The position numbers were made by a program, and so were the translations under genes. Shown here in pieces: positions 1 to 64,000 of a stretch of 64,000 nucleotides of DNA (positions within the stretch are counted from its first letter, which is position 1; each line of letters starts with the position of its first letter). This stretch comes from Candidatus Polarisedimenticolia bacterium (lineage in GTDB: Bacteria; Acidobacteriota; Polarisedimenticolia; Gp22-AA2): the NCBI GenBank assembly GCA_036001465.1, contig DASYUH010000004.1, forward strand, positions 1 to 64,000. The letters are read 5' to 3'. Under the pieces are notes generated by a model. That model had not been told where the DNA came from and searched no databases. It worked only from the letters and a program-made list of their open reading frames with translations.

Positions 1-1
1 G

Positions 2-667
2 GCCGTCGAGACGGCGCACCGCCCGCAGATCGACGTCCCGATCCTGGCCGACGACCCGGTGGCGGTTCCTCTGACCGTGTCGGTCGACCATCCGATGGAG
101 GCGGACCACTACATCAAGGCCCTCGAGGTCGTGCTGCGGACGGATCCCGTTCCCAGGAAGGGGGTCTTCCATTTCACCCCCCAGAGCGGCCGGGCCTCGG
201 TGGCCTACCAGATGCGCTCCGGGCAGGGAGGTGAGCTGACGGTCGTCGCGGAGTGCACGCGTCACGGCCGGTTCGAAGCCAGGCACCTGGTGCGGGTGGC
301 GCCCGGGGGCTGCGCCCTTCCGCCGGGGAGCGTCACCCGCGAGCAAGGCGGTAGCCCGTCCGTGCGGACCCAGGCGCGGGTCCGTCCCGGCGAGGTGGTG
401 GCCGTCTGGGCCTCGCTCAAGCACACCTCGCACACCGGGCTCGCCGAGAAGAACGGGACGTTCGTCCAGGAGCGGCCGGCGTTCTTCGTGGAGCGGATGA
501 CGGCGTTTCTCGGCGAGGAGCGGGTGAGCGAGTTCGCGCTGACTCCGGCCATGAGCCCCGACCCCAAGCTCCGGTTCTTCGTGAAGGCTCGTCCGGGCAC
601 GATGCTGCGCGTCGTCTTCGTCGACAACCGAGGGGGCCAGTGGGCCGCTCATCAGCAGTTCCCGTAA
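2..667 (+). CDS. SoxYZ-like sulfur carrier fusion, 5' partial
   Basis: The frame is open from the left edge, so the N-terminus lies outside the window; 221 residues are visible. Visible residues 1 to about 105 resemble SoxY (beta-rich, with a D-H-P-M segment near residue 30) and end in a G-G-C motif at Cys104, the place of the SoxY swinging-arm cysteine. Residues about 118-221 resemble SoxZ (segments RPGEVVAV, FALTPAMSPDPKL and a terminal VVFVDNRGGQW). SoxY and SoxZ are normally separate partners that carry sulfur intermediates on the SoxY Cys in the periplasm; here they share one chain, as in SoxYZ-like carriers. The Cys is internal, not C-terminal. A sulfide-oxidising flavoprotein follows 31 bases later, which supports a sulfur role. 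The exact substrate is not deducible. Confidence 0.8.
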   Translation, partial: AVETAHRPQIDVPILADDPVAVPLTVSVDHPMEADHYIKALEVVLRTDPVPRKGVFHFTPQSGRASVAYQMRSGQGGELTVVAECTRHGRFEARHLVRVAPGGCALPPGSVTREQGGSPSVRTQARVRPGEVVAVWASLKHTSHTGLAEKNGTFVQERPAFFVERMTAFLGEERVSEFALTPAMSPDPKLRFFVKARPGTMLRVVFVDNRGGQWAAHQQFP

Positions 668-698
668 CGCGCCGGTGGCGCGGGGGAGGAGAGAGACC

Positions 699-1976
699 AT
701 GGGGCTGAATCGGCGTGAGTTCTTGCGGACGGCGGGGATCGGTGGGGGGGCGGTGGCGGCTCTCGGAGGGGTGGGGCTGGGGCGGCCGACTCGGGGCCTG
801 GCCCAGGTCCTCCCGAAGTCGGGCGGCAAACGGCTCGTGGTCATCGGGGCTGGCTTCGGCGGCAACTTCGCCGCCCTCACGGTCAAGAGGCTCGTCCCCG
901 ACGCCGAGGTCGTCATCCTCGAGCGCTCCTCCTTCTTCATCTCCTGTCCCGCCACCCTCGAGTACCTCTTCGGGTTCAACTCGCTCGACACCATCACGTT
1001 CGGCTACTCTCCCCTCATCGCCAAGGGCATCCGCGTGATCCGGACGGAAGTCGTCGGGCTCGATCCGGACAAGAAGCAGGTGCTGGCGGCGCCCGGCGCC
1101 ATCGACTACGATCAGCTGCTCATCGCGACCGGGATCCGCCTCGCCTACGAGGACGTCCCCGGGCTCGGGGAGGCGTACGCCCTGAATGCCAGCATCTACG
1201 ACAAGGGCACGCCGATGATCGACACCCGCCGGAAGATCGAGGCGTTCCAGGGCGGGACGGTCGTCCTCAACGCGCCGGCGGTGCCCTACAAGTGCCCCCC
1301 GGGGCCGTACGAGTACGCGCTCTTGTGGGCGGAGCACATCAAGAAGAAGGGCCTCAAGGCGAAGGTGGTGCTCCTCGACGCCAAGCCGACGCCCATCCCG
1401 CCGCCCAACGCCCAGGCGTTCCTGGACGCCATGGGGGCGCGGAAGGACGTTCTCGAATATCGCCCGCAAACCAAGATCACGGGGGTCGACGCGGAGAAGA
1501 AAGTGGTGAAGACGGATGCCGGAGACGTCGGCTTCGACGTGCTGAGCATCATCCCGCCGAACAAGGCCGCCGAGTTCATCGGCAAGGCGGGGCTCGGCGC
1601 GGTGTTCGCCGAGGTGGACCTGGTGACCTTCCGCTCGACCAAGAACCCGGCCGTGTACGCCGTAGGGGACGCGGCCCAGACGCCGTACGCGAAGAGCGCA
1701 TACACGGCGTCCATCAGCGGGAAGATCGTAGGAACGTACATCGCCAAGGCGATGGGGGCATCGGTCCCCGACCCGGCGCCGCCTCACAATATCTGCTACC
1801 CGTACACGGAGAGCGACAAGGCGTTCCTGACCCGGGCCGAGTGGAGCTACGAGACGAAGGAGGGGAAACTCCAGGTGAACACCAAGATCACCGTGGACAA
1901 CGCGCCGAAGCCTTCATTCGCCCAGCTCCGGAAGGCGTGGGAGCAGGGGCTATGGCGCGAAATGTTCGGCTCCTAG
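699..1976 (+). CDS. fccB: Flavocytochrome c sulfide dehydrogenase, FAD subunit (FccB/SoxF)
   Basis: This 425-residue protein should oxidise sulfide or a carrier-bound persulfide in the periplasm and pass electrons to a c-type cytochrome. It starts with a twin-arginine signal (NRREFLRTAG, then a hydrophobic Ala/Gly stretch to about residue 36). A FAD-binding GAGFGG Rossmann motif follows near residues 50-55, and the second FAD segment (VYAVGDAA) lies near residue 325. Cys199 (in YKCPPGPYE) and Cys366 (in NICYPY) fit the redox disulfide pair of the family. I chose the ATG at 699 because a purine-rich site (gggggaggagaga) sits just upstream; a GTG at 675 lacks this. No cytochrome subunit is seen next to it. 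It likely forms an operon with the SoxYZ-like gene. Confidence 0.88.
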   Translation: MGLNRREFLRTAGIGGGAVAALGGVGLGRPTRGLAQVLPKSGGKRLVVIGAGFGGNFAALTVKRLVPDAEVVILERSSFFISCPATLEYLFGFNSLDTITFGYSPLIAKGIRVIRTEVVGLDPDKKQVLAAPGAIDYDQLLIATGIRLAYEDVPGLGEAYALNASIYDKGTPMIDTRRKIEAFQGGTVVLNAPAVPYKCPPGPYEYALLWAEHIKKKGLKAKVVLLDAKPTPIPPPNAQAFLDAMGARKDVLEYRPQTKITGVDAEKKVVKTDAGDVGFDVLSIIPPNKAAEFIGKAGLGAVFAEVDLVTFRSTKNPAVYAVGDAAQTPYAKSAYTASISGKIVGTYIAKAMGASVPDPAPPHNICYPYTESDKAFLTRAEWSYETKEGKLQVNTKITVDNAPKPSFAQLRKAWEQGLWREMFGS

Positions 1977-2294
1977 GGCAGGGCCGATGAGCGTCGCCTG
2001 GCGTCGTCCTCGGTCGTCGGCGGGCCTCAACGTATGCGGCATACGCCTCGGCCCGCCTCCTCCCTGCGTCCTAGCCGGGCTCGCTCCTCGACCCTGCCCG
2101 GCCGGGTCGATCCCTGTCGTGTCTGGGGTCCTGGGGGCCGTGGGCCCGACCGGGCAACCTAAGTGTGTCGGAGTAACCCGACGCCGACCACCGTGCGCGT
2201 GGTGCATCGAGGGGCGCTCCGAGCGGCGGCTGTGCCGCCGCAACCGAGGGGGGGGCATCGGGGGGGTCTTCCGAGACCCCCCGAAAAGACGTAG
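1977..2294. other. 318-bp intergenic region with composite repeat
   Basis: There is no convincing gene between the flavoprotein and the Rieske gene. The stretch holds one copy of the part-A repeat (2024-2051, listed separately). After that comes GC-rich sequence with several short Pro/Arg-type open frames that lack ribosome sites and homologous features. A start-proximal ribosome site for the next gene is not obvious, so the Rieske gene may have its own weakly recognisable promoter here. I see no sigma-70 consensus. Confidence 0.5.
2024..2051. repeat. Part-A palindromic repeat, copy 1
   Basis: This 28-bp unit is identical to 14019-14046. Its core is an inverted repeat, CGTATG-CGG-CATACG (2031-2045). 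The flanks in both copies contain tgcgtcct-type words: gcgtcgtcctcgg before it and a ctgcgtcct tract near 2064 after it. This suggests a longer degraded element. It is intergenic and has no coding potential. Confidence 0.75.
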
Positions 2295-2984
2295 ATGATG
2301 AGGAGGCGGGCGTTCCTCGGGTGCGGCGCGCTGGCCGCCATCGCGACGCTGCGGGAGACCGGAATCCTCGCGGCGTCCGGGGCGGCCGAGGCGCAGCTTC
2401 GGCCGGGTGCTCGCGCTCAGCTGCTGCGGGACGGGAGCACGCCGCTGGCGGCGTCCGACCTCGTTCCCCACCAGACGTACGTGTTCTTCTACCCCTTCGA
2501 GAGCACGCCGTGCTTCCTCCTCGATCTCGGCCGACCCGTCACACCGGTGCGCGTCACCGGGGGCGGCGGGTACGAGGCGCCGGGGGGCGTTGGGAAAAGC
2601 AGATCGATCGTCGCCTTCTCGGCGATCTGTCCCCACACCTACACGCATCCGACGCGCGAGCACGCCATGATCCACTACTTCGGTCCGGGCCAGCCGGCTA
2701 CGGTCGCCCAGCGGGACACCGTGATCACGTGCTGCGTCCACGGGAGCGCGTTCGATCCGCTGCAGGGCGCGGTGCCGATCCAGCCGCCGGCCGAGCTCCC
2801 CCTGGCGGCCGTGATCCTGGAATGGGACGAGGCGGCCGACGCGCTCTACGCGGTGGGGGTCGTCGGCCGCCCGGTCTTCGAGGAGTTCTTCCGGAGCTTT
2901 CCCCGTAGCGGCCGACGCGAGGTCCAGGGCGTCACGCCCGTCTGGGAGCTGACCCGCTTCGCGCGCGCCGTTCTTCCCTGTTAG
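2295..2984 (+). CDS. Rieske [2Fe-2S] protein, exported
   Basis: A 229-residue protein with an N-terminal R-R-R-x-F-L twin-arginine-like signal and a hydrophobic segment to about residue 34. A [2Fe-2S] cluster site is visible as C112-P-H114 and C146-C-V-H149, the C-x-H / C-x2-H pair of Rieske proteins. Spacing of about 32 residues between the halves is longer than in many Rieske proteins. It is likely a periplasmic electron carrier. Its place between sulfide dehydrogenase and sulfur transporters suggests a role in sulfur oxidation, but arsenite-oxidase-type or cytochrome bc-type partners cannot be excluded. Two ATG codons in tandem open the frame (2295 and 2298); neither has a clear ribosome site. 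Confidence 0.75.
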   Translation: MMRRRAFLGCGALAAIATLRETGILAASGAAEAQLRPGARAQLLRDGSTPLAASDLVPHQTYVFFYPFESTPCFLLDLGRPVTPVRVTGGGGYEAPGGVGKSRSIVAFSAICPHTYTHPTREHAMIHYFGPGQPATVAQRDTVITCCVHGSAFDPLQGAVPIQPPAELPLAAVILEWDEAADALYAVGVVGRPVFEEFFRSFPRSGRREVQGVTPVWELTRFARAVLPC

Positions 2985-3039
2985 GTCGTCAGGGTCATCG
3001 GCGACGCCCCCACTCCGCTCCCTCTCCCCCTCACCCCGA

Positions 3040-3064
3040 CCCTCTCCCCCGGTGGGGGGGAGGG
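3040..3064. terminator. C-rich/G-rich hairpin between convergent genes
   Basis: An 11-base C/T arm (ccctctccccc) pairs with a G/A arm (gggggggaggg) across a 3-base loop. It lies between the convergent Rieske gene and the YeeE/YedE gene. No U-tract follows on either strand, so it is a candidate bidirectional terminator only. The nearby ctctccccctcacccc words are common low-complexity repeats in GC-rich genomes. Confidence 0.45.
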
Positions 3065-3075
3065 ATGGGGGCAGG

Positions 3076-4095
3076 CTAACTCTTGCGGAGAAACAGCATC
3101 CAGAGGGCGGCCCAGCCGCCGGCCAGCATCGCCCCGAACGCCGTCAGGCTGCCGAGGGCGAGGGTGGCCGCGTTGGTCAGCCCCTGGGTGATGTTGCATC
3201 CTTCGGCGATGAGCGCTCCGACGCCCATCGTGAGCCCCCCGGCGAAGAGCTGGACGCTCGTGAAGCCCGGCGGCGCCTTCCAGCGGAACTGCCTGGTCTG
3301 CCAGGCGGCCAGCGCCGAGCCGAATGGCAGGCCGACGAGCACGAACATGCTCCACGTCACGCGGTTCGGGAAGCCGACGAGCGGATAGGTGAGGAGATGG
3401 CCCGTGTTGGCGGCGAAGGTGAGGCCGGTCGGACTGCCTCCGTAGGACGACAGATACCAGCCGAGCGCGATCACCAGGCCCATGACGCTCCCGGTCAGCG
3501 GCCATTTCCACTTCCCGTGCTCCGGCTCGGCGGCGCCCCGGGCGAGCCAGAGCGCGGCCAGCACGACCACTCCCGCGATCACCGGCCACGGGCCGACGCC
3601 CAGGAGGTGATAGAGCGTCGCCGGCTGGTCCCCGGCCAGAAGCTCGTGCTCCTGGAGGGTCTTCCGGACCGGAGCGAGGACGCCCACGTTGGTGGCGGTG
3701 GCACCCAGCGCGAAGCCGAACAGAACGATCCAGGCCCCGAGCGCCCCCTCGCCGAGGCGGTACCAGGAGCTCCCGGCGCAACCACCGCTCAGAATCATCC
3801 CGATCCCGAAGACAAAGCCACCGACGAGGTTGGCGACCCAGTGAAAGGGCCGGACCGGCAGCTCCGCGATCCCGAGGGCCGGCGCGTAGCTCCCGGCCAG
3901 GGCCAGGAGGTGCGTGCCGACGATGGCCACCACCAGCGCCAGGACGTAGGCCCGCGCGATGGAGCCGTCGCCGGTGAGGACGAGGTTCGAGAGCGCCCGG
4001 GTCAGGCAGAATCCACCGCGCTGCGCGCAGTAGCCGAACACGAAGCCGGCCAGGAGGGCCGTCGCCGCGAAGACGCCGAACGAAGACTCGTCCAC
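3076..4095 (-). CDS. YeeE/YedE (DUF395) family sulfur transporter
   Basis: A polytopic inner-membrane protein of 339 residues with about nine to ten hydrophobic segments. It carries the three conserved cysteine motifs of the family, GGFC (near residue 27), SGGCAG (about 104-109) and EGCNITQG (about 299-306). In characterised members (TsuA) these line the path for thiosulfate; related pairs carry other sulfur species for sulfur-relay proteins. The Sox-type neighbours fit import or relay of reduced sulfur. I prefer the GTG at 4095 because the protein then begins right before the first membrane helix; a TTG at 4131 would add 12 residues. The gene is transcribed towards the Rieske gene and divergent from the TauE gene. 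Confidence 0.82.
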   Translation of the reverse strand: MDESSFGVFAATALLAGFVFGYCAQRGGFCLTRALSNLVLTGDGSIARAYVLALVVAIVGTHLLALAGSYAPALGIAELPVRPFHWVANLVGGFVFGIGMILSGGCAGSSWYRLGEGALGAWIVLFGFALGATATNVGVLAPVRKTLQEHELLAGDQPATLYHLLGVGPWPVIAGVVVLAALWLARGAAEPEHGKWKWPLTGSVMGLVIALGWYLSSYGGSPTGLTFAANTGHLLTYPLVGFPNRVTWSMFVLVGLPFGSALAAWQTRQFRWKAPPGFTSVQLFAGGLTMGVGALIAEGCNITQGLTNAATLALGSLTAFGAMLAGGWAALWMLFLRKS

Positions 4096-4163
4096 GGCGC
4101 CGATCTTAGCCCGAGGGCGGAAGCCCGGCAACCGCCCGGGTCCCGCCGCCCCCTCCGGCTGCC

Positions 4164-4192
4164 TTGTGACCCGCTGGGAGGCCGGCTATACT
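4164..4192 (+). promoter_or_regulatory. Sigma-70-type promoter for the TauE-like gene, nearly leaderless
   Basis: TTGTGA (4164-4169), a 17-base spacer and TATACT (4187-4192). Transcription would start at about 4199, only about three bases before the GTG at 4202. This predicts a leaderless or nearly leaderless mRNA and argues against the upstream GTG at 4166, which lies inside the -35 element. Confidence 0.6.
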
Positions 4193-4201
4193 CGCCTCAT
4201 C

Positions 4202-5011
4202 GTGTTTCTCGCCCTCCTGGTTTCGCTCGGATTCGTCGGAGGGTTTCTCTCGGGGCTTCTCGGTATCGGGGGCGGGGTCGTGATGATCCCGCTCCTCCTG
4301 TACGCGCCGCCCCTCCTCGGGTTCCCCGCACTCGACATCCGGAAGGTCGGGGCGATGACGATGGTGCAGGTCTTCGTGGCCTCCGTCCTGGGCTACCTCG
4401 CCCATCATGGCCGACGCGCGACCGCACCCGCCGTCGTCCTCTGGATGGGGTCCGGCATGGTCGTCGGGGCCGGCGCCGGCGCCCTCCTGTCCGGCGCGGT
4501 GAGCGTGCGGCTGCTGGAGACCGTCTTCGCCTTGCTCGCGCTGATCGCGGCGCCGATCCTCTTCTTTCCGCCGCCGGCCGATGAGCTGGGCGAGGGGGGG
4601 GCCAGCGATTTCTCGCGCCCGCTCGCCCTGGTGGGCTCGCTCACCATCGGCCTCCTCTCCGGCCTGGTCGGCGTCGGCGGGGCCTTCCTGGTGATCCCGT
4701 TCATGATCTACCTGCTGGGCGTGCCGACCCGGGCGGCTCTGGGCAGCTCGCTGGGTGTCCTGGCGGTGGGAGGTCTCGGGGGGGTCCTGGGAAAGTTCGA
4801 GACCGGCCAGATCCCGTTGCTCTGGTCCGCGCTGCTGTGCGCGGGGACCGTCCCCGGGTCCTGGACGGGCGCGAGCGTGAGCCGCCGCATCCCGGCCCGC
4901 GGTCTCCGGCTCTCGCTCGCCATCCTGGTCGCGCTGACGGCGGTCCGGATGCTCGTGGGTCTCATGGTGGCGGAGCGACCGCTGCCCGGCACGACGCTGA
5001 GGCCGTCGTGA
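4202..5011 (+). CDS. TauE/SafE family (TSUP) sulfite/sulfonate exporter
   Basis: A 269-residue inner-membrane protein with about eight hydrophobic segments in two related halves. Each half starts with a Gly-rich motif of the TSUP family: [17 protein letters not shown] near residue 15 and [17 protein letters not shown] near residue 160. These proteins move sulfite, sulfoacetate or similar organosulfur anions. With the neighbouring Sox-type genes, export of sulfite made by sulfur oxidation is plausible but inferred. The start at GTG 4202 is chosen from the promoter position; a GTG at 4166 would add 12 residues that would not belong to a transmembrane helix. Confidence 0.8.
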
Positions 5012-5061
5012 CCTCGGGGCCCGCTGGCGACGTCCGCGATCGTCCAGTGCGAGCTCCGGTG

Positions 5062-5802
5062 ATGGCGGAGCCGATCATCACCTTTCGCGGGGTCAACAAG
5101 TGGTTCGGGAAGCTCCACGTCCTCAAGGACGTCGACCTCGGAGTCGCGCGGGGGGAGGTCCTCGTCGTCTGCGGACCGAGCGGGTCGGGCAAGAGCACGC
5201 TGATCCGCTGCATCAATCGATTGGAGCCGATTCAATCGGGGCAGCTCATCGTGGACGGCCAGGATGTCAATGCCCGGAGCGTCGACCTCCCCCGGCTGCG
5301 CGCCGAGATCGGCATGGTGTTCCAGCAGTTCAACCTCTACCCGCACATGACGGCGCTCGGGAACATCACGCTGGCGCCGATCCGGGTGCGCGGGCTTCGG
5401 CGCGCCGAGGCCGAGCGGATCGCGATGGACCTTCTCCGCAAGGTGGACATTCCCGACAAGGCGGGGGCCTACCCGGCCCAGCTGTCGGGCGGGCAGCAGC
5501 AGCGGGTCGCCATCGCGCGGGCGCTCGCGATGCAGCCGAAGATCATGCTCTTCGACGAACCGACCTCCGCCCTCGATCCCGAGATGATCAACGAGGTCCT
5601 CGACGTGATGGTCGCCCTCGCTCGCGAGGGGATGACGATGCTGGTCGTGACCCACGAGATGGGCTTCGCGCGGAAAGTGGCGCACCGGATCGTCTTCATG
5701 GATGAGGGGCGGATCCTCGAGGAAGGGCCGCCCGACTCGTTCTTCGCGCGACCCCGGAGCGAGCGCACGCGACTGTTCCTGTCCAAGATCCTCGCCCATT
5801 GA
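5062..5802 (+). CDS. Polar amino acid ABC transporter, ATPase
   Basis: A 246-residue ABC ATPase of the GlnQ/GltL type. It shows Walker [10 protein letters not shown], a Q-loop ([10 protein letters not shown]), the signature LSGGQQQR, Walker [13 protein letters not shown] and a switch His in VVTHEMGF. It powers uptake of polar amino acids through the two permeases encoded downstream, fed by the binding protein of the next gene. The order ATPase-binding protein-permease-permease is an intact uptake operon. Start at ATG 5062; an in-frame GTG lies directly before it at 5059. Confidence 0.9.
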
Positions 5803-5833
5803 CTCACGCGTCACCCCGGAAGGAGGGGCATCC

Positions 5834-6700
5834 ATGCGGACCCACGCGCGGAAAGGAAGCGCGGCCGTGCTGGCCCTGTCGATCCTGCTGGCCGGCGTCG
5901 TGCCGGCCTGGGCCGAGACGACCCTGGAGAAGGTCGCCCGGACCGGAAGCTTCGTGATCGGGACCCGGACCGGCTCGCCGCCCTTCGGCTTCATCGACAA
6001 GAACAACCAGTGGGGCGGCTTCTCGGTGGACCTGGCCAAGCTCGTCCACGCCGGCATCGAGAAGAAGCTCGGGAAGCCTGTGAAGTTCGAGCTCAAGGAG
6101 TCCACCCCGACCACCCGCATCCCGCTCCTCACCAGCGGCGCCGTGGACCTCATCGCCGGCACCATGACCATCACCCGGGCCCGCCGCGAGAGCCTCGACT
6201 TCAGCGTCGTGTTCTTCGTGACCGGCGCCCAGTTCCTGGTCAAGAAGGGCAGCCCGATCCGTGGCCTGCGCGACATCGGGGGCAAGCGGATCGGGGCCCA
6301 GCAGGGCTCGACCAACGAGAAGGTGATCCGCGAGAAGCACCCGCAAGCGCAACTCGTCGTGTTCCCCGACCAGCCGGCGGCCTTCACCGCGCTGGCCCAG
6401 GGCAAGATCGACGCCTACACGAACGACGGGGTCCAGCTGGCCGGACTCAAGGCCAAGGCGCCGAACCCGGCGGAGTGGGACGTGGTGGGCGAGTTCTACA
6501 CCTACGAGCCCTACGGCATGGCCATGCGGAAGAACGACTCGGACTTCCGGAACCTGGTCGACTTCGCCATGATGGAGGCGATCGAGGGCGGAGAATACCA
6601 GAAGCTGTACGACAAGTGGTTCGGGCCGCGCGGCGAGGTGCCCTATCCGCTTTCCGAGTCGGCCCTGATCTTCCTCCAGATGCAGGTGATCCCCCGCTGA
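5834..6700 (+). CDS. Amino acid ABC transporter, periplasmic binding protein (GltI-like)
   Basis: A 288-residue family-3 solute-binding protein. The signal peptide has a basic start (RTHARKGS), a hydrophobic core and a likely cleavage at A-W-A near residue 27. The ligand-binding fold follows, with the family segments PPFGF(I), GFSVDL and an Arg that contacts the substrate carboxylate in TITRARRESLDFS. The length and the segment GKRIGAQQGST match glutamate/aspartate-type binding proteins; the true ligand cannot be read from sequence. The ribosome site gaaggagggg sits 7 bases before ATG 5834. It lies 31 bases after the ATPase gene. Confidence 0.88.
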   Translation: MRTHARKGSAAVLALSILLAGVVPAWAETTLEKVARTGSFVIGTRTGSPPFGFIDKNNQWGGFSVDLAKLVHAGIEKKLGKPVKFELKESTPTTRIPLLTSGAVDLIAGTMTITRARRESLDFSVVFFVTGAQFLVKKGSPIRGLRDIGGKRIGAQQGSTNEKVIREKHPQAQLVVFPDQPAAFTALAQGKIDAYTNDGVQLAGLKAKAPNPAEWDVVGEFYTYEPYGMAMRKNDSDFRNLVDFAMMEAIEGGEYQKLYDKWFGPRGEVPYPLSESALIFLQMQVIPR

Positions 6701-6759
6701 ATGGACCATGAGCGTGAGGGCCACGGCCCGCGCACTTTTTCACGGCCGCTGAATCGGTA

Positions 6760-6827
6760 GGAGGGGGGCGCAGCCCCCTCCCACGGCCCTCCCGGCGACG
6801 CCGGGCCGGTCGCTCTTCGGCGACCGG
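6760..6827 (+). terminator. Cluster of GC-rich stem-loops between binding protein and permease
   Basis: Three stem-loops in a row: ggaggggggc pairing with gccccctcc (6760-6781), cccggcg/cgccggg (about 6790-6804) and ccggtcg/cgaccgg (6806-6827). None has a U-tract. Such intercistronic structures often stabilise the binding-protein message or attenuate read-through, which would let the binding protein exceed the permeases. This is inference from position. Confidence 0.45.
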
Positions 6828-6857
6828 ATCGGGCCGGCCTTCCTCCGGGAGGGTCGG

Positions 6858-7601
6858 GTGACGCTTCTCCTCGCGCTACAGTACCAGTTCGAGTGGAGCG
6901 TCCTGTGGACCGCTCCCTACGGCCGGTGGCTGCTCCAGGGGATCGTCACGACGCTGGAGATCTCGGCGCTCGCCTGGCTCTTGGCCGCCGCCCTCGGAGG
7001 CCTCTTCGGGGCGTTCCGGACGATGTCGGGGCTCGGGCCTCGCGGACTCGCCGCCGCCTATGTCGAGTTCTTCCGGAACGTGCCGCTGCTGGTCTGGATG
7101 TTCTTCTGGTACTTCGGCGTGCCTCAGGTCCTGCCGGCCACGGCTCAGGATTGGCTGAACCGGCACGGCGGGGAATTCGTCGCGGCGGTGGTCGCCCTCG
7201 GCGTCTACCACGGGGCCCGGCTGGCCGAGGTCGTGCGGGCCGGCATCCAGTCGGTTCCGCCGACCCAGCTCGAGGCGGCCCTCTCGACCGGGCTCACGGT
7301 CGGCCAGGCCTACCGGCGCGTCCTGGTGCCGATCGCCGTCCGCCTCATCGTCCCGCCTCTGACGAACGAGTCGCTCAACCTCCTGAAGAACTCCTCGCTG
7401 GCCCTCACCATCAGCGTGACCGAGGTGACCTTCATGACGCGCCAGATCGAGGCCTACACCGCCAAGGGCTTCGAGGCGATCACGGCGGGCACGCTGATCT
7501 ACCTCGGGCTGTGCCTGGTCGTGGCGGCGGTCATGAGTCGGGTGGAGCGCCGGCTGGCCATCCCGGGCCTCGTCGTCCGCACCGAGGGCGCCGAGCATTG
7601 A
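6858..7601 (+). CDS. Amino acid ABC transporter permease 1 (GltJ-like)
   Basis: A 247-residue inner-membrane permease of the HisM/GltJ type. It has about five hydrophobic helices and the family EAA-type cytoplasmic loop (EAALSTGLTVGQAYRRVLVP, about residues 138-157) that docks onto the ATPase. The GTG start at 6858 follows a gggaggg ribosome site. It overlaps the next permease gene by four bases, so translation is probably coupled. Confidence 0.88.
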   Translation: MTLLLALQYQFEWSVLWTAPYGRWLLQGIVTTLEISALAWLLAAALGGLFGAFRTMSGLGPRGLAAAYVEFFRNVPLLVWMFFWYFGVPQVLPATAQDWLNRHGGEFVAAVVALGVYHGARLAEVVRAGIQSVPPTQLEAALSTGLTVGQAYRRVLVPIAVRLIVPPLTNESLNLLKNSSLALTISVTEVTFMTRQIEAYTAKGFEAITAGTLIYLGLCLVVAAVMSRVERRLAIPGLVVRTEGAEH

Positions 7602-8347
7602 GCTTCGACTTCGGCGTCATCGCCGGCAACTGGCGCTTCCTGCTGCTCCAGGGGCTCCTCGGACTGGGCGCCTTCGGGGGCGGCACCCTCGCCCTGGCCC
7701 TGCCGGCCATCGTCCTGGGCTTCGGGGTCGGGATCCTCGTCGCCCTGGCCCGGTTGTCGCGGTTCCAGGTGCTCTACTACCCGGCGAGCCTGTACGTCCA
7801 GGTGATCCGCGGAGTCCCGCTCGTGATGGTCATCTTCTGGTTCTGGTTCTTCATCCCGATCGCGCTCGGGATCGCGCTCTCGCAGTACGGGGTGGCGCTG
7901 ATCGCCTTCGTCGTGTTCGAGGCCGCCTACCTGGGTGAGATCATCCGGGCGGGGATCCAGTCCGTGCCCCGCGGACAGGTGGAGGCCGGGCGGGCCACCG
8001 GACTCGGCTACCGGGCCGTGATGGGCGACATCGTGCTCCCGCAGGCCTTGCGCAACATGCTCCCCTCGCTGGTGACCCAGTTCATCATTCTCGTCAAGGA
8101 CACGTCGCTGGCCTCGATCGTCGGCTACATGGACCTCACCAAGGCCGCTCAAACCGTCAACCAGCGCGAGATTCGGCCGTTCGAGCTCTACCTCTTCATC
8201 GCGCTCGTCTACTGGATCCTGACCTTCGGGATGTCGCGCCTGAGCCGTGCGCTGGAGCGCCGGCTGCGCCCCGACCAGCCCGTGCGAGCCCTGGCCACGG
8301 ACCGGATCGCCGGTCCGGCGCGCCCCCCGGGCGGCCGCGAAACTTGA
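7598..8347 (+). CDS. Amino acid ABC transporter permease 2 (GltK-like)
   Basis: A 249-residue second permease with helices from about residue 20 and the EAA-type loop around EAGRATGLGYRAVMGDIVLP. It pairs with permease 1 to form the membrane channel. The start is a TTG at 7598 that overlaps the TGA of permease 1 (TTGA), the only start that keeps the N-terminal helix and fits the operon. Its own stop lies inside the next promoter. Confidence 0.85.
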   Translation: MSFDFGVIAGNWRFLLLQGLLGLGAFGGGTLALALPAIVLGFGVGILVALARLSRFQVLYYPASLYVQVIRGVPLVMVIFWFWFFIPIALGIALSQYGVALIAFVVFEAAYLGEIIRAGIQSVPRGQVEAGRATGLGYRAVMGDIVLPQALRNMLPSLVTQFIILVKDTSLASIVGYMDLTKAAQTVNQREIRPFELYLFIALVYWILTFGMSRLSRALERRLRPDQPVRALATDRIAGPARPPGGRET

Positions 8348-8373
8348 CACGGCTTCGAGCGCGGTGCTACGGT
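8344..8373 (+). promoter_or_regulatory. Sigma-70-type promoter for cpoB
   Basis: TTGACA (8344-8349, overlapping the permease stop), an 18-base spacer and TACGGT (8368-8373) preceded by TGc, an extended -10. Transcription should start near 8380, just before the ribosome site ggagaagga at about 8382-8390. Confidence 0.6.
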
Positions 8374-8398
8374 GCCGGCCAGGAGAAGGATGGGGCGC

Positions 8399-9268
8399 AT
8401 GCGAACGTCTGACAGCACGCGATGGCGACGCGGCGTCGTCCCGACGGGGCTGGCGCTTCTGGCGCTCACCGGGTGCGCGGGCTCGGACGCCCTCCGGCGG
8501 ATCGGCGAAGAGTCCCGGATGACCCAGCTGCAGGTCGCGGAGCTGACCCGCGCGACGGTGGAGCTGCGCAAGGACGTGTCCGACCTCCGGGTCGAGATCC
8601 AGGCGGCGCGCCAGGAATTCCAGGCCGCGCTCCGGGATCAGGACGGGCGCCAGGCCGAGGCGGTGGAGAGCGTCCGCAAGCGCGTGGTCGCTGCCGAGGC
8701 GCGCCTCGAGACCGTCGCCGGAGCGGTGCGCGGGGTCGAGATGACGGTCGGCGGCATCGCCGACCAGGTGGCGCGCCTGGAGGCTGTGCCGGCCAACGCC
8801 GCCGGGGGACGACGGGACGGCAAGAGCCAGAAGGCGGCCACCCGGACCGCCCTCGCCACGCTGGCGGCCGAGGAGCTGTACAACCGCGGCCTGGAAAGCT
8901 TCAAGGGCGGGGAGCTCGGCCAGGCGATCCTGGACTTCGAGGACTTCGTCGGCAAGCACCCGTCGCACCCGCTGGCCGGGACGGCTCAGTTCTGGATCGG
9001 CGAGGCCTACTACACGGCCCGTGACTATCAGCACGCGACCGTCGAATACAAGAAGGCCGTCGACATGGCGCCGAAAGGGGAGAAGGCCCCCGAGGCGCTC
9101 TTCAAGCTGGGGCTCGCCCACCGATTCCTGAAGCGCAACGACCGCGCCCGCGAGGTCTGGGCGCAGCTCCTCCGCGACTTCCCGCAAAGCGAGGCCGCCC
9201 AGAAGGCGCGGCTCGCCGCGCGTGAGGTCCCGCGGGGCGCCAGGGCCGGCCCGCCCGCCGACAGGTAA
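8399..9268 (+). CDS. cpoB: Tol-Pal system lipoprotein CpoB/YbgF-like
   Basis: A 289-residue lipoprotein with a signal ending in an L-T-G-C lipobox (Cys near residue 26). A long coiled coil covers about residues 40-135. A C-terminal block of TPR repeats starts near residue 160 (AEELYNRGLESFKGGELGQAILDFEDF, then AQFWIGEAYYTARDY and ALFKLGLAHRFLKRN). This coiled coil plus TPR layout is that of YbgF/CpoB, which links Tol-Pal to peptidoglycan synthesis at division. No tol or pal genes are next to it. ATG 8399 is preferred on ribosome-site spacing; ATG 8390 and GTG 8372 are in frame. Most YbgF proteins have a cleaved signal; a lipobox is seen in many non-enterobacterial members. Confidence 0.82.
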   Translation: MRTSDSTRWRRGVVPTGLALLALTGCAGSDALRRIGEESRMTQLQVAELTRATVELRKDVSDLRVEIQAARQEFQAALRDQDGRQAEAVESVRKRVVAAEARLETVAGAVRGVEMTVGGIADQVARLEAVPANAAGGRRDGKSQKAATRTALATLAAEELYNRGLESFKGGELGQAILDFEDFVGKHPSHPLAGTAQFWIGEAYYTARDYQHATVEYKKAVDMAPKGEKAPEALFKLGLAHRFLKRNDRAREVWAQLLRDFPQSEAAQKARLAAREVPRGARAGPPADR

Positions 9269-9393
9269 TCCCCCACCCCTTCGTCGCGCGCTGGCGCCCT
9301 CGCCGTGGTCGCGCGGCGCGCACGGTCGCCGGTGATCCGGTCAGCCCCCGACCCCATGCCGAGCCGCCACCCCATCGGGGATCGCCGGCGCTC

Positions 9394-9424
9394 CTTGACC
9401 GGGGTTTCCGCGGGCGTGTACGAT
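9394..9424 (+). promoter_or_regulatory. Possible promoter for dprA
   Basis: TTGACC (9394-9399), a 19-base spacer and TACGAT (9419-9424) preceded by TG. The spacer is longer than ideal. Transcription would start near 9431, giving a 70-base leader before dprA. The rest of the 9269-9503 gap shows nothing else. Confidence 0.4.
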
Positions 9425-9503
9425 GGCGGCTACTTTTCGCCCGCCCCGGGCGCGACGGATCTCGAGCCGGAGTGGCTTGCCACGTGGTGTATGGTGGAGT
9501 GAG

Positions 9504-10616
9504 ATGGATACGACGGACGCACGGTGGGCATGGGTGGCGCTGGCGCTGGTTCCGAGCATGGGGTGGAACGCTCGCCGCTACCACGATGTGCTCGCCGTCG
9601 GCGCGCCGGCGGAGCTGTTCCGAGCATCGCGCCGGGCGCTGGCTGAAAAGGTGGGAGACGATCTGGCGACCAGCATCAAGGGCTTCGACGCTCCCGGCGC
9701 CATCGCGGGCCAGCGGGCGGCGGCCGAACGAGCCGAGGCCCGCCTCGTCATCCTCGAGGACGCCGACTATCCGCCCGCGCTCAAGACCGCTCCGCTCCCG
9801 CCGCCGTTCCTCATCGTCCGCGGCACCCTGGCCCGGGAGGACGCCCTGTCGGTGGCGGTGGTCGGCTCGCGCCGTCCAACGGGCTACGGCCTCAGGACGG
9901 CCGAGCGGCTGGCCGGCGACCTGGCCGGGCGGGGCGTCACGGTCGTCAGCGGGTTCGCACGTGGCGTCGACACGGCCGCTCACCGCGGCGCCCTCGACGC
10001 CGGCGGCCGCACGCTGGCGGTGCTCGGGAGCGGGGTAGACGTGGTCTACCCGTCCGAGAACCGACCGCTCGTGCGCGCCATCGCGGCGGCCGGCGCGGTC
10101 ATCTCTCAGTTTCCGATGGGGACGGCGCCCCTGCCTCAGCACTTCCCCATCCGGAACCGGGTGATCGCCGGCCTCGCCCTCGGCACCGTCGTCGTCGAGG
10201 CGGCCGAGCGGAGCGGGGCGCTCATCACCGCGCGACACGCGGGCGAGCTCGGGCGCGAGGTGTACGCGGTGCCCGGCAACGTCTCCTCGGCGACCAGCGA
10301 GGGCGCGAACCGCCTGATCCAGGATGGGGCCAAGCTCGTCCGCGACTGGGAGGACGTGGTAGCCGAGTGGCCGGCGGTCTGGCGGGCGGCTCTGCGCCCG
10401 ACCTCGCCCGCGGCGGCGACGCGGGTCGCGGCGGCGGGCGGCACGACCGGCGCCGAAGGCCGCCTGCTTCCCTTGCTGGGGGAGGAGCCGGTGGCCATCG
10501 ACGACGTCATCGACAAGAGCGGGCTCCCCGCCGGGGACGTGGCCGCCTCGCTCATGACCCTGGAGCTCCGGGGGCTGGTCCGGCAGCTGCCCGGCCAGCG
10601 CTACGTGAGACGCTAG
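9504..10616 (+). CDS. dprA: DNA processing protein DprA (Smf)
   Basis: A 370-residue DprA. After an N-terminal SAM/HhH-like part (about 1-75), the Rossmann-like DprA core runs from about 100 to 300. Its family motifs are VGSRRPTGYG, VSGFARGVDTAAH, SGVDVVYP, HFPIRNRVIAGL and the GALITA / GREVYAVPG / SEGANRLIQDGA string. A C-terminal winged-helix segment (about 315-370, IDDVIDKSGLPAGDVAASL) is the DML1-type domain. DprA binds single-stranded DNA and loads RecA during natural transformation. I set the start at ATG 9504 because ggagtgag precedes it. It forms a run with topA and xerC. Confidence 0.92.
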   Translation: MDTTDARWAWVALALVPSMGWNARRYHDVLAVGAPAELFRASRRALAEKVGDDLATSIKGFDAPGAIAGQRAAAERAEARLVILEDADYPPALKTAPLPPPFLIVRGTLAREDALSVAVVGSRRPTGYGLRTAERLAGDLAGRGVTVVSGFARGVDTAAHRGALDAGGRTLAVLGSGVDVVYPSENRPLVRAIAAAGAVISQFPMGTAPLPQHFPIRNRVIAGLALGTVVVEAAERSGALITARHAGELGREVYAVPGNVSSATSEGANRLIQDGAKLVRDWEDVVAEWPAVWRAALRPTSPAAATRVAAAGGTTGAEGRLLPLLGEEPVAIDDVIDKSGLPAGDVAASLMTLELRGLVRQLPGQRYVRR

Positions 10617-10636
10617 TGACGTGCCAGTAACGGTCC

Positions 10637-10693
10637 CATCTCTGCGTCCTCGGCCCTCGCGCCGGCTCGGGCCTGCGTCCTTGATCTGCTCGG
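10637..10693. repeat. Part-A composite repeat, copy 2 (without the palindrome)
   Basis: Two words shared with the copy at 13992-14142 lie here: a 17-bp word containing tctctgcgtcctcgg (10637-10653) and a 23-bp word containing tgcgtccttgatctgctcgg (10671-10693). In the third copy these words flank the palindrome; here the middle is missing. It fills the dprA-topA gap. Confidence 0.7.
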
Positions 10694-10730
10694 TTCCTGG
10701 CCCGGCACTGGGATGAAAAGCTAGACGGCC

Positions 10731-12986
10731 ATGGCCGCACGCCGCTCGCTCGTCGTGGTCGAGTCGCCCACCAAGGTGAAGACCATCCAGAAGTATCTGG
10801 ACAAGGGCTTCATCGTGAAGGCGTCCCTGGGCCACGTCAAGGATCTCCCCTCCAACAAGCTCGGCGTCGACATCGAGAAGAACTTCAAGCCGCAGTACGT
10901 GCCGCTCCGGGCCAAGGCCCGGACGCTCCAGGAGCTGAAGAAGGCGGCCGAGAAGGCTCAGGCGCTCTACGTCGCCACCGACCCCGACCGCGAAGGCGAG
11001 GCCATCGGCTGGCACATCGCTCAGGAGATGCGCATTCCGAGCGACCGGGTCTACCGCGTCCTCTTCAACGAGATCACCGAGAAGGCGGTCAAGGCCGCCT
11101 TCAGGCAGCCCGGCCGCATCGACCTGAAGAAAGTCGACGCCCAGCAGGCCCGGCGGGTTCTGGATCGGCTCGTCGGCTACAAGATCAGCCCGCTCCTCTG
11201 GGAGCGCGTGCGGCGAGGCCTGTCGGCGGGACGCGTGCAGTCGGTGGCCGTCCGTCTCCTCTGCGAGCGGGAGCGCGAGATCCGTGCCTTCGTCCCGCGG
11301 GAGTACTGGAGCCTCCACGCGCACCTGGCGGCGGCGGCGCCGCCCCCGTTCGAGGCCACGCTCCGCGAGAAGGCCGGGGAGAAGGTGGAGCTCGGGACGG
11401 AGGCCGACACCCAGGCCGCCATCGCCGAGCTGCGGGACCTTCACTTCGTCGTCAAGGACGTCGTCCGCGGCGAGCGGAAGAAGAACCCGGCTCCGCCCTT
11501 CATCACCTCCACGCTCCAGCAGGAGGCCGCCCGGAAGCTTCGTTTCTCGACCTCCAAGACCATGATGGTGGCGCAGCAGCTCTACGAGGGGGTCGAGATC
11601 GGCGCCGAGGGGCCGATCGGGCTGATCACGTACATGCGCACCGACTCCCCCCGGGTCGCTCCCGACGCCCAGTCGGAGGCGCGCGAGGTGATCGCCGCGC
11701 GCTTCGGCGCCGACACGCTTCCCGAGCGGCCGCCCGCCTACCGCGCGCGGAAGAGCGCCCAGGAGGCCCACGAGGCGATCCGCCCGACGCTGATCGACCA
11801 CGGGCCCGATGAGGTTGCCCGCTACCTCACCCGCGACCAGCTTGCGCTCTACCGGCTGATCTGGGGACGGTTCCTGGCGAGCCAGATGCGGCCGGCAGTG
11901 TACGACACGCTCACCGTCGACGTGGCCGCCGGCCCCTATCTCTTCCGAGCCGTCGGCTCGGCACTCCGGGTGCCGGGCTTCATGGCTGTCTACATCGAGG
12001 CGCCGGACGACAGCGTGGTGGCTGGCACCGACGAGATCGAGGGGGAAGTCTCCGGGCTGCCGCCGCTCGAGGTCGGCCAGCGGCTCGACATCAGGCAGCT
12101 CGAGCCCAAGCAGCACTTCACGCAGCCCCCGCCACGCTACTCCGAGGCGTCGCTCGTCAAGGAGCTGGAGGAGAAGGGGATCGGGCGCCCTTCCACCTAC
12201 GCCCAGATCCTGACGACGATCCAGAAGCGGGGCTACGTGCGGCGCGACCGGGGTACCCTCTTCCCCACCGAGCTCGGAGAGCTGGTGACCGGCCTCCTGG
12301 TGGAGGCGTTCCCGGATCTCCTCGAGGTCGAGTTCACGGCCCAGATGGAGGACTCTCTCGACGAGATCGAGGAGGGCGATCGGAAGTGGGTGGAGACGGT
12401 ACGCGAGTACTACAACCGCTTCGCCAAGGACCTCAAGCGGGCGCACCGGGAGATGGACGATCTCAAGAAGGGAAAGCCGACCGACGAGACGTGCCCGCAG
12501 TGCGGCGAGGGGAAGCTGCTCGAGCGCTGGGGCCGCTTCGGGCGCTTCCTGGCCTGCGAGCGGTATCCGGAGTGCAAGTACACGCGCAACGTCGGCGACA
12601 GCGAGCCAGCCGAGCCCGAGCCGGCCGGAATGGACTGCCCCACCTGCGGCCGGCCGATGGTGTACAAGGAGGGGCGCTTCGGTCGCTTCATCGCGTGCTC
12701 CGGCTACCCGGAGTGCAAGACCACCAGGCCCATCACGATCGGAATCGGATGTCCTCAGGAGGGGTGCGGAGGAGAGCTGGCCGAGCGCCGGTCGAAGCGG
12801 GGCAAGCCCTACTACGCGTGCACGAACTACCCGGGCTGCAAGTTCATCGCCTGGCAGCGCCCGGTCGGGACCCCGTGTCCGAAGTGCGGGGCACCGTTCC
12901 TGGTCGAGCGGCGGACCCGCGGCCGGCGCTTCCTCACCTGTGCCCGGGAGGGATGCGGATACCGTCGGGAGGCTGAAGAGGCGTAA
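10731..12986 (+). CDS. topA: DNA topoisomerase I
   Basis: A 751-residue type IA topoisomerase that relaxes negative supercoils. The N-terminal Toprim domain (VVVESPTKVKTI and ATDPDREGEAI) is followed by domains II-IV. The catalytic Tyr301 lies in TYMRTDSPRV, and LSAGRVQSVAV and GIGRPSTYA are family motifs. Four C-terminal zinc-ribbon units with paired cysteines (about 585, 635, 675 and 725 on) bind single-stranded DNA. Length is in the usual range for TopA with four fingers. Start at ATG 10731; no strong ribosome site is seen. Part-A repeats separate it from dprA, and xerC follows 73 bases downstream. Confidence 0.95.
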   Translation: MAARRSLVVVESPTKVKTIQKYLDKGFIVKASLGHVKDLPSNKLGVDIEKNFKPQYVPLRAKARTLQELKKAAEKAQALYVATDPDREGEAIGWHIAQEMRIPSDRVYRVLFNEITEKAVKAAFRQPGRIDLKKVDAQQARRVLDRLVGYKISPLLWERVRRGLSAGRVQSVAVRLLCEREREIRAFVPREYWSLHAHLAAAAPPPFEATLREKAGEKVELGTEADTQAAIAELRDLHFVVKDVVRGERKKNPAPPFITSTLQQEAARKLRFSTSKTMMVAQQLYEGVEIGAEGPIGLITYMRTDSPRVAPDAQSEAREVIAARFGADTLPERPPAYRARKSAQEAHEAIRPTLIDHGPDEVARYLTRDQLALYRLIWGRFLASQMRPAVYDTLTVDVAAGPYLFRAVGSALRVPGFMAVYIEAPDDSVVAGTDEIEGEVSGLPPLEVGQRLDIRQLEPKQHFTQPPPRYSEASLVKELEEKGIGRPSTYAQILTTIQKRGYVRRDRGTLFPTELGELVTGLLVEAFPDLLEVEFTAQMEDSLDEIEEGDRKWVETVREYYNRFAKDLKRAHREMDDLKKGKPTDETCPQCGEGKLLERWGRFGRFLACERYPECKYTRNVGDSEPAEPEPAGMDCPTCGRPMVYKEGRFGRFIACSGYPECKTTRPITIGIGCPQEGCGGELAERRSKRGKPYYACTNYPGCKFIAWQRPVGTPCPKCGAPFLVERRTRGRRFLTCAREGCGYRREAEEA

Positions 12987-13059
12987 CGTCCGGGCCCGGC
13001 GGATGCTGGTCGGCCGCCGCAGGCTGCGGGCAGGGCCTCGCGCCTTCCCGGGTCGGGTC

Positions 13060-13962
13060 ATGGCAGAACGCAAGAACGACTTCGTCGACGCGTTCCTCCG
13101 GTACCTCGCGGTCGAGCGAGGGGCCTCGAGCCACACGCTGCGGAGCTACCGGTCGGACCTCGCCGACTGCGCGGCGTTCCTCGCGGCGCGCGGGGCGGGA
13201 CGCCTCCACGACGCGGACGGGCGGGCGGTGCGGGCCTACCTGGCCGATCTCCACGAGCGGGGGCTGGCCCGGACGTCGGTGGCGCGGCGTCTGGCGGCGC
13301 TCCGGAGCTTCTACCGCTTCCTGGTGCGCCGGGGGCGCGCCCGGGCGAACCCCGCGCACGACGTGCGGACGCCGCGGCTTCCCAAACGGCTGCCCGCGTA
13401 CCTCCCCATCGACGAGTCCGAAGCGCTCCTGCGGGCGCCGTTCCCGACCACGCCGGCCGGGGCGCGTGACCGCGCCATCCTGGAGATGCTGTACGCGACG
13501 GGCGTGCGGGTGGCGGAGCTGGCCGGCCTCGACCTCGCCGACGTCGACCTCCGGGACGGCGCGGTGCGGGTGATGGGGAAAGGCGGGAAGGAACGGATCG
13601 TGCCGCTGGGCAAGAAGGCCGTGGAGGCGGTACGAGCCTACCTGGGGTATCGGCGGAACAGGACGGCCGGCGAGCCCACCTCGGGCCCGGTCTTCCAGAA
13701 TCGCCGCGGGGGCCGACTCACTGTCCGGAGCCTCCACCGGATCGTCCGCGGGCGGGCGCACGCGGCGGGCCTCCACCGGCGGGTGAGTCCGCACACGCTC
13801 CGCCACACGTTCGCCACCCACCTCCTGGACGCCGGGGCCGATCTCCGGCTCATCCAGGAGCTTCTGGGCCACGCCCGGCTCGGCACGACCCAGAAGTACA
13901 CACACGTGAGCGCGGACCGGCTCATGAAGGTCTACGATGCGGCCCATCCGCGCGCGATGTGA
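13060..13962 (+). CDS. xerC: Tyrosine recombinase XerC
   Basis: A 300-residue tyrosine recombinase with an N-terminal SAM-like core-binding domain (about 5-90) and a catalytic domain. The catalytic set is visible: Arg in ATGVRVAELAGL, Lys in GKGGKER, H-x-x-R in SPHTLRHTFATHLL, His in LLGHARLGTTQ, and nucleophile Tyr280 in QKYTHV. The position between topA and hslVU is the classic xerC locus, so chromosome dimer resolution is more likely than a phage or integron role. The topA-xerC pair usually has trmFO between; it is absent here. The start ATG 13060 is chosen by alignment length. Confidence 0.9.
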   Translation: MAERKNDFVDAFLRYLAVERGASSHTLRSYRSDLADCAAFLAARGAGRLHDADGRAVRAYLADLHERGLARTSVARRLAALRSFYRFLVRRGRARANPAHDVRTPRLPKRLPAYLPIDESEALLRAPFPTTPAGARDRAILEMLYATGVRVAELAGLDLADVDLRDGAVRVMGKGGKERIVPLGKKAVEAVRAYLGYRRNRTAGEPTSGPVFQNRRGGRLTVRSLHRIVRGRAHAAGLHRRVSPHTLRHTFATHLLDAGADLRLIQELLGHARLGTTQKYTHVSADRLMKVYDAAHPRAM

Positions 13963-13991
13963 CGGCATGGGGCCCCGGCCGGAGCCCGTCG

Positions 13992-14142
13992 CATCTCTGC
14001 GTCCTCGGCGCTCGGTGCGCCTCAACGTATGCGGCATACGCCTCGGTGGGTTCTTCGGGTTCGCGCGCCTCGGACGGCGGGGCCCCAGCCCCGCGACGTC
14101 CTGCGGCGCGCCTTCGGGCGCCTGCGTCCTTGATCTGCTCGG
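13992..14142. repeat. Part-A composite repeat, copy 3 (full)
   Basis: This copy has all three modules in order: the tctctgcgtcctcgg word (13992-14008), the 28-bp palindromic unit (14019-14046, core 14026-14040) and the tgcgtccttgatctgctcgg word (14120-14142). It occupies most of the xerC-hslV gap. No gene is seen in the gap. Confidence 0.75.
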
Positions 14143-14199
14143 GCCGCGGCCCGGTCCCAACGACGGACCCGATCGTGTTGCGGCTCCGAGGGCATCGCA

Positions 14200-14745
14200 G
14201 TGAGCAGGGCGGCGCTTCGCGTGCGCGCCACGACCGTCGTCTCCGTGCGTCACCGCGGTCGGCTCGCCATGGGCGGGGATGGACAGGTCACCCTTGGCGC
14301 GACGATCGTCAAGCAGACCGCCCGCAAGGTCCGCAAGGTCTACCACGACCGGGCCCTGGCCGGCTTTGCCGGGACGGCGGCTGACGCCTTCACGCTCTTC
14401 GAGAGGTTCGAGGGGAAGCTGGAGGAATACCGCGGAAACCTCCGGCGCGCCGCCGTCGAGCTGGCCAAGGAGTGGCGGACCGACCGCGTGCTCCGGCGGC
14501 TGGAGGCGCTCCTGGCCATCGCCGACGCGGAGACGTCGTTCATCGTGTCGGGGACCGGCGAGGTGATCGAGCCGGACGACGGCCTCATCGGCATCGGGTC
14601 CGGAGGCCCGTTCGCGCTGGCGGCCGCCCGGGCCCTGATGGCGCACTCCGACCTCGATGCGAAGGCGATCGTGGCCGAGGCGATGCGGATTGCGGCCGGT
14701 ATCTGCGTGTACACGAACGATCAGATCACCGTCGAGGAACTGTGA
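14200..14745 (+). CDS. hslV: ATP-dependent protease peptidase subunit HslV
   Basis: A 181-residue HslV, the proteolytic half of the HslUV protease. The mature N-terminus should be Thr in A-T-T-V-V-S-V-R, at residue 11 of this start, so about ten residues would be removed. The core GGDGQVTLG, the RKVRKVY and [18 protein letters not shown] segments and the C-terminal NDQITVEEL match the family. GTG 14200 has a gagggc site; a second GTG at 14221 would give the usual very short propeptide M-R-A-T-T. I cannot choose firmly. Only 7 bases separate it from hslU. Confidence 0.93.
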
Positions 14746-14752
14746 GTCGGCC

Positions 14753-16102
14753 ATGAGCCCGGGAGCCCAGCTGACCCCCGCTCAGATCGTGGCGGAGCTC
14801 GACCGCTACATCATCGGGCAGGACAAGGCCAAGCGCGCCGTCGCGGTGGCGCTTCGAAACCGCTGGCGCCGGCAGAACCTGCCGCCCGAGCTGCGGGACG
14901 AGGTGGCACCCAAGAACATCATCATGATCGGGCCCACCGGGGTGGGCAAGACCGAGATCGCCCGCCGGCTCGCCCGCCTGGCTCAGGCCCCCTTTCTGAA
15001 GGTCGAGGCCTCCAAGTACACCGAGGTCGGCTACGTCGGCCGCGACGTCGAGTCGATGGTGCGCGACCTGGCGGACATCGCGCTCGAAATGGTCAAGGCG
15101 GAGCGCGCGCGCGCCATCGCGCCCGTGGCCCGCGCGCACGTGGAGGAGAGGCTCCTCGACATCCTGCTGCCGGTGGCGCCCGGGCGCGAGGCGCTCGCCG
15201 TCCCCGAGGCGCAGGAGCAGTTCCAGCGCACGCGCGAGAAGCTCCGCCAGCAGCTGCGCGAGGGGCTCCTGGAGGATCACCCGGTCGAGATCGAGGTCCG
15301 TCAGGATTCCTTTCCGGCCTTCCGCATCTTCGGGGGGAGCGGAATGGAGGAGATGGACATCAACCTGCGCGAGTCCCTGGGCGGGCTGTTCGGCGCCCGC
15401 AAGAAGCCCCGCCGCGTGGCGGTGCGCGAGGCGCGCGACATCCTGCAGCTCGAGGAGGAGGACAAGCTGGTCGACCTCGACGCCGCCAAGCGGGAGGCGC
15501 TCCTGCGCGTCGAGCAGTCGGGGATCGTGTTCATCGACGAGATCGACAAGATCGCGGGGCGCGAGCGCGGGACCGGTCCCGACGTCAGCCGCGAAGGGGT
15601 GCAGCGCGACCTGCTCCCCCTGGTCGAGGGGACCCGGGTGAGCACCAAGCACGGGATGGTGCGCACCGACCACATCCTGTTCATCGCCTCGGGGGCGTTC
15701 CACGTCAGCAAGCCGTCCGACCTCATCCCCGAGCTGCAGGGGCGCTTCCCGATCCGGGTCGAGCTGTCCTCCCTGGGGGCGCCGGAGTTCGTGCGCATCC
15801 TCACCGAGCCGAAGAACGCCCTCATCAAGCAATACGAGGCCCTCCTCCTGACGGAGGGGATCGAGCTGGTGTTCACCGCCGACGCCGTCCGGGCGATCGC
15901 GGAGCTGGCCGCCGAGGTCAACCGCATGTCGGAGAACATCGGGGCGCGGCGGCTGCACACGATCCTGGAGAAGCTCCTGGACACGGTCTCGTTCGAGGCG
16001 CCCGAGATGACCGAGAGGAAGTTCACGATCGACGCGGACTACGTGCGCCGGATGCTGGCCGACATCGTGAAGGACCAGGACCTGAGCCGCTACATCCTCT
16101 AA
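14753..16102 (+). CDS. hslU: HslUV protease ATPase subunit HslU
   Basis: A 449-residue AAA+ unfoldase. Walker [10 protein letters not shown] lies near residue 62, Walker [11 protein letters not shown] near 260, the GYVGRD pore motif near 91, and the C-terminal SRYIL tail that docks into HslV is intact. The I-domain spans about 110-235. It is full length and in frame. Base use appears to shift inside the first third: after about 15060 Arg codons are mostly CGC, like the downstream genes, while hslV mixes CGG and CGC. The region 14898-15060 encodes the most conserved part. See the finding on a possible join. Confidence 0.93.
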
Positions 16103-16103
16103 C

Positions 16104-17276
16104 GTGCCTCCCGCGACCCGATCCGACCCGCGAGCGCGCAGGAAGCCGGCCCTCGCGGCTCTCCTCGTCGTGGCGGCGGCCGCCTTTCCGGGATGCGGCA
16201 AGCGGGGCCCGCCTCTGCCACCCCTGCGCGTCACGCCGCGCCCGGCGCACGACGTGAAGCTCCGACAGACCGGCGCCGAGGTGGTCATCGAGGCGGGCCT
16301 GTCCCTCTTCCGGACGGACGGCACGCCGCTCGGACCCGGCGCCTCGGTGCGCGTCCTCCGGATGAGGGCGACGCCGACCCTGAGATCCGGCGTCGTGTCG
16401 CCGCGCTACCTCATGGCGATGTTCCAGAAGGAGGCCAAGGTGATCGGGACGCTGACCGGCGCGGCGCTGGAGGAGGCCGCCACGGCGGAGCGGGCGGTGT
16501 TCCGCGACACCGGCGCCCTCCCCGAGGCGCGCGATTCGCACGTGACCCGCTTCATGTACGGCATCCAGGTCACGGACGAACGGGGGGAACGGTCGGCCTT
16601 TTCGGTGCCGATCGAGATCGAGGTGACCGAGCCGCCGCCGCCCGCCGTCCATCTCAAGGCCACGACCGCCGAAGGGGAGGTGCGCCTCGAATGGGAGTCG
16701 GGCGATCCTTCGCGCGCCGGCGAGCTGTACAACGTCTACCGCCGGGCCGCCTCGCAGGAGGGGGAGCCGCGCCTGCCGCTGAACATCCTGCCGATGGCGG
16801 AGCGCGTCTACGTCGACACGACATTCCGGTACGGCGAGACCTACCGCTACTCGGTGCGCGCCCTGCCCGCGCCGCCCCCCCCGCTGCGCGAGAGCGACCC
16901 CGGTCCCGAGATCGAGGTGCGGCCCCTCGATGTCTACGCGCCCGCGGCGCCGACCGGCCTGGCGGCGACCGTGGAGGGGCCGGTCATCAAGCTCTACTGG
17001 TTCCCGAACGGCGAGGCCGACCTGCGCGGCTACCGGATCTACCGCCGGACCGGCAAGGGTGAGTACGAGCGGATCGGAGAGACCGGCGCCACCGAGACGT
17101 CGTTCGCCGACGCGACGGCCGGGAAGGGCGTGCGCTATGATTATGTTGTCACCGCGGTCGACGGGGCCGAGCCGCCGAACGAGAGCCCCCGGTCGGAGGC
17201 GCAGTCGGAAGCGCTGCCGGCCGACACGGAGAACCCGGATGCCGGCGCCGCGGCGGCGCCGGGGAGACCGAGATGA
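16104..17276 (+). CDS. LptM-like lipoprotein with fibronectin type III domains
   Basis: A 390-residue lipoprotein. The signal ends in an F-P-G-C lipobox (Cys near residue 31) followed at once by GKRGPPLPP. That resembles the C-G-x-K-G-P-x-x-x-P motif of LptM/YifL, the small lipoprotein encoded just before dapF in enterobacteria; dapF follows here too. In LptM that segment helps mature the LPS translocon LptD. Two fibronectin type III-like domains follow, about 170-265 and 270-365 (VYRRAA, VYVDTTF, GYRIYRRTGKGEYERIG). The FN3 extension is not part of known LptM. The role is inferred from motif and synteny. GTG 16104 starts one base after the hslU stop; it overlaps dapF by four bases (ATGA). 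Confidence 0.7.
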   Translation: MPPATRSDPRARRKPALAALLVVAAAAFPGCGKRGPPLPPLRVTPRPAHDVKLRQTGAEVVIEAGLSLFRTDGTPLGPGASVRVLRMRATPTLRSGVVSPRYLMAMFQKEAKVIGTLTGAALEEAATAERAVFRDTGALPEARDSHVTRFMYGIQVTDERGERSAFSVPIEIEVTEPPPPAVHLKATTAEGEVRLEWESGDPSRAGELYNVYRRAASQEGEPRLPLNILPMAERVYVDTTFRYGETYRYSVRALPAPPPPLRESDPGPEIEVRPLDVYAPAAPTGLAATVEGPVIKLYWFPNGEADLRGYRIYRRTGKGEYERIGETGATETSFADATAGKGVRYDYVVTAVDGAEPPNESPRSEAQSEALPADTENPDAGAAAAPGRPR

Positions 17277-18118
17277 AACCTCCCGAGATGGAATTCTTCA
17301 AGATGTCCGCGGCCGGAAACGACTTCATCCTGTTCGACGACCGTCCGGGGACGCTGAAGCAGGACGCCCTCCCGGACCTGGTGCGCCGCATCTGCACGCG
17401 GGCGCTCTCGATCGGGGCGGACGGGGTCATCCTCCTCGGGCCGTCCCGGACCGCCGACGTGCGCGCGACGTTCTTCAATCCCGACGGCCGGCCGACCTTC
17501 TGCGGCAACGGCGCGCGTTGCGCCGCGCGCCTGGCGTATCTCAAGGGGATGGCGCCCGCCCGCATGACCGTCGAGACCTCGATCATGGTGCACCGCGCCG
17601 AGGTGAAGGGCGCCGACGTGTCGTTCGAGATGCGCGACCCGCAGGGGTTCGACGAGCGGGTTGAGGTGGACGTGGCGGGGGAGCGCATCCGGGGCACGTT
17701 CGTGGACACCGGCGTGCCGCACTTCGTCGTCTTCCGTCCGTTCGGGCCGACGGCATCCATCGACGTCCTGGGCCGGGCCCTTCGTGCGCACCCGCGCTTT
17801 GCGCCGGCGGGGACGAACGTCGATTTCGTCCAGCCGGCCACGGAGGGGGCGATGGCGATCCGGACCTTCGAGAGGGGAGTCGAGGGGGAGACTCTCGCCT
17901 GCGGCACCGGCAGCGTCGCGGCCGCGATCGCCGCGGCCGCGGCCGGGATCGCCCCGTCGCCGGTCGCCCTGCGCACCCGGGCGGGGGCGACCCTCCGCGT
18001 GCGGTTCGAGGGGCCGCCGCGCCAGGCGAAGGGCGTTCGTCTCGAGGGGGAGGCCCGCCTCGTCTACATCGGGCAGATGGGCGAGGAAGCGCTCCAGGGC
18101 TTCAGCCCCGGGGCATGA
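17273..18118 (+). CDS. dapF: Diaminopimelate epimerase
   Basis: A 281-residue DapF, which converts LL- to meso-diaminopimelate for peptidoglycan and lysine. Both catalytic cysteines are present: Cys77 in FCGNGARC and Cys210 in ACGTGS. The N-terminal KMSAAGNDFILFD and GADGVILL strings are typical. It overlaps the previous and the next gene by four bases each (ATGA), so the three are one translationally coupled unit. Confidence 0.95.
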   Translation: MKPPEMEFFKMSAAGNDFILFDDRPGTLKQDALPDLVRRICTRALSIGADGVILLGPSRTADVRATFFNPDGRPTFCGNGARCAARLAYLKGMAPARMTVETSIMVHRAEVKGADVSFEMRDPQGFDERVEVDVAGERIRGTFVDTGVPHFVVFRPFGPTASIDVLGRALRAHPRFAPAGTNVDFVQPATEGAMAIRTFERGVEGETLACGTGSVAAAIAAAAAGIAPSPVALRTRAGATLRVRFEGPPRQAKGVRLEGEARLVYIGQMGEEALQGFSPGA

Positions 18119-18465
18119 GCTTCGGCCCCGGCTGGACGAGCCTCGAAGCGGGCCGGAAGCGCGCCTGGCGCCTGGTCCGGCTGGGAAGCGGCTGGTTCCT
18201 GACGGTCGTCGGGCTGGTCCTCGTGTTCCTCCCGGGCCCCGGCATCCTCTTCCTGCTTCCCGGGTTGACGCTCCTCAGCGCCGAGAGCCGGTGGGTGCGA
18301 CAGCTGCTGCGGCGGGCGCGCGAGCAGCGCCATGTCCGGCGCGCCATGCGCCAGGCGGAGAAGGCTGGTTTCAAGATCGATCCGGGGCCGGACGACGAGC
18401 CGCCGGGCGCCTGCGGCCAGCCGCCGGGCGGATCCCCGCCCCCCGCCGCCGGCTCGCCGCCGTGA
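18115..18465 (+). CDS. PGPGW-family small membrane protein
   Basis: A 116-residue protein with one or two hydrophobic segments (about residues 25-60) around an FLPGPGILFLLPG core, as in the PGPGW transmembrane family; the usual Trp after PGPG is Ile here. A basic stretch (RRAREQRHVRRAMRQ) and a Pro/Gly-rich tail follow. Function is unknown. The last 95 bases overlap the antisense 3' end of nth. Confidence 0.65.
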   Translation: MSFGPGWTSLEAGRKRAWRLVRLGSGWFLTVVGLVLVFLPGPGILFLLPGLTLLSAESRWVRQLLRRAREQRHVRRAMRQAEKAGFKIDPGPDDEPPGACGQPPGGSPPPAAGSPP

Positions 18466-19156
18466 CCCCGGCCTTCCCGGCGGGCTTCCTTCTTCCGCCC
18501 CGCCTCTTCCCCTCGCGCCATTCCGCCTCGAGGTGCCGCGAGGGACAGTGCGGGCTCAACGGGCAGGCGGAGCAGCGGGGCAGGCGGGCCTGGCAGACGT
18601 AGCGGCCGTGCAGGACCAGGGCGATCGAGGAGAAGATCCAGTCGTCCCTGGGGATGACGGCCATGAGATCGCGCTCGATCTTGACCGGATCGCTCTCGCG
18701 CGTCAGCCCGAGCCGTTGCGCCACCCGGGCGGCGTGCGTGTCGACGACGATCCCCGAAGCGATGCCGTAACCCGCCCCCAGCACCACATTGGCCGTCTTG
18801 CGCCCCACACCGGGGAGCCGGGTCATCTCGTCCATCGTCCGCGGCACCTCCCCGCCGTGCCGATCGACCAGCGCCCGCGAGGTGGCCTTGAGGGCCCGCG
18901 CCTTGGCGCGGAAGAAGCCGGTCGATCGAATCACCGTCTCCAGGTCGGCGACGTCGGCGCGGGCGAGGGCGGCCGCATCGGGCCAGGCGCGGAACAGGGA
19001 TGGGGTGACCAGGTTGACTCGCGCGTCGGTGCACTGCGCGGACAGGATTGTGGCGACGAGCAGGCGGAAGGGGGAATCGTGGTCGAGCTCCACCCGCGCC
19101 GCAGGGCGCGCCCGGTGCAGCGCCTCCAGAATGTCGGCAACCCGGTGGTTGTCCAT
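18371..19156 (-). CDS. nth: Endonuclease III
   Basis: A 261-residue DNA glycosylase/AP lyase that removes oxidised pyrimidines. The helix-hairpin-helix LPGVGRKTANVV carries the catalytic Lys (in GRKTA); the catalytic Asp is in VVDTHAARVAQRLGL. A [4Fe-4S] site C-x6-C-x2-C-x5-C is seen in VCQARLPRCSACPLSPHC. Beyond the cluster the protein has about 50 extra Arg/Ala-rich residues. Part of that tail overlaps the convergent PGPGW gene, so the tail may be a by-product of overlapping ends. Confidence 0.92.
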   Translation of the reverse strand: MDNHRVADILEALHRARPAARVELDHDSPFRLLVATILSAQCTDARVNLVTPSLFRAWPDAAALARADVADLETVIRSTGFFRAKARALKATSRALVDRHGGEVPRTMDEMTRLPGVGRKTANVVLGAGYGIASGIVVDTHAARVAQRLGLTRESDPVKIERDLMAVIPRDDWIFSSIALVLHGRYVCQARLPRCSACPLSPHCPSRHLEAEWREGKRRGGRRKPAGKAGVTAASRRRGAGIRPAAGRRRPAARRPAPDRS

Positions 19157-19407
19157 GGGCCTTTCCGCAGGCCGGCATGCTACCGGAGCGGGAACTGACC
19201 TGTCAAAAAGTCATGGTGTCGCCTTGGTGCGTCAAAAAGGCGGGAATGGCAGGACAGGCGGGGGGCCGGGCCCGACTCCGCGATGGGGGCCGGATCATGC
19301 CGCGGTAGCCGGATCGGCCCGAATTCCTGGGAGTTCGGACCATTCGTGCCGACCGGGCGCTGAATCCGGCCCGCGCAGGAAGCCTCGGGCCACCCTCCTC
19401 GGGGCGC

Positions 19408-19423
19408 TGGCAGGGAAGTTGCT
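19408..19423 (+). promoter_or_regulatory. Sigma-54-type promoter for the region 4 protein
   Basis: TGGCAGG-gaag-TTGCT, with the GG (19409-19410) and GC (19421-19422) exactly ten bases apart as in -24/-12 promoters. Transcription would start near 19434, just before the ribosome site aaaggaggt (19439-19447). No sigma-70 consensus competes. Two copies of GTCAAAAAG lie further upstream (19202-19210 and 19231-19239) and could be an activator site. Confidence 0.6.
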
Positions 19424-19451
19424 TAGAGGGAAGCAGTGAAAGGAGGTCGTC

Positions 19452-19805
19452 ATGTGGCGTCAACTGCTCCCGCACGCAACCAGCTTTGATGATTTCATCT
19501 CTCCGAACGAGGAAACGCGTCTCGAGGCATTCATCTCCGATCCCGATTCCTTCCGCCAGGAGCGGGAGATCCTGCGGGCCGAGGTGGACGGTATCGTGAA
19601 AGGCGCTCTCCGGCAGCTTCCGGCGCGCGAGCGCTACATCCTCGAGAGGCGCTTCGGCATGCGCGACGGCAGTGAACTGACGCTCGAGGCCGTGTCACGC
19701 ATCCTCAAGCTCAGCAAGGAGCGGGTCCGGCAGCTGGAGCGGGAGGCCCTGCTCAAGCTGCGCCTGTCCCTGGAAGGGATGCGCAGCCAGCTGATGGGGG
19801 CCTGA
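19452..19805 (+). CDS. Stand-alone sigma-70 region 4 protein
   Basis: A 117-residue protein. Residues about 50-112 match sigma-70 region 4: LRQLPARERYILERRFG, then a helix-turn-helix (LTLEAVSRILKLSKERVRQLEREALLKLR). The N-terminal part (FDDFISPNEET) recalls the region 3.2 linker of primary sigma factors. Regions 2 and 3 are missing, so it cannot open promoters alone. It might bind -35 elements or the RNA polymerase beta flap as a co-regulator (inference). It has a perfect ribosome site, a sigma-54-type promoter and a terminator, so it is a complete single-gene unit, not a fragment. Confidence 0.75.
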   Translation: MWRQLLPHATSFDDFISPNEETRLEAFISDPDSFRQEREILRAEVDGIVKGALRQLPARERYILERRFGMRDGSELTLEAVSRILKLSKERVRQLEREALLKLRLSLEGMRSQLMGA

Positions 19806-19833
19806 CCTCCCGGGTCCGATAGACGACGCAATC

Positions 19834-19877
19834 GGGGCCGCCGCGCCATTGTGGACGCGGCGGCCCCATTTGTCTTT
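19834..19877 (+). terminator. Rho-independent terminator
   Basis: A perfect 12-bp stem (ggggccgccgcg / cgcggcggcccc), a 10-base loop and then attTgTcTTT. It ends the region 4 protein unit. Confidence 0.85.
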
Positions 19878-19959
19878 GGGCCCGGCCACGGCGGCTGCCA
19901 GGGGTGCGGGGAGAATGCAGAGGCAAGTCGCCGGGGAACGCATCGCCCTCTTGCGTCCC

Positions 19960-19989
19960 TTGGCAAATCGGGTAGGATCGCGTTAATAT
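19960..19989 (+). promoter_or_regulatory. Sigma-70-type promoter for the TonB-system operon
   Basis: TTGGCA (19960-19965), an 18-base spacer and TAATAT (19984-19989). It gives a leader of about 85 bases before the TPR lipoprotein gene. Confidence 0.55.
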
Positions 19990-20081
19990 GCCGCCGGCCC
20001 GGCGGGGACGCCGGACCGTCCGCATGACAAGTCGAACGGGATCGTGTGCGGCGCGCCGGTTGCGCCGCGAGAGGGAATAGG

Positions 20082-20930
20082 ATGCGCACGGATCGCCTGG
20101 CTGTGGTGCTGGCCCTGTCGGCCCTGCTGCTGTCCGGCACCGGCTGCCAGGGCACGGTGGATCACCTGAGGGCGAATTTCGCCGCCAAGCAGGGGAACGA
20201 CCTGTACAAGGCGCAGGATTTCCAGAAGGCCACCGAGTGGTACCGCTACTCGCTGTATCTCAATCCAGAGCTGCCGATCGCCTATCACAACGCCGGCCTC
20301 GCCTACATGGCCCTGTACAAGCCGGGGTCGCACCACCCCAAGGACGTGTATTACTCCCAGCAGGCGATCGATCACCTGCAGCGCTACCTCCGCTTCGAGC
20401 CGGACGACGAGGACGCGAAGAACCAGATCCTGACCGTCTTCCTGCAGGCCGAGCGCTACGACGACGCCGCCAAGTTCTTCGAAGCCGAGGTGAAGGAGCG
20501 CGGCAGCGATCCGGTGGTGGCGGCCAGGCTGGCCCAGGTCCTGGGGATGATCTACGCCAAGAAGGGGGACTTCGAATCGTCGCTCGAGTGGTACAAGAAG
20601 CGGGCCGAGATCGAGAAGGACAATCCGGAGGCCCTCTACACCATCGGGGTCCTCTGCTGGGACAAGGTGTACCACGCGGGGATCACGATGGAGATGGACA
20701 AGCGCAACGAGATGACCGAGATGGGCCTGGACTATCTCAAGCGGGCGGCCGACCTCCGGGAGAACTACTTCGAGGCGACGTCCTACATCAATCTCCTCTA
20801 CCGCGAGAAGGCGAAATCGGCGGCGCAGATCGGGAACAACGACGACTTCGTGAAGTACACGCAGGAAGCGGACAAGTTCATGAGGCAGTCGCTCGAACAG
20901 CGCAAGAAGGCGATGGTCAAGAAGGGATGA
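20082..20930 (+). CDS. TPR-repeat lipoprotein
   Basis: A 282-residue lipoprotein (signal ending G-T-G-C, Cys near residue 22) with about five TPR units (KQGNDLYKAQDFQKATEWYRYSL..., DDAAKFFEAEVKERG, MIYAKKGDFESSLEWYKKR, ALYTIGVLCWDKVYH). It leads an operon with TonB, ExbB and two ExbD proteins, and may be a periplasmic or outer-membrane partner of that energised complex. That pairing is common in Acidobacteriota-like operons, but the role is not established here. Start at ATG 20082 after gagggaatagg. Confidence 0.75.
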   Translation: MRTDRLAVVLALSALLLSGTGCQGTVDHLRANFAAKQGNDLYKAQDFQKATEWYRYSLYLNPELPIAYHNAGLAYMALYKPGSHHPKDVYYSQQAIDHLQRYLRFEPDDEDAKNQILTVFLQAERYDDAAKFFEAEVKERGSDPVVAARLAQVLGMIYAKKGDFESSLEWYKKRAEIEKDNPEALYTIGVLCWDKVYHAGITMEMDKRNEMTEMGLDYLKRAADLRENYFEATSYINLLYREKAKSAAQIGNNDDFVKYTQEADKFMRQSLEQRKKAMVKKG

Positions 20931-21002
20931 TCGGACCGGGGCGCCCCCGGGCGCCCCAAGCCGCCGCGGGAGACGGTGCCGCCGCGGACGCGAGGTGAGC
21001 CG

Positions 21003-21761
21003 TTGTTCGACTCGATGGTCTTCTCCACCAGGCAGAAGCGCAGGACGCGTCGCTGGCTGACGGTCCCGACGGCCCTGATCCTCCATGCGGTGGTGTTCGG
21101 CGGCCTCATCGTCGCCTCGTTCATGACCGTGGAATCGGTCCCGCCCCCTCCGATCACCATCTCCTTCGTGGCCGCGCCGCCCCCGCCGCCGCCCCCGCCG
21201 CCGCCCCCCGCGCGGAAGAAGAAGTCCGAGGTGAAGCCGAAGGAGATCCCGAAGCCGACGGAGCTGGTTCAGCCGAAGGTCGTCCCCGAGGAGAAGCCGG
21301 TGCCGATCACCGCCCCCGAGGAGGACGCCGGTGAGGACGAAGGCGTGGACGGCGGCGTGGAGGGGGGCGTCGAGGGGGGCGTGGTGGGCGGCGTGGTGGG
21401 CGGCGTCGTCGGAGGCGTCCTCGGCGGCATGCTCGGAGGGGTCGACGGGGGCATGCTGGACCAGCCGCTCTACGCCGGCATCGGCGGCGTGAGCAATCCG
21501 GAGATCGTCACCAAGAAGCAGCCGGCCTATCCCGAGATCGCTCGCAAGGCGAAGGTCCAGGGCCAGGTCATCCTGCAGGCGATCGTCCGCAAGGACGGCA
21601 CCGTGGGGGACATTCAGGTGCTGCGCTCGCCCGGATCCAAGTTCGGCTTCGACGAGGCGGCCATCGCCGCGGTGAAGCAGTGGCGCTACAAGCCGGGCCT
21701 GCAGAACGGCAAGCCGGTCGACGTGTACTTCACCATCGTCGTCGATTTCGTGCTGCAATGA
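21003..21761 (+). CDS. tonB: TonB-family energy transducer with Gly-Val repeat
   Basis: A 252-residue TonB. A basic start (RQKRRTRRW) leads into one membrane helix (about 22-45). A Pro-rich stretch with eleven prolines in a row follows, then a Lys/Pro region. Residues about 115-148 are a Gly-Gly-Val tandem repeat. The C-terminal TonB domain (about 168-252) has PAYPEIARKAKVQGQV, VRKDGTVGDIQVLRS and AVKQWRYKPG. TonB passes proton-motive energy from ExbBD to outer-membrane transporters. Start choice is open: TTG 21003 follows gaggtgag; ATG 21015 and GTG 20976 are in frame. Confidence 0.88.
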   Translation: MFDSMVFSTRQKRRTRRWLTVPTALILHAVVFGGLIVASFMTVESVPPPPITISFVAAPPPPPPPPPPPARKKKSEVKPKEIPKPTELVQPKVVPEEKPVPITAPEEDAGEDEGVDGGVEGGVEGGVVGGVVGGVVGGVLGGMLGGVDGGMLDQPLYAGIGGVSNPEIVTKKQPAYPEIARKAKVQGQVILQAIVRKDGTVGDIQVLRSPGSKFGFDEAAIAAVKQWRYKPGLQNGKPVDVYFTIVVDFVLQ

Positions 21762-21792
21762 AGGAAACGCAACTCAAGGAGGACAGGCGCTC

Positions 21793-22470
21793 ATGATGGG
21801 GCATGGAGTTTGGGACATCTGGATGCAAATGGGGTTCCTGGCGAAGACGGTCGCCATCTTCCTGATCGTCATGTCGGTCTACTCGCTCGGGCTGTTCATC
21901 GAGCGGTTCATGCTGTTCCGGGCCGCGAAGAAGCAGTCGATCGAGTACCTGCCGGTGGCGACCAAGGCGCTTCGTGAAGGGAACTACAAGCTGGCGGTCG
22001 ACGCCTCCAAGCGGTTCAGCAAGAGCCATCTGGCGAAGGTCCTGGCGGCCGGCCTGCAGCAGTTCATGTTCGAGAAGGCGGAAGAGCCGTCGCACGACGC
22101 GGTGGAATCGGTGCGACTCGCCGTCGAGCGCGCCGCCGCCCTGACCACGGCGGAAATGAAGCGCGGGCTGGGCGGCCTCGCGACCATCGGCGCCACCGCC
22201 CCCTTCGTCGGGCTGTTCGGGACGGTCGTCGGCATCATCAACGCCTTCACCGGCATGGCGGCGTCCGGATCGGGCGGCATCGGCGCGGTCTCGGCCGGTA
22301 TCGCCGAGGCCCTGATCACGACCGCCGTCGGTCTCGCCGTGGCCATCCCGGCGGTCTGGATGTTCAACTACTTCCAGGGCCAGGTCGAGTTCTTCGGCAT
22401 CGAGATGGCGAACTCCTCCTCGGAGCTGGTCGATTTCTTCCTCAAGCGGCAGAGCCAGGGGACCAAGTAG
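21793..22470 (+). CDS. exbB: ExbB/TolQ/MotA-family proton channel protein
   Basis: A 225-residue inner-membrane protein with three helices: about 12-32, 132-155 and 170-195. The family core GLATIGATAPFVGLFGTVVGI and the EALITTAVGLAVAIPAVW helix are intact. With the ExbD proteins it forms the proton channel that drives TonB. Ribosome site aaggaggac precedes ATG 21793. The ExbD gene starts directly after its stop. Confidence 0.9.
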   Translation: MMGHGVWDIWMQMGFLAKTVAIFLIVMSVYSLGLFIERFMLFRAAKKQSIEYLPVATKALREGNYKLAVDASKRFSKSHLAKVLAAGLQQFMFEKAEEPSHDAVESVRLAVERAAALTTAEMKRGLGGLATIGATAPFVGLFGTVVGIINAFTGMAASGSGGIGAVSAGIAEALITTAVGLAVAIPAVWMFNYFQGQVEFFGIEMANSSSELVDFFLKRQSQGTK

Positions 22471-22914
22471 ATGTCGATGAACGTCGGCGGCGGGGCGGGC
22501 CTCAACTCGGACATCAACGTCACTCCGTTCGTTGATATCTGCCTGGTGCTCCTGATCATCTTCATGGTGGTCACGCCGATGCTGCAGGAGGGGGTCACCA
22601 TCAACCTGCCGTACGCCAAGAAGAGCACGAAGCACGAGGACGACGAGTCGCACGCCATCGTGGTGGCCGTCAAGACCGAGAAGAACGGCGAGCAGACCAT
22701 CTACGTCCAGAAGAAGCCCATCCCGCGCGACCAGTACCAGGCCGAGATGACCGAGATCCACGATCGCATGTCCGACAAGAGCGTGCTGATCAAGGCCGAC
22801 CGCGAGATGAAGTATGGCGACGTGCGCAAGGTGATGATCGAGACGAACCAGGCCGGCTTCGAGACGGTCTCGCTGGTGACCGAAAAGAGCCCCGGCCAGG
22901 AATCAGAGGAGTAA
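22471..22914 (+). CDS. exbD: ExbD/TolR-family protein 1
   Basis: A 147-residue single-span protein. The helix FVDICLVLLIIFMVVTPML carries the channel Asp (residue about 18), which takes part in proton passage. The periplasmic domain follows (VLIKADREMKYGDVRKVM). It abuts the exbB stop. Confidence 0.88.
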   Translation: MSMNVGGGAGLNSDINVTPFVDICLVLLIIFMVVTPMLQEGVTINLPYAKKSTKHEDDESHAIVVAVKTEKNGEQTIYVQKKPIPRDQYQAEMTEIHDRMSDKSVLIKADREMKYGDVRKVMIETNQAGFETVSLVTEKSPGQESEE

Positions 22915-22926
22915 GAGGACCCCGCC

Positions 22927-23376
22927 ATGGCGATGAACCTCGGTACCACCGGCGTCAAGTCGGACATCAACGTCACACCGTTCGTGGACATCGTCCTGGT
23001 GCTCCTGATCATCTTCATGGTGGTCACGCCGATGCTCAGCCGGGCCCATGACCTGGCGGTGCCGCCCAAGGCGGAGGCCGCGGATCCGGTCGAGCTCCAG
23101 GCGGCCGAGCAGCTCATCATCAGCGTCAGGGGACCCGACACGGCGCCCCGGGTGTTCCTGAACCGCGACGAGGTCCCGAACGGCAAGGACGGCGTCCAGA
23201 AGATGATCGAGGACCTCATGAAGGGCCGGCGCGAGAAGGTCGTCTTCTTCCAGGCCGAGAACGAGATCGGCTACCAGTACGTGATCGACGTCATCGACGC
23301 GATCAAGGCCGGCGGTACCGAGAAGATCGCCCTGATCACGGACGAGTCCCTGGACGTGACGCAGGGCGGCCAGTAG
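22927..23376 (+). CDS. exbD: ExbD/TolR-family protein 2
   Basis: A 149-residue second ExbD/TolR with the same INVTPFVDIVLVLLIIFMVVTP helix and channel Asp, but a divergent periplasmic part (AAEQLIISVRGPDTAPRVFLN). Two different ExbD genes beside one ExbB are typical of Acidobacteriota, Myxococcota and Bacteroidota-like operons. The ribosome site is near gaggagtaagagg. Confidence 0.88.
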   Translation: MAMNLGTTGVKSDINVTPFVDIVLVLLIIFMVVTPMLSRAHDLAVPPKAEAADPVELQAAEQLIISVRGPDTAPRVFLNRDEVPNGKDGVQKMIEDLMKGRREKVVFFQAENEIGYQYVIDVIDAIKAGGTEKIALITDESLDVTQGGQ

Positions 23377-23436
23377 CCGCTCCTCACCTCTTTCCGAAAT
23401 CGCCGCCAGGCGGCGGAGCCCGGAGGGACACTCCCG

Positions 23437-24870
23437 ATGGTCCCGCCTCAGAACAGCCTCCCGGTCCGGCGCATCCACCTCATCGGCGTCGGCGGCACCG
23501 GCATGGGCTCGCTCGCCGGCCTGCTCGCCGACGCCGGCGCCGACGTGCGCGGGTCCGACGAGTCGGTGTACCCGCCGATGAGCACCATGCTCCGTGACAA
23601 GGGGATCAAGGTGCTCGAAGGGTACAGCGCCTCGCACCTCGACGACCGCCCCGACCTGGTGATCGTCGGAAACATCGCCACGCGCCAGAACCCCGAGGCG
23701 GTGGCGGCGGTCGAGCGCGGCATCCCGTACCTGAGCATGCCGCAGGCGCTGGGGCGGCTGTTTCTCGAAGGGCGTCATTCGATCGTGGTGGCGGGCACGC
23801 ATGGCAAGACGACGACCTCCGCCCTCATGGCCTGGGTCCTGTCGGCGGCGGGGCGGGACCCGTCGTTCCTGGTCGGGGGGGTCCTCTCGAATTTCGGCCG
23901 GTCGTACTGCCTCGGGCGCGGCGAGGACTTCGTGCTCGAGGGGGACGAGTACGAGACCGCCTATTTCGACAAGGGACCCAAATTCCTGCATTACCGGCCG
24001 CGCAGCGTCATCCTGACCTCGGTCGAGTTCGACCATGCGGAGATGTACCCGGACCTCGCCTCCGTGAAGCAGGCGTTCCGCCGCCTGCTCGAGCTGATCC
24101 CCCCCGACGGACTTCTGGTCTACTGCGCCGACGACGCGAACGTGCGCGAGGTGTTGTCCTCGGCGCGCTGTCGCTGCGTGCCCTACGGCTGCGGCCGCGG
24201 CGACGGCTGGCGCGGGCACGTCAGGTCCAGCGGGCCGGAGGGAATGGAGTTCGAGGTGACCCTGGACGGCGTCCTGTTCGGAGTGTTCCGGTCCCCGCTC
24301 ACCGGCCTGCACAACCTGCGCAACATCCTGGGGGTGGTCGGGGTGGCGCACGCCCGCGGGGTCCCGGCGCAGGCCATCGCCCAGGGACTGTCGACCTTCT
24401 CCGGTGTGAAGCGCCGGCAGGAGGTGCGGGGCGTCGCCGCCGGGGTCGTGGTCATCGACGACTTCGCGCACCACCCGACGGCGGTGCGGGCGACCCTGCA
24501 GGCGATGCGCGACCGCTTCCCCGGAAGGAGGATCTGGGCCGTATTCGAGCCGCGCACCAACACCACGCGTCGCAGCGTCTTCCAGGAAGAGTACGCGCGC
24601 AGCTTCGACGACGCCGACCGCATCGTGCTCGCGGCCGTCGACCACCCCGAGCGCGCCCCGGAAGGGGAGAGGTTCTCGGTGGAGCGCCTGGTGGCCGACC
24701 TCAAGGGGCGCAGGAAAGAGGCGGACTACATCGCGACGGTCCCCGAGATCGTCGCCCACGTCGCCCGGGAGGCGCGCAGCGGCGACGTCGTCCTCGTGAT
24801 GTCGAACGGCGCGTTCGGGGGGCTGCACCAGAAGCTGCTGGCGGCCCTGGGGGCGCCCGGCCCCTCCTGA
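23437..24870 (+). CDS. mpl: UDP-N-acetylmuramate:L-alanyl-gamma-D-glutamyl-meso-DAP ligase
   Basis: A 477-residue Mur-ligase-type enzyme that reattaches recycled tripeptide to UDP-MurNAc. It has the Rossmann start IHLIGVGGTGMGSLAGLL, the P-loop VAGTHGKTTTSALMA near residue 122, the GDEYETAYFD motif and DDFAHHPTAVRATL, which separate Mpl from MurC. The C-terminal domain ends in LVMSNGAFGGLHQKLL, typical of Mpl. Ribosome site ggagggaca precedes ATG 23437. It is probably the last gene of the TonB-system operon. Confidence 0.92.
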   Translation: MVPPQNSLPVRRIHLIGVGGTGMGSLAGLLADAGADVRGSDESVYPPMSTMLRDKGIKVLEGYSASHLDDRPDLVIVGNIATRQNPEAVAAVERGIPYLSMPQALGRLFLEGRHSIVVAGTHGKTTTSALMAWVLSAAGRDPSFLVGGVLSNFGRSYCLGRGEDFVLEGDEYETAYFDKGPKFLHYRPRSVILTSVEFDHAEMYPDLASVKQAFRRLLELIPPDGLLVYCADDANVREVLSSARCRCVPYGCGRGDGWRGHVRSSGPEGMEFEVTLDGVLFGVFRSPLTGLHNLRNILGVVGVAHARGVPAQAIAQGLSTFSGVKRRQEVRGVAAGVVVIDDFAHHPTAVRATLQAMRDRFPGRRIWAVFEPRTNTTRRSVFQEEYARSFDDADRIVLAAVDHPERAPEGERFSVERLVADLKGRRKEADYIATVPEIVAHVAREARSGDVVLVMSNGAFGGLHQKLLAALGAPGPS

Positions 24871-24888
24871 CACCCGTGACGGACGACG

Positions 24889-25965
24889 TCAGTTGCCGAG
24901 CAGTCCGGGGTCGCCCTGCGCCAGCAGGCGGACCAGCTCCTGCTTGAAAAAGTCGTTCGGTCCCGCAGTCAGCGCGGGGAAGCGCGACGCGAACGCCTGG
25001 CGGCTGCGTTCGATCTCCGTCTGCAGGCGCGCGTAGAGATCGTGGTGCCGCCGCCCCTGGACGACCGCGGCCTCGTTGTACAGCAGGAGCTCCGACACCA
25101 GGAGGTGGGCGAAACGGCGGGCGTCCGCCTGGCGGCGGCGCTCTTCGTCGCTCAGGCCGTCGTCCGCCGAGGGGCTTCGCAGGCTTCCCCCGAGGTCCGA
25201 GAGGATCGCATGCAGCTCCGCCTCCTCCGGCGGGGCCGGAGCGCCCGGGCCGGCCGTCTCGGGCGACACGCGGTGACCGATCGACGCGATCGCTTCCACC
25301 GTCGCCGCCCGGGCCCGGCGCTGGGGCGCACCCAGCCTCTCCATGGCCAGGCCGGCCATACGAGCCACGATCTCGAATCCCAGGGGGTCGCCGTGCTCGG
25401 CGGCCGTTCCCGTGTCGCCGAACAGGACGGCAACCGGCCGCCCCCGAACCAGCACCGGAACGGCGCACGAATCACCGGAGGCGAGCCCTCCCAGCGCGGT
25501 CTGGATCTCCCTGCCCGCCCCCTGCGGCCCGGAACGGATCGCGACCTGGGCCGAGACGGCGCGCGCCAGGATATGATCCCCGGACGCGCTCAACGACACC
25601 CGCGCCAGATTCTCGCTCCGGAAGCCCCCCTCACCCAGAAATCCCAGGCCGGCCCAGCCGGCGAGCGTCCCCCCCTTGACGATGAACAGGGCCACCCTCG
25701 GGTAAAAGGCCGCCCCGGCGTCGATCAGGGCCGAGAGGATCTCGCGCTGCGTCTCGCGCCGGGTGATCGACTCGACGGCGTCGCGCAGCGCCTGCATGCT
25801 GGCCGCCCCGCCCGCGGCGCCCCACTCACCCGGAGTGAGCGGGAAGCTGAGAGGCTCGGAGACCGCCCCCAGCACCTCATCGAGGGCGAGACGCAGCCGC
25901 TCGACGCGATCTCGCAGGATGCGGTTCGCTTCCCCTTCGACTCGGTCCCTGAGCCGTCCGCTCAT
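24889..25965 (-). CDS. GAF-like domain protein of unknown function
   Basis: A 358-residue protein. An N-terminal helical part (about 5-45) is followed by a GAF-like region (about 60-215; ALFIVKGGTLAGWAGLGF, RPVAVLFGDTG). The C-terminal block (about 285-345) has a conserved-looking RRFAHLLVSELLLYNEAAVVQGR stretch seen in GAF proteins of this lineage. No output domain is present, so it may be a sensor or scaffold. The gene is convergent to mpl with 18 bases between. I set the start at ATG 25965; a GTG at 25983 is in frame. Confidence 0.6.
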   Translation of the reverse strand: MSGRLRDRVEGEANRILRDRVERLRLALDEVLGAVSEPLSFPLTPGEWGAAGGAASMQALRDAVESITRRETQREILSALIDAGAAFYPRVALFIVKGGTLAGWAGLGFLGEGGFRSENLARVSLSASGDHILARAVSAQVAIRSGPQGAGREIQTALGGLASGDSCAVPVLVRGRPVAVLFGDTGTAAEHGDPLGFEIVARMAGLAMERLGAPQRRARAATVEAIASIGHRVSPETAGPGAPAPPEEAELHAILSDLGGSLRSPSADDGLSDEERRRQADARRFAHLLVSELLLYNEAAVVQGRRHHDLYARLQTEIERSRQAFASRFPALTAGPNDFFKQELVRLLAQGDPGLLGN

Positions 25966-26013
25966 GTCCCGGGTAGATACCACAGCGGGTCGTCCCAGTC
26001 AAACCGGGACCGC

Positions 26014-26041
26014 GTGGCAACCATGCCACAGGGTCCTGTGG
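26014..26041. promoter_or_regulatory. Two inverted repeats, possible upstream activator sites
   Basis: GTGGCA-acca-TGCCAC (26014-26029) runs into CCACAGG-gt-CCTGTGG (26026-26041). They end about 110 bp upstream of the -24 element of the lpxC promoter, the usual distance for an enhancer site of a sigma-54 activator. A T-run follows the second arm, so a terminator-like reading is also possible. Between here and the promoter is an AT-rich patch with a direct repeat TCATTTA (26102-26108, 26117-26123). Confidence 0.4.
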
Positions 26042-26149
26042 CTTTTCTGCGATTCCGCTCGACACGGCTTTCGGGCAGCGTGCGCCAGGTCACGTCATAA
26101 CTCATTTAATATAAGTCATTTAGAAAATACTCCCCCGTCGGCATCGTCA

Positions 26150-26165
26150 TGGCACAGGGGGTGCA
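26150..26165 (+). promoter_or_regulatory. Sigma-54-type promoter for lpxC
   Basis: TGGCACA-gggg-GTGCA with GG (26151-26152) and GC (26163-26164) ten bases apart. The -24 element TGGCAC is the full consensus; the -12 element differs by one base. The predicted start near 26176 gives a leader of about 40 bases before lpxC. Confidence 0.6.
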
Positions 26166-26217
26166 ATAGGTTCCTGCCGTTGTGGTGGTCTGATTCGAGG
26201 ACTCGAGGAGGGGACGC

Positions 26218-27153
26218 GTGGCCGAGAACCAGAAGACCCTGGCGGCTCGGGTCGACATCGAGGGAATCGCTCTCCATTCCGGAAAGCGGATCACGCTGCG
26301 CATCCTGCCCGCCGACGCCGATCACGGCATCGTCTTCGTCCGCGTCGATCTGGGCCGCACCGAGATTCGCGCGTCGCACCGTCACCTGGGCGCCAGCAAC
26401 TATTCCACATCGCTCCGCCTGGGGTCCGTGGTGGTGGCGACCGTCGAGCATCTGCTGTCGGCCCTGCACGGGCTGGCGATCGACAACGCCCGCATCGAGC
26501 TCGACGGTCCCGAGGTCCCGATCCTGGACGGCAGCGCGCGCCCGTTCGTGGACCGGATCCGGGAAGCAGGCATCCGGAGTCTGTCCAGGCCCCGGCGGTT
26601 CCTGACGCTGACCCGCCCGGTGCGTGTGCGGTCCGGCGAGCGCGAGATCCTGGCCATCCCGGACAACGTGCTGCAGGCGACCTACGCGATCGACTTTCCG
26701 CATCCGGTCATCGGCTACCAGATGGTCGCCACCGAAATCGACGAAGAGACCTACATCGAGTCGATCGCCCCGGCGCGCACCTTCTGCCTGCTGCGCGATG
26801 TGGAGGCGATGCGGCGCGCCGGCCTGGCCCTGGGGGGATCGCTGGACAACGCCCTGGTGGTCGGCGACGGCGGCGTCCTGAACGGCTCCCTGCGCTTTCC
26901 TGACGAGTTCGCCCGCCACAAGGTCCTCGATCTGGTGGGCGACCTGGCCCTTCTGGAGGCGCCGCTGCGCGCTCACGTCATCGCCTTCAAGGGCGGGCAC
27001 AACCTGCACGCCGCGCTGGTCGCGCAGATCATGGCCAGCCGCTCGACGTGGGCCCTCGGCACCTCCGACGATCTCCTGCCGGACGCACGGGTCGCCGAGT
27101 TTGCGCACCTCAAGGACGCCTTCCTGCCGCAGCCGGCAGCCCAGGCGCGCTAG
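26218..27153 (+). CDS. lpxC: UDP-3-O-acyl-N-acetylglucosamine deacetylase
   Basis: A 311-residue LpxC, the committed enzyme of lipid A synthesis. Zinc ligands are in TVEHLLSALHG (His near residue 79) and RHKVLDLVGDLAL (His and Asp). KGGHNLHAAL carries the catalytic His. HPVIGYQ and SIAPARTFCLL are also family strings. It shows that the organism makes lipid A. GTG 26218 is preceded by ggaggggac. A sigma-54-type promoter and possible activator sites lie upstream. Confidence 0.95.
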   Translation: MAENQKTLAARVDIEGIALHSGKRITLRILPADADHGIVFVRVDLGRTEIRASHRHLGASNYSTSLRLGSVVVATVEHLLSALHGLAIDNARIELDGPEVPILDGSARPFVDRIREAGIRSLSRPRRFLTLTRPVRVRSGEREILAIPDNVLQATYAIDFPHPVIGYQMVATEIDEETYIESIAPARTFCLLRDVEAMRRAGLALGGSLDNALVVGDGGVLNGSLRFPDEFARHKVLDLVGDLALLEAPLRAHVIAFKGGHNLHAALVAQIMASRSTWALGTSDDLLPDARVAEFAHLKDAFLPQPAAQAR

Positions 27154-27200
27154 CACCCCCCCCACCGACCATTGCGCTGAGCCCTCTCCATGTCCGAGCG

Positions 27201-27320
27201 GCGGGCCGGAGCGGGTTGCGGGGCCGTGGCTCATGCTCGCTCGCGAAGCGGCTTCGAGACCACCTCAGACGCATGGCGCGGCTCGAAATCGCCACGTCCC
27301 CGCAGCCCGCTCCGGCCCAC
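27201..27320 (+). repeat. Palindromic MITE-like element, copy 1
   Basis: A 120-bp element. Its ends are a 21-bp imperfect inverted repeat with two or three mismatches (gcgggccggagcggg... and ...cccgctccggcccac). Inside are tcatgctcgctcgcga and gcgcggctcgaaatcgcc. Both segments recur, reverse-complemented, in the second copy. Confidence 0.7.
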
Positions 27321-27410
27321 CACGCACCTACGGCGATCCCTCATCGCACGGCTCCGTGGTCACGTCCTGGATATCCCCGGCTGACAAGGGGAGGGGATCT
27401 TCAGCCACAG

Positions 27411-27521
27411 GTGGCGGGCCGCGGCGGGTTGCGGCGATTTCGAGCCGCGCCATGTGTCCAAGAGGGCCACGCCGTGTCCCTCGCGAGCGAGCATGAGCCG
27501 CAACCCGCCGCGGCCCGCCAC
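27411..27521 (-). repeat. Palindromic MITE-like element, copy 2
   Basis: A 111-bp element bounded by a perfect 24-bp terminal inverted repeat (27411-27434 and 27498-27521). Internal segments ggcgatttcgagccgcgc and tcgcgagcgagcatgagcc match copy 1 in the opposite orientation. A duplication of target bases is not obvious. Confidence 0.75.
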
Positions 27522-27632
27522 CCGTGACTGAAGGGGCCCGGCCCTTGCCACCCCCGGGGCTCTCCGATAGACTGCCGGTTCCGGAAGCGGCGCGTCCCGC
27601 CGAGGGCCGCGCTCCTTCACCCCAAGCGAGGC

Positions 27633-28205
27633 ATGAAGGCGAGCATCGGTCTGCCGACGGTCTGCCTGATCTCCGGTCTGTGCGCGGCGCCGGTGCTGGC
27701 CGGCCCCGCGCTGGCGCACCTGACCGCGCAGCGCCAGGGTGACAGCTACGTGGCCTCCTGCCGGCTCGAGGGGGGGCTCACTCCGGACGTCGAGGAAGAG
27801 ATCGAAGCCGGTCTCCCGAAGACCATCGAGTTCCGCCTGCAGGTCTACCGGCGGCGCACCGCGTTTCTGGACCAGCTCATCCTGAAGCGCAGGATCGAGT
27901 GCACCGTCCTCCGTGACACCCTGACGCAGCAGTACACGCTGACGCGCCGCGTGGATGGCGAGCTCCAGGAGTCGCAGGTCACCGACGCGCCCCCGGTGAT
28001 GCGCGCCTTCATGACGGCCCTCGACGGCGTGCCGCTCGTCCGCGCCGACGGCCTGGATCCGGAATCGGAGTACTACCTGAAGGCCAAGGCGGGCCTGGGT
28101 GGCCTCGTCTTCCGTTTTTACCTGATCCCATGGCCGAACGACACGGGCTGGGAGCGGGTCCCGCTGGGTCCGCAGGGGGGGAAGAGCGTTGGCCCGAAGC
28201 CCTGA
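27633..28205 (+). CDS. DUF4390-family exported protein
   Basis: A 190-residue protein with a signal peptide (core LPTVCLISGLCAAPVL, cleavage near residue 25-29). The body is beta-rich (VASCRLEGGLTPDVEEEIEAGLPKTIEFRLQVYRRR) and the C-terminus ends in a Trp-containing RFYLIPWPNDTGWE. This fits DUF4390, whose genes often sit directly before ntrY. Function unknown; it may be a periplasmic partner of NtrY. It overlaps ntrY by 17 bases. Confidence 0.7.
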   Translation: MKASIGLPTVCLISGLCAAPVLAGPALAHLTAQRQGDSYVASCRLEGGLTPDVEEEIEAGLPKTIEFRLQVYRRRTAFLDQLILKRRIECTVLRDTLTQQYTLTRRVDGELQESQVTDAPPVMRAFMTALDGVPLVRADGLDPESEYYLKAKAGLGGLVFRFYLIPWPNDTGWERVPLGPQGGKSVGPKP

Positions 28206-30423
28206 TCCTCCGAACCGCGCGCCGGTCTCCCGCATCAGGGTCGATCGCCTGGTCCGGTCGAGCATTCTGGTTCTGCTGCTGGTGTTCCTTGTCGGGTCCG
28301 TCCTGCTGCGCAAGGCCACCCATTTCTCGTGGATCTACATCACCAATTCGGTCCTCCTGTCGTCGCTGTTCCTGATCAACGCCATCCTGATCCTCACCCT
28401 CGTGACGCTCCTGATGCGCAACCTCATCAAGGCGCTGGTGGAGCGCCGGCGCGGCATCCTCGGATCGCGGTTCAGGACCAAGCTGGTCTTCTCCCTTCTG
28501 ATGCTGTGGCTGCTCCCCTCGATGATCATCTTCTGGGCCGCGCTGCACCTGATCCAGAGGAGCGTCGACCGCTGGTTCAATGATCCGATGGACCGGCTGA
28601 CCGACGCCTCGCAGCAGATTGTCGAGACCTATTACGGCGACGCCCGGAAGCGCGGTGCGGCGTTCGCGGCCGAAGTGGCCCGTCGGCTGGAGGAAGGAGG
28701 ACAGGCGGTCCCGCAGGCGCGCGCGGGCATTCATGAGGCCCTGGGAGTCCTCCTGCGCGAGTACCACCTCGATCTCGTGGCCCTCGACGCGGGGCGCGAT
28801 CCCCCGTTTCTCGTGGTCGACCCGCACGTGCCCGCCACGGGGGATCTGCGGGAGATCCCGGCCAACCTCCGGCTGCAGGCGTTCCGCGGCGAGCCGTTCA
28901 CGTGGATGTCGGAGTACCGCGGCGGGATGCTCATTCGCTGCGGCCACCCGGTGCGCGCCGGAGGGGAGGGGGCGCCCCAGGCCGTGGCGATCGTCGGCAT
29001 CTTCGTGCCGCGCGACCTCGCGCGGCTGGCGGCGTACGTGTCGCGCAGCAACGAGGACTACCGCCAGATCCGCGCCCAGAAGGGGTTGATCAAACGGATC
29101 TACATCCTGGTGTTCGCCCTCATCACCCTGGTGGTCCTGTTCTCGGTCACGTGGATCGGTCTCTACCTGGCCCGCCGCATCACCGATCCGATCCAGTCGC
29201 TCCTGCACGGGACGCGCGAGATCTCCTCGGGCAACCTCGAGCACCGGGTCGAGGTCGACGCGGGAGACGAGCTGGGGATCCTGGTCGACTCGTTCAACCG
29301 CATGACCGCGGAGCTGAAGGCGGGGAAGGAGACCATCGAGCGGCGCAACCTCGAGCTCTCGGCGAGCAACCGCGAGCTGATGGAGCGCCGGCGGTACATC
29401 GAGACGCTTCTGGACAGCGTCACGGTCGGCGTCGTGTCGAGCGATCGCGAAGGTCGGGTCACCACGGTCAACCGCGCGACGCTGCGCCTTCTGTCGCTCG
29501 ACCCCGCGGCGGGCCTCGTCGGCCGGCCTTTGAAGGACCTCCTGCCCCCGGAGGGGAGCCGGGCGATCGAGGATCTGGTCGCGGAGGCGCTCTCCGGCGG
29601 CGGGCAATCGGCCGCGCGCGGACTCGAGCTGTCCATCGCCGGCAAGACCTGCTCCCTCGCCATCAGCGCCACGTCCATGCGCGACGAGGCGGGCAATCCC
29701 ATCGGCGTCCTGCTCGTTCTCGAGGACCTGACCGACCTGACGCGGGCGCAGAAGATCGCCGCCTGGCGCGAGGTGGCCCGCCGCCTGGCGCACGAGATCA
29801 AGAACCCGCTGACTCCGATCCAGCTCTCGGCGGAGCGGATCCGGAAGAAGTATGCGGAGCGCGGCGGCGGACTGGATGAGATCGTGGAGGAGGGGACCGC
29901 GGCCATCGTGCGGGAGGTCGCCACGCTCAAGAACCTGGTGGACGAGTTCACCCGGTTCGCGCGCCTGCCGGCGCCGCACCCCGTCGCCACCCGCATCGAG
30001 GAGGTCATCGCGGCGTCGCTCTCCCTCTACAACGGGGTGCATTCGAAGGTGACCATCCGGCCGGTGTGCGACCCCGGCCTCCCGCCGGTGCTCCTGGACC
30101 CCGACCAGATCAAGCGTGTCCTGGTGAACCTTCTCGACAACGCCGTCGAGGCGATGGGTGGGCAGGGGACGGTCACGGTCGAGGCCCGGCGCGATCCGTC
30201 GGGCGCCGTCCGTCTGGAGGTGGCGGACGACGGCCCCGGAATCCGCAAGGAGGACCGCGATCGCCTGTTCCTGCCGTACTTCTCGACGAAGAAGAAAGGG
30301 ACCGGCCTCGGCCTGGCCATCGTCCACCGCATCGTCTCCGATCACCACGGGCGCATCCGGGTCGAGGACAATGCGCCGCGCGGCGCCCGCTTCGTCATCG
30401 AGCTGCCGGCCGCCGCGGCGTGA
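28189..30423 (+). CDS. ntrY: Membrane sensor histidine kinase NtrY
   Basis: A 744-residue NtrY-type kinase. Three N-terminal membrane helices (about 22-115) are followed by an extracytoplasmic sensor (about 118-300) and a fourth helix (about 302-325). Then come HAMP (about 325-375), PAS (about 400-510), HisKA with phosphoacceptor His535 in LAHEIKNPLTPIQ, and an ATPase domain with N-box NLLDNAVEAM and G-boxes DDGPGI and GTGLGLAIV. It should phosphorylate the NtrX-type regulator downstream. TTG 28189 follows a strong ggggggaagag site and overlaps the DUF4390 gene. Confidence 0.9.
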   Translation: MARSPDPPNRAPVSRIRVDRLVRSSILVLLLVFLVGSVLLRKATHFSWIYITNSVLLSSLFLINAILILTLVTLLMRNLIKALVERRRGILGSRFRTKLVFSLLMLWLLPSMIIFWAALHLIQRSVDRWFNDPMDRLTDASQQIVETYYGDARKRGAAFAAEVARRLEEGGQAVPQARAGIHEALGVLLREYHLDLVALDAGRDPPFLVVDPHVPATGDLREIPANLRLQAFRGEPFTWMSEYRGGMLIRCGHPVRAGGEGAPQAVAIVGIFVPRDLARLAAYVSRSNEDYRQIRAQKGLIKRIYILVFALITLVVLFSVTWIGLYLARRITDPIQSLLHGTREISSGNLEHRVEVDAGDELGILVDSFNRMTAELKAGKETIERRNLELSASNRELMERRRYIETLLDSVTVGVVSSDREGRVTTVNRATLRLLSLDPAAGLVGRPLKDLLPPEGSRAIEDLVAEALSGGGQSAARGLELSIAGKTCSLAISATSMRDEAGNPIGVLLVLEDLTDLTRAQKIAAWREVARRLAHEIKNPLTPIQLSAERIRKKYAERGGGLDEIVEEGTAAIVREVATLKNLVDEFTRFARLPAPHPVATRIEEVIAASLSLYNGVHSKVTIRPVCDPGLPPVLLDPDQIKRVLVNLLDNAVEAMGGQGTVTVEARRDPSGAVRLEVADDGPGIRKEDRDRLFLPYFSTKKKGTGLGLAIVHRIVSDHHGRIRVEDNAPRGARFVIELPAAAA

Positions 30424-30466
30424 CGGGGCCGGCGCGGCCGAGGGCCCGGGCGACGGCGCCGACGGC

Positions 30467-30475
30467 TGCTAGAAT
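30467..30475 (+). promoter_or_regulatory. Extended -10 promoter candidate for ntrX
   Basis: TGc-TAGAAT with no clear -35, located in the ntrY-ntrX gap. It may give the regulator expression apart from ntrY. Confidence 0.4.
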
Positions 30476-30499
30476 GGGGAGGCAGGCCCCGGAGGCGAC

Positions 30500-31860
<1,361 letters not shown>

Positions 31861-31864
<4 letters not shown>

Positions 31865-31889
31865 CAACTCCTTGCCCGTCTGCTACATA
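31861..31889 (+). promoter_or_regulatory. Sigma-70-type promoter for the Rrf2 regulator
   Basis: TTGACA (31861-31866), a 17-base spacer and TACATA (31884-31889) preceded by TGc. It overlaps the ntrX stop region. The repeated acatacatacg around the -10 might be an operator for autoregulation. Confidence 0.65.
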
Positions 31890-31921
31890 CATACGCGACG
31901 GGTGCAGAACACGGGGTGCGC

Positions 31922-32329
31922 ATGCAGCTGACCAAGGGCGTCGAGTACGGCATCGAGGGGATCCTGTACCTGGCGCGCCGTTGCGACGATGAGCCGGCGC
32001 TGATCCGTGAAATCTCGCGCGCCACGGCGATTCCCGAGACGTTTCTCTCGAAGATTTTCCAGAGGCTAGCGATGCACGGCATCATCCGGTCCCGCCGCGG
32101 CTTCCGCGGGGGCTTCCGGCTGGCCCGTCCGGCGGGGCGGATCTCGCTCCGCGAGATCGTCGAGGCGGTCCAGGGCCCGATCGAGTTCCATCGCTGTCTC
32201 GATCACTTGAGAGCGCGCGGCAGGCGCCATCGCTGCCACGTGCGGCGCGTGTTCAGAAAGGTCCAGAGGAAGGTCGCCTCCATTCTTGAGCAGACCACAT
32301 TGGAGGACATCCTGCAGGCGACCTCATAG
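31922..32329 (+). CDS. Rrf2-family transcriptional regulator
   Basis: A 135-residue protein with an Rrf2-type winged helix: MQLTKGVEYGIEGILYLAR, IPETFLSKIFQRLAMHGIIRSRRGFRGGFRLAR, and SLREIVEAVQGPI. The C-terminal FHRCLDHLRARGRRHRCHV keeps only two of the three cysteines that bind an Fe-S cluster in IscR/NsrR-like members; another Cys lies near residue 22. A cluster sensor with altered ligands, or one that lacks a cluster, are both possible. It has its own strong promoter. Targets are unknown. Confidence 0.8.
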   Translation: MQLTKGVEYGIEGILYLARRCDDEPALIREISRATAIPETFLSKIFQRLAMHGIIRSRRGFRGGFRLARPAGRISLREIVEAVQGPIEFHRCLDHLRARGRRHRCHVRRVFRKVQRKVASILEQTTLEDILQATS

Positions 32330-32352
32330 ACCCCGTCGCGGAGGGCTTTTCT

Positions 32353-33312
32353 TTGGCGTCTTCCAGACCAATCGGGTCTGATTCGTCCGGCCGGCACAAT
32401 CCTCCGGGGTCCTCCGGCCCGATCTGCCGGGTCGATCTCCATCTGCATTCCCGCTACTCCGGCGCGGGCCATCTGCGCGCCCGTCGTCTTCGCGGTGAGC
32501 TGGCGGAGCCCGCGGTCCTCTATCGAGCGGCGCGCGCCCGCGGCATGGATCTCGTCACGCTGACCGACGTCGATACCCTGGACGGCTGCCTGCGGTTCCT
32601 GGACTCGCATCCCGGCGCCACCGACTTCTTCGTTTCGGAGGAAGCGTTCGCCGTCGAGCCGGTCACGGGGGCCGCGGTCGGCATCCTGCTCTTCGACATC
32701 GACGAGGCGCAACACCGGGAGGTGCGGCGCCTGAAGGGTGACCTTCACGACGTCGCCGCGTACGTGCGCTCGGAGGGCATCCTGGCTTCGCTCGGGTCGC
32801 TCCTCGGCGTGCTCGAGGCAGGGGGCCGGGACCAGCTGCTGCGGGACATCATCCTGCTGTTCGATCGACATGAGATCCGCAATGGCGCCGAAGGGCGCGC
32901 CTGCAACGACCTGATGACGCGCCTGGTGCAGGAGGTGGCGGCGGGGAGGAGCTTCGGGGTCACGGCGGGGAGCAACGCCCATATCGCGGCGCGGGCGGGC
33001 CGGACGGCCACCCTGGCGCGCTGCCGGGGCCGGGAGGAGTTCCTCGGCGCCCTGCGGAGAAACCAGACATGGGTCACGGGAGACCACGGGCGCGTGTGGG
33101 GCGCCCTCTCCGAGGTCGTGAAGAGCGTCCCGCTCCACCGGGCGGCCGCGCCGCTACTGGACCACTGTCTGAGGCGCGCCCGGAGAACGGCGAGCGCCCG
33201 GCGCACCCGCCGGCGGCTGGACAAGGTCGACGTGCAGAAGTTTCAGGAAAAGGCCAGGTCGTACGAACCGTCGAGACGCGGGGGGACCCCGCGGACGGAC
33301 GAAGCGCGCTGA
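32353..33312 (+). CDS. PHP-domain protein
   Basis: A 319-residue protein with a PHP metal-binding fold: VDLHLHSRYS near residue 27 (first metal His pair), LVTLTDVDTLDGCL in place of the usual T-D-H, and GSNAHIAARAGR near the C-terminal metal site. PHP proteins are phosphatases or nucleases. The D-V-D in place of the D-H metal pair suggests altered metal binding. A basic C-terminal tail (RRARRTASARRTRRR) is unusual. TTG 32353 is the likeliest start after gcggaggg. The neighbour is the Tes-like enzyme; a lipid-phosphate role is only a guess. Confidence 0.65.
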   Translation: MASSRPIGSDSSGRHNPPGSSGPICRVDLHLHSRYSGAGHLRARRLRGELAEPAVLYRAARARGMDLVTLTDVDTLDGCLRFLDSHPGATDFFVSEEAFAVEPVTGAAVGILLFDIDEAQHREVRRLKGDLHDVAAYVRSEGILASLGSLLGVLEAGGRDQLLRDIILLFDRHEIRNGAEGRACNDLMTRLVQEVAAGRSFGVTAGSNAHIAARAGRTATLARCRGREEFLGALRRNQTWVTGDHGRVWGALSEVVKSVPLHRAAAPLLDHCLRRARRTASARRTRRRLDKVDVQKFQEKARSYEPSRRGGTPRTDEAR

Positions 33313-33392
33313 ATTCCGGCAGGGGCAGGACGCATCGCCATGCAGCGCGCGGCTGGATTCAAAACGAACGCAGTGAGCAAAGAGGAGCGCAT

Positions 33393-35465
33393 ATGAGCCA
33401 GGCTGTGGCCCGGATCGATGAGAGGACCGAATCCGGGGCGGGCGTCCGCCCGTCCCCGACCGTGACAACTCCCGCTCCCGGGCCGTCCCGGGCGCCTCAG
33501 GCGCCACGCCCCGGCAGACCCAAGGGCTTCGGCCGGTACCTCCGTCCCGGCGTCCTGGCCGGCATGGCCCTCAAGGGGGCGGCTCACGTCGCCTGGCACG
33601 TCTTTCAGCCGCTCAATCGCCGGCTGCCCTACGGCGTCAAGCAGCCGAAGTGGGCCCCGGCACCGCTCATGAAGAGCAAGGACCGGACCTTCCCGCAGCT
33701 GGGGTTCCCTCGCACCACCGACTCGCTCTGCCCGCAGTGCGTCAAGGACGTCCGCGAGACCATCCTCAAGGGAGAGACGGACTGGCGCGTCCTCCTCGAC
33801 GGGAAGCCGGGCGAGATCAAGGCGCGCATCGTCGAGCGGGACGGACAGATCTGGATGGAGAAGGAGTGCCCGCGGCACGGCCGCTGCGAGGACCTGATGG
33901 CGATGGACGCGGACTTCCTGCGCCGCATGGAGCGGCTCTACCCGGGGCGGGACTTCCGCATGGCACCGGACCCGTTCCACAATCACGGGTCGTCCACCAT
34001 CAAGTACGGCCGGGGGGCCGTGCTCACCGTCGACCTGACGAACCGCTGCAACATGATGTGCAATCCGTGCTTCATGGACGCCAACCAGGTGGGATACGTG
34101 CACGAGCTGACCTGGGAGGACGTCAAGCAGATCCTGGACAACTCCATCAACGTGAAGCCGCGGCGCCAGATGTCCGTCCAGTTTTCCGGGGGGGAGCCGA
34201 CGCTGTCGCCGTACTTCCTGGACGCCGTGGCGTACTCCCGCAAGATCGGCTACAACAGTGTCCAGGCGGCCACGAACGGCATCCGCTTCGCGCAGGACAT
34301 CGATTTCGCGCGGCGCGCCAAGGCGGCGGGATTGCGGCTGTGTTACCTTCAGTTCGACGGCGTCACCAACGAAGCCAACAATCACCGCGGGGTCGGCAAC
34401 CTGTTCGACGTCAAGAAGCGGGCCATCGAAAACCTGAAGACGGCCGGGATCGACGTCACCCTGGTCACCACCATCGTCAACACGATCAACGACCAGCAGG
34501 TGGGGCCGATCATCCAGTTCGCCATCGACAACATCGACAAGATCAACGCCGTGTCGTTCCAGCCCGTGTCGTTCACCGGCCGGGACGAGGACATCGACGA
34601 CGAGACGCGCAAGCGGCAGCGCTACACGCTGTCCCACCTGGCGCACGACGTCAAGAAGCAGCTGGGCTACACGGAGCCGATGCGCGACTGGTACCCGCTG
34701 TCGGCTTCGGGCCCGTTCTCCGACCTGCGCGACCAGCTCGAAGGCATGGAGTCGGAGTGGGGCTCCCTGAAGTGCGGCTGCCATCCGAACTGCGGCGTCG
34801 GCACGATGCTCCTGGTCAATCAGACCACCCGCACCGCGGTGCCGTTCCCCCAGATCCTCGACACCGATCGGATTCTCCAGGACCTCAAGGTCATCAACGA
34901 CACGAGCCGCCCGAAGCCGCTCATCGTCTTCCAGTTCGTCCTGTCGGTCCTGCGGAACGCGCGGTTCTCCGAGATGCCCGAGGGCATGAACCTCTGGGAG
35001 ATGATGAAGATCATCGACGGCCACAACGGCGGACGGCTCGGCCTGGCCGAGCGGTCACGCTACAACTGGCGCATCATGATGGTCGCCGGGATGTGGTTCC
35101 AGGATCTGTTCAATTACGATTTCCGGCGCACGGAGATGTGCATCATTCCGTACGCCACGCAGGTGGGGGAAGTCTCCTTCTGCGCCTACAACACCGGCGT
35201 GGGCTGGAGGCAGATCGTCGAAAAGATGTTCTCCAGTCACAGCACCGCCCAGTGGTTCAAGGAGAAGGGGCGCCACCCGATCTTCGCGGCCGGCAAGCAC
35301 GTCCCGCTCGGACCGGGCCCGGAGACCGAAGCGGCGATCCCGGTGGTGTCGGAGATCCAGGCCCCGGGACGGAGCGCCCCCGTGTCCGTCGGTCCCGCTC
35401 CGGCGGTCCTCCACGCGGCCTCGGGCGAGGCGGCCGGCTGCGGCACGGGGTGCGGCTGCCACTGA
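33393..35465 (+). CDS. Radical SAM enzyme of the Tes (tetraether/membrane-spanning lipid) type
   Basis: A 690-residue radical SAM protein. The [4Fe-4S] triad is C219-x3-C223-x2-C226 in TNRCNMMCNPCF. Upstream is a second cysteine module, SLCPQC (C113, C116) and KECPRHGRC, as in the Tes family, whose members join lipid tails through C-C bonds to make membrane-spanning lipids. FSGGEPTLSP is the SAM-binding stretch. Later cysteines (LKCGCHPNCG, MCIIPY, SFCAYN) may hold more clusters. A Pro-rich head and a hydrophobic stretch (YLRPGVLAGMALKG) precede the core. The very end is CGTGCGCH, an odd Cys-rich tail. Acidobacteriota make iso-diabolic acid lipids with related enzymes; the reaction here is inferred. 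Confidence 0.75.
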   Translation: MSQAVARIDERTESGAGVRPSPTVTTPAPGPSRAPQAPRPGRPKGFGRYLRPGVLAGMALKGAAHVAWHVFQPLNRRLPYGVKQPKWAPAPLMKSKDRTFPQLGFPRTTDSLCPQCVKDVRETILKGETDWRVLLDGKPGEIKARIVERDGQIWMEKECPRHGRCEDLMAMDADFLRRMERLYPGRDFRMAPDPFHNHGSSTIKYGRGAVLTVDLTNRCNMMCNPCFMDANQVGYVHELTWEDVKQILDNSINVKPRRQMSVQFSGGEPTLSPYFLDAVAYSRKIGYNSVQAATNGIRFAQDIDFARRAKAAGLRLCYLQFDGVTNEANNHRGVGNLFDVKKRAIENLKTAGIDVTLVTTIVNTINDQQVGPIIQFAIDNIDKINAVSFQPVSFTGRDEDIDDETRKRQRYTLSHLAHDVKKQLGYTEPMRDWYPLSASGPFSDLRDQLEGMESEWGSLKCGCHPNCGVGTMLLVNQTTRTAVPFPQILDTDRILQDLKVINDTSRPKPLIVFQFVLSVLRNARFSEMPEGMNLWEMMKIIDGHNGGRLGLAERSRYNWRIMMVAGMWFQDLFNYDFRRTEMCIIPYATQVGEVSFCAYNTGVGWRQIVEKMFSSHSTAQWFKEKGRHPIFAAGKHVPLGPGPETEAAIPVVSEIQAPGRSAPVSVGPAPAVLHAASGEAAGCGTGCGCH

Positions 35466-35478
35466 TCGCGCGGTCCAC

Positions 35479-36900
35479 TTGAGGCGGACCAAGATCATCG
35501 CCACGCTGGGCCCGGCCGTCGAGGGGCCGGAGGCACTCGCGTCGCTTCTGCGGGCGGGCCTCGATGTGGCGCGCCTGAACCTTTCGCACGGGTCGAACGC
35601 CGACCACCGGCGAGCGATGGCCCGGGTGCGGCGGGCCGCCGCGGCGGCCGGACGGCCCGTGGCCCTCCTGGCCGACTTGCAGGGACCGAAGGCGCGCATC
35701 GGGCTCTTGGCCGGCGGGGGGCCCGTGCGCCTGCAGCGCGGGGACCGCATCACGCTCACGCCCCGCGGCCTGGCCGGGCGCCCCGGCCTGATTCCGACCT
35801 CCTATCGCCGTCTGGCGCAGGACGTGCGACGCGGCGACCCGATCCTCCTGGACGACGGACGCCTCGAGCTGTCGGTCCTGCGCATCCGCGGCGACGACGT
35901 GGTGTGTCGGGTGGTCACCGGCGGGCTCCTCCTCGAGCACAAGGGGATGAACCTGCCGCGGACGTCCCTGAGCGACGCCTCGCTGACCGCCAAGGACCGG
36001 GCCGACCTGGCGTTCGCCCTGCGCCAGGGCGTGGATTACGTGGCGCTGTCGTTCGTGCGCTCGGCGGAGGACGTGCGGCGCGTGCGCCGCCTCGTGGCGC
36101 GGCAGGGCCGGGACGTGGCCCTGATCGCCAAGCTCGAGGTGCGCCAGGCCGTGGATCGCCTCGGTGAGATCCTGGAGGCGGCGGACGGGGTCATGGTGGC
36201 GCGCGGCGATCTCGGCGTCGAGGTGCCGCTGGAGCGCGTCCCGATCCTGCAGAAGACCATCCTCAGGGAAGCGAACCGCGCGGGCGTGATTGCCATCACC
36301 GCCACGCAGATGCTCGAGTCGATGGTCGCACAGCCGCGCCCGACTCGCGCCGAGGCCTCCGACGTGGCCAATGCCATCTTCGACGGCACCGACGCCGTGA
36401 TGCTCTCGGCCGAGACCGCGAGCGGCCGGTTCCCGGCCCGAGCCGTCGCGGTCATGGACCGGATCATCCGGGAGGCCGAGAAGGCGGAGCTGCGCCCCGA
36501 GACCCGCATGGAGGCGTCGCCCGGCGCCAACCGGGAAGTCCAGGCCGTCGCCCATGCCGCCAGCGACGCCGCCCGGCAGTGGCAGGCGCGGGCGATCGTG
36601 GTGTACACCCAGACCGGCTCGACCGCCCGGATCCTCTCGAAGCTCAAGCCGCCCTGTCCGATTCTCGCCTTCGCCCCCTCGGAGGGTGTGCGCCGGCGCA
36701 TGGCGCTCTACTGGGGGGTCCTGCCGATCCACCTGGCCTTCTCCAGGAACACCGACCTGATGCTGCGGCAGGGTGAGCGCGCCCTTCTCGCGGCAGGCCT
36801 GCTCACGCGAGGACAGCGGGTCGTGGTGGTCTCGGGCACCTCGCCCAGGGCGGGCGCCACCAACATCATGAAGCTGCACAGGATGGGCCAGCGGCTGTAG
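35479..36900 (+). CDS. pyk: Pyruvate kinase
   Basis: A 473-residue glycolytic enzyme making pyruvate and ATP from phosphoenolpyruvate. It shows RRTKIIATLGPA at the start, ARLNLSHG, the metal/PEP motif ARGDLGVEVP, ITATQMLESM, and a C-terminal regulatory domain (ARAIVVYTQTGSTARILSKLKP). The start is a TTG at 35479, 13 bases after the Tes-like gene, without a clear ribosome site. It is probably co-transcribed with that gene. Confidence 0.95.
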   Translation: MRRTKIIATLGPAVEGPEALASLLRAGLDVARLNLSHGSNADHRRAMARVRRAAAAAGRPVALLADLQGPKARIGLLAGGGPVRLQRGDRITLTPRGLAGRPGLIPTSYRRLAQDVRRGDPILLDDGRLELSVLRIRGDDVVCRVVTGGLLLEHKGMNLPRTSLSDASLTAKDRADLAFALRQGVDYVALSFVRSAEDVRRVRRLVARQGRDVALIAKLEVRQAVDRLGEILEAADGVMVARGDLGVEVPLERVPILQKTILREANRAGVIAITATQMLESMVAQPRPTRAEASDVANAIFDGTDAVMLSAETASGRFPARAVAVMDRIIREAEKAELRPETRMEASPGANREVQAVAHAASDAARQWQARAIVVYTQTGSTARILSKLKPPCPILAFAPSEGVRRRMALYWGVLPIHLAFSRNTDLMLRQGERALLAAGLLTRGQRVVVVSGTSPRAGATNIMKLHRMGQRL

Positions 36901-36918
36901 GGGCGCCGCGGCGCGCCG

Positions 36919-36942
36919 GCCCGGCCCCGTGCTCGGCCGGGC
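36919..36942. terminator. Bidirectional hairpin between pyk and pheA
   Basis: A perfect 8-bp stem GCCCGGCC / GGCCGGGC (36919-36926, 36935-36942) with an 8-base loop lies in the 44-base convergent gap. There is no U-tract on either strand. Confidence 0.5.
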
Positions 36943-36944
36943 TC

Positions 36945-37793
36945 CTAGCGGGAACGCGGGGTGCGCGCGCGCGGATACGAGCCCAGGACGCGCACGAAGT
37001 CGCAGACCTCCTCCAGATGCCTCAGGGCGTTCCGGCAGCGCGCCTCGCGGGGCGATCCCTCGAAGTCGACGTGAAACACGTATTCCCACGGGCGGCCGGC
37101 CATCGGGCGGGACTCGATCTTCAGCAGATTGATGTCGCGCAGGGCGAACACCCCCATGCACCGGAACAGGGCACCCGGAACGTGAGGGGCCGCGAACAGC
37201 AGGGAGGTCTTGTCGGGCCTTCGGATCGGCCGCCCGTCGCGCGACAACAGGTAGAAGCGCGTGAAATTGGCCCGGTGATCCTCCAGCCCCCTCTTCAAGA
37301 TCCGCGCGCCGTACAGGCGCGCGGCGAGCTCCGAGGCGATGGCGGCTGCGTCGCGCGCTCCCTGCTCCCGCAGCAGGCGCACGCTCCCCGCGGTGTCGTA
37401 GGTGGCGGTGCGCGTCAGCCGGGGATGCCGCCGGAAGAACGCCTCGCACTGCGCCAGGGCCACCGGATGGGAATACACGCGCCGGACCGCCCGCAACGGC
37501 ACCCCCGGCAGGGCGATCAGGCTGTGCGACACGCGGATGATCGCCTCCCCGACGACCTGCAGCGGGGAATCGAGGAGGAGGTCGTAGACGCGGTTCACGG
37601 AGCCCGCGATGGTGTTCTCGACGGGCGCCAGCGCGTAGCGGCAGCGCCCCCTCTCGGCCGCCTGGAACAGCGCATCGAAATCCCGGCAGGGGAGGATGTC
37701 GACCCGCGGCCCGAACAGGGATCGCGCCGCGAGCTCCGAGAAGGCGCCCCGCTCGCCCTGGATGGCGATCCGGGGGGGGCGCGCCCGGCTCAT
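36945..37793 (-). CDS. pheA: Prephenate dehydratase
   Basis: A 282-residue PheA that converts prephenate to phenylpyruvate for phenylalanine synthesis. The catalytic domain covers about 8-185 (IAIQGERGAFSE, APVENTIAGSV, NFTRFYLLSR with the key Thr). The ACT domain (about 195-270) has the Phe-binding ESRP motif in LLKIESRPM. It lacks a chorismate mutase domain. It overlaps ftcD by four bases (ATGA). Confidence 0.94.
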   Translation of the reverse strand: MSRARPPRIAIQGERGAFSELAARSLFGPRVDILPCRDFDALFQAAERGRCRYALAPVENTIAGSVNRVYDLLLDSPLQVVGEAIIRVSHSLIALPGVPLRAVRRVYSHPVALAQCEAFFRRHPRLTRTATYDTAGSVRLLREQGARDAAAIASELAARLYGARILKRGLEDHRANFTRFYLLSRDGRPIRRPDKTSLLFAAPHVPGALFRCMGVFALRDINLLKIESRPMAGRPWEYVFHVDFEGSPREARCRNALRHLEEVCDFVRVLGSYPRARTPRSR

Positions 37794-38755
37794 CGACGGC
37801 CGCCCGGGCCCTCCGCCAGGGCCTCCTCGAGCCGCCGCTCGAACACCTTCGAGGTGCTGAAGTCTTCGAGCTTCAGGGTGCGGCGGGGGTCTTCCGGAAG
37901 GGCGTCGGCCGGCACCAGGCCGACGATCTCGCTCGAGGCGATGGCGACCCCCCGGCCCGCGGCGAGCTCACGCACCCGCTCGAACACGGTGTGCAGGGAC
38001 GTGGTCCTGAAGTCGGTCATGTTCATCGACACCTGCGCGGTCTGCCGGTCGTCGAGCAGGACGCCCATCGCCTTGACGCACGGGAGGCCGCCGCTGCTCT
38101 CCCGGATGGCGCGGGCGATGGTCCTGGCCAGCTCGAGGTCGTGAGACGCCAGGTTGATGTTGTAGGCGACCAGGAATTCACGGGCCCCCACCGCGACGCA
38201 TCCGGCCGTCGGATGGACACGGTCCGGGCCGAAGTCGGGCTTCCAGAGCGGATCCTTGATCTTCTCCTGGAACCCCTCGAACTCCCCCTTGCGGATCTCC
38301 GCCAGGTTGCGGCGGTTCGGGGAGCTCGCGGCCTTCTCGTACAGGTACACCGGAAGCCCATGGCGGGCGGCGAGGGACGCGCCCAGATCGCGCGCCAGGC
38401 GCACGCACTCGTCCATGGTCACGCCGCGGATCGGGATCAGGGGAATGACGTCCACCGCCCCCATGCGCGGGTGCCCCCCCTGGTGGGCGCGCAGGTCGAT
38501 GCGCCCGACGCAGGCCGCCACCATCGCCTCGAGGGCGGAGCGCACCGCTTCGGGGTGGCCGGCGAGGGTCAGGACCGAGCGATTGTGGTCCGGATCGGAC
38601 GAGACATCGAGACAGGCGACGGGTCCGCCGCCAACGGCCGCGTCCACGATGGCCTCGATCACCTCGCGTCGCCGCCCTTCGCTGAAATTGGGGACGCTCT
38701 CGACGAGGAGGGAGGCCGGGGCCACCGCGCTTCCGGGGCGGCCCTGAGGCGCCAT
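37790..38755 (-). CDS. ftcD: Glutamate formimidoyltransferase
   Basis: A 321-residue FTCD transferase domain: VESVPNFSEGRR, the DPDHNRSVLTLAG string, RIDLRAHQGGHPRMGAVDVIP, and YNINLASHDL. It moves the formimino group from formiminoglutamate to tetrahydrofolate in histidine breakdown. The cyclodeaminase domain is absent. No hut genes are seen. It starts directly after the gshA stop. Confidence 0.93.
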   Translation of the reverse strand: MAPQGRPGSAVAPASLLVESVPNFSEGRRREVIEAIVDAAVGGGPVACLDVSSDPDHNRSVLTLAGHPEAVRSALEAMVAACVGRIDLRAHQGGHPRMGAVDVIPLIPIRGVTMDECVRLARDLGASLAARHGLPVYLYEKAASSPNRRNLAEIRKGEFEGFQEKIKDPLWKPDFGPDRVHPTAGCVAVGAREFLVAYNINLASHDLELARTIARAIRESSGGLPCVKAMGVLLDDRQTAQVSMNMTDFRTTSLHTVFERVRELAAGRGVAIASSEIVGLVPADALPEDPRRTLKLEDFSTSKVFERRLEEALAEGPGGRR

Positions 38756-40138
38756 TCAGACCGCCTCGGGAGCGGGCTGACCCAGGGCCTCCACCAGCTT
38801 CACCGGGTTCCGCCCGAGGGGGCCTTCCCAGTCGGCCGCCAGCCGGGCCGCCGGACACCCGCCCTCGCCCCCGAGCCGCCGATCGAGCAGGCCGAGGTAT
38901 TCGGATTCCTCCGGACAGCCCTGGTTGTTCAGGCCCTGCCGGGCCAGGCGGACGATCTCGATGAGCAGGTCCCGCGCCACCACCGTGCCGCGAGCGGGCG
39001 CGTCGCCTCGTCCGGATCCCGAAGCGGCGAGGCGGGCGGCGGGCCCCACGCGACAGGCGTCGTCGAGCAGCCGCTCGCGGTCCTTGAAGGCGAGATCGCG
39101 GACCATCTCCCAGGCGTGGCGCCGCGAGGCGCCGTCGTAGAGGATTCCTTTCAGGAGCGCCGCCAGGGCCAGGCAGGAGGCGGGCTCGCCCGAATCCATG
39201 CCGCGCACCTCGATGTACTTCTTGAGCCGCACCTCGGGGAACAGCGTCGAGAGATGCACGTCCCAGTCGGCCAGGGTCGGCCGCGTCCCGTTCAACCCCT
39301 TCTTGATGAACTTCCGGAACGTCATCCCTCCCGCGGGAAGATACTCCTCGCCGCGCACGACGAAGAACATCGGCACGTCGAGGGCGTAGTCCAGGTAGTC
39401 GGAGAACCCGGCGCGATCCTTGAACACGAACGGCAGGAGCCCGCAGCGGTCCGGGTCGGTGTCGCGCCAGGCCCAGGCGCGGTAGGACATGAAGCCGTTG
39501 AGCCGGCCGTCGCTGATGGGGGAGTTGGCGTACAGCGCCGTAAGGAGCGGCGAGATCCCCATCGCCGTGCGCAGCTTGTCGGCGGCGTCGATTTCACTGG
39601 CATAGTCCAGGTTGATCTGGATGCCGCAGGTCTGCTTCATCATGACCAGGGCGCGACTGCCGCGGCGCGGCAGGTACTCGCGCATGAGGGCGTAGCGCTT
39701 CTTGGGGATGAAGCCGATCTCATCGAGGGGGGTGAACGGCTGCACGCCGATGCCGAGCCAGGTGATGCCGTGCGGGCGCGAGGTCTCCTCGACCTCGGAC
39801 ACGAAGGCCATGAGCTCGTCCCTGAGCGAGGCCAGGTCGCGATGGACCGCCCCCGAGAGCTCGAGCTGCGCTCCCGGCTCGAGGGTGATGCGCGTGCCTC
39901 CTTTTTTCAGGGCGAGGATGCGGCCGCCCTCGAAGATCGGCTCCCAGCCGCGATGACGGGACAGCGTCGTGAGCAGGGTCTCGACGGAGGCCGGCCCCTC
40001 GAACGGCACGGCGCGCCCGTTGTCGCGGAACACGCCGGCCCTCTCGTACTCCAGGCCGATTCCCCACCGATCGCGAGGCTTGGATCCGCCGTCGAAATAC
40101 CCGTGCAGATCCTCTTCCCGCGTGATGATCGGGTCCAT
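38756..40138 (-). CDS. gshA: Glutamate-cysteine ligase (GCS2/EgtA type)
   Basis: A 460-residue ligase of the plant/proteobacterial type: WGIGLEYERAGVF, the ITLEPGAQLELSG motif, CGIQINLDYASE, and YIEVRGMDSG. It makes gamma-glutamylcysteine, the first step of glutathione (or of ergothioneine in the related EgtA). No gshB is in view. ATG 40138 has a gggagg site five bases upstream. An extended -10 lies at 40162-40170. Confidence 0.9.
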   Translation of the reverse strand: MDPIITREEDLHGYFDGGSKPRDRWGIGLEYERAGVFRDNGRAVPFEGPASVETLLTTLSRHRGWEPIFEGGRILALKKGGTRITLEPGAQLELSGAVHRDLASLRDELMAFVSEVEETSRPHGITWLGIGVQPFTPLDEIGFIPKKRYALMREYLPRRGSRALVMMKQTCGIQINLDYASEIDAADKLRTAMGISPLLTALYANSPISDGRLNGFMSYRAWAWRDTDPDRCGLLPFVFKDRAGFSDYLDYALDVPMFFVVRGEEYLPAGGMTFRKFIKKGLNGTRPTLADWDVHLSTLFPEVRLKKYIEVRGMDSGEPASCLALAALLKGILYDGASRRHAWEMVRDLAFKDRERLLDDACRVGPAARLAASGSGRGDAPARGTVVARDLLIEIVRLARQGLNNQGCPEESEYLGLLDRRLGGEGGCPAARLAADWEGPLGRNPVKLVEALGQPAPEAV

Positions 40139-40161
40139 GGGCCTCCCGGCAAAAAAGAGGA

Positions 40162-40170
40162 ATTCTATCA
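40162..40170 (-). promoter_or_regulatory. Extended -10 promoter candidate for gshA-ftcD-pheA
   Basis: On the minus strand TGa-TAGAAT ends about 24 bases before the gshA start. No good -35 is seen. It would split gshA-ftcD-pheA from the prkA group upstream. Confidence 0.4.
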
Positions 40171-40240
40171 CCAGGTACGACGGCCCGGTCGGCGCCGCCC
40201 GGGGCGGTCCCGCGGGCCGGCCCACGGCTCGGACAGGCTC

Positions 40241-42064
40241 CTAGTTGTGGGACCAGGGTGGGGCGGGCTCGGAGGACTGGCCGCGGGATTCCTGCCAGTC
40301 CCGGTGGCGCTTCATGTAAAGGCCGGTGACCTCGTCTCCCGGCAGGCCGAGGCAGCGGGCGTATTCGCGCAGGAAACCGCGCACGAACACGGCGGCGGGC
40401 AGATCTCCGAAACGCTCCTCCTCGATCGCCTGCAGGTAGGCGCGCCGGATCTTGGTCTTCTCGGCGATGGTCTCGACCGCGAGGTTCAGGCGCTGCCTCG
40501 CCTCGCGGAGCTCGGCGCCGCTCCCGGGCGTGGGCTGGGCCTCCCCCTCCTGATGGCCGGGGAGACCGGGACCCTCCGGCGCGGTCGGGACCGGCGAGGG
40601 GGCGACGGACGCCGGCACGCCGGGCACGTCGGACTCGGGGGCAGGCTCGGCCCCGCCACCCGTTGCCGGAGAGCCCGGGGTCGCGACGGGGGCCGTCGGG
40701 CTCGCGTCTTCGGCCGGGGGTGCGACCGACTGGCCGCCCGCCAGCTCGAGCGCCGCTGGGGCCAGGCCGGGCGCGCCCGGGGCGGCATGCAGGCCGCGGA
40801 CCTGGTCCTCCCGGAGCGCGCCTGAACCGAGGAGGCGCCGATCGTAGTCGGAGCGGCTTTCCAGGAAGATGAGCGTCCGGTAGGCGGCCTCGATGCGCCC
40901 CTGCAGATCGCGCAGGCCCGGCGCGTCCATGAGGGGCGAGAGGCACGTGGTGTCCGGGTCGTAGGTCTTCTTCAGCAGCTGGTACGCCGACTGGACCTCC
41001 TTGGGCGAGGCCTTGGGAACGACCTCCAGGACGCGGTAGTGATCGAGCCCGTCGAGGTCCTCCCATTCTTCGTCCGGGTCCCGCAGGGGGCCGACGCCCA
41101 CGGACAGCAGCCGGGCGGCGGCACGGGAGATCTCCTTGGTGGACGCGGCGTTCGGATACTGCTGCGAGAGCGGCCGGCGCTTCTGCACGGCCTGGAGGAC
41201 GGACAGGTCGTGCTCGATGATGCCGGCGGTCGCCAGGTTGACCCCGAAGCACTTTCTGAAGCCGCTGGCGAGGCAGGCGGACGCCTCCTCGTCCGCCTCG
41301 GTCCGCACCTGGTTCAGGAGGAGCTCGAGGCGCGTCCTCCTGATGACCGCGGCGATCGCGTCCCTGGCCGCCGCGTCGATCCCCTCCAGGCGCGTCATGA
41401 AGCTGCGGAAGCTGAGGCCGGCAGGATCGGCCCCGGACTCCCTGAGTCGCGCCTCGATGGCGGACATCTTCTCTCCCGTGACGGCGCGGACCACGCACCA
41501 GCGCAGGTACGCCTCCGTGAACAGGTAGGCCGATTCGAGCGCGGCCGGCTCCGGCGTCGTGACGAGGATGCCGATCGTCGCCTCCGCAAACGCGGCGACG
41601 GACGCCGGCCATCGACCCGAGCCGCAGTCGATCAGGATGTGATCGGCCGCCAGCGTGCTGAACTGACCCGCCACCTGCCGCACGAACGCCACCGGGTCGT
41701 CGCGCAGCTCGCCGCGCTGGAGACCGCCGATGATCCTCAGCTGAGCGGTCGGGGTCTCGCAGGCCAGCTCCGAAAGGAGCGCCGCCTTTCCCGAGGCCAG
41801 GTCGGACAGCGTCCGCGGCAGGCGCTGGTAGCCGAGAAAGGTCGGCAGGTTGCAGCCCTGCAGGTCGAGATCGACCAGGACCACCCGCCGCCCGGCGCGG
41901 GCCAGCTGGATCCCGAGGTTCGCCGCCAGCAGGGATCGGCCCACGCCTCCCTTGCCGCCCGCGAAGGCCCAGATGGACTGGCGCGCCTCGTGCGCGCCGG
42001 CCGGCTTCGCCGAAGTCGAAGGGTTCGTCGTGACGCCCGCCGTGCCCGTCGAGCTGTTCATCAT
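40241..42064 (-). CDS. MinD-like ATPase / J-like / RodZ-type HTH fusion protein
   Basis: A 607-residue protein with three parts. Residues about 30-320 are a ParA/MinD (FlhG-type) ATPase: a deviant Walker A GGKGGVGRS with signature Lys38 but Arg43 in place of the usual P-loop Lys, and Walker B VVLVDLDLQGCN. Residues about 338-405 look like a J-domain (DHYRVLEVVPKASPKEVQSAY, YDRRL), but the HPD motif reads DPD. After a long Pro/Ala linker, residues about 517-590 form a RodZ/HTH_25-type helix-turn-helix (LREARQRLNLAVETIAEKT, YLQAIEEERFGDLP, FVRGFLREYARCLGL). RodZ's membrane helix is missing. ATG overlaps the spoVR stop by four bases, so it is coupled to prkA-yeaH-spoVR. Function unknown. Confidence 0.8.
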   Translation of the reverse strand: MMNSSTGTAGVTTNPSTSAKPAGAHEARQSIWAFAGGKGGVGRSLLAANLGIQLARAGRRVVLVDLDLQGCNLPTFLGYQRLPRTLSDLASGKAALLSELACETPTAQLRIIGGLQRGELRDDPVAFVRQVAGQFSTLAADHILIDCGSGRWPASVAAFAEATIGILVTTPEPAALESAYLFTEAYLRWCVVRAVTGEKMSAIEARLRESGADPAGLSFRSFMTRLEGIDAAARDAIAAVIRRTRLELLLNQVRTEADEEASACLASGFRKCFGVNLATAGIIEHDLSVLQAVQKRRPLSQQYPNAASTKEISRAAARLLSVGVGPLRDPDEEWEDLDGLDHYRVLEVVPKASPKEVQSAYQLLKKTYDPDTTCLSPLMDAPGLRDLQGRIEAAYRTLIFLESRSDYDRRLLGSGALREDQVRGLHAAPGAPGLAPAALELAGGQSVAPPAEDASPTAPVATPGSPATGGGAEPAPESDVPGVPASVAPSPVPTAPEGPGLPGHQEGEAQPTPGSGAELREARQRLNLAVETIAEKTKIRRAYLQAIEEERFGDLPAAVFVRGFLREYARCLGLPGDEVTGLYMKRHRDWQESRGQSSEPAPPWSHN

Positions 42065-43554
42065 GCCACCTTGTCCGTGATGTCCTTCTCTTCGAACTCC
42101 TCGCCGTCGAAACTGATCCGGCGGGCCTTTTCGTCCACCAGGGTGTCCAGATTGACCGGGCGACCCCAGACTCTCTGGATGTTCCTCAGGGTGTCCCGGG
42201 CATAGTCGTGCTTCAGCTCGGCCCCCTCGAACTTGTGCTGCAGCAGGAGCTCCCCCTTGTTCCGGAAATTGCCGTCCACCACGAAGATGAACGGCTGGCC
42301 GAAGTTCGTGAGCTGGAAGAGAAGGCGCTGTTTGACCTTCTTGAAGTCGCGGTCGCTGATCTGGTACATGCCGGTCTTGGGATTGAAGTCGTAGAGGAAC
42401 AGCTTGTGCTCGCGGCAGAAGTCCTCGGTCAGGTAGTTGTCGATGAACGTGACGTCGGTGCAGTGCCGGCGGACTTCGAAAATCTTCTCCCTCCCGAGCC
42501 CCGCCTTGCGGTCCCAGCGGGCGCGCTCGACCAGATCCTCGCAGTCATCGAACTCCTTGCCGAAGCGCCCCTTGTTCCAGCGCTCCTCGATGTTGCGGTA
42601 CAGCTCCACGCCCAGCTTGTAAGGGTTCAGACGGCCGCTCCGCCCGCCCAGGGTGCCCGAGTGGTGGTCGGCGTAATCGATGAGCTCGGCGTCGGTCAGC
42701 ACCTTCTCGGTCATCAGCTTGGAGTGCCAGTAGGTCGCCCAGCCTTCGTTCATGATCTTGGTCTGCGCCTGCGGCGCGTAGTAGTAGGCCTCCTCGCGGA
42801 CGATCGCCAGGACGTCCCGCTGCCAGTTCTCCAGGGGGGAGTTCTCGATGAGGAACTTGAGCACGTCCCGCTGGGGGGTCTCGGGGAAACGCTTCTTGCG
42901 CTTGGCCTCCTCCTCCAGCTTCTTCTTGTGCGCCTCGATGAACTCCGGAGGGTTGATGAAGTCGTTCATGTAGGACTTGCTCTTCATCCGCCGGATCTGA
43001 GGCTTCGGCTCCTCGGCCCCGTCCCGCTCCCGGACGCGCTCCCGCACGATGAAGGGGGAGTGAGGGTCGATCAGGTTCTCGAGCGACAGGCAGCTGTCGA
43101 CGTAGTTCTCGACCGCCTCGACCCCGTGCGCGTCCATGTAGCGGCGGATGCGGGTCGCGTGGTTGGCCATCACGTCCATCATCTTGCGGTTGGTCTTGGA
43201 GAACGCCAGATTGTTCTTGAAGAAGTCGCAGTGGGCGTAGACGTGCGCCATGACCAGCTTCTGGTCGACGATCTGGTTGCACTCGAGAAGGTAGGCGTAG
43301 CAGGGGTCGTTGTTGATGACCATCTCGTAGATCTTCGACAGGCCATAGGAGTAGGACTTCTGAAGGTGCTCGTACTCCATGCCGAAGCGCCAGTGCGGAT
43401 AGCGCGTCGGAAACCCTCCGAAGGCGGCGACCTGGTTGAGTCCCCGGTAGTCGAGGAGCTCGAAGATGACGGGGAAGAAGTCCAGGCCGAAGGCGCGCGC
43501 GTGCCCCTCGATCTCCTCCTGCAGCTCCTGCAGGTCCTTCGGCAGGTTGGCCAC
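42061..43554 (-). CDS. spoVR: SpoVR-family protein (YcgB-like)
   Basis: A 497-residue SpoVR: LDFFPVIFELLDYRGLNQVAAFGGFPTRYPHWRFGMEYE, MVINNDPCYAYL, VMAHVYAHCDFFKNN, and EAYYYAPQAQTKIMNEGWATYWHSK, which are family hallmarks. The H-x-x-A-H-x-D-F pattern and the E-x4-YY string suggest a metal site, not proven. SpoVR/YcgB acts with YeaG/PrkA and YeaH in starvation response in enterobacteria and with sporulation in Bacillus. GTG 43554 begins two bases after the yeaH stop and has a G-rich site upstream inside yeaH. Confidence 0.92.
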   Translation of the reverse strand: MANLPKDLQELQEEIEGHARAFGLDFFPVIFELLDYRGLNQVAAFGGFPTRYPHWRFGMEYEHLQKSYSYGLSKIYEMVINNDPCYAYLLECNQIVDQKLVMAHVYAHCDFFKNNLAFSKTNRKMMDVMANHATRIRRYMDAHGVEAVENYVDSCLSLENLIDPHSPFIVRERVRERDGAEEPKPQIRRMKSKSYMNDFINPPEFIEAHKKKLEEEAKRKKRFPETPQRDVLKFLIENSPLENWQRDVLAIVREEAYYYAPQAQTKIMNEGWATYWHSKLMTEKVLTDAELIDYADHHSGTLGGRSGRLNPYKLGVELYRNIEERWNKGRFGKEFDDCEDLVERARWDRKAGLGREKIFEVRRHCTDVTFIDNYLTEDFCREHKLFLYDFNPKTGMYQISDRDFKKVKQRLLFQLTNFGQPFIFVVDGNFRNKGELLLQHKFEGAELKHDYARDTLRNIQRVWGRPVNLDTLVDEKARRISFDGEEFEEKDITDKVA

Positions 43555-43556
43555 CG

Positions 43557-44663
<1,107 letters not shown>

Positions 44664-44687
44664 GCCGATCCCCCCTCCGACAGAAAC

Positions 44688-44735
44688 GCCCCTGCAGGGC
44701 TCCCGGCGACCGTCCGCCCGCGGCCCGGCAGGGGC
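44688..44735 (-). other. Stem-loop between prkA and yeaH
   Basis: GCCCCTGC (44688-44695) and GCAGGGGC (44728-44735) form an 8-bp stem in the 96-base gap. There is no U-tract. It may attenuate or process the message between the kinase and the downstream genes. Confidence 0.4.
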
Positions 44736-44759
44736 ATCAGAAACACGGCTGGGAGCCCG

Positions 44760-46892
<2,133 letters not shown>

Positions 46893-46922
46893 GTGTTCCT
46901 CTATTTCAAATCACCTGAACGT

Positions 46923-46951
46923 AATATAAGGCGCAGTCAAGGAATTGTCAA
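46923..46951 (-). promoter_or_regulatory. Sigma-70-type promoter for the prkA group
   Basis: On the minus strand TTGACA (46951-46946), a 17-base spacer and TATATT (46928-46923). Both hexamers are near consensus. The start should fall near 46916. Confidence 0.75.
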
Positions 46952-46974
46952 AAACTTTTCCCGGCCGCCGTTTG

Positions 46975-47003
46975 TTGACAGCCTCCGGGGGAGCCGTTAA
47001 CAT
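46975..47003 (+). promoter_or_regulatory. Sigma-70-type promoter for the GGDEF-PilZ operon
   Basis: TTGACA (46975-46980), a 17-base spacer and TAACAT (46998-47003). It is back-to-back with the prkA promoter, 24 bases apart, so one regulator bound between could control both. Confidence 0.7.
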
Positions 47004-47041
47004 CGCGGGGCAGGCAAGGAGCCCGTCATCCTGAGGTAACT

Positions 47042-48154
47042 GTGGACCCGCGGGACCTGAGACGCACCGTCCAGGACGACATCCGGAAGGTCCTCGAAGA
47101 CCCCGCCGCCCGGGGCGACCGCCTGGTCGAGGCGCTCGCCGGCCTCGCCACGCGGCATCCGATCGAGCCGTTTCGCGCCGTCCTGGCGTGCGTCGCGACC
47201 CTGGAATGCTCCGAGGACGAGGCGGGTCCCCTGGTCCTCGCCATCGACAGGCATCGATCCGGTCTCGAGGAGCTGATGGGCCGGGACCCTGGCTTCAGCG
47301 TCGCCGCCTGCGATCTCCTCCACGACGTGGACCGGACCATGCGGGAACCCGTCTACCGCTCAGGCGCCCCCGCCGTCCGGACCTCCCCGGACGAGTTCGC
47401 GGCGCCGCTCGAGGAGTCCTTGCGACAGGAGTCTCGGCGCGCTCAGCGGTCCGGCCGCCCCGTCGCCGTGGTCGTCCTGGCGCCGGACGGAGACGCCCCC
47501 GGGGCGGCCGGCGATCGGCAGGCGGCCCGACGGGGGTTGTGCGACGGCGCGCGCGACATCGACGTCGTCGGCAGCCTGTCGCCCGACGCCTTCCTCGTCC
47601 TGCTTCCGTGCACCGGCGGGAGACAGGGTCTTCTGGCCGCGGGGCGATTCCGCCGCTCCCTCTTCGCCGCGACCGGCGCGGCCTGGAGCGCCGGAGCGGC
47701 GTCGGGTTCCGGCCCTGCGGCGGACGCCGTCGATCTGACCCGCAAGGCCAGGGAGGCCCTGGCGACGGCCCGGCGGGAGGGGTCGGGGCAGGCGCTGCAC
47801 CGACAGGAGCGCCGGGCCCACTCACGCACGGTGGTGAGCGTCCCGGTCGAGGCGCGGCTGCGCCGGGACGGCGTCGATTGGGCCATCGTGCTGGAAGACC
47901 TGTCCCTGGGAGGGGCCCTGTTCACCGTCCACCAGCGAATCGATCCCGGCTCCGAGGTGATCCTGGCGCTGCGTCAGGGGGTCGTGCGTCCTGTGGCCAC
48001 GGCGATCCCGTCGCGCGTCCTCAGGGTGGCGGATGGGCCGGTGGCCGGGCGGGCGCCCTGGAAGGCGGCTGTGTCGTTCGGCGCCGAGGCGCGGCTCGGG
48101 ATCGCCGCTGTCCTGGCCGAGATCGATCCGCGCGCCCCCCGGGGGGTCCCGTGA
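47042..48154 (+). CDS. Degenerate GGDEF-like and PilZ protein
   Basis: A 370-residue protein. The middle part (about 120-240) looks like a GGDEF fold whose active-site motif reads S-P-D-A-F (in SLSPDAFLVLLP), so it should not make cyclic di-GMP. The C-terminal part (about 258-360) has a PilZ-like domain (RRAHSRTVVSVPVEARLRR and DLSLGGALF), which may bind cyclic di-GMP. The N-terminal part is helical with no known domain. GTG 47042 follows gaggt. It overlaps the next gene by four bases (GTGA). Confidence 0.7.
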   Translation: MDPRDLRRTVQDDIRKVLEDPAARGDRLVEALAGLATRHPIEPFRAVLACVATLECSEDEAGPLVLAIDRHRSGLEELMGRDPGFSVAACDLLHDVDRTMREPVYRSGAPAVRTSPDEFAAPLEESLRQESRRAQRSGRPVAVVVLAPDGDAPGAAGDRQAARRGLCDGARDIDVVGSLSPDAFLVLLPCTGGRQGLLAAGRFRRSLFAATGAAWSAGAASGSGPAADAVDLTRKAREALATARREGSGQALHRQERRAHSRTVVSVPVEARLRRDGVDWAIVLEDLSLGGALFTVHQRIDPGSEVILALRQGVVRPVATAIPSRVLRVADGPVAGRAPWKAAVSFGAEARLGIAAVLAEIDPRAPRGVP

Positions 48155-49359
48155 TCACCCTGGAGGAAGCGTCGCGCCACCGCGAGGAGCTGACCGAAAT
48201 CCTGCGGGAGGACGCCCACAACGAAGAGAGAATCCTGCGGCGCCTGGATCAGATCCGGACGCAGAGCGGCCTCCAGGTCTACGCGGCGCTTCTCCTCATC
48301 CTGACGGGCCTGGGCTTCGAGGAGTCGGAGGCCCGCCTCCACTGGGACGAGGTGCTCAAGCACCGGCAGCGGCTCGGCCAGGCGCTGCAGCGCAACGTCG
48401 GCCTGCGCGTGGCGGTGCTCGATTATTTCGTCAACGTCAACCGGCAGCTCGTCAGCCCGCGCATCATCGATTTGTCGCTGCACGACCGTCAGGACCCCTC
48501 CTCGCCGGTCGATGCGCGCACCGGGTTGTGGAACGCGCGGCAGTTCCTGTCGGCCCTGCAGAAGGAGATCCGGCGGGCCAAGCGGTACAAGCTGGAGCTG
48601 ACGGTGCTCTACCTCGACATCGACGACTTCCGGGAGATCAACGAGAGGCACGGCGAGCTGGTCGGGGACATCCTGCTGCGCGAGGTGGCCATCCTCGTGA
48701 AAAACAGGATCCGCGACATCGACATGGCCGCCCGCCTGTCCGGCGAGGAGTTCGGCCTGATCCTGCCGGAGACCGAGCGGATGGGGGCCTTCCTGGTGGC
48801 CGAGCGCATCCGCAAGGAGGTGGAACGCCACTTCATGCGACGCGACATCGACGGCCGCCCGATCGCCATGACCGTCACCATCGGCATGGCGAAGTACCCG
48901 GCGGACGCGGCGATGCCGGACCGGCTGCTCCGGCGGGCCGAGGAGGCGATGCACCAGGCGAAGGCGCGCGGGGGAAACACGGTCGGAGTCTATTACCGCG
49001 AGCGGCGCAGCTACATCCGGTTCGACGTGATGCGCCAGCAGGTGCAGATCCGCGTGACGCCGGCCGGCCGGGACGCCTCGGACTTCCGGGAGGAGACGGA
49101 GGCGCCGGTCAACATCAGCCGGAGCGGCCTGCTGTTCGAGAGCGATCGCGCGTTCTCCATCGGCGACGAGCTGGTGATCGTCTGTCAGGACAGCCGGGAT
49201 CAGGCGCGCGTCACCCTGCGAGCCCGCGTGGTGCGCATGGAAGAGATCGAAGGGCAGCCGCTGCGCTACGAGGTGGGGGCCGTCTTCCTCCTCGAATGGG
49301 ACCATCAGGAGGCCCAGGTCACGGAATTCCTGCGGCGCGGCGGCCTGGCCGCCGGCTGA
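48151..49359 (+). CDS. Diguanylate cyclase with PilZ domain
   Basis: A 402-residue protein. An N-terminal helical domain (about 1-115) resembles that of the previous gene. GGDEF domain about 120-285: TGLWNARQFLSAL, DIDDFREINERHG, an active-site SGEEF and an inhibitory I-site R-D-I-D five residues upstream. These suggest it makes cyclic di-GMP with product feedback. PilZ-like domain about 290-395 (RRSYIRFDVM, NISRSGLLFES). It is coupled to the degenerate paralogue, so the pair may act as enzyme and sensor. Confidence 0.8.
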   Translation: MITLEEASRHREELTEILREDAHNEERILRRLDQIRTQSGLQVYAALLLILTGLGFEESEARLHWDEVLKHRQRLGQALQRNVGLRVAVLDYFVNVNRQLVSPRIIDLSLHDRQDPSSPVDARTGLWNARQFLSALQKEIRRAKRYKLELTVLYLDIDDFREINERHGELVGDILLREVAILVKNRIRDIDMAARLSGEEFGLILPETERMGAFLVAERIRKEVERHFMRRDIDGRPIAMTVTIGMAKYPADAAMPDRLLRRAEEAMHQAKARGGNTVGVYYRERRSYIRFDVMRQQVQIRVTPAGRDASDFREETEAPVNISRSGLLFESDRAFSIGDELVIVCQDSRDQARVTLRARVVRMEEIEGQPLRYEVGAVFLLEWDHQEAQVTEFLRRGGLAAG

Positions 49360-49372
49360 CGGCGGTCCGGAT

Positions 49373-50053
49373 ATGACCATCCTCGGCATCGACACCGCCA
49401 CCCGCCGCGCGAGCGTGGCGCTGGCGCGCGGCGGGGAGGTCGCGGCCCTGGCGCACCTCGACGGGCGCCATGGGCACGCGGGCGACCTCCTGACGCGCCT
49501 CGACGCGCTCCTGACCGGGGCGGGACTCAAGCCCTCCGATCTGGCGGCCATCGCCGTCACGATCGGCCCCGGCTCCTTCACCGGCGTGCGCATCGGGATG
49601 GCCACGGCCAAGGGGCTGGCCTACGCCCTCGACGTGCCCCTCGGCGGCCTCTCCACTCTCGAGGCGCTGGCGCGAGCCGCCCTGCCTCTCGCGGGTGGCG
49701 CCCCGCGGCTGTGCGCCGTCCTCGAGGCCGGGCGGGGCGAGGTGTATGCCGCGCTGTTCCGTCGCGAGGGGAGCGGGCTGTGCCGTGAGACGGACGACCG
49801 GTCCTGGCGGCCACGGGACCTCGTGGAGGAGACTCGTGGCGGCGCGATCCTGGTCGGGGACGCGGTCGCGACCCTCCGGCAGGCGGCCCGCGAGGCCGGC
49901 CTGGAGGTGACGGGCATCGAGCCCCAGCCGGCCCTGGCCGGAGCGCTCGCCGTCTGGGGCGGGGCGACGCTCCACCCCGGAGGCGCCTACGATCCGGGCG
50001 CCCTGCGCCCCAACTACGTGCGCCCATCCGACGCCGAGGTGGCGCGCCGATGA
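49373..50053 (+). CDS. tsaB: tRNA t6A modification protein TsaB
   Basis: A 226-residue TsaB: LGIDTATRRASVAL, VTIGPGSFTGVRIGMATAKGLAYAL and the NYVRPSDAE tail. TsaB is a non-catalytic scaffold of the complex that makes N6-threonylcarbamoyl adenosine at position 37 of ANN-reading tRNAs. It overlaps rimI by four bases. Confidence 0.93.
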   Translation: MTILGIDTATRRASVALARGGEVAALAHLDGRHGHAGDLLTRLDALLTGAGLKPSDLAAIAVTIGPGSFTGVRIGMATAKGLAYALDVPLGGLSTLEALARAALPLAGGAPRLCAVLEAGRGEVYAALFRREGSGLCRETDDRSWRPRDLVEETRGGAILVGDAVATLRQAAREAGLEVTGIEPQPALAGALAVWGGATLHPGGAYDPGALRPNYVRPSDAEVARR

Positions 50054-50553
50054 TCGTCAAGACCCGGAGGCATCGGGACAGGGCCTCGGCGCTCACGTTC
50101 GTGCCGATGTCGCTGGAGGACATCCCCGGCGTGATGGAGATCGAGAACCAGTCGTTCCCGATTCCCTGGAGCGAATCCTCGTTCCGTTACGAGCTGCTCG
50201 AGAACCCGTACGCGAGCCTGTTCGTGGGCCGGGTCCGCACGGAGCCGCCCGTGATCGCGTTCGCCTGCGTCTGGCTCGTCGATCAGGAGATGAAGATCAA
50301 CAACATCGCCGTCCATCCTCGCGTCCGGGCGCAGGGCGTGGGAACGCGGTTTCTCCGCTTCCTGCTGGATCACGCGGCGTCCCAGGGATGCCGCGAGATC
50401 ACCCTGGAGGTTCGACCGAGCAACGCGGCGGCCCTGGCCCTGTACCGCTCGGCCGGCTTCCTCCCGATCGGTCGCCGGAAGCAGTACTACACCGACACGC
50501 ACGAGGACGCGATCGTCATGTGGCGCCGGATCGAGCCCCGGACGGCCGGATGA
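50050..50553 (+). CDS. rimI: Ribosomal protein alanine N-acetyltransferase RimI-like
   Basis: A 167-residue GNAT acetyltransferase: MEIENQSFPIPWSESSFRYELL, the acetyl-CoA site RVRAQGVGTRFLRFLL and VRPSNAAALALYRSAGF. RimI acetylates the N-terminus of ribosomal protein S18. The tsaB-rimI pairing is common. Confidence 0.92.
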   Translation: MIVKTRRHRDRASALTFVPMSLEDIPGVMEIENQSFPIPWSESSFRYELLENPYASLFVGRVRTEPPVIAFACVWLVDQEMKINNIAVHPRVRAQGVGTRFLRFLLDHAASQGCREITLEVRPSNAAALALYRSAGFLPIGRRKQYYTDTHEDAIVMWRRIEPRTAG

Positions 50554-50568
50554 CACCCGACCCGACCC

Positions 50569-50597
50569 TTGCACCAACCGATCCGGGATGCTAGACT
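50569..50597 (+). promoter_or_regulatory. Sigma-70-type promoter for the YdcH-like gene
   Basis: TTGCAC (50569-50574), 17-base spacer and TAGACT (50592-50597) preceded by TGc. It gives a leader of about 70 bases. Confidence 0.65.
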
Positions 50598-50673
50598 TGG
50601 CCGTAAACATGGACGCCTGTGCGACTCAACCGCCTTCGCTCGAACGCCCTTTAAAACCAGGAGGTCTAGGACG

Positions 50674-50919
50674 ATGGTGCACATCCAGGAGGACCTGAAG
50701 AGGACCCTTTCGGAGAACCACGAGGAGTATCGAAAGCTGCTGGCGGAGCACGCCAGCTGTGAGTCCCGTCTTCAGGAACTTCAGGGAAAGGCCGTCCTCG
50801 ACGAGACCGAGCGGGTCGAGAGCGTCAACATCAAGAAACAGAAGCTGCAGCTCAAGGACCGCATGGAAGCGATCCTCCGGCACCACATGGAGCGCACCAG
50901 CGGCGCCGGGGTCCGGTAA
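50674..50919 (+). CDS. YdcH/DUF465-like coiled-coil protein
   Basis: An 81-residue, highly charged helical protein (EYRKLLAEHASCESRLQEL, VNIKKQKLQLKDRMEAILR) that matches the short coiled-coil proteins of the YdcH/DUF465 type. It has its own promoter, a strong aggaggt site and a terminator, so it is probably well expressed. Function unknown. Confidence 0.75.
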   Translation: MVHIQEDLKRTLSENHEEYRKLLAEHASCESRLQELQGKAVLDETERVESVNIKKQKLQLKDRMEAILRHHMERTSGAGVR

Positions 50920-50953
50920 GGGGACCTCGGAAATCCGACGCGCACGGCGTGGA

Positions 50954-50980
50954 GGGGGCGCTGCGGCAGGCCCCCTTTTT
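50954..50980 (+). terminator. Rho-independent terminator after the YdcH-like gene
   Basis: GGGGGC (50954-50959), a loop that can itself pair (ctgc/gcag), GCCCCC (50970-50975) and TTTTT. The psd start lies only 15 bases further, so some read-through may feed psd. Confidence 0.85.
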
Positions 50981-50995
50981 CGACGGGAGGCACAG

Positions 50996-51640
50996 GTGCC
51001 GGTGGCAAGAGAGGCGATCCCCTTCCTCCTGGGCCTGCTCGCGGCCGCCATCCTTCTCGGCGCGGTCCTCGGCCCCTGGGGCGTCCTCCCGGCCCTGGTG
51101 CTCATCCTGTTCGTTCTGTTCTTTTTCCGCGATCCCGCACGGGCGTCGCCGACCGGAGAGGGCCTGGTGCTGTCGCCGGCCGACGGCCGCGTCTCGGACA
51201 TCGAGCGCGGACCGGAGGGGGCGCGGATCTCGGTGTTCCTGTCGCTCTTCGACTGCCACATCAACCGATCGCCTGTGGAGGGGACGGTCCGCACCGTGGC
51301 CTACACCTCCGGCCGTTTCCACCCGGCCTGGCAGGGGCGGGCGAGCCGCGAGAACGAGCGCAACCACCTGGTCATCGCGTCGCAGGCGGGCGACTACGGC
51401 GTCACGCAGATCGCCGGCGTCGTGGCGCGGCGGATCGTCTGCGCCAAGAGGCCCGGCGACGAGGTGAGGCGCGGCGAGCGGATCGGCCTCATCCGCTTCG
51501 GATCGCGCACGGACCTGCACTTGCCTCCGGGCATCGAGCCGCTGGTGACGGTCGGCGACCGGGTCCGTGGAGGGCTGACGGTGCTGGCTCGGGAGGTCCC
51601 GGTCGCGCAGCGCGCCTCGGCCGCCGGGGCGCGGGCATGA
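50996..51640 (+). CDS. psd: Phosphatidylserine decarboxylase (short form)
   Basis: A 214-residue proenzyme of the short archaetidylserine-decarboxylase-like type. Two N-terminal membrane helices (about 5-45) precede the decarboxylase: FFRDPAR, LSPADGRVS, SVFLSLFDCHINRSP and NERNHLVI. Self-cleavage at the G-S of RFGSRTDLHLP makes the pyruvoyl group. It forms phosphatidylethanolamine. GTG 50996 has a gggagg site. It overlaps pssA by four bases. Confidence 0.93.
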   Translation: MPVAREAIPFLLGLLAAAILLGAVLGPWGVLPALVLILFVLFFFRDPARASPTGEGLVLSPADGRVSDIERGPEGARISVFLSLFDCHINRSPVEGTVRTVAYTSGRFHPAWQGRASRENERNHLVIASQAGDYGVTQIAGVVARRIVCAKRPGDEVRRGERIGLIRFGSRTDLHLPPGIEPLVTVGDRVRGGLTVLAREVPVAQRASAAGARA

Positions 51641-52413
51641 GGGATCCTGCACGGCTGAAGGACCGGGCCCGGTTCCGGCGCGGCGCCTACCTGATTCCGA
51701 GCCTGTTCACGACCGGGAACCTGCTCTGCGGCTACATCGCCGTCGTGCGCAGCATCCAGGGCGAGTTCGAGTGGGCGGCGATCGCCCTGTTCATCGCGGC
51801 GCTCCTCGATCGGGTGGACGGCTGGGTGGCCAGGCTCACGGGGACGACGAGCGACTTCGGCGTGCAGTTCGATTCGCTCGCCGACGTCATCTCCTTCGGC
51901 ATCGCGCCGTCGATCCTCGTCTATGTGTGGGCCCTCTCCTCCCTCCCCAAGCCCTGGTCCCTGGCGCCGTTCCTTCTTCTGGCCACGAGCGCGGCTCGCC
52001 TGGCCCGCTTCAACATCCAGGCGCCGACCCTGGACAAGCGCTATTTCGTGGGGCTGCCGACGCCGGCCGCGGCCTGCGCCGTGGCCGCGTGCGTGTTCTA
52101 CGATCCGGAGCGGGTGACCGACCGGATCACCGGCATCCTGGTGATGTGCCTCGTCGTGACCCTCTCGGTCCTGATGATCAGCAAGGTGCGGTATCGATCC
52201 TTCAAGGAGATCGATCTGCGTCGGCGCGTGCCGTGGGTGGTCGTGATCCTGATGGCCCTGGTGTTCTTCATCGCGGCCGGGTATCCCAAGGAGGTCGGCC
52301 TGTTCCTCAGCTTCGCGTACCTCCTCTCCGGGCTCGTCCCGCGGCTCCGCGCCGTGCCGGCGCAGAAGGAGCCGCGCCCGGCCGCGGCGGGAGGTCGCGA
52401 TGGCCGTGGTTGA
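51637..52413 (+). CDS. pssA: CDP-diacylglycerol-serine O-phosphatidyltransferase
   Basis: A 258-residue membrane enzyme with the CDP-alcohol transferase motif D-R-V-D-G-W-V-A-R-x8-F-G-V-Q-F-D-S-L-A-D and about eight hydrophobic segments. It makes phosphatidylserine, the substrate of Psd encoded just upstream. It overlaps the Asd-like gene by 14 bases. Confidence 0.93.
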   Translation: MRDPARLKDRARFRRGAYLIPSLFTTGNLLCGYIAVVRSIQGEFEWAAIALFIAALLDRVDGWVARLTGTTSDFGVQFDSLADVISFGIAPSILVYVWALSSLPKPWSLAPFLLLATSAARLARFNIQAPTLDKRYFVGLPTPAAACAVAACVFYDPERVTDRITGILVMCLVVTLSVLMISKVRYRSFKEIDLRRRVPWVVVILMALVFFIAAGYPKEVGLFLSFAYLLSGLVPRLRAVPAQKEPRPAAAGGRDGRG

Positions 52414-53437
52414 GGTGGCGCGCTTCCGCCGCCGGGCGCACGTCGCGCTGTTCGACGCCACCACGCTGGCGGCCAGGGGCGTGAAGGACCATCTCGCCTC
52501 CCGGGCGTTCCCCGCGGCCTCGGTCCGCCTTTACTCGTCGACCGCGGAAGCCGACTCCAACCTGACGGAGTTCAAGGGGGAGCCGATGCTCGTCACCGAG
52601 CCGGACATCGACACCCTCGCGAACCTGGACATCGCCTTCCTGTGCGGCAGCCGTGAGGAGGGGGCCCGTTACCTGGACTGGGCGGGCCGGGTCGGATTCA
52701 CGGCCGTCGATCTGACCGGCGCGGCCGCCTCCGGTGCGGCGCCCCTCGTGAACGCCTCGGTCAACCCGGAGGCGATCTCCGAAGGCCCCGGCGTGATCGC
52801 CACGCCGCACCCGGTGGCCCAGCTCCTGTCCACTGTGCTCGCGCCCGTCCGGAGCCGCTGCGGGCTGCAGGAGGTCGTGGCGGTGGTTCTGCAGCCGGCA
52901 TCGCAACACGGAGAGCCGGGAATCGACGAGCTCTACAAGCAGACCGCCAGCCTCCTGAGCTTCTCGGACATGCCCCGGGAGGTCTTCGGTCGCCAGCTGG
53001 CGTTCAACGTCATCCCCGGCTTCGCGGGGGAAGAGCGGCACGGACGGGATGCGGGCCGCGCGGACCTCGCGGAGGAGGTCCGCCGGATCACCGGGGGCGG
53101 CTTCGCGCTGGGCGTCCAGGTCATCCAGGCGCCGGTGTTCCACGGCCATGCCCTCATGGCGCACGTGGTGCTCGATCCCGGGAGGAGCACCGACGATCTG
53201 GCCGCGTGCTTCGCCGGCGGCGACGACTTCCGCTTCGAGCGGCGCGGCGAGAAGGTGACGCCCGTCGAGAGGGCGGGGGAGGGCGGGATCCTGGTCGGGG
53301 GCATCCGGCCGGGAGCGCGCGAGTCGTCGTTCTGGATCTGGGCCGTGTGTGACGACCTGGCCGGAGGGACCGCGCTCAATGCCGTGCGCATTGCCGAGAT
53401 GCTCCTCGGACGGGACGCCGGCAAGGGGCGGGCATGA
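52400..53437 (+). CDS. Aspartate-semialdehyde-dehydrogenase-like protein (Usg type), probably inactive
   Basis: A 345-residue protein with the Asd layout: an N-terminal Rossmann part (HVALFDATTLAARGVKDHL, TEPDIDTLANLDIAFLCG) and a dimerisation part (GIDELYKQT, QVIQAPVFHGHAL). Where Asd has P-N-C-S with the nucleophilic cysteine, this protein reads ATPHPVAQLLS, so the catalytic Cys is gone. It thus resembles E. coli Usg, a dead paralogue. The real role is unknown; the position after pssA gives no clue. ATG 52400 is inside the pssA end. Confidence 0.75.
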   Translation: MAVVEVARFRRRAHVALFDATTLAARGVKDHLASRAFPAASVRLYSSTAEADSNLTEFKGEPMLVTEPDIDTLANLDIAFLCGSREEGARYLDWAGRVGFTAVDLTGAAASGAAPLVNASVNPEAISEGPGVIATPHPVAQLLSTVLAPVRSRCGLQEVVAVVLQPASQHGEPGIDELYKQTASLLSFSDMPREVFGRQLAFNVIPGFAGEERHGRDAGRADLAEEVRRITGGGFALGVQVIQAPVFHGHALMAHVVLDPGRSTDDLAACFAGGDDFRFERRGEKVTPVERAGEGGILVGGIRPGARESSFWIWAVCDDLAGGTALNAVRIAEMLLGRDAGKGRA

Positions 53438-54195
53438 GCCCGATGGGGCGGGCCGCCCTCGTCACCGTGCTCCTGGGCCTGTCTCCGGGCCCCGGAGCGC
53501 AGGACATGAAGCGGCCGGAGGAGCAGCTGGCGGCGATCTACAGCCTGAAAGTGCAGCTGGAGATCGAGCAGCGGCGGCTGGACGATGCGTTGCAGCGCCA
53601 CACGGAGCAGGCGCGGGCCCGTGAGGACGCCCGGAGCCGCCTGCAGCGCCTCTACGGCGAGCTCGACGCCATGGTGGAGGGCCGGGCCGAGGGGGACGCG
53701 GATCTGATCCAGGCCCGTGAGGACGACATCCGGAGGACCGAGCAGGAGCTCGCGGCCCTGAGCGACGAGACCCGCCGCGTGCGCGAGACCATCCGCGACG
53801 CGCACGTGCGCATCGAGCTCTTGGGCGAACGAATCGGCCGTCTGAGAAAGACGCTGCCGTCCGACACCGAGTCGCTGACCGGGGCGTGGGACGTGAGCTA
53901 TCTCCCGAGCGGGGACAAGGGGGTCTTCATGCTCCGGCAGTCCGGCACGCTTCTGGTCGGCGAGTACACCCTGGAAGGGGGATGGAAGGGAAGCCTGCAG
54001 GGGACGTTCGTGGACGGCAAGGTGCTCCTGCACCGTATCGATTCGAAGCTCGGAAGGTCCTCCGACCTCGAGGGGACCCTGGCGCCCGATGGCCGCACGC
54101 TCCGCGGCAGCTGGCAGAGCTACATCCTGTCGGGGGGACAGCCGACGAACGGGTCGTGGATCGCCAGAAAACGGCAGGAAAAATCCGAGCCATAA
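53434..54195 (+). CDS. Exported coiled-coil protein with a C-terminal beta domain
   Basis: A 253-residue protein not recognised as a named family. A likely signal peptide (about 1-22, GRAALVTVLLGLSPGPGAQ) is followed by a long coiled coil (about 30-145, rich in Glu/Arg/Leu heptads). The C-terminal region (about 148-253) has repeated short strands with W-x-G-x-L patterns (LTGAWDVSYLPSGDKGVF, GTLLVGEYTLEGGWKGSLQGTF, RGSWQSYIL). It may be a calycin-like barrel. It overlaps the Asd-like gene by four bases. Confidence 0.6.
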   Translation: MSPMGRAALVTVLLGLSPGPGAQDMKRPEEQLAAIYSLKVQLEIEQRRLDDALQRHTEQARAREDARSRLQRLYGELDAMVEGRAEGDADLIQAREDDIRRTEQELAALSDETRRVRETIRDAHVRIELLGERIGRLRKTLPSDTESLTGAWDVSYLPSGDKGVFMLRQSGTLLVGEYTLEGGWKGSLQGTFVDGKVLLHRIDSKLGRSSDLEGTLAPDGRTLRGSWQSYILSGGQPTNGSWIARKRQEKSEP

Positions 54196-54199
54196 CATC

Positions 54200-54230
54200 A
54201 GGAGCCCGCCCCATCCTCGGACCGGCTCCT
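54200..54230. terminator. Hairpin between convergent genes
   Basis: AGGAGCC (54200-54206) pairs with GGCTCCT (54224-54230) in the 47-base gap between the coiled-coil gene and the VWFA gene. No U-tract. Confidence 0.4.
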
Positions 54231-54242
54231 CGAAGCGCCCTC

Positions 54243-56378
54243 TCAGCTCCCCTCGCGGGAGTCCGGGCCGCCGCGCTTGGCCGTCAGACGGAACGGGATC
54301 GACCCGAGGTCCGATCCGCCGCCATCTCCCTTGACCGCCAGGATGTAATCGCCCGCCGGGAGGCCCTCCGTCGGCAGGTCCACCTTGATGCTCCCCGGGG
54401 CCGGCCCCTTCCCGCCGTCCTGGCCCAGGACGTCCTGCGGAACAGGGATGCTGCGCAAGACCTTGTCGCCCCCCCTGATCTCGATCCGGACTCCGGTGGT
54501 CCGCTCCCGCCGCTCCAGCCGGAAGCCGGACGCCAGGAGCTCTCCGACCGCAAAGGTGGATTTGAGTGCGGGCCCCGTCCGGAAGTCGCTCACCTCCCCG
54601 GGGGACGCCTCCGGCGACCCGGCCGGCGGCACCTCCACCCACAGGCTCCTCTCGTCCAGTGAGTAGATGGACAGCCCCACCACGTCGGTGAGCTCTCCCG
54701 CCGGCCGGACGGACTGGCGGGCGGCACCGAGCGTGCCGCCGCCGAGGTCCGAGACCACCGCAGTGACCGTCTGCGCACCGCGAGGGAGGAGGGCGCGACT
54801 GTAGAAGTCCACGCCGGGCAGCTGCGCGCCGCGGTCGCGCCCGGGGGCGATTCGCACCTGGCGGGCCGTGCGCAGCGTCTCGCGGCCGCTCTCGTCGATG
54901 GCCACGAACCCGACCTCGAGGCGTGCGACAGGGCCCTCGGGCCCGGGCACCAGGAGCGCCCGACCGGGAGGCAGGTGAATGACCAGGTCGACCACCCGGC
55001 TGCCCCCGTCCCCCGGGCCGGCGATGGCGCTGATCTCGATCCCCATCTCGGTGTACAGCTCGGGAAGCAGGTAGGCCGCCTCGAGCGTGCGCGCCCGGGC
55101 CTGCTGCGGCAGAAGTCGCGTGAAGCCCCGGCGCCAGCGCAGCCGGGCGCCGCTCCGCTTCACGCGCAGCTGCACCGTGTGAAACTGGCCATCGGGCTGG
55201 CCCTCAGGGGCGTAGCCGACCAGGTAATAGCTCCGGCTGGCGGCCTCGGCCTCGACCAGCCCCCGGTGGAGATCGTTGGACGTGGACGACGTACCCCCGG
55301 TCTGCAGCGCCATGGTCGCCAGCGTATTGCCGCGGCGCGAGGCGCGTTGCCCCTCCAGGGCCCCGACGGCGAGCCCGGTCGTCTGGACGCTGTGCAGAGT
55401 GACGCCGGCGGCGGCGGCTTCGTGCGCCAGCTGCTTGATCTCGAGAGACAGATCGAACGCCGCAGCGCGCGTCATGACGTTGCCAGTCGGGGCCATCTGC
55501 GCCACGCGCTCGAAGTAATCCGCGCACGGGTTCTCCGGAACGCCGTCCCCCATGAACAGGATCGCCTTGTAGCCGGGATAAGGGGCCAGGGAGTCCACCA
55601 GTGTCTTGAGCGCGGTGAGGACCGCGCGCATCTTCGGCGTCTCCTCCTGGGCATACGACGTGGCCAGGAGCATCGCCTGCATCTCCTTCGGCTGTCCCGG
55701 GGGACCATTGCCCGACATGAGCTGACGAAACTCCCGATCGTGATCCGCCGTCTCGCTCGCGAAATCGGAATGTCGCACGGGATCGGCGAGGCTCGCCTCG
55801 ATCGCCTGCTTGAGCACCGCCCGGTCGGTCGTGAAGTCCTGAAGGACCCGCAGCTTCCGGTCATAGGACGCCAGAGCGACCTGGTCGTCGGGCGCGAGGC
55901 CCGAGGTCAGGAAGCGCCCCGCGGCCTGTCGGGCCTGGGTGAGGTTCTGGTAGGAGGACGTTCCGTCCTCGAAAAACAGGATGAAATGGCGCGGGTGCCG
56001 CTGACCCGGCTCGAGCCCCGGCTCGCCTCCGGCCGCCGCCCGCTCCGGGCCGGGAACGGGCGCTCCGGGCGGCGCGGCGGCGCGCCTGAACTCGAGGGAG
56101 GCGATCGGCTTGGGGTGGCTGTCCACCCGCAGGGAGAAGTCGTCCACGCCCAGCCCCTCGATCGCCCGGCCGCTGCTGTCGGTGACGTACGCCTCGATCA
56201 GGACCAGCTCGACGGTCGCCCGTTCGATCAGGGGAGCCACGGGGTGCGTCGGGTCCTTCTCCGGCGGCGCGGCGGAGAAGCCTGCCGCCCCGGGACGGGC
56301 CAGCGCGATCGCAGCGGCCAGGAGCCAGACCGCGCATTCGGCCGGGACGCGCGGCCGGGGCTTGCGGTTCGCAGACAT
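54243..56378 (-). CDS. Acidobacteriota-type VWFA domain protein, exported
   Basis: A 711-residue protein. Signal peptide about 1-32. An N-terminal conserved segment (ELVLIEAYVTDSSGRAIEGLGVDDFSLRVDS) followed by a VWA fold (about 125-340; HFILFFEDGTSSYQNLTQARQAAGRF, AILFMGDGVPENPC) is typical of the VWFA-related Acidobacterial family. The MIDAS is D-G-T-S-S instead of D-x-S-x-S. The remaining C-terminal part (about 400-711) is beta-rich, without a named domain. Such proteins are numerous in Acidobacteriota and their function is unknown. This gene is the best taxonomic marker of part B. Ribosome site gggagaa precedes ATG 56378. Confidence 0.82.
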   Translation of the reverse strand: MSANRKPRPRVPAECAVWLLAAAIALARPGAAGFSAAPPEKDPTHPVAPLIERATVELVLIEAYVTDSSGRAIEGLGVDDFSLRVDSHPKPIASLEFRRAAAPPGAPVPGPERAAAGGEPGLEPGQRHPRHFILFFEDGTSSYQNLTQARQAAGRFLTSGLAPDDQVALASYDRKLRVLQDFTTDRAVLKQAIEASLADPVRHSDFASETADHDREFRQLMSGNGPPGQPKEMQAMLLATSYAQEETPKMRAVLTALKTLVDSLAPYPGYKAILFMGDGVPENPCADYFERVAQMAPTGNVMTRAAAFDLSLEIKQLAHEAAAAGVTLHSVQTTGLAVGALEGQRASRRGNTLATMALQTGGTSSTSNDLHRGLVEAEAASRSYYLVGYAPEGQPDGQFHTVQLRVKRSGARLRWRRGFTRLLPQQARARTLEAAYLLPELYTEMGIEISAIAGPGDGGSRVVDLVIHLPPGRALLVPGPEGPVARLEVGFVAIDESGRETLRTARQVRIAPGRDRGAQLPGVDFYSRALLPRGAQTVTAVVSDLGGGTLGAARQSVRPAGELTDVVGLSIYSLDERSLWVEVPPAGSPEASPGEVSDFRTGPALKSTFAVGELLASGFRLERRERTTGVRIEIRGGDKVLRSIPVPQDVLGQDGGKGPAPGSIKVDLPTEGLPAGDYILAVKGDGGGSDLGSIPFRLTAKRGGPDSREGS

Positions 56379-56423
56379 GGAGGTTCTCCCGGGAATGGAC
56401 GGCTCCCATTATCCACCCGTTTC

Positions 56424-56453
56424 TTGATTTGTCGTACCGGGGCGCTGTACGAT
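56424..56453 (+). promoter_or_regulatory. Sigma-70-type promoter for the lol-clpC-bamA operon
   Basis: TTGATT (56424-56429), an 18-base spacer and TACGAT (56448-56453) preceded by TG. It gives a leader of about 25 bases before the lolC/E gene. Confidence 0.55.
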
Positions 56454-56482
56454 CACGCGCCTTCTAGGAGCCTCCGCCCTCC

Positions 56483-57721
56483 ATGTCCTACCCGCTGTTC
56501 ATCGCCAGGCGCTACCTGATGGCGCAGCGCAAGCAGGCGATCATCTATGTCATCTCCCTCATCTCGGTCCTCGGGGTCATCGTCGGGGTGGCCGCGCTGG
56601 TCGTGGTCCTGGCGCTGATGACCGGGTTCCAGGACCAGATCCAGGCGAAAATCTTCGGAGCGAACGCCCACCTCACGGTGTTCTCCGGGATGAACGGCCG
56701 CCCGCTCGACGTGCCGGCGACCCTGTCCCGGCTGACGAAGTGCGAGCCGATTCTGGCCGCCGCGCCGGTCATCTACGAGAAGGGGATGGCGCTGAGCGAG
56801 CTGAATGCCTCGGGCGCCGCCGTCCTGATCAAGGGGGTCGAACCGGCCGTCGAGCGTTCGATCACCGACCTGGGGGCGCAGGTGCGCGGTGATCTCGGCA
56901 TCCTGTCGCTGCCCGGACGGGAGGGGCGCGATCGGGCGATCCTCGGCAAGGACCTGGCGCTCAACCTGGGGGTGGGACCGGGCGACGTGGTGCGGGTGAT
57001 CATCGCGCAGGCGAGCGTCTCGCCGTTCCTCACGGTGCCGAGGAGCCGCGAGTTCGAAGTCGCGGGCGTGGCCGACGCCGGCTTCTACGACTACGACAGC
57101 AGCCGCGTCTACATCGCGCTCGATGCCGCCCGGAGGTTCATGGGTCTGTCCCCCCTCCAGGCGACGGCGATCGAGGCGCGCGTGCGGGATCCGCGCCGCG
57201 TCCAGGAGGCCTCGCGCGCCGTCCAGGCCAAGCTGGGCAGCGCCTACTACGTGAACGACCTCATCCGGATGAACCGCACCTTCTTCTCGGCCCTGCGGCT
57301 CGAGAAGCTGGGCATGTCGATCGCCATCGGCCTGATCGTCCTGGTCGCGGCGCTCAACATCATCTCGATTCTCGTTCTCATGGTGATGGAAAAGGTGCGC
57401 GACATCGGCGTGCTCGTGGCCATGGGGGCGGCCCCCGGGGGCATCCGGCGCATCTTCCTGTTCCAGGGGCTGATCATCGCCATGGTGGGAACCGCGGCGG
57501 GGATCGTGCTCGGGGTGGCGCTCGCCTGGCTCCTCGATCGCTACCGCCTGGTCAGCCTGCCGGTCGACGTCTATTTCATCCCCTACGTGCCGTTCCACAT
57601 CCGCCCGCTCGACGTGGCGATGGTCGCCGTCCTGACCGTGGGCGTGTCGTTCCTCGCCACCCTGTACCCTTCGTGGCGGGCCGCGCGGCTCGATCCGTCC
57701 GAGGCGCTGCGCTATGAGTAG
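56483..57721 (+). CDS. lolC: Lipoprotein-releasing system permease LolC/LolE
   Basis: A 412-residue permease with the MacB/FtsX fold: helix 1 at about 22-46, a periplasmic domain (about 50-265), and three helices at about 275-305, 320-350 and 370-400. It starts FIARRYLMAQRKQAIIYVISLIS, typical of LolC/E. It works with LolD to pass lipoproteins to LolA. Only one permease gene is present, so it may form a homodimer (LolF-like). It overlaps lolD by eight bases. Confidence 0.92.
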   Translation: MSYPLFIARRYLMAQRKQAIIYVISLISVLGVIVGVAALVVVLALMTGFQDQIQAKIFGANAHLTVFSGMNGRPLDVPATLSRLTKCEPILAAAPVIYEKGMALSELNASGAAVLIKGVEPAVERSITDLGAQVRGDLGILSLPGREGRDRAILGKDLALNLGVGPGDVVRVIIAQASVSPFLTVPRSREFEVAGVADAGFYDYDSSRVYIALDAARRFMGLSPLQATAIEARVRDPRRVQEASRAVQAKLGSAYYVNDLIRMNRTFFSALRLEKLGMSIAIGLIVLVAALNIISILVLMVMEKVRDIGVLVAMGAAPGGIRRIFLFQGLIIAMVGTAAGIVLGVALAWLLDRYRLVSLPVDVYFIPYVPFHIRPLDVAMVAVLTVGVSFLATLYPSWRAARLDPSEALRYE

Positions 57722-58454
57722 GGACGCCGCCGAGCCCATCCTGCGCTGCGCCGGGCTCTGCAAGTCGTTCGGGCCCGAGGGCCGGAGGGTCGAGGTCCTG
57801 CGCGGGCTCGACCTGGCGGTGGGGCGGGGAGACATGGTCGCCGTCCTGGGCGAGTCCGGTACCGGGAAGACGACCCTTCTCCACCTGGTGGGCGCCATCG
57901 ACCGGCCCGACGCCGGGACCATCCTGTTCCGCGGACGGGACATCGCGGCGGCCGCGCCCCAGGACCGCGCCGTCTACCGCAACCGCGATCTCGGCTTCGT
58001 GTTCCAGCTGCACCACCTCCTGCCGGAATTCAGCGCCGTGGAGAACGCCATGATGCCGCTCCTGATCCGGGGGGAGGACCGCAGGAGGGCGCGGGATCGG
58101 GCTCTCGCCCTGCTTCAAGATCTGGGCCTGCGCGACTGCGCCGATCGGCGGCCGTCCGAGCTGTCGGGCGGGGAGCAGCAGAGGGTCGCCATCGCCCGCG
58201 CCATCGCCGGCTCCCCGGCCCTCCTGCTGGCCGACGAGCCGACGGGCAACCTGGACGAACGGAACGCCGAGGTCGTCTTCTCTCTCCTGTCCGACCTGCA
58301 CCGGCGGCGCGGCATGACCACCCTGTTCGTCACCCACAGTGCCCGCCTTGCCGGAAAGTGCAGTCGAATCCTCAGGATGGAGCACGGTTTCTTGACGGAT
58401 CCGGTGGGCAGCCGGTACAATGTGGAGGCTTCGACCACGCAGGTACCCGGCTAA
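57714..58454 (+). CDS. lolD: Lipoprotein-releasing system ATPase LolD
   Basis: A 246-residue ABC ATPase: Walker A GESGTGKTT, VFQLHHLLPEF, signature LSGGEQQR, Walker B LLLADEPTGNLD. FQLHHLLPEFSAVENAMMPLL is the LolD-specific stretch. The ribosome site and start lie inside the end of the permease gene. Confidence 0.94.
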   Translation: MSRDAAEPILRCAGLCKSFGPEGRRVEVLRGLDLAVGRGDMVAVLGESGTGKTTLLHLVGAIDRPDAGTILFRGRDIAAAAPQDRAVYRNRDLGFVFQLHHLLPEFSAVENAMMPLLIRGEDRRRARDRALALLQDLGLRDCADRRPSELSGGEQQRVAIARAIAGSPALLLADEPTGNLDERNAEVVFSLLSDLHRRRGMTTLFVTHSARLAGKCSRILRMEHGFLTDPVGSRYNVEASTTQVPG

Positions 58455-58494
58455 AATCGAACGGGCGGGACGAAGGCGATCGGGCGGACCCCGA

Positions 58495-60918
58495 ATGTTT
58501 GAAAAGTATACGGAGAAGGCCAAGAAGGTCCTGTTTCTCGCCCGCTACGAGGCCAGCCAGATGGGGAGCAAGGTGATCGGCTCCGAGCACCTGCTCCTCG
58601 GCCTGATCAAAGAGGGCGACGACCTGGTCCGGGACCTGTTCGGCCGATCGGGCGTGAACCTCGAGCTCCTGCGCGCCGAGCTGGAGGCGCGCGGCCCGAG
58701 CGGCGAGAAGCAGGCCGCCCCGATCGAGATCCCCTTCAGCGAAGAGACGAAGAAGATCCTCGCCTGCGCCGAGGAGGAGGCGGAGCGGCTCCTCCACCCC
58801 TACGTCAGCGACGAGCACATCCTTCTGGGACTCCTGCGGGTGGAGGACTCGGCCGCCGGCCGCATGCTGGCCGAGAAAGGGATGCGACTGTACGCGCTGC
58901 GCGAGGACACGGTCGCGGTCTGGAAGCAGCGGGCGCTGCCGAAGAAGGTCAAGGAGACGCCGTTCCTCAACGAGTTCTCGCGCGATCTCGCGGACATGGC
59001 GGCCCGCCAGGTGTTCGACCCGCTCATCGGCCGGGAGAACGAGCTGCAGCGGATGATCCAGGTGCTGTCGAGGCGGCGGAAGAACTCGATCGTGCTGCTG
59101 GGAGAGCCGGGCGTCGGCAAGACGGCCCTGGTCGAGGGCCTGGCGCAGCGCATCTCCGAAGGCAGCGTGCCGGTCTCGCTGTCGCGCAAGCGCATCCTGG
59201 CCCTGGACCTGTGCCTGATCGTCGCGGGGACGAAATACCGCGGCCAGTTCGAGGAGCGCCTCAAGGGAATCATCTCGGAGATCATCGGCAACGAAGACAT
59301 CATCATCTTCATCGACGAGATCCACTCGCTGATCGGCGCCGGATCGGCCGAGGGGTCGCTCGACGCGGCCAGCATCATCAAGCCGGCGCTGTCGCGCGGC
59401 GAGGTGCAGTGCATCGGCGCGACCACTCCGAAGGACTACCACCGCTATATCGAGAAGGACCGCGCGCTGGTGCGCCGCTTCCAGCCGATCCGGCTCCATC
59501 CGCCGACGGAGGAGGAGACCCTCCTCGTCCTGCGCGGCATCCGCGAGCGCTACGAGAAGTTCCACCAGGTGCGCTACTCGGACGGGAGCCTGCGCACCGC
59601 CGTGACCCTCTCCAACCGGTACATCACCGACCGTTTCCTGCCCGACAAGGCGATCGACGTCATCGACGAGGCCGGGGCCCGCGTCAAGCTGCGACGGCGC
59701 ATGAACTATCGCGAAATTCGCGATCTGGAGAAGGAGATCGAGCGCGCCGTCAGCAGCATGAAGAGCTTCCTGTTCCGGAAGGACTTCGAGAAGGCGGTGC
59801 GGCAGCACGACGAGGAAATCGCCCTGCGCAGGAAATACGACGAGTTCAAGCTGCGCGAGGAGGAGGAGCGCCGCGCGGTCCTCGAGGTCGCGCAGGAGGA
59901 CATCGAGGAGGTCATCTCCAAGTGGACCGGCATTCCGATCTCCTCCGTGAAGAAGGAGGAGGCCGAGAGGCTCCTCAAGATGGAGGAGTTTCTCCACAGG
60001 CGGATCGTCGGGCAGAGCGAGGCGATCTCCGCCCTGGCCCGGGCCACGAGGCGCCAGCGCGCCGGCCTGAAGAACCCGCTCCGGCCGGTCGGTTCCTTCA
60101 TCTTCCTGGGGCCGACCGGGGTCGGCAAGACCGAGGTGGCCAAGGGGCTGGCCGAATTCCTGTTCGGGGACGAGAAGTCGCTCGTCCGGTTCGACATGTC
60201 GGAGTACATGGAGAAGCACGCCATCGCCAAGATGATCGGGTCCCCCCCGGGGTACATCGGCTACGAGGAGGGCGGGCAGCTCACGGAGAAGGTCAAGCGA
60301 CGGCCCTACAGCGTGGTCCTCCTGGACGAAATCGAGAAGGCCCACCCGGACGTGCTCAACGTGCTGCTCCAGGTCCTGGAGGACGGGCAGATCACCGACG
60401 CCTTCGGGGACAGCATCGACTTCAAGAACGGCCTGGTGGTCATGACCTCCAACATCGGATCGAACCTGATCATGAAGTCCCGCACCATGGGTTTCCGCGA
60501 TCCCGGCGATCGCGAGCGCAGCTACCGCGAGCGCCGGGAAGTCGTCCTGAAGGAAGTGAAGACGGCCCTGAACCCCGAGTTCATCAACCGCGTCGACGAG
60601 ATCATCGTGTTCGACGCGCTGTCGGACGACGACCTGCTGGCGATCGCGCGACTGATGATCAGCCAGCTCAATGCCAGCCTGGCCGATCGGGGGATGCGGC
60701 TGACGCTGACCGACGAGGCGTACCGCTGGCTCATCGACACCACGTGCAGCGATCGTTCCTACGGCGCGCGCCCGCTCCGCCGTGCCATCCAGAAGAACAT
60801 TGAGGATGTCCTGTCGGAGAATCTCATTCTCGGGAAATTTCCCGAGAACGGGGAGATCGAGATCTTCGTCGATCAGGAGAAGCTGGCGTTCCGGGAACCG
60901 ATCCAGGCCGCCCGCTGA
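58495..60918 (+). CDS. clpC: ClpC-type AAA+ unfoldase
   Basis: An 807-residue Clp/Hsp100 protein. Two Clp-N repeats cover about 1-140 (MFEKYTEKAKKVLFLARYEA, GSEHLLLGLI). AAA-1 has Walker A GEPGVGKT near residue 205, the linker has a UVR-like motif (FEKAVRQHDEEIALRRKYDEFK), and AAA-2 has GPTGVGKTE near residue 543 and GYEEGGQLTEKV. The short linker and the UVR-like motif favour ClpC over ClpB. I did not see a clear ClpP-binding IGF-type loop, so the partner protease is open. It sits between lolD and bamA, which is unusual. Confidence 0.88.
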   Translation: MFEKYTEKAKKVLFLARYEASQMGSKVIGSEHLLLGLIKEGDDLVRDLFGRSGVNLELLRAELEARGPSGEKQAAPIEIPFSEETKKILACAEEEAERLLHPYVSDEHILLGLLRVEDSAAGRMLAEKGMRLYALREDTVAVWKQRALPKKVKETPFLNEFSRDLADMAARQVFDPLIGRENELQRMIQVLSRRRKNSIVLLGEPGVGKTALVEGLAQRISEGSVPVSLSRKRILALDLCLIVAGTKYRGQFEERLKGIISEIIGNEDIIIFIDEIHSLIGAGSAEGSLDAASIIKPALSRGEVQCIGATTPKDYHRYIEKDRALVRRFQPIRLHPPTEEETLLVLRGIRERYEKFHQVRYSDGSLRTAVTLSNRYITDRFLPDKAIDVIDEAGARVKLRRRMNYREIRDLEKEIERAVSSMKSFLFRKDFEKAVRQHDEEIALRRKYDEFKLREEEERRAVLEVAQEDIEEVISKWTGIPISSVKKEEAERLLKMEEFLHRRIVGQSEAISALARATRRQRAGLKNPLRPVGSFIFLGPTGVGKTEVAKGLAEFLFGDEKSLVRFDMSEYMEKHAIAKMIGSPPGYIGYEEGGQLTEKVKRRPYSVVLLDEIEKAHPDVLNVLLQVLEDGQITDAFGDSIDFKNGLVVMTSNIGSNLIMKSRTMGFRDPGDRERSYRERREVVLKEVKTALNPEFINRVDEIIVFDALSDDDLLAIARLMISQLNASLADRGMRLTLTDEAYRWLIDTTCSDRSYGARPLRRAIQKNIEDVLSENLILGKFPENGEIEIFVDQEKLAFREPIQAAR

Positions 60919-60973
60919 TACCGCTTCCCGCCCCAATCGCACGGCCACGGCTTCGCCTCGCGTAGGAGCCCGC

Positions 60974-63900
60974 GTGTTCGTCTGGTCCATGACGTCCGCC
61001 CGCCTCTGTGCCTGGGGACTCGCCCTGCTGATCGGGTCGGCGGCGCCCCTGGCGTCGCCCGCATCCGGGTCAGCGCCCGCCGGCGCCCCCCCGATCTCGG
61101 AGGAGCCCGCACCCGCTCCGACACCGGCACCGACGCCTGCACCGACTCCCGCGCCGACGCCCGCCCCGGAGCCGCCCGCGGCGCAGGCTCCGCCCGGGTC
61201 CGGCGGGGCCCCCGCCGCGCAGGCGCCTGCCGGATCCCCGGCGCCCGGGGAGACGCCCGCGGACAGGGAGGAGCCGCAGGGCGCGCCGCAGTCCGGCCGG
61301 GGGACCATCGGCCGGATCGTCGTCGACGGGAACGCCCGTGTCTCCGACAGCGCCTTCTTCAACAGCCTGAAGCTCAAGACGGGGGAGCCTTATGACGAGG
61401 GGGCGATCCAGGACGAATTCCGGCGCCTCTGGGACCTCGGACTGTTCGACGACATCAACGTGGAATCGCGCCGCAGGGAAGGGGACGTCTATGACGTGAT
61501 CTTCCACGTGCGGGACCGGCCGCTGGTCGGCACGATCTCCTTCGTGGGCATGAAGGCGGTGACGGAGGCGAACATCCAGGAGAGGCTCAACCAGGCGAAG
61601 GCGGAGATCCGTCGCGGCCAGCCGGTGGACTTCTCGCTCCTGCGCAAGGCCGAGGCGGCGATCACCCAGCTCCTGGCGGAGAAGGGGTATCTCGAGGCGC
61701 GCGTCCGCGCGCGCCTGACGCCATCCGGCCAGGGGCAGCGCGAGGTGACCTTCGACATCCGCGAGGGGTCGAAGACGAAGATCAAGGAGATCGACTTCAC
61801 GGGCAACCACCTCTTCACGAATCGCCGCCTGCGCAAGATGCTGAAGCTGACCAAGCAGGCGTTCTGGCTGACGGGCTGGGCGTCCTCGAAGACGCTGTAT
61901 CACCCCGCCAAGTTCGACCAGGACTCCGAGAACATCCGCACGGCGTACAAGAGCGTGGGCCACCTGGACGTGGCGATCCAGCCGGAGATTGTCGATCTGG
62001 TGCCCCGGGGAAAATCCGCCGGCCGGAAGGGGAAGGGGGGCGGGCAAGCGACGGCGGGCGGCCCCACGGACGTCGTGGAGGCCGACCAGGAGGAGGACGA
62101 GCCCGAGCCGGTCGCGCCGCCCCCTCCTCCGCCCGGCGAGACCGAGAAGCAGCGGAAGAAGCGGGTCAAGACCGAGGAGAAGGCGCGGCGCAAACGCGAC
62201 AAGAGACCCAAGAAGTGGGTGAAGCTCACCGTGCCGATCGAGGAGGGGCTGCAGTACAGGGTCGGCAAGATGGCGATCGAGGGGAACAGCGTGTTCAGCG
62301 AGCCCGAGATCCTGGCGCGCGTGCCGTTGCGTCCCGGCATGGTGTTCAACGACTCCGCCCTCAAGTACGGCACCAAGCGGCTGGAGGAGGACTACGGCGA
62401 GCGCGGCTATTTCTACGTGTCGATCGATCCGCGGGTGGAGAAGCGCGATCAGGTGGCCGACCTGACCCTGACGGTCACCGAGGACAAGAAGTATTTCGTC
62501 AATCGCATCGAGTTCTCCGGCAACACCACGACGCGCGACGGTGTCCTGCGGCGCGAGGTGCCGCTGGGGGAGACGGATCTGTTCAACGTGCGCCGGCTGC
62601 GCCTCGGCATCCGCAAGATCGCCCAGCTCGGCTACTTCCAGGTCGGCGACGATCCGGTGGTCAAGCCGGAGGGACAGACGGACCGGGTCGACGTCGAGGT
62701 GCAGGGGACGGAGTCCAGCCGCAACGAGATCCAGGTGGGGGGCGGCGTGTCGGGCCTCGAGGGGGGGTTCTTCCAGGCCTCCTACTCCACCCGCAACTTC
62801 CTGGGGAGGGGGGAGATCTTCTCCGCGTACATCCAGACGGGAACGCGCGCCAACCGCTACTCTCTCAATTTCACCGAGCCCTGGTTCATGGGCCGGCCCT
62901 GGACGCTGGGCTTCTCCCTGTTCAAGCGGCAGACCGACTATGTCGGGTTCCGTCAGATCGGCAGCGGCGGCACCGTCTCCCTGGGGCGCCTGCTCGGCGC
63001 GTTCAGCCGTTTCGACGTGGCTTACGGGTTCGAGACGGTGGACCTGGTGACGAGCCAGGCGGGATTCCCGGTCAACCGCCGGAACAGCTCGACCAGCAGC
63101 GTCACCACCCTCTACACCATGGACACGCGCAACAATTTCTTCCGGCCGACCCGGGGGTTCCGGCTGCAGGGGAGCTTCGAGTATGCCGGAGGCCCTCTCG
63201 GAGGGGACAACTACTTCAGGAAGCCGCGCCTGGACGGCACGCTGTACCTGCCGGGGTTCATGCGCAAGCACTACATCGGCCTGAACGCGTCCTATGGGCG
63301 CGTGACGCCGTTCGGCGGCCGGGTCGTGCCGGTCTACGAGCGCTACTTCCTGGGCGGTGAACGGAGCCTGCGGGTGTTCCGCACGCGGGAGGTGAGCCCG
63401 GCCCGGCGCGACCTCGACGTCAACAACAACGGTTTCATCGACGTGCCGGAGGACGCCGGTCCGGACGGCGTCTTCGAGGGATGCGAGGACCTGAACGGCA
63501 ACGGCAAGCAGGACGCCAACGAGCCCGATCGGGGCAACTGTCTGCTCGATCCGTCCGAGGACCAGAACCACAACGGCGTGCTCGACAACGAGGACCTGAA
63601 TCACAACGGCATCCTGGATCCGGGCGAGGACCTGAACGGCAACGGCCTGCTCGACGTCGAGGACGCCAACGGCAACGGGCGGCTCGACCTGGGGGAGGAC
63701 CGCCCGGACGGCTCCTGGACCGCCTTCTGCCCGGCGGACGACCTCAACATGGACGGCCAGAACAATGATGGAGGGGTTGATAACGGCAACTGCCGGCTCG
63801 ATCCGGGGGAGGACACCAACGGCGACGGCGTGTTCGGAACGGTCTTCCCCGGCGGCAACCAGTTCCTGCTGTTCAACGCCGAGTACACGATTCCCCTGGC

Positions 63901-64000
63901 GGACGCGGTCGAGATCGCCCTGTTCTACGACGCCGGCAATGCCTTCGATGACGGAGAGCGGGTGCGGCTGAACGGCATGCGCGTGGACTACGGGCTGGAG
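60974..64000 (+). CDS. bamA: Outer-membrane assembly factor BamA with loop-6 calcium-type repeats, 3' partial
   Basis: The frame is open to the right edge; 1009 residues are visible. Signal peptide about 1-30, then a Pro/Ala-rich linker (about 33-105). POTRA domains run from about 112 to 585 (IGRIVVDGNARVSD, VGTISFVGMKAVTE, IKEIDFTGNHLFTN, VGKMAIEGNSVFSE, VNRIEFSGNTTTRD). One of them carries a 70-residue Lys/Glu/Pro-rich insert (about 345-414). The barrel starts near 590. GGERSLRVFRTREV (near 795-808) is the loop-6 V-R-G-F motif, here L-R-V-F. Right after it, about 812-955, lie repeats like D-x-N-x-N-G-x-x-D-x-x-E-D, at least seven, and four cysteines; then the barrel resumes. GTG 60974 follows taggag; ATG 60989 is an alternative. 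Confidence 0.9.
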   Translation, partial: MFVWSMTSARLCAWGLALLIGSAAPLASPASGSAPAGAPPISEEPAPAPTPAPTPAPTPAPTPAPEPPAAQAPPGSGGAPAAQAPAGSPAPGETPADREEPQGAPQSGRGTIGRIVVDGNARVSDSAFFNSLKLKTGEPYDEGAIQDEFRRLWDLGLFDDINVESRRREGDVYDVIFHVRDRPLVGTISFVGMKAVTEANIQERLNQAKAEIRRGQPVDFSLLRKAEAAITQLLAEKGYLEARVRARLTPSGQGQREVTFDIREGSKTKIKEIDFTGNHLFTNRRLRKMLKLTKQAFWLTGWASSKTLYHPAKFDQDSENIRTAYKSVGHLDVAIQPEIVDLVPRGKSAGRKGKGGGQATAGGPTDVVEADQEEDEPEPVAPPPPPPGETEKQRKKRVKTEEKARRKRDKRPKKWVKLTVPIEEGLQYRVGKMAIEGNSVFSEPEILARVPLRPGMVFNDSALKYGTKRLEEDYGERGYFYVSIDPRVEKRDQVADLTLTVTEDKKYFVNRIEFSGNTTTRDGVLRREVPLGETDLFNVRRLRLGIRKIAQLGYFQVGDDPVVKPEGQTDRVDVEVQGTESSRNEIQVGGGVSGLEGGFFQASYSTRNFLGRGEIFSAYIQTGTRANRYSLNFTEPWFMGRPWTLGFSLFKRQTDYVGFRQIGSGGTVSLGRLLGAFSRFDVAYGFETVDLVTSQAGFPVNRRNSSTSSVTTLYTMDTRNNFFRPTRGFRLQGSFEYAGGPLGGDNYFRKPRLDGTLYLPGFMRKHYIGLNASYGRVTPFGGRVVPVYERYFLGGERSLRVFRTREVSPARRDLDVNNNGFIDVPEDAGPDGVFEGCEDLNGNGKQDANEPDRGNCLLDPSEDQNHNGVLDNEDLNHNGILDPGEDLNGNGLLDVEDANGNGRLDLGEDRPDGSWTAFCPADDLNMDGQNNDGGVDNGNCRLDPGEDTNGDGVFGTVFPGGNQFLLFNAEYTIPLADAVEIALFYDAGNAFDDGERVRLNGMRVDYGLE

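Follow-up and report, generated by a model that had tools for sequence, protein, structure and literature searches.

The stretch analysed here (the window) comprises 64,000 nucleotides of contig DASYUH010000004.1 of a Candidatus Polarisedimenticolia bacterium, and it closes with a long bamA gene that appears to start at the ATG at position 60989, judging from the signal-peptide-like MTSARLCAWGLALLIG. About 39 of its codons lie beyond the window end, and the complete open reading frame (ORF) was read in L007. The window protein scored 448.8 bits against TIGR03303, exceeding the curated equivalog cut-off of 297.15, and gave Pfam scores of 195.6 bits for POTRA, with five POTRA stretches, and 127.3 bits for Omp85. 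Downstream of bamA follow, in order, ORFs which we named by sequence recognition rather than by profile scan as Skp/OmpH-, LpxD-, FabZ- and LpxA-like. The TIGR03303 match, the POTRA and Omp85 domains and this canonical gene neighbourhood rule out another type of Omp85 protein, and the equivalog score and the locus together carry the assignment despite a one-position departure in the loop 6 (L6) motif. We thus conclude that the protein is the genuine, main BamA of this bacterium of Acidobacteriota subdivision 22, in agreement with the first-pass annotation of the window.

The same genome encodes a second Omp85 protein, a TamB-TamA-like fusion in which TamB, POTRA and barrel parts form one chain of 2175 residues (L089:4492-11019, G000:C15); its RGF motif is canonical and its loop 6 is short. 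BamA itself also contains a Pro-Ala-Pro-Thr repeat at its N-terminus, behind the signal peptide (window positions 61117-61180), and a charged, Lys/Arg- and Pro-rich low-complexity insert of about 70 residues between POTRA parts (62008-62217). At the same place in the POTRA region, the counterparts in relatives differ in sequence and are rich in Lys, Ala and Glu.

The main feature of this BamA is an in-frame insert of 146 residues in loop 6 of the barrel (Table 1). It begins ten ordinary residues after the conserved GGERSLRVF motif and is followed by GGNQFLLFNAEY; its best bounds lie within a few bases of those proposed at first pass (63405-63845, about 145 residues). To count strands, we used AlphaFold2 on the barrel of an ortholog that is 81% identical and whose gene is complete (L038). 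In this 16-strand model, 11 strands precede the insert and 5 come after it, which identifies the interrupted loop as loop 6, also as initially annotated. The insert received no confident fold from AlphaFold2, with a pLDDT of about 30 within the barrel and of 37 when modelled alone, values which say nothing about a calcium-dependent fold either way. It is strongly acidic (37 D+E versus 5 K+R) and holds the four cysteines already noted at first pass, which are the sole ones of the mature protein.

Table 1. Features of the bamA gene and its loop 6 insert (positions in the window)
Feature	Position	Strand	Basis or remarks
bamA gene	60989..64000	+	proline-rich N-terminus, POTRA domains, 16-strand barrel; continues past window end to contig position 64120
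Conserved L6 motif GGERSLRVF (R-V-F for R-G-F)	63353..63379	+	sequence
L6 insert of EF-hand-like repeats, 146 residues	63410..63847	+	sequence; between strands 11 and 12 (ortholog AlphaFold2 model)
EF-hand-like loop 1, DVNNNGFIDVPE	63416..63451	+	motif match
First cysteine-bounded cassette, C-EDLNGNGKQDANEPDRGN-C	63482..63541	+	alignment; present in own family, absent from sister family; disulfide inferred
EF-hand-like loop 2, DLNGNGKQDANE, within first cassette	63488..63523	+	motif match
EF-hand-like loop 3, DQNHNGVLDNED	63560..63595	+	motif match
EF-hand-like loop 4, DLNHNGILDPGE	63593..63628	+	motif match
EF-hand-like loop 5, DLNGNGLLDVED	63629..63664	+	motif match
EF-hand-like loop 6, DANGNGRLDLGE	63662..63697	+	motif match
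Second cysteine-bounded cassette, C-PADDLNMDGQNNDGGVDNGN-C	63728..63793	+	alignment; disulfide inferred
FxDxG lid-lock partner, strand 13, as FYDAG, intact	63923..63937	+	sequence; motif definition from PMC4490367

The insert contains loops matching the 12-residue motif D-x-[ND]-x-[ND]-G-x-x-[DN]-x-x-[EDN], with D, N or E at positions 1, 3, 5, 9 and 12 and G at position 6. Six canonical matches were found, whereas 20,000 shuffles that preserved the composition averaged 0.06 and never exceeded 2, so that the calcium-binding-type repeats recognized earlier are well founded; about three degenerate loops lie beside them. At the DNA level the array contains tandem repeats of 33 and 69 bases. The ligand pattern, D-x-N-x-N-G-x-x-D-x-x-E, is that of EF-hand, dockerin and thrombospondin type 3 loops (PF13202, PF00404). 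In contrast to a true EF-hand pair, however, the loops follow each other in tandem at a spacing of 11 to 13 residues, which leaves little room for helices flanking each of them, and the window copy remains under the Pfam cut-offs (15.7 bits against an EF-hand cut-off of 25.9). The insert of an ortholog, at 41.5 bits, exceeds the EF-hand_5 cut-off of 25.9. Searches of solved structures in the PDB with the insert sequence gave no convincing match. Taken together, the sequence pattern strongly suggests that the insert binds calcium, and two disulfides, one for each cysteine-bounded cassette, are probable.

The residues of the lid lock are retained, namely the Arg of R-V-F and the FxDxG partner on strand 13. 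Relative to the typical motif (V/I)RG(F/Y), the window BamA keeps Arg and Phe and has the Gly replaced. The first-pass annotation had read this change from R-G-F to R-V-F correctly; every class member read carries R-V/I/A/L-F, never G, and since the change is thus class-wide, it is unrelated to the insert and ruled out as its consequence. Published work places loop 6 inside the barrel, where it is essential, and shows that Escherichia coli BamA tolerates the loss of P676-C700 but is severely affected by insertions immediately behind RGF (PMC3871556). In TamA and BamA, up to 30 extra residues are accommodated at a variable site of L6 without disturbing the lid (PMC4490367). Counting residues from the motif puts the probable start of the insert at roughly the equivalent point. 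The window protein shares with the BamA/Omp85 family (TIGR03303, PF01103, PF07244) the POTRA domains, the 16-strand barrel, the L6 Arg, FxDxG and the canonical gene neighbourhood, and differs from it in R-V-F instead of R-G-F/Y and in its 146-residue array at the variable site.

Of the order's 12 genomes, 11 yielded a bamA gene, and each of these genes encodes the insert; the remaining genome (G002, 75% complete) yielded no bamA. Three of the bamA-bearing genomes are public Acidobacteria metagenome-assembled genomes (MAGs), and the presence of the insert in independent MAGs rules out an assembly artefact, the concern raised at first pass. All five full-length members of the family that we compared carry the insert, with 67-81% identity over the region, and in the sister family of the order it is shorter (about 92-100 residues) and lacks cysteines; array length thus differs between relatives at the same site. 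In one genome of the own family (G005; L014, G005:C134) the insert is frameshifted near a contig end, most likely by a sequence error. Identity at ligand positions reached 98.8% among members of the family and 95% when both families were taken together; it was 57% at the remaining positions of these loops and 77% in the barrel. The comparison is somewhat circular, since the window's own motifs served to select the positions. The dN/dS values of the insert (0.09-0.33) were close to those of the barrel (0.07-0.24).

Outside the order the array was not found in BamA in the genomes surveyed. When 396 genomes of the phylum were searched with an insert profile, the 12 belonging to the order were the only ones to match at E<=1e-6 (0 of 384 others), and at E<=1e-5 the profile matched 2 of 29 other class members, neither of them in BamA. 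From R-x-F to the strand that follows, the loop spans 28-64 residues elsewhere in the class and mostly 9-26 residues beyond it. In two families of the class, f11 and f12, loop 6 of BamA contains a single EF-hand- or dockerin-like loop (DLNGDGVVNRAD and DRNGDGILDRND; L031, L035, L185 and L192), which could represent either an early stage or an independent gain.

We observed repeats of the same type in several other outer-membrane proteins (OMPs) of the order. LptD scored above the PF04453 cut-off in all 12 genomes, and each of the 10 genes read has the repeats in a single loop that connects the PWLDV strand to the IGPKLSR strand (G000:C40 = L169; L165-L175). The extent of this array varies: family f1 has a single canonical loop, the arrays of G010 and G011 are long, and in the own family one canonical loop is accompanied by cysteine pairs. 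Where the LptD loop could be read in class members that do not belong to the order, it was short and free of repeats. In the genome of the window, insert-like repeats also occur in seven Oar-like TonB-dependent receptors (L097, L098, L100, L105, L109, L110 and L113), in what seems to be a single loop that includes a conserved CEG...EDxDCDG segment; proteins that look exported and match no Pfam family contain them too. Pfam identified Plug, CarboxypepD_reg and barrel domains in one of the seven receptors and in three relatives, and the other six were recognized by sequence. An OmpW-like small barrel of G006 (L148:246-2183, G006:C120) has tandem EDTNMNGILDSGED-type repeats. The strand and turn pattern suggests that the repeat loops of LptD, the receptors and the OmpW-like barrel face outside. 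In G010, the BamA and LptD repeats are 77% identical at the DNA level along 116 bases, and exchange between the genes or shared codon use is therefore possible. Because all of these proteins come from one clade, the co-occurrence in BamA, LptD and TonB-dependent receptors counts as one evolutionary observation rather than as independent replication and cannot be weighed statistically.

These observations lead us to favour, as the probable explanation, a calcium-rigidified extracellular loop of BamA with a structural function, one instance of a surface feature of the whole clade, a BamA-specific gate being unlikely. The array would be exported, would take up calcium and fold only at the calcium-rich cell surface, and would then form a rigid, acidic, protease-resistant cover over the mouth of BamA. 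The inner half of loop 6, with its Arg and the FxDxG lid lock, would work as in any BamA. The array's role is probably structural because it is one case of calcium-type repeats found clade-wide in OMP surface loops, and it may consist in loop stabilization, shielding or surface packing. A precedent is BtuB, in which a five-aspartate calcium cage near the ligand pocket restrains loop L2 (PMC7360065). Both cases involve Asp-based calcium sites restraining an extracellular OMP loop, although BtuB has two sites built from five aspartates and no repeat array.

The strongest rival to this structural reading is a canopy-like role in assembly, with the array acting as a cis counterpart of the Bacteroidota BAM canopy for clients whose long calcium-type loops fold outside. 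The Bacteroidota BAM combines a calcium-loaded extracellular subunit with an enlarged L5 platform in a proposed folding vestibule (PMC12611786), and within the present order calcium-type loops occur in BamA, LptD and TonB receptors alike. However, LptD and TonB receptors are clients rather than OMP assembly factors and nevertheless carry the same repeats, so that the trait is not BAM-specific, and the co-occurrence lies within a single clade; we regard an assembly role as unlikely. A shield, in which the array would mask the exposed face of BamA against attackers such as phages and bacteriocins and calcium would serve only as glue, is very improbable. BamA is a surface target of bacteroidetocins (PMC8546649), and the variable array length at one site would suit a shield, but the purifying selection and near-invariant ligands are not the diversification expected under attack.

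The first-pass annotation had suggested that the insert might gate or cap the barrel or respond to outside calcium. Capping of the BamA mouth is possible. A calcium-dependent gate or sensor, in which the array would move with calcium and thereby open or close the barrel or alter BAM activity, draws on the essential packing of L6 in the barrel and on the position of the array close behind the conserved half of L6, but we consider it very improbable. Gating is not favoured because the lid-lock residues remain intact and the insert occupies a known variable site of L6, which tolerates variation without altering the lid; R-V-F is, moreover, independent of the insert. The presence of the same repeats in LptD, TonB-dependent receptors and an OmpW-like protein, unrelated to BamA, leaves the sensor proposal unsupported as well, since it points to a general surface property rather than to a BamA-specific gate. 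Least probable of all is an acidic low-complexity expansion which binds no metal and has spread by repeat slippage or recombination: the tandem DNA repeats, the G010 identity between BamA and LptD and the low pLDDT would all fit it, yet ligand positions are conserved far above others, dN/dS is low and the cysteines are conserved.

Other lineages have enlarged the extracellular side of BAM by different means. In Flavobacterium johnsoniae, the extracellular subunit BamM carries seven Ca ions (PMC12611786). That complex resembles the one proposed here in being a lineage-specific extracellular enlargement with calcium in its extracellular part, and its own L6 is also enlarged, by 16 residues; in contrast, its calcium lies in a separate lipoprotein and its large enlargement is L5 (76 residues), whereas the order described here has one chain and uses L6. 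BamA of Bacteroides thetaiotaomicron likewise shows a clade-specific expansion of a surface loop, but there it is a Tyr-rich EL3, and calcium is unmentioned in the report (PMC12578637). The terms loop 6, calcium, VRGF, canopy and acidobacteri are all absent from a BAM review (PMC13067283). A limited literature search found no earlier report of calcium repeats in BamA or LptD loops; their occurrence in an LptD loop, Oar-like TonB-dependent receptors and an OmpW-like barrel is new here.

Few assembly machines of the outer membrane are as conserved as BamA and LptD, and what is known of them derives almost entirely from work on Proteobacteria and, more recently, on Bacteroidota. A clade with calcium-type arrays in BamA, LptD and receptors represents another way to elaborate the extracellular side of BAM. 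The repeats across the OMPs of this order suggest that calcium maintains the shape of the cell surface. The broader proposal, that the outer-membrane surface of the order has been rebuilt around calcium in its two essential assembly machines, BamA and LptD, and in many client receptors, all with arrays folding outside in calcium, making envelope assembly and stability calcium-dependent, is tentative and on balance doubtful. Whether the repeat loops need outside calcium for folding or stability can now be tested directly. If they do, surface architecture would be tied to environmental calcium in these uncultured soil and groundwater bacteria.
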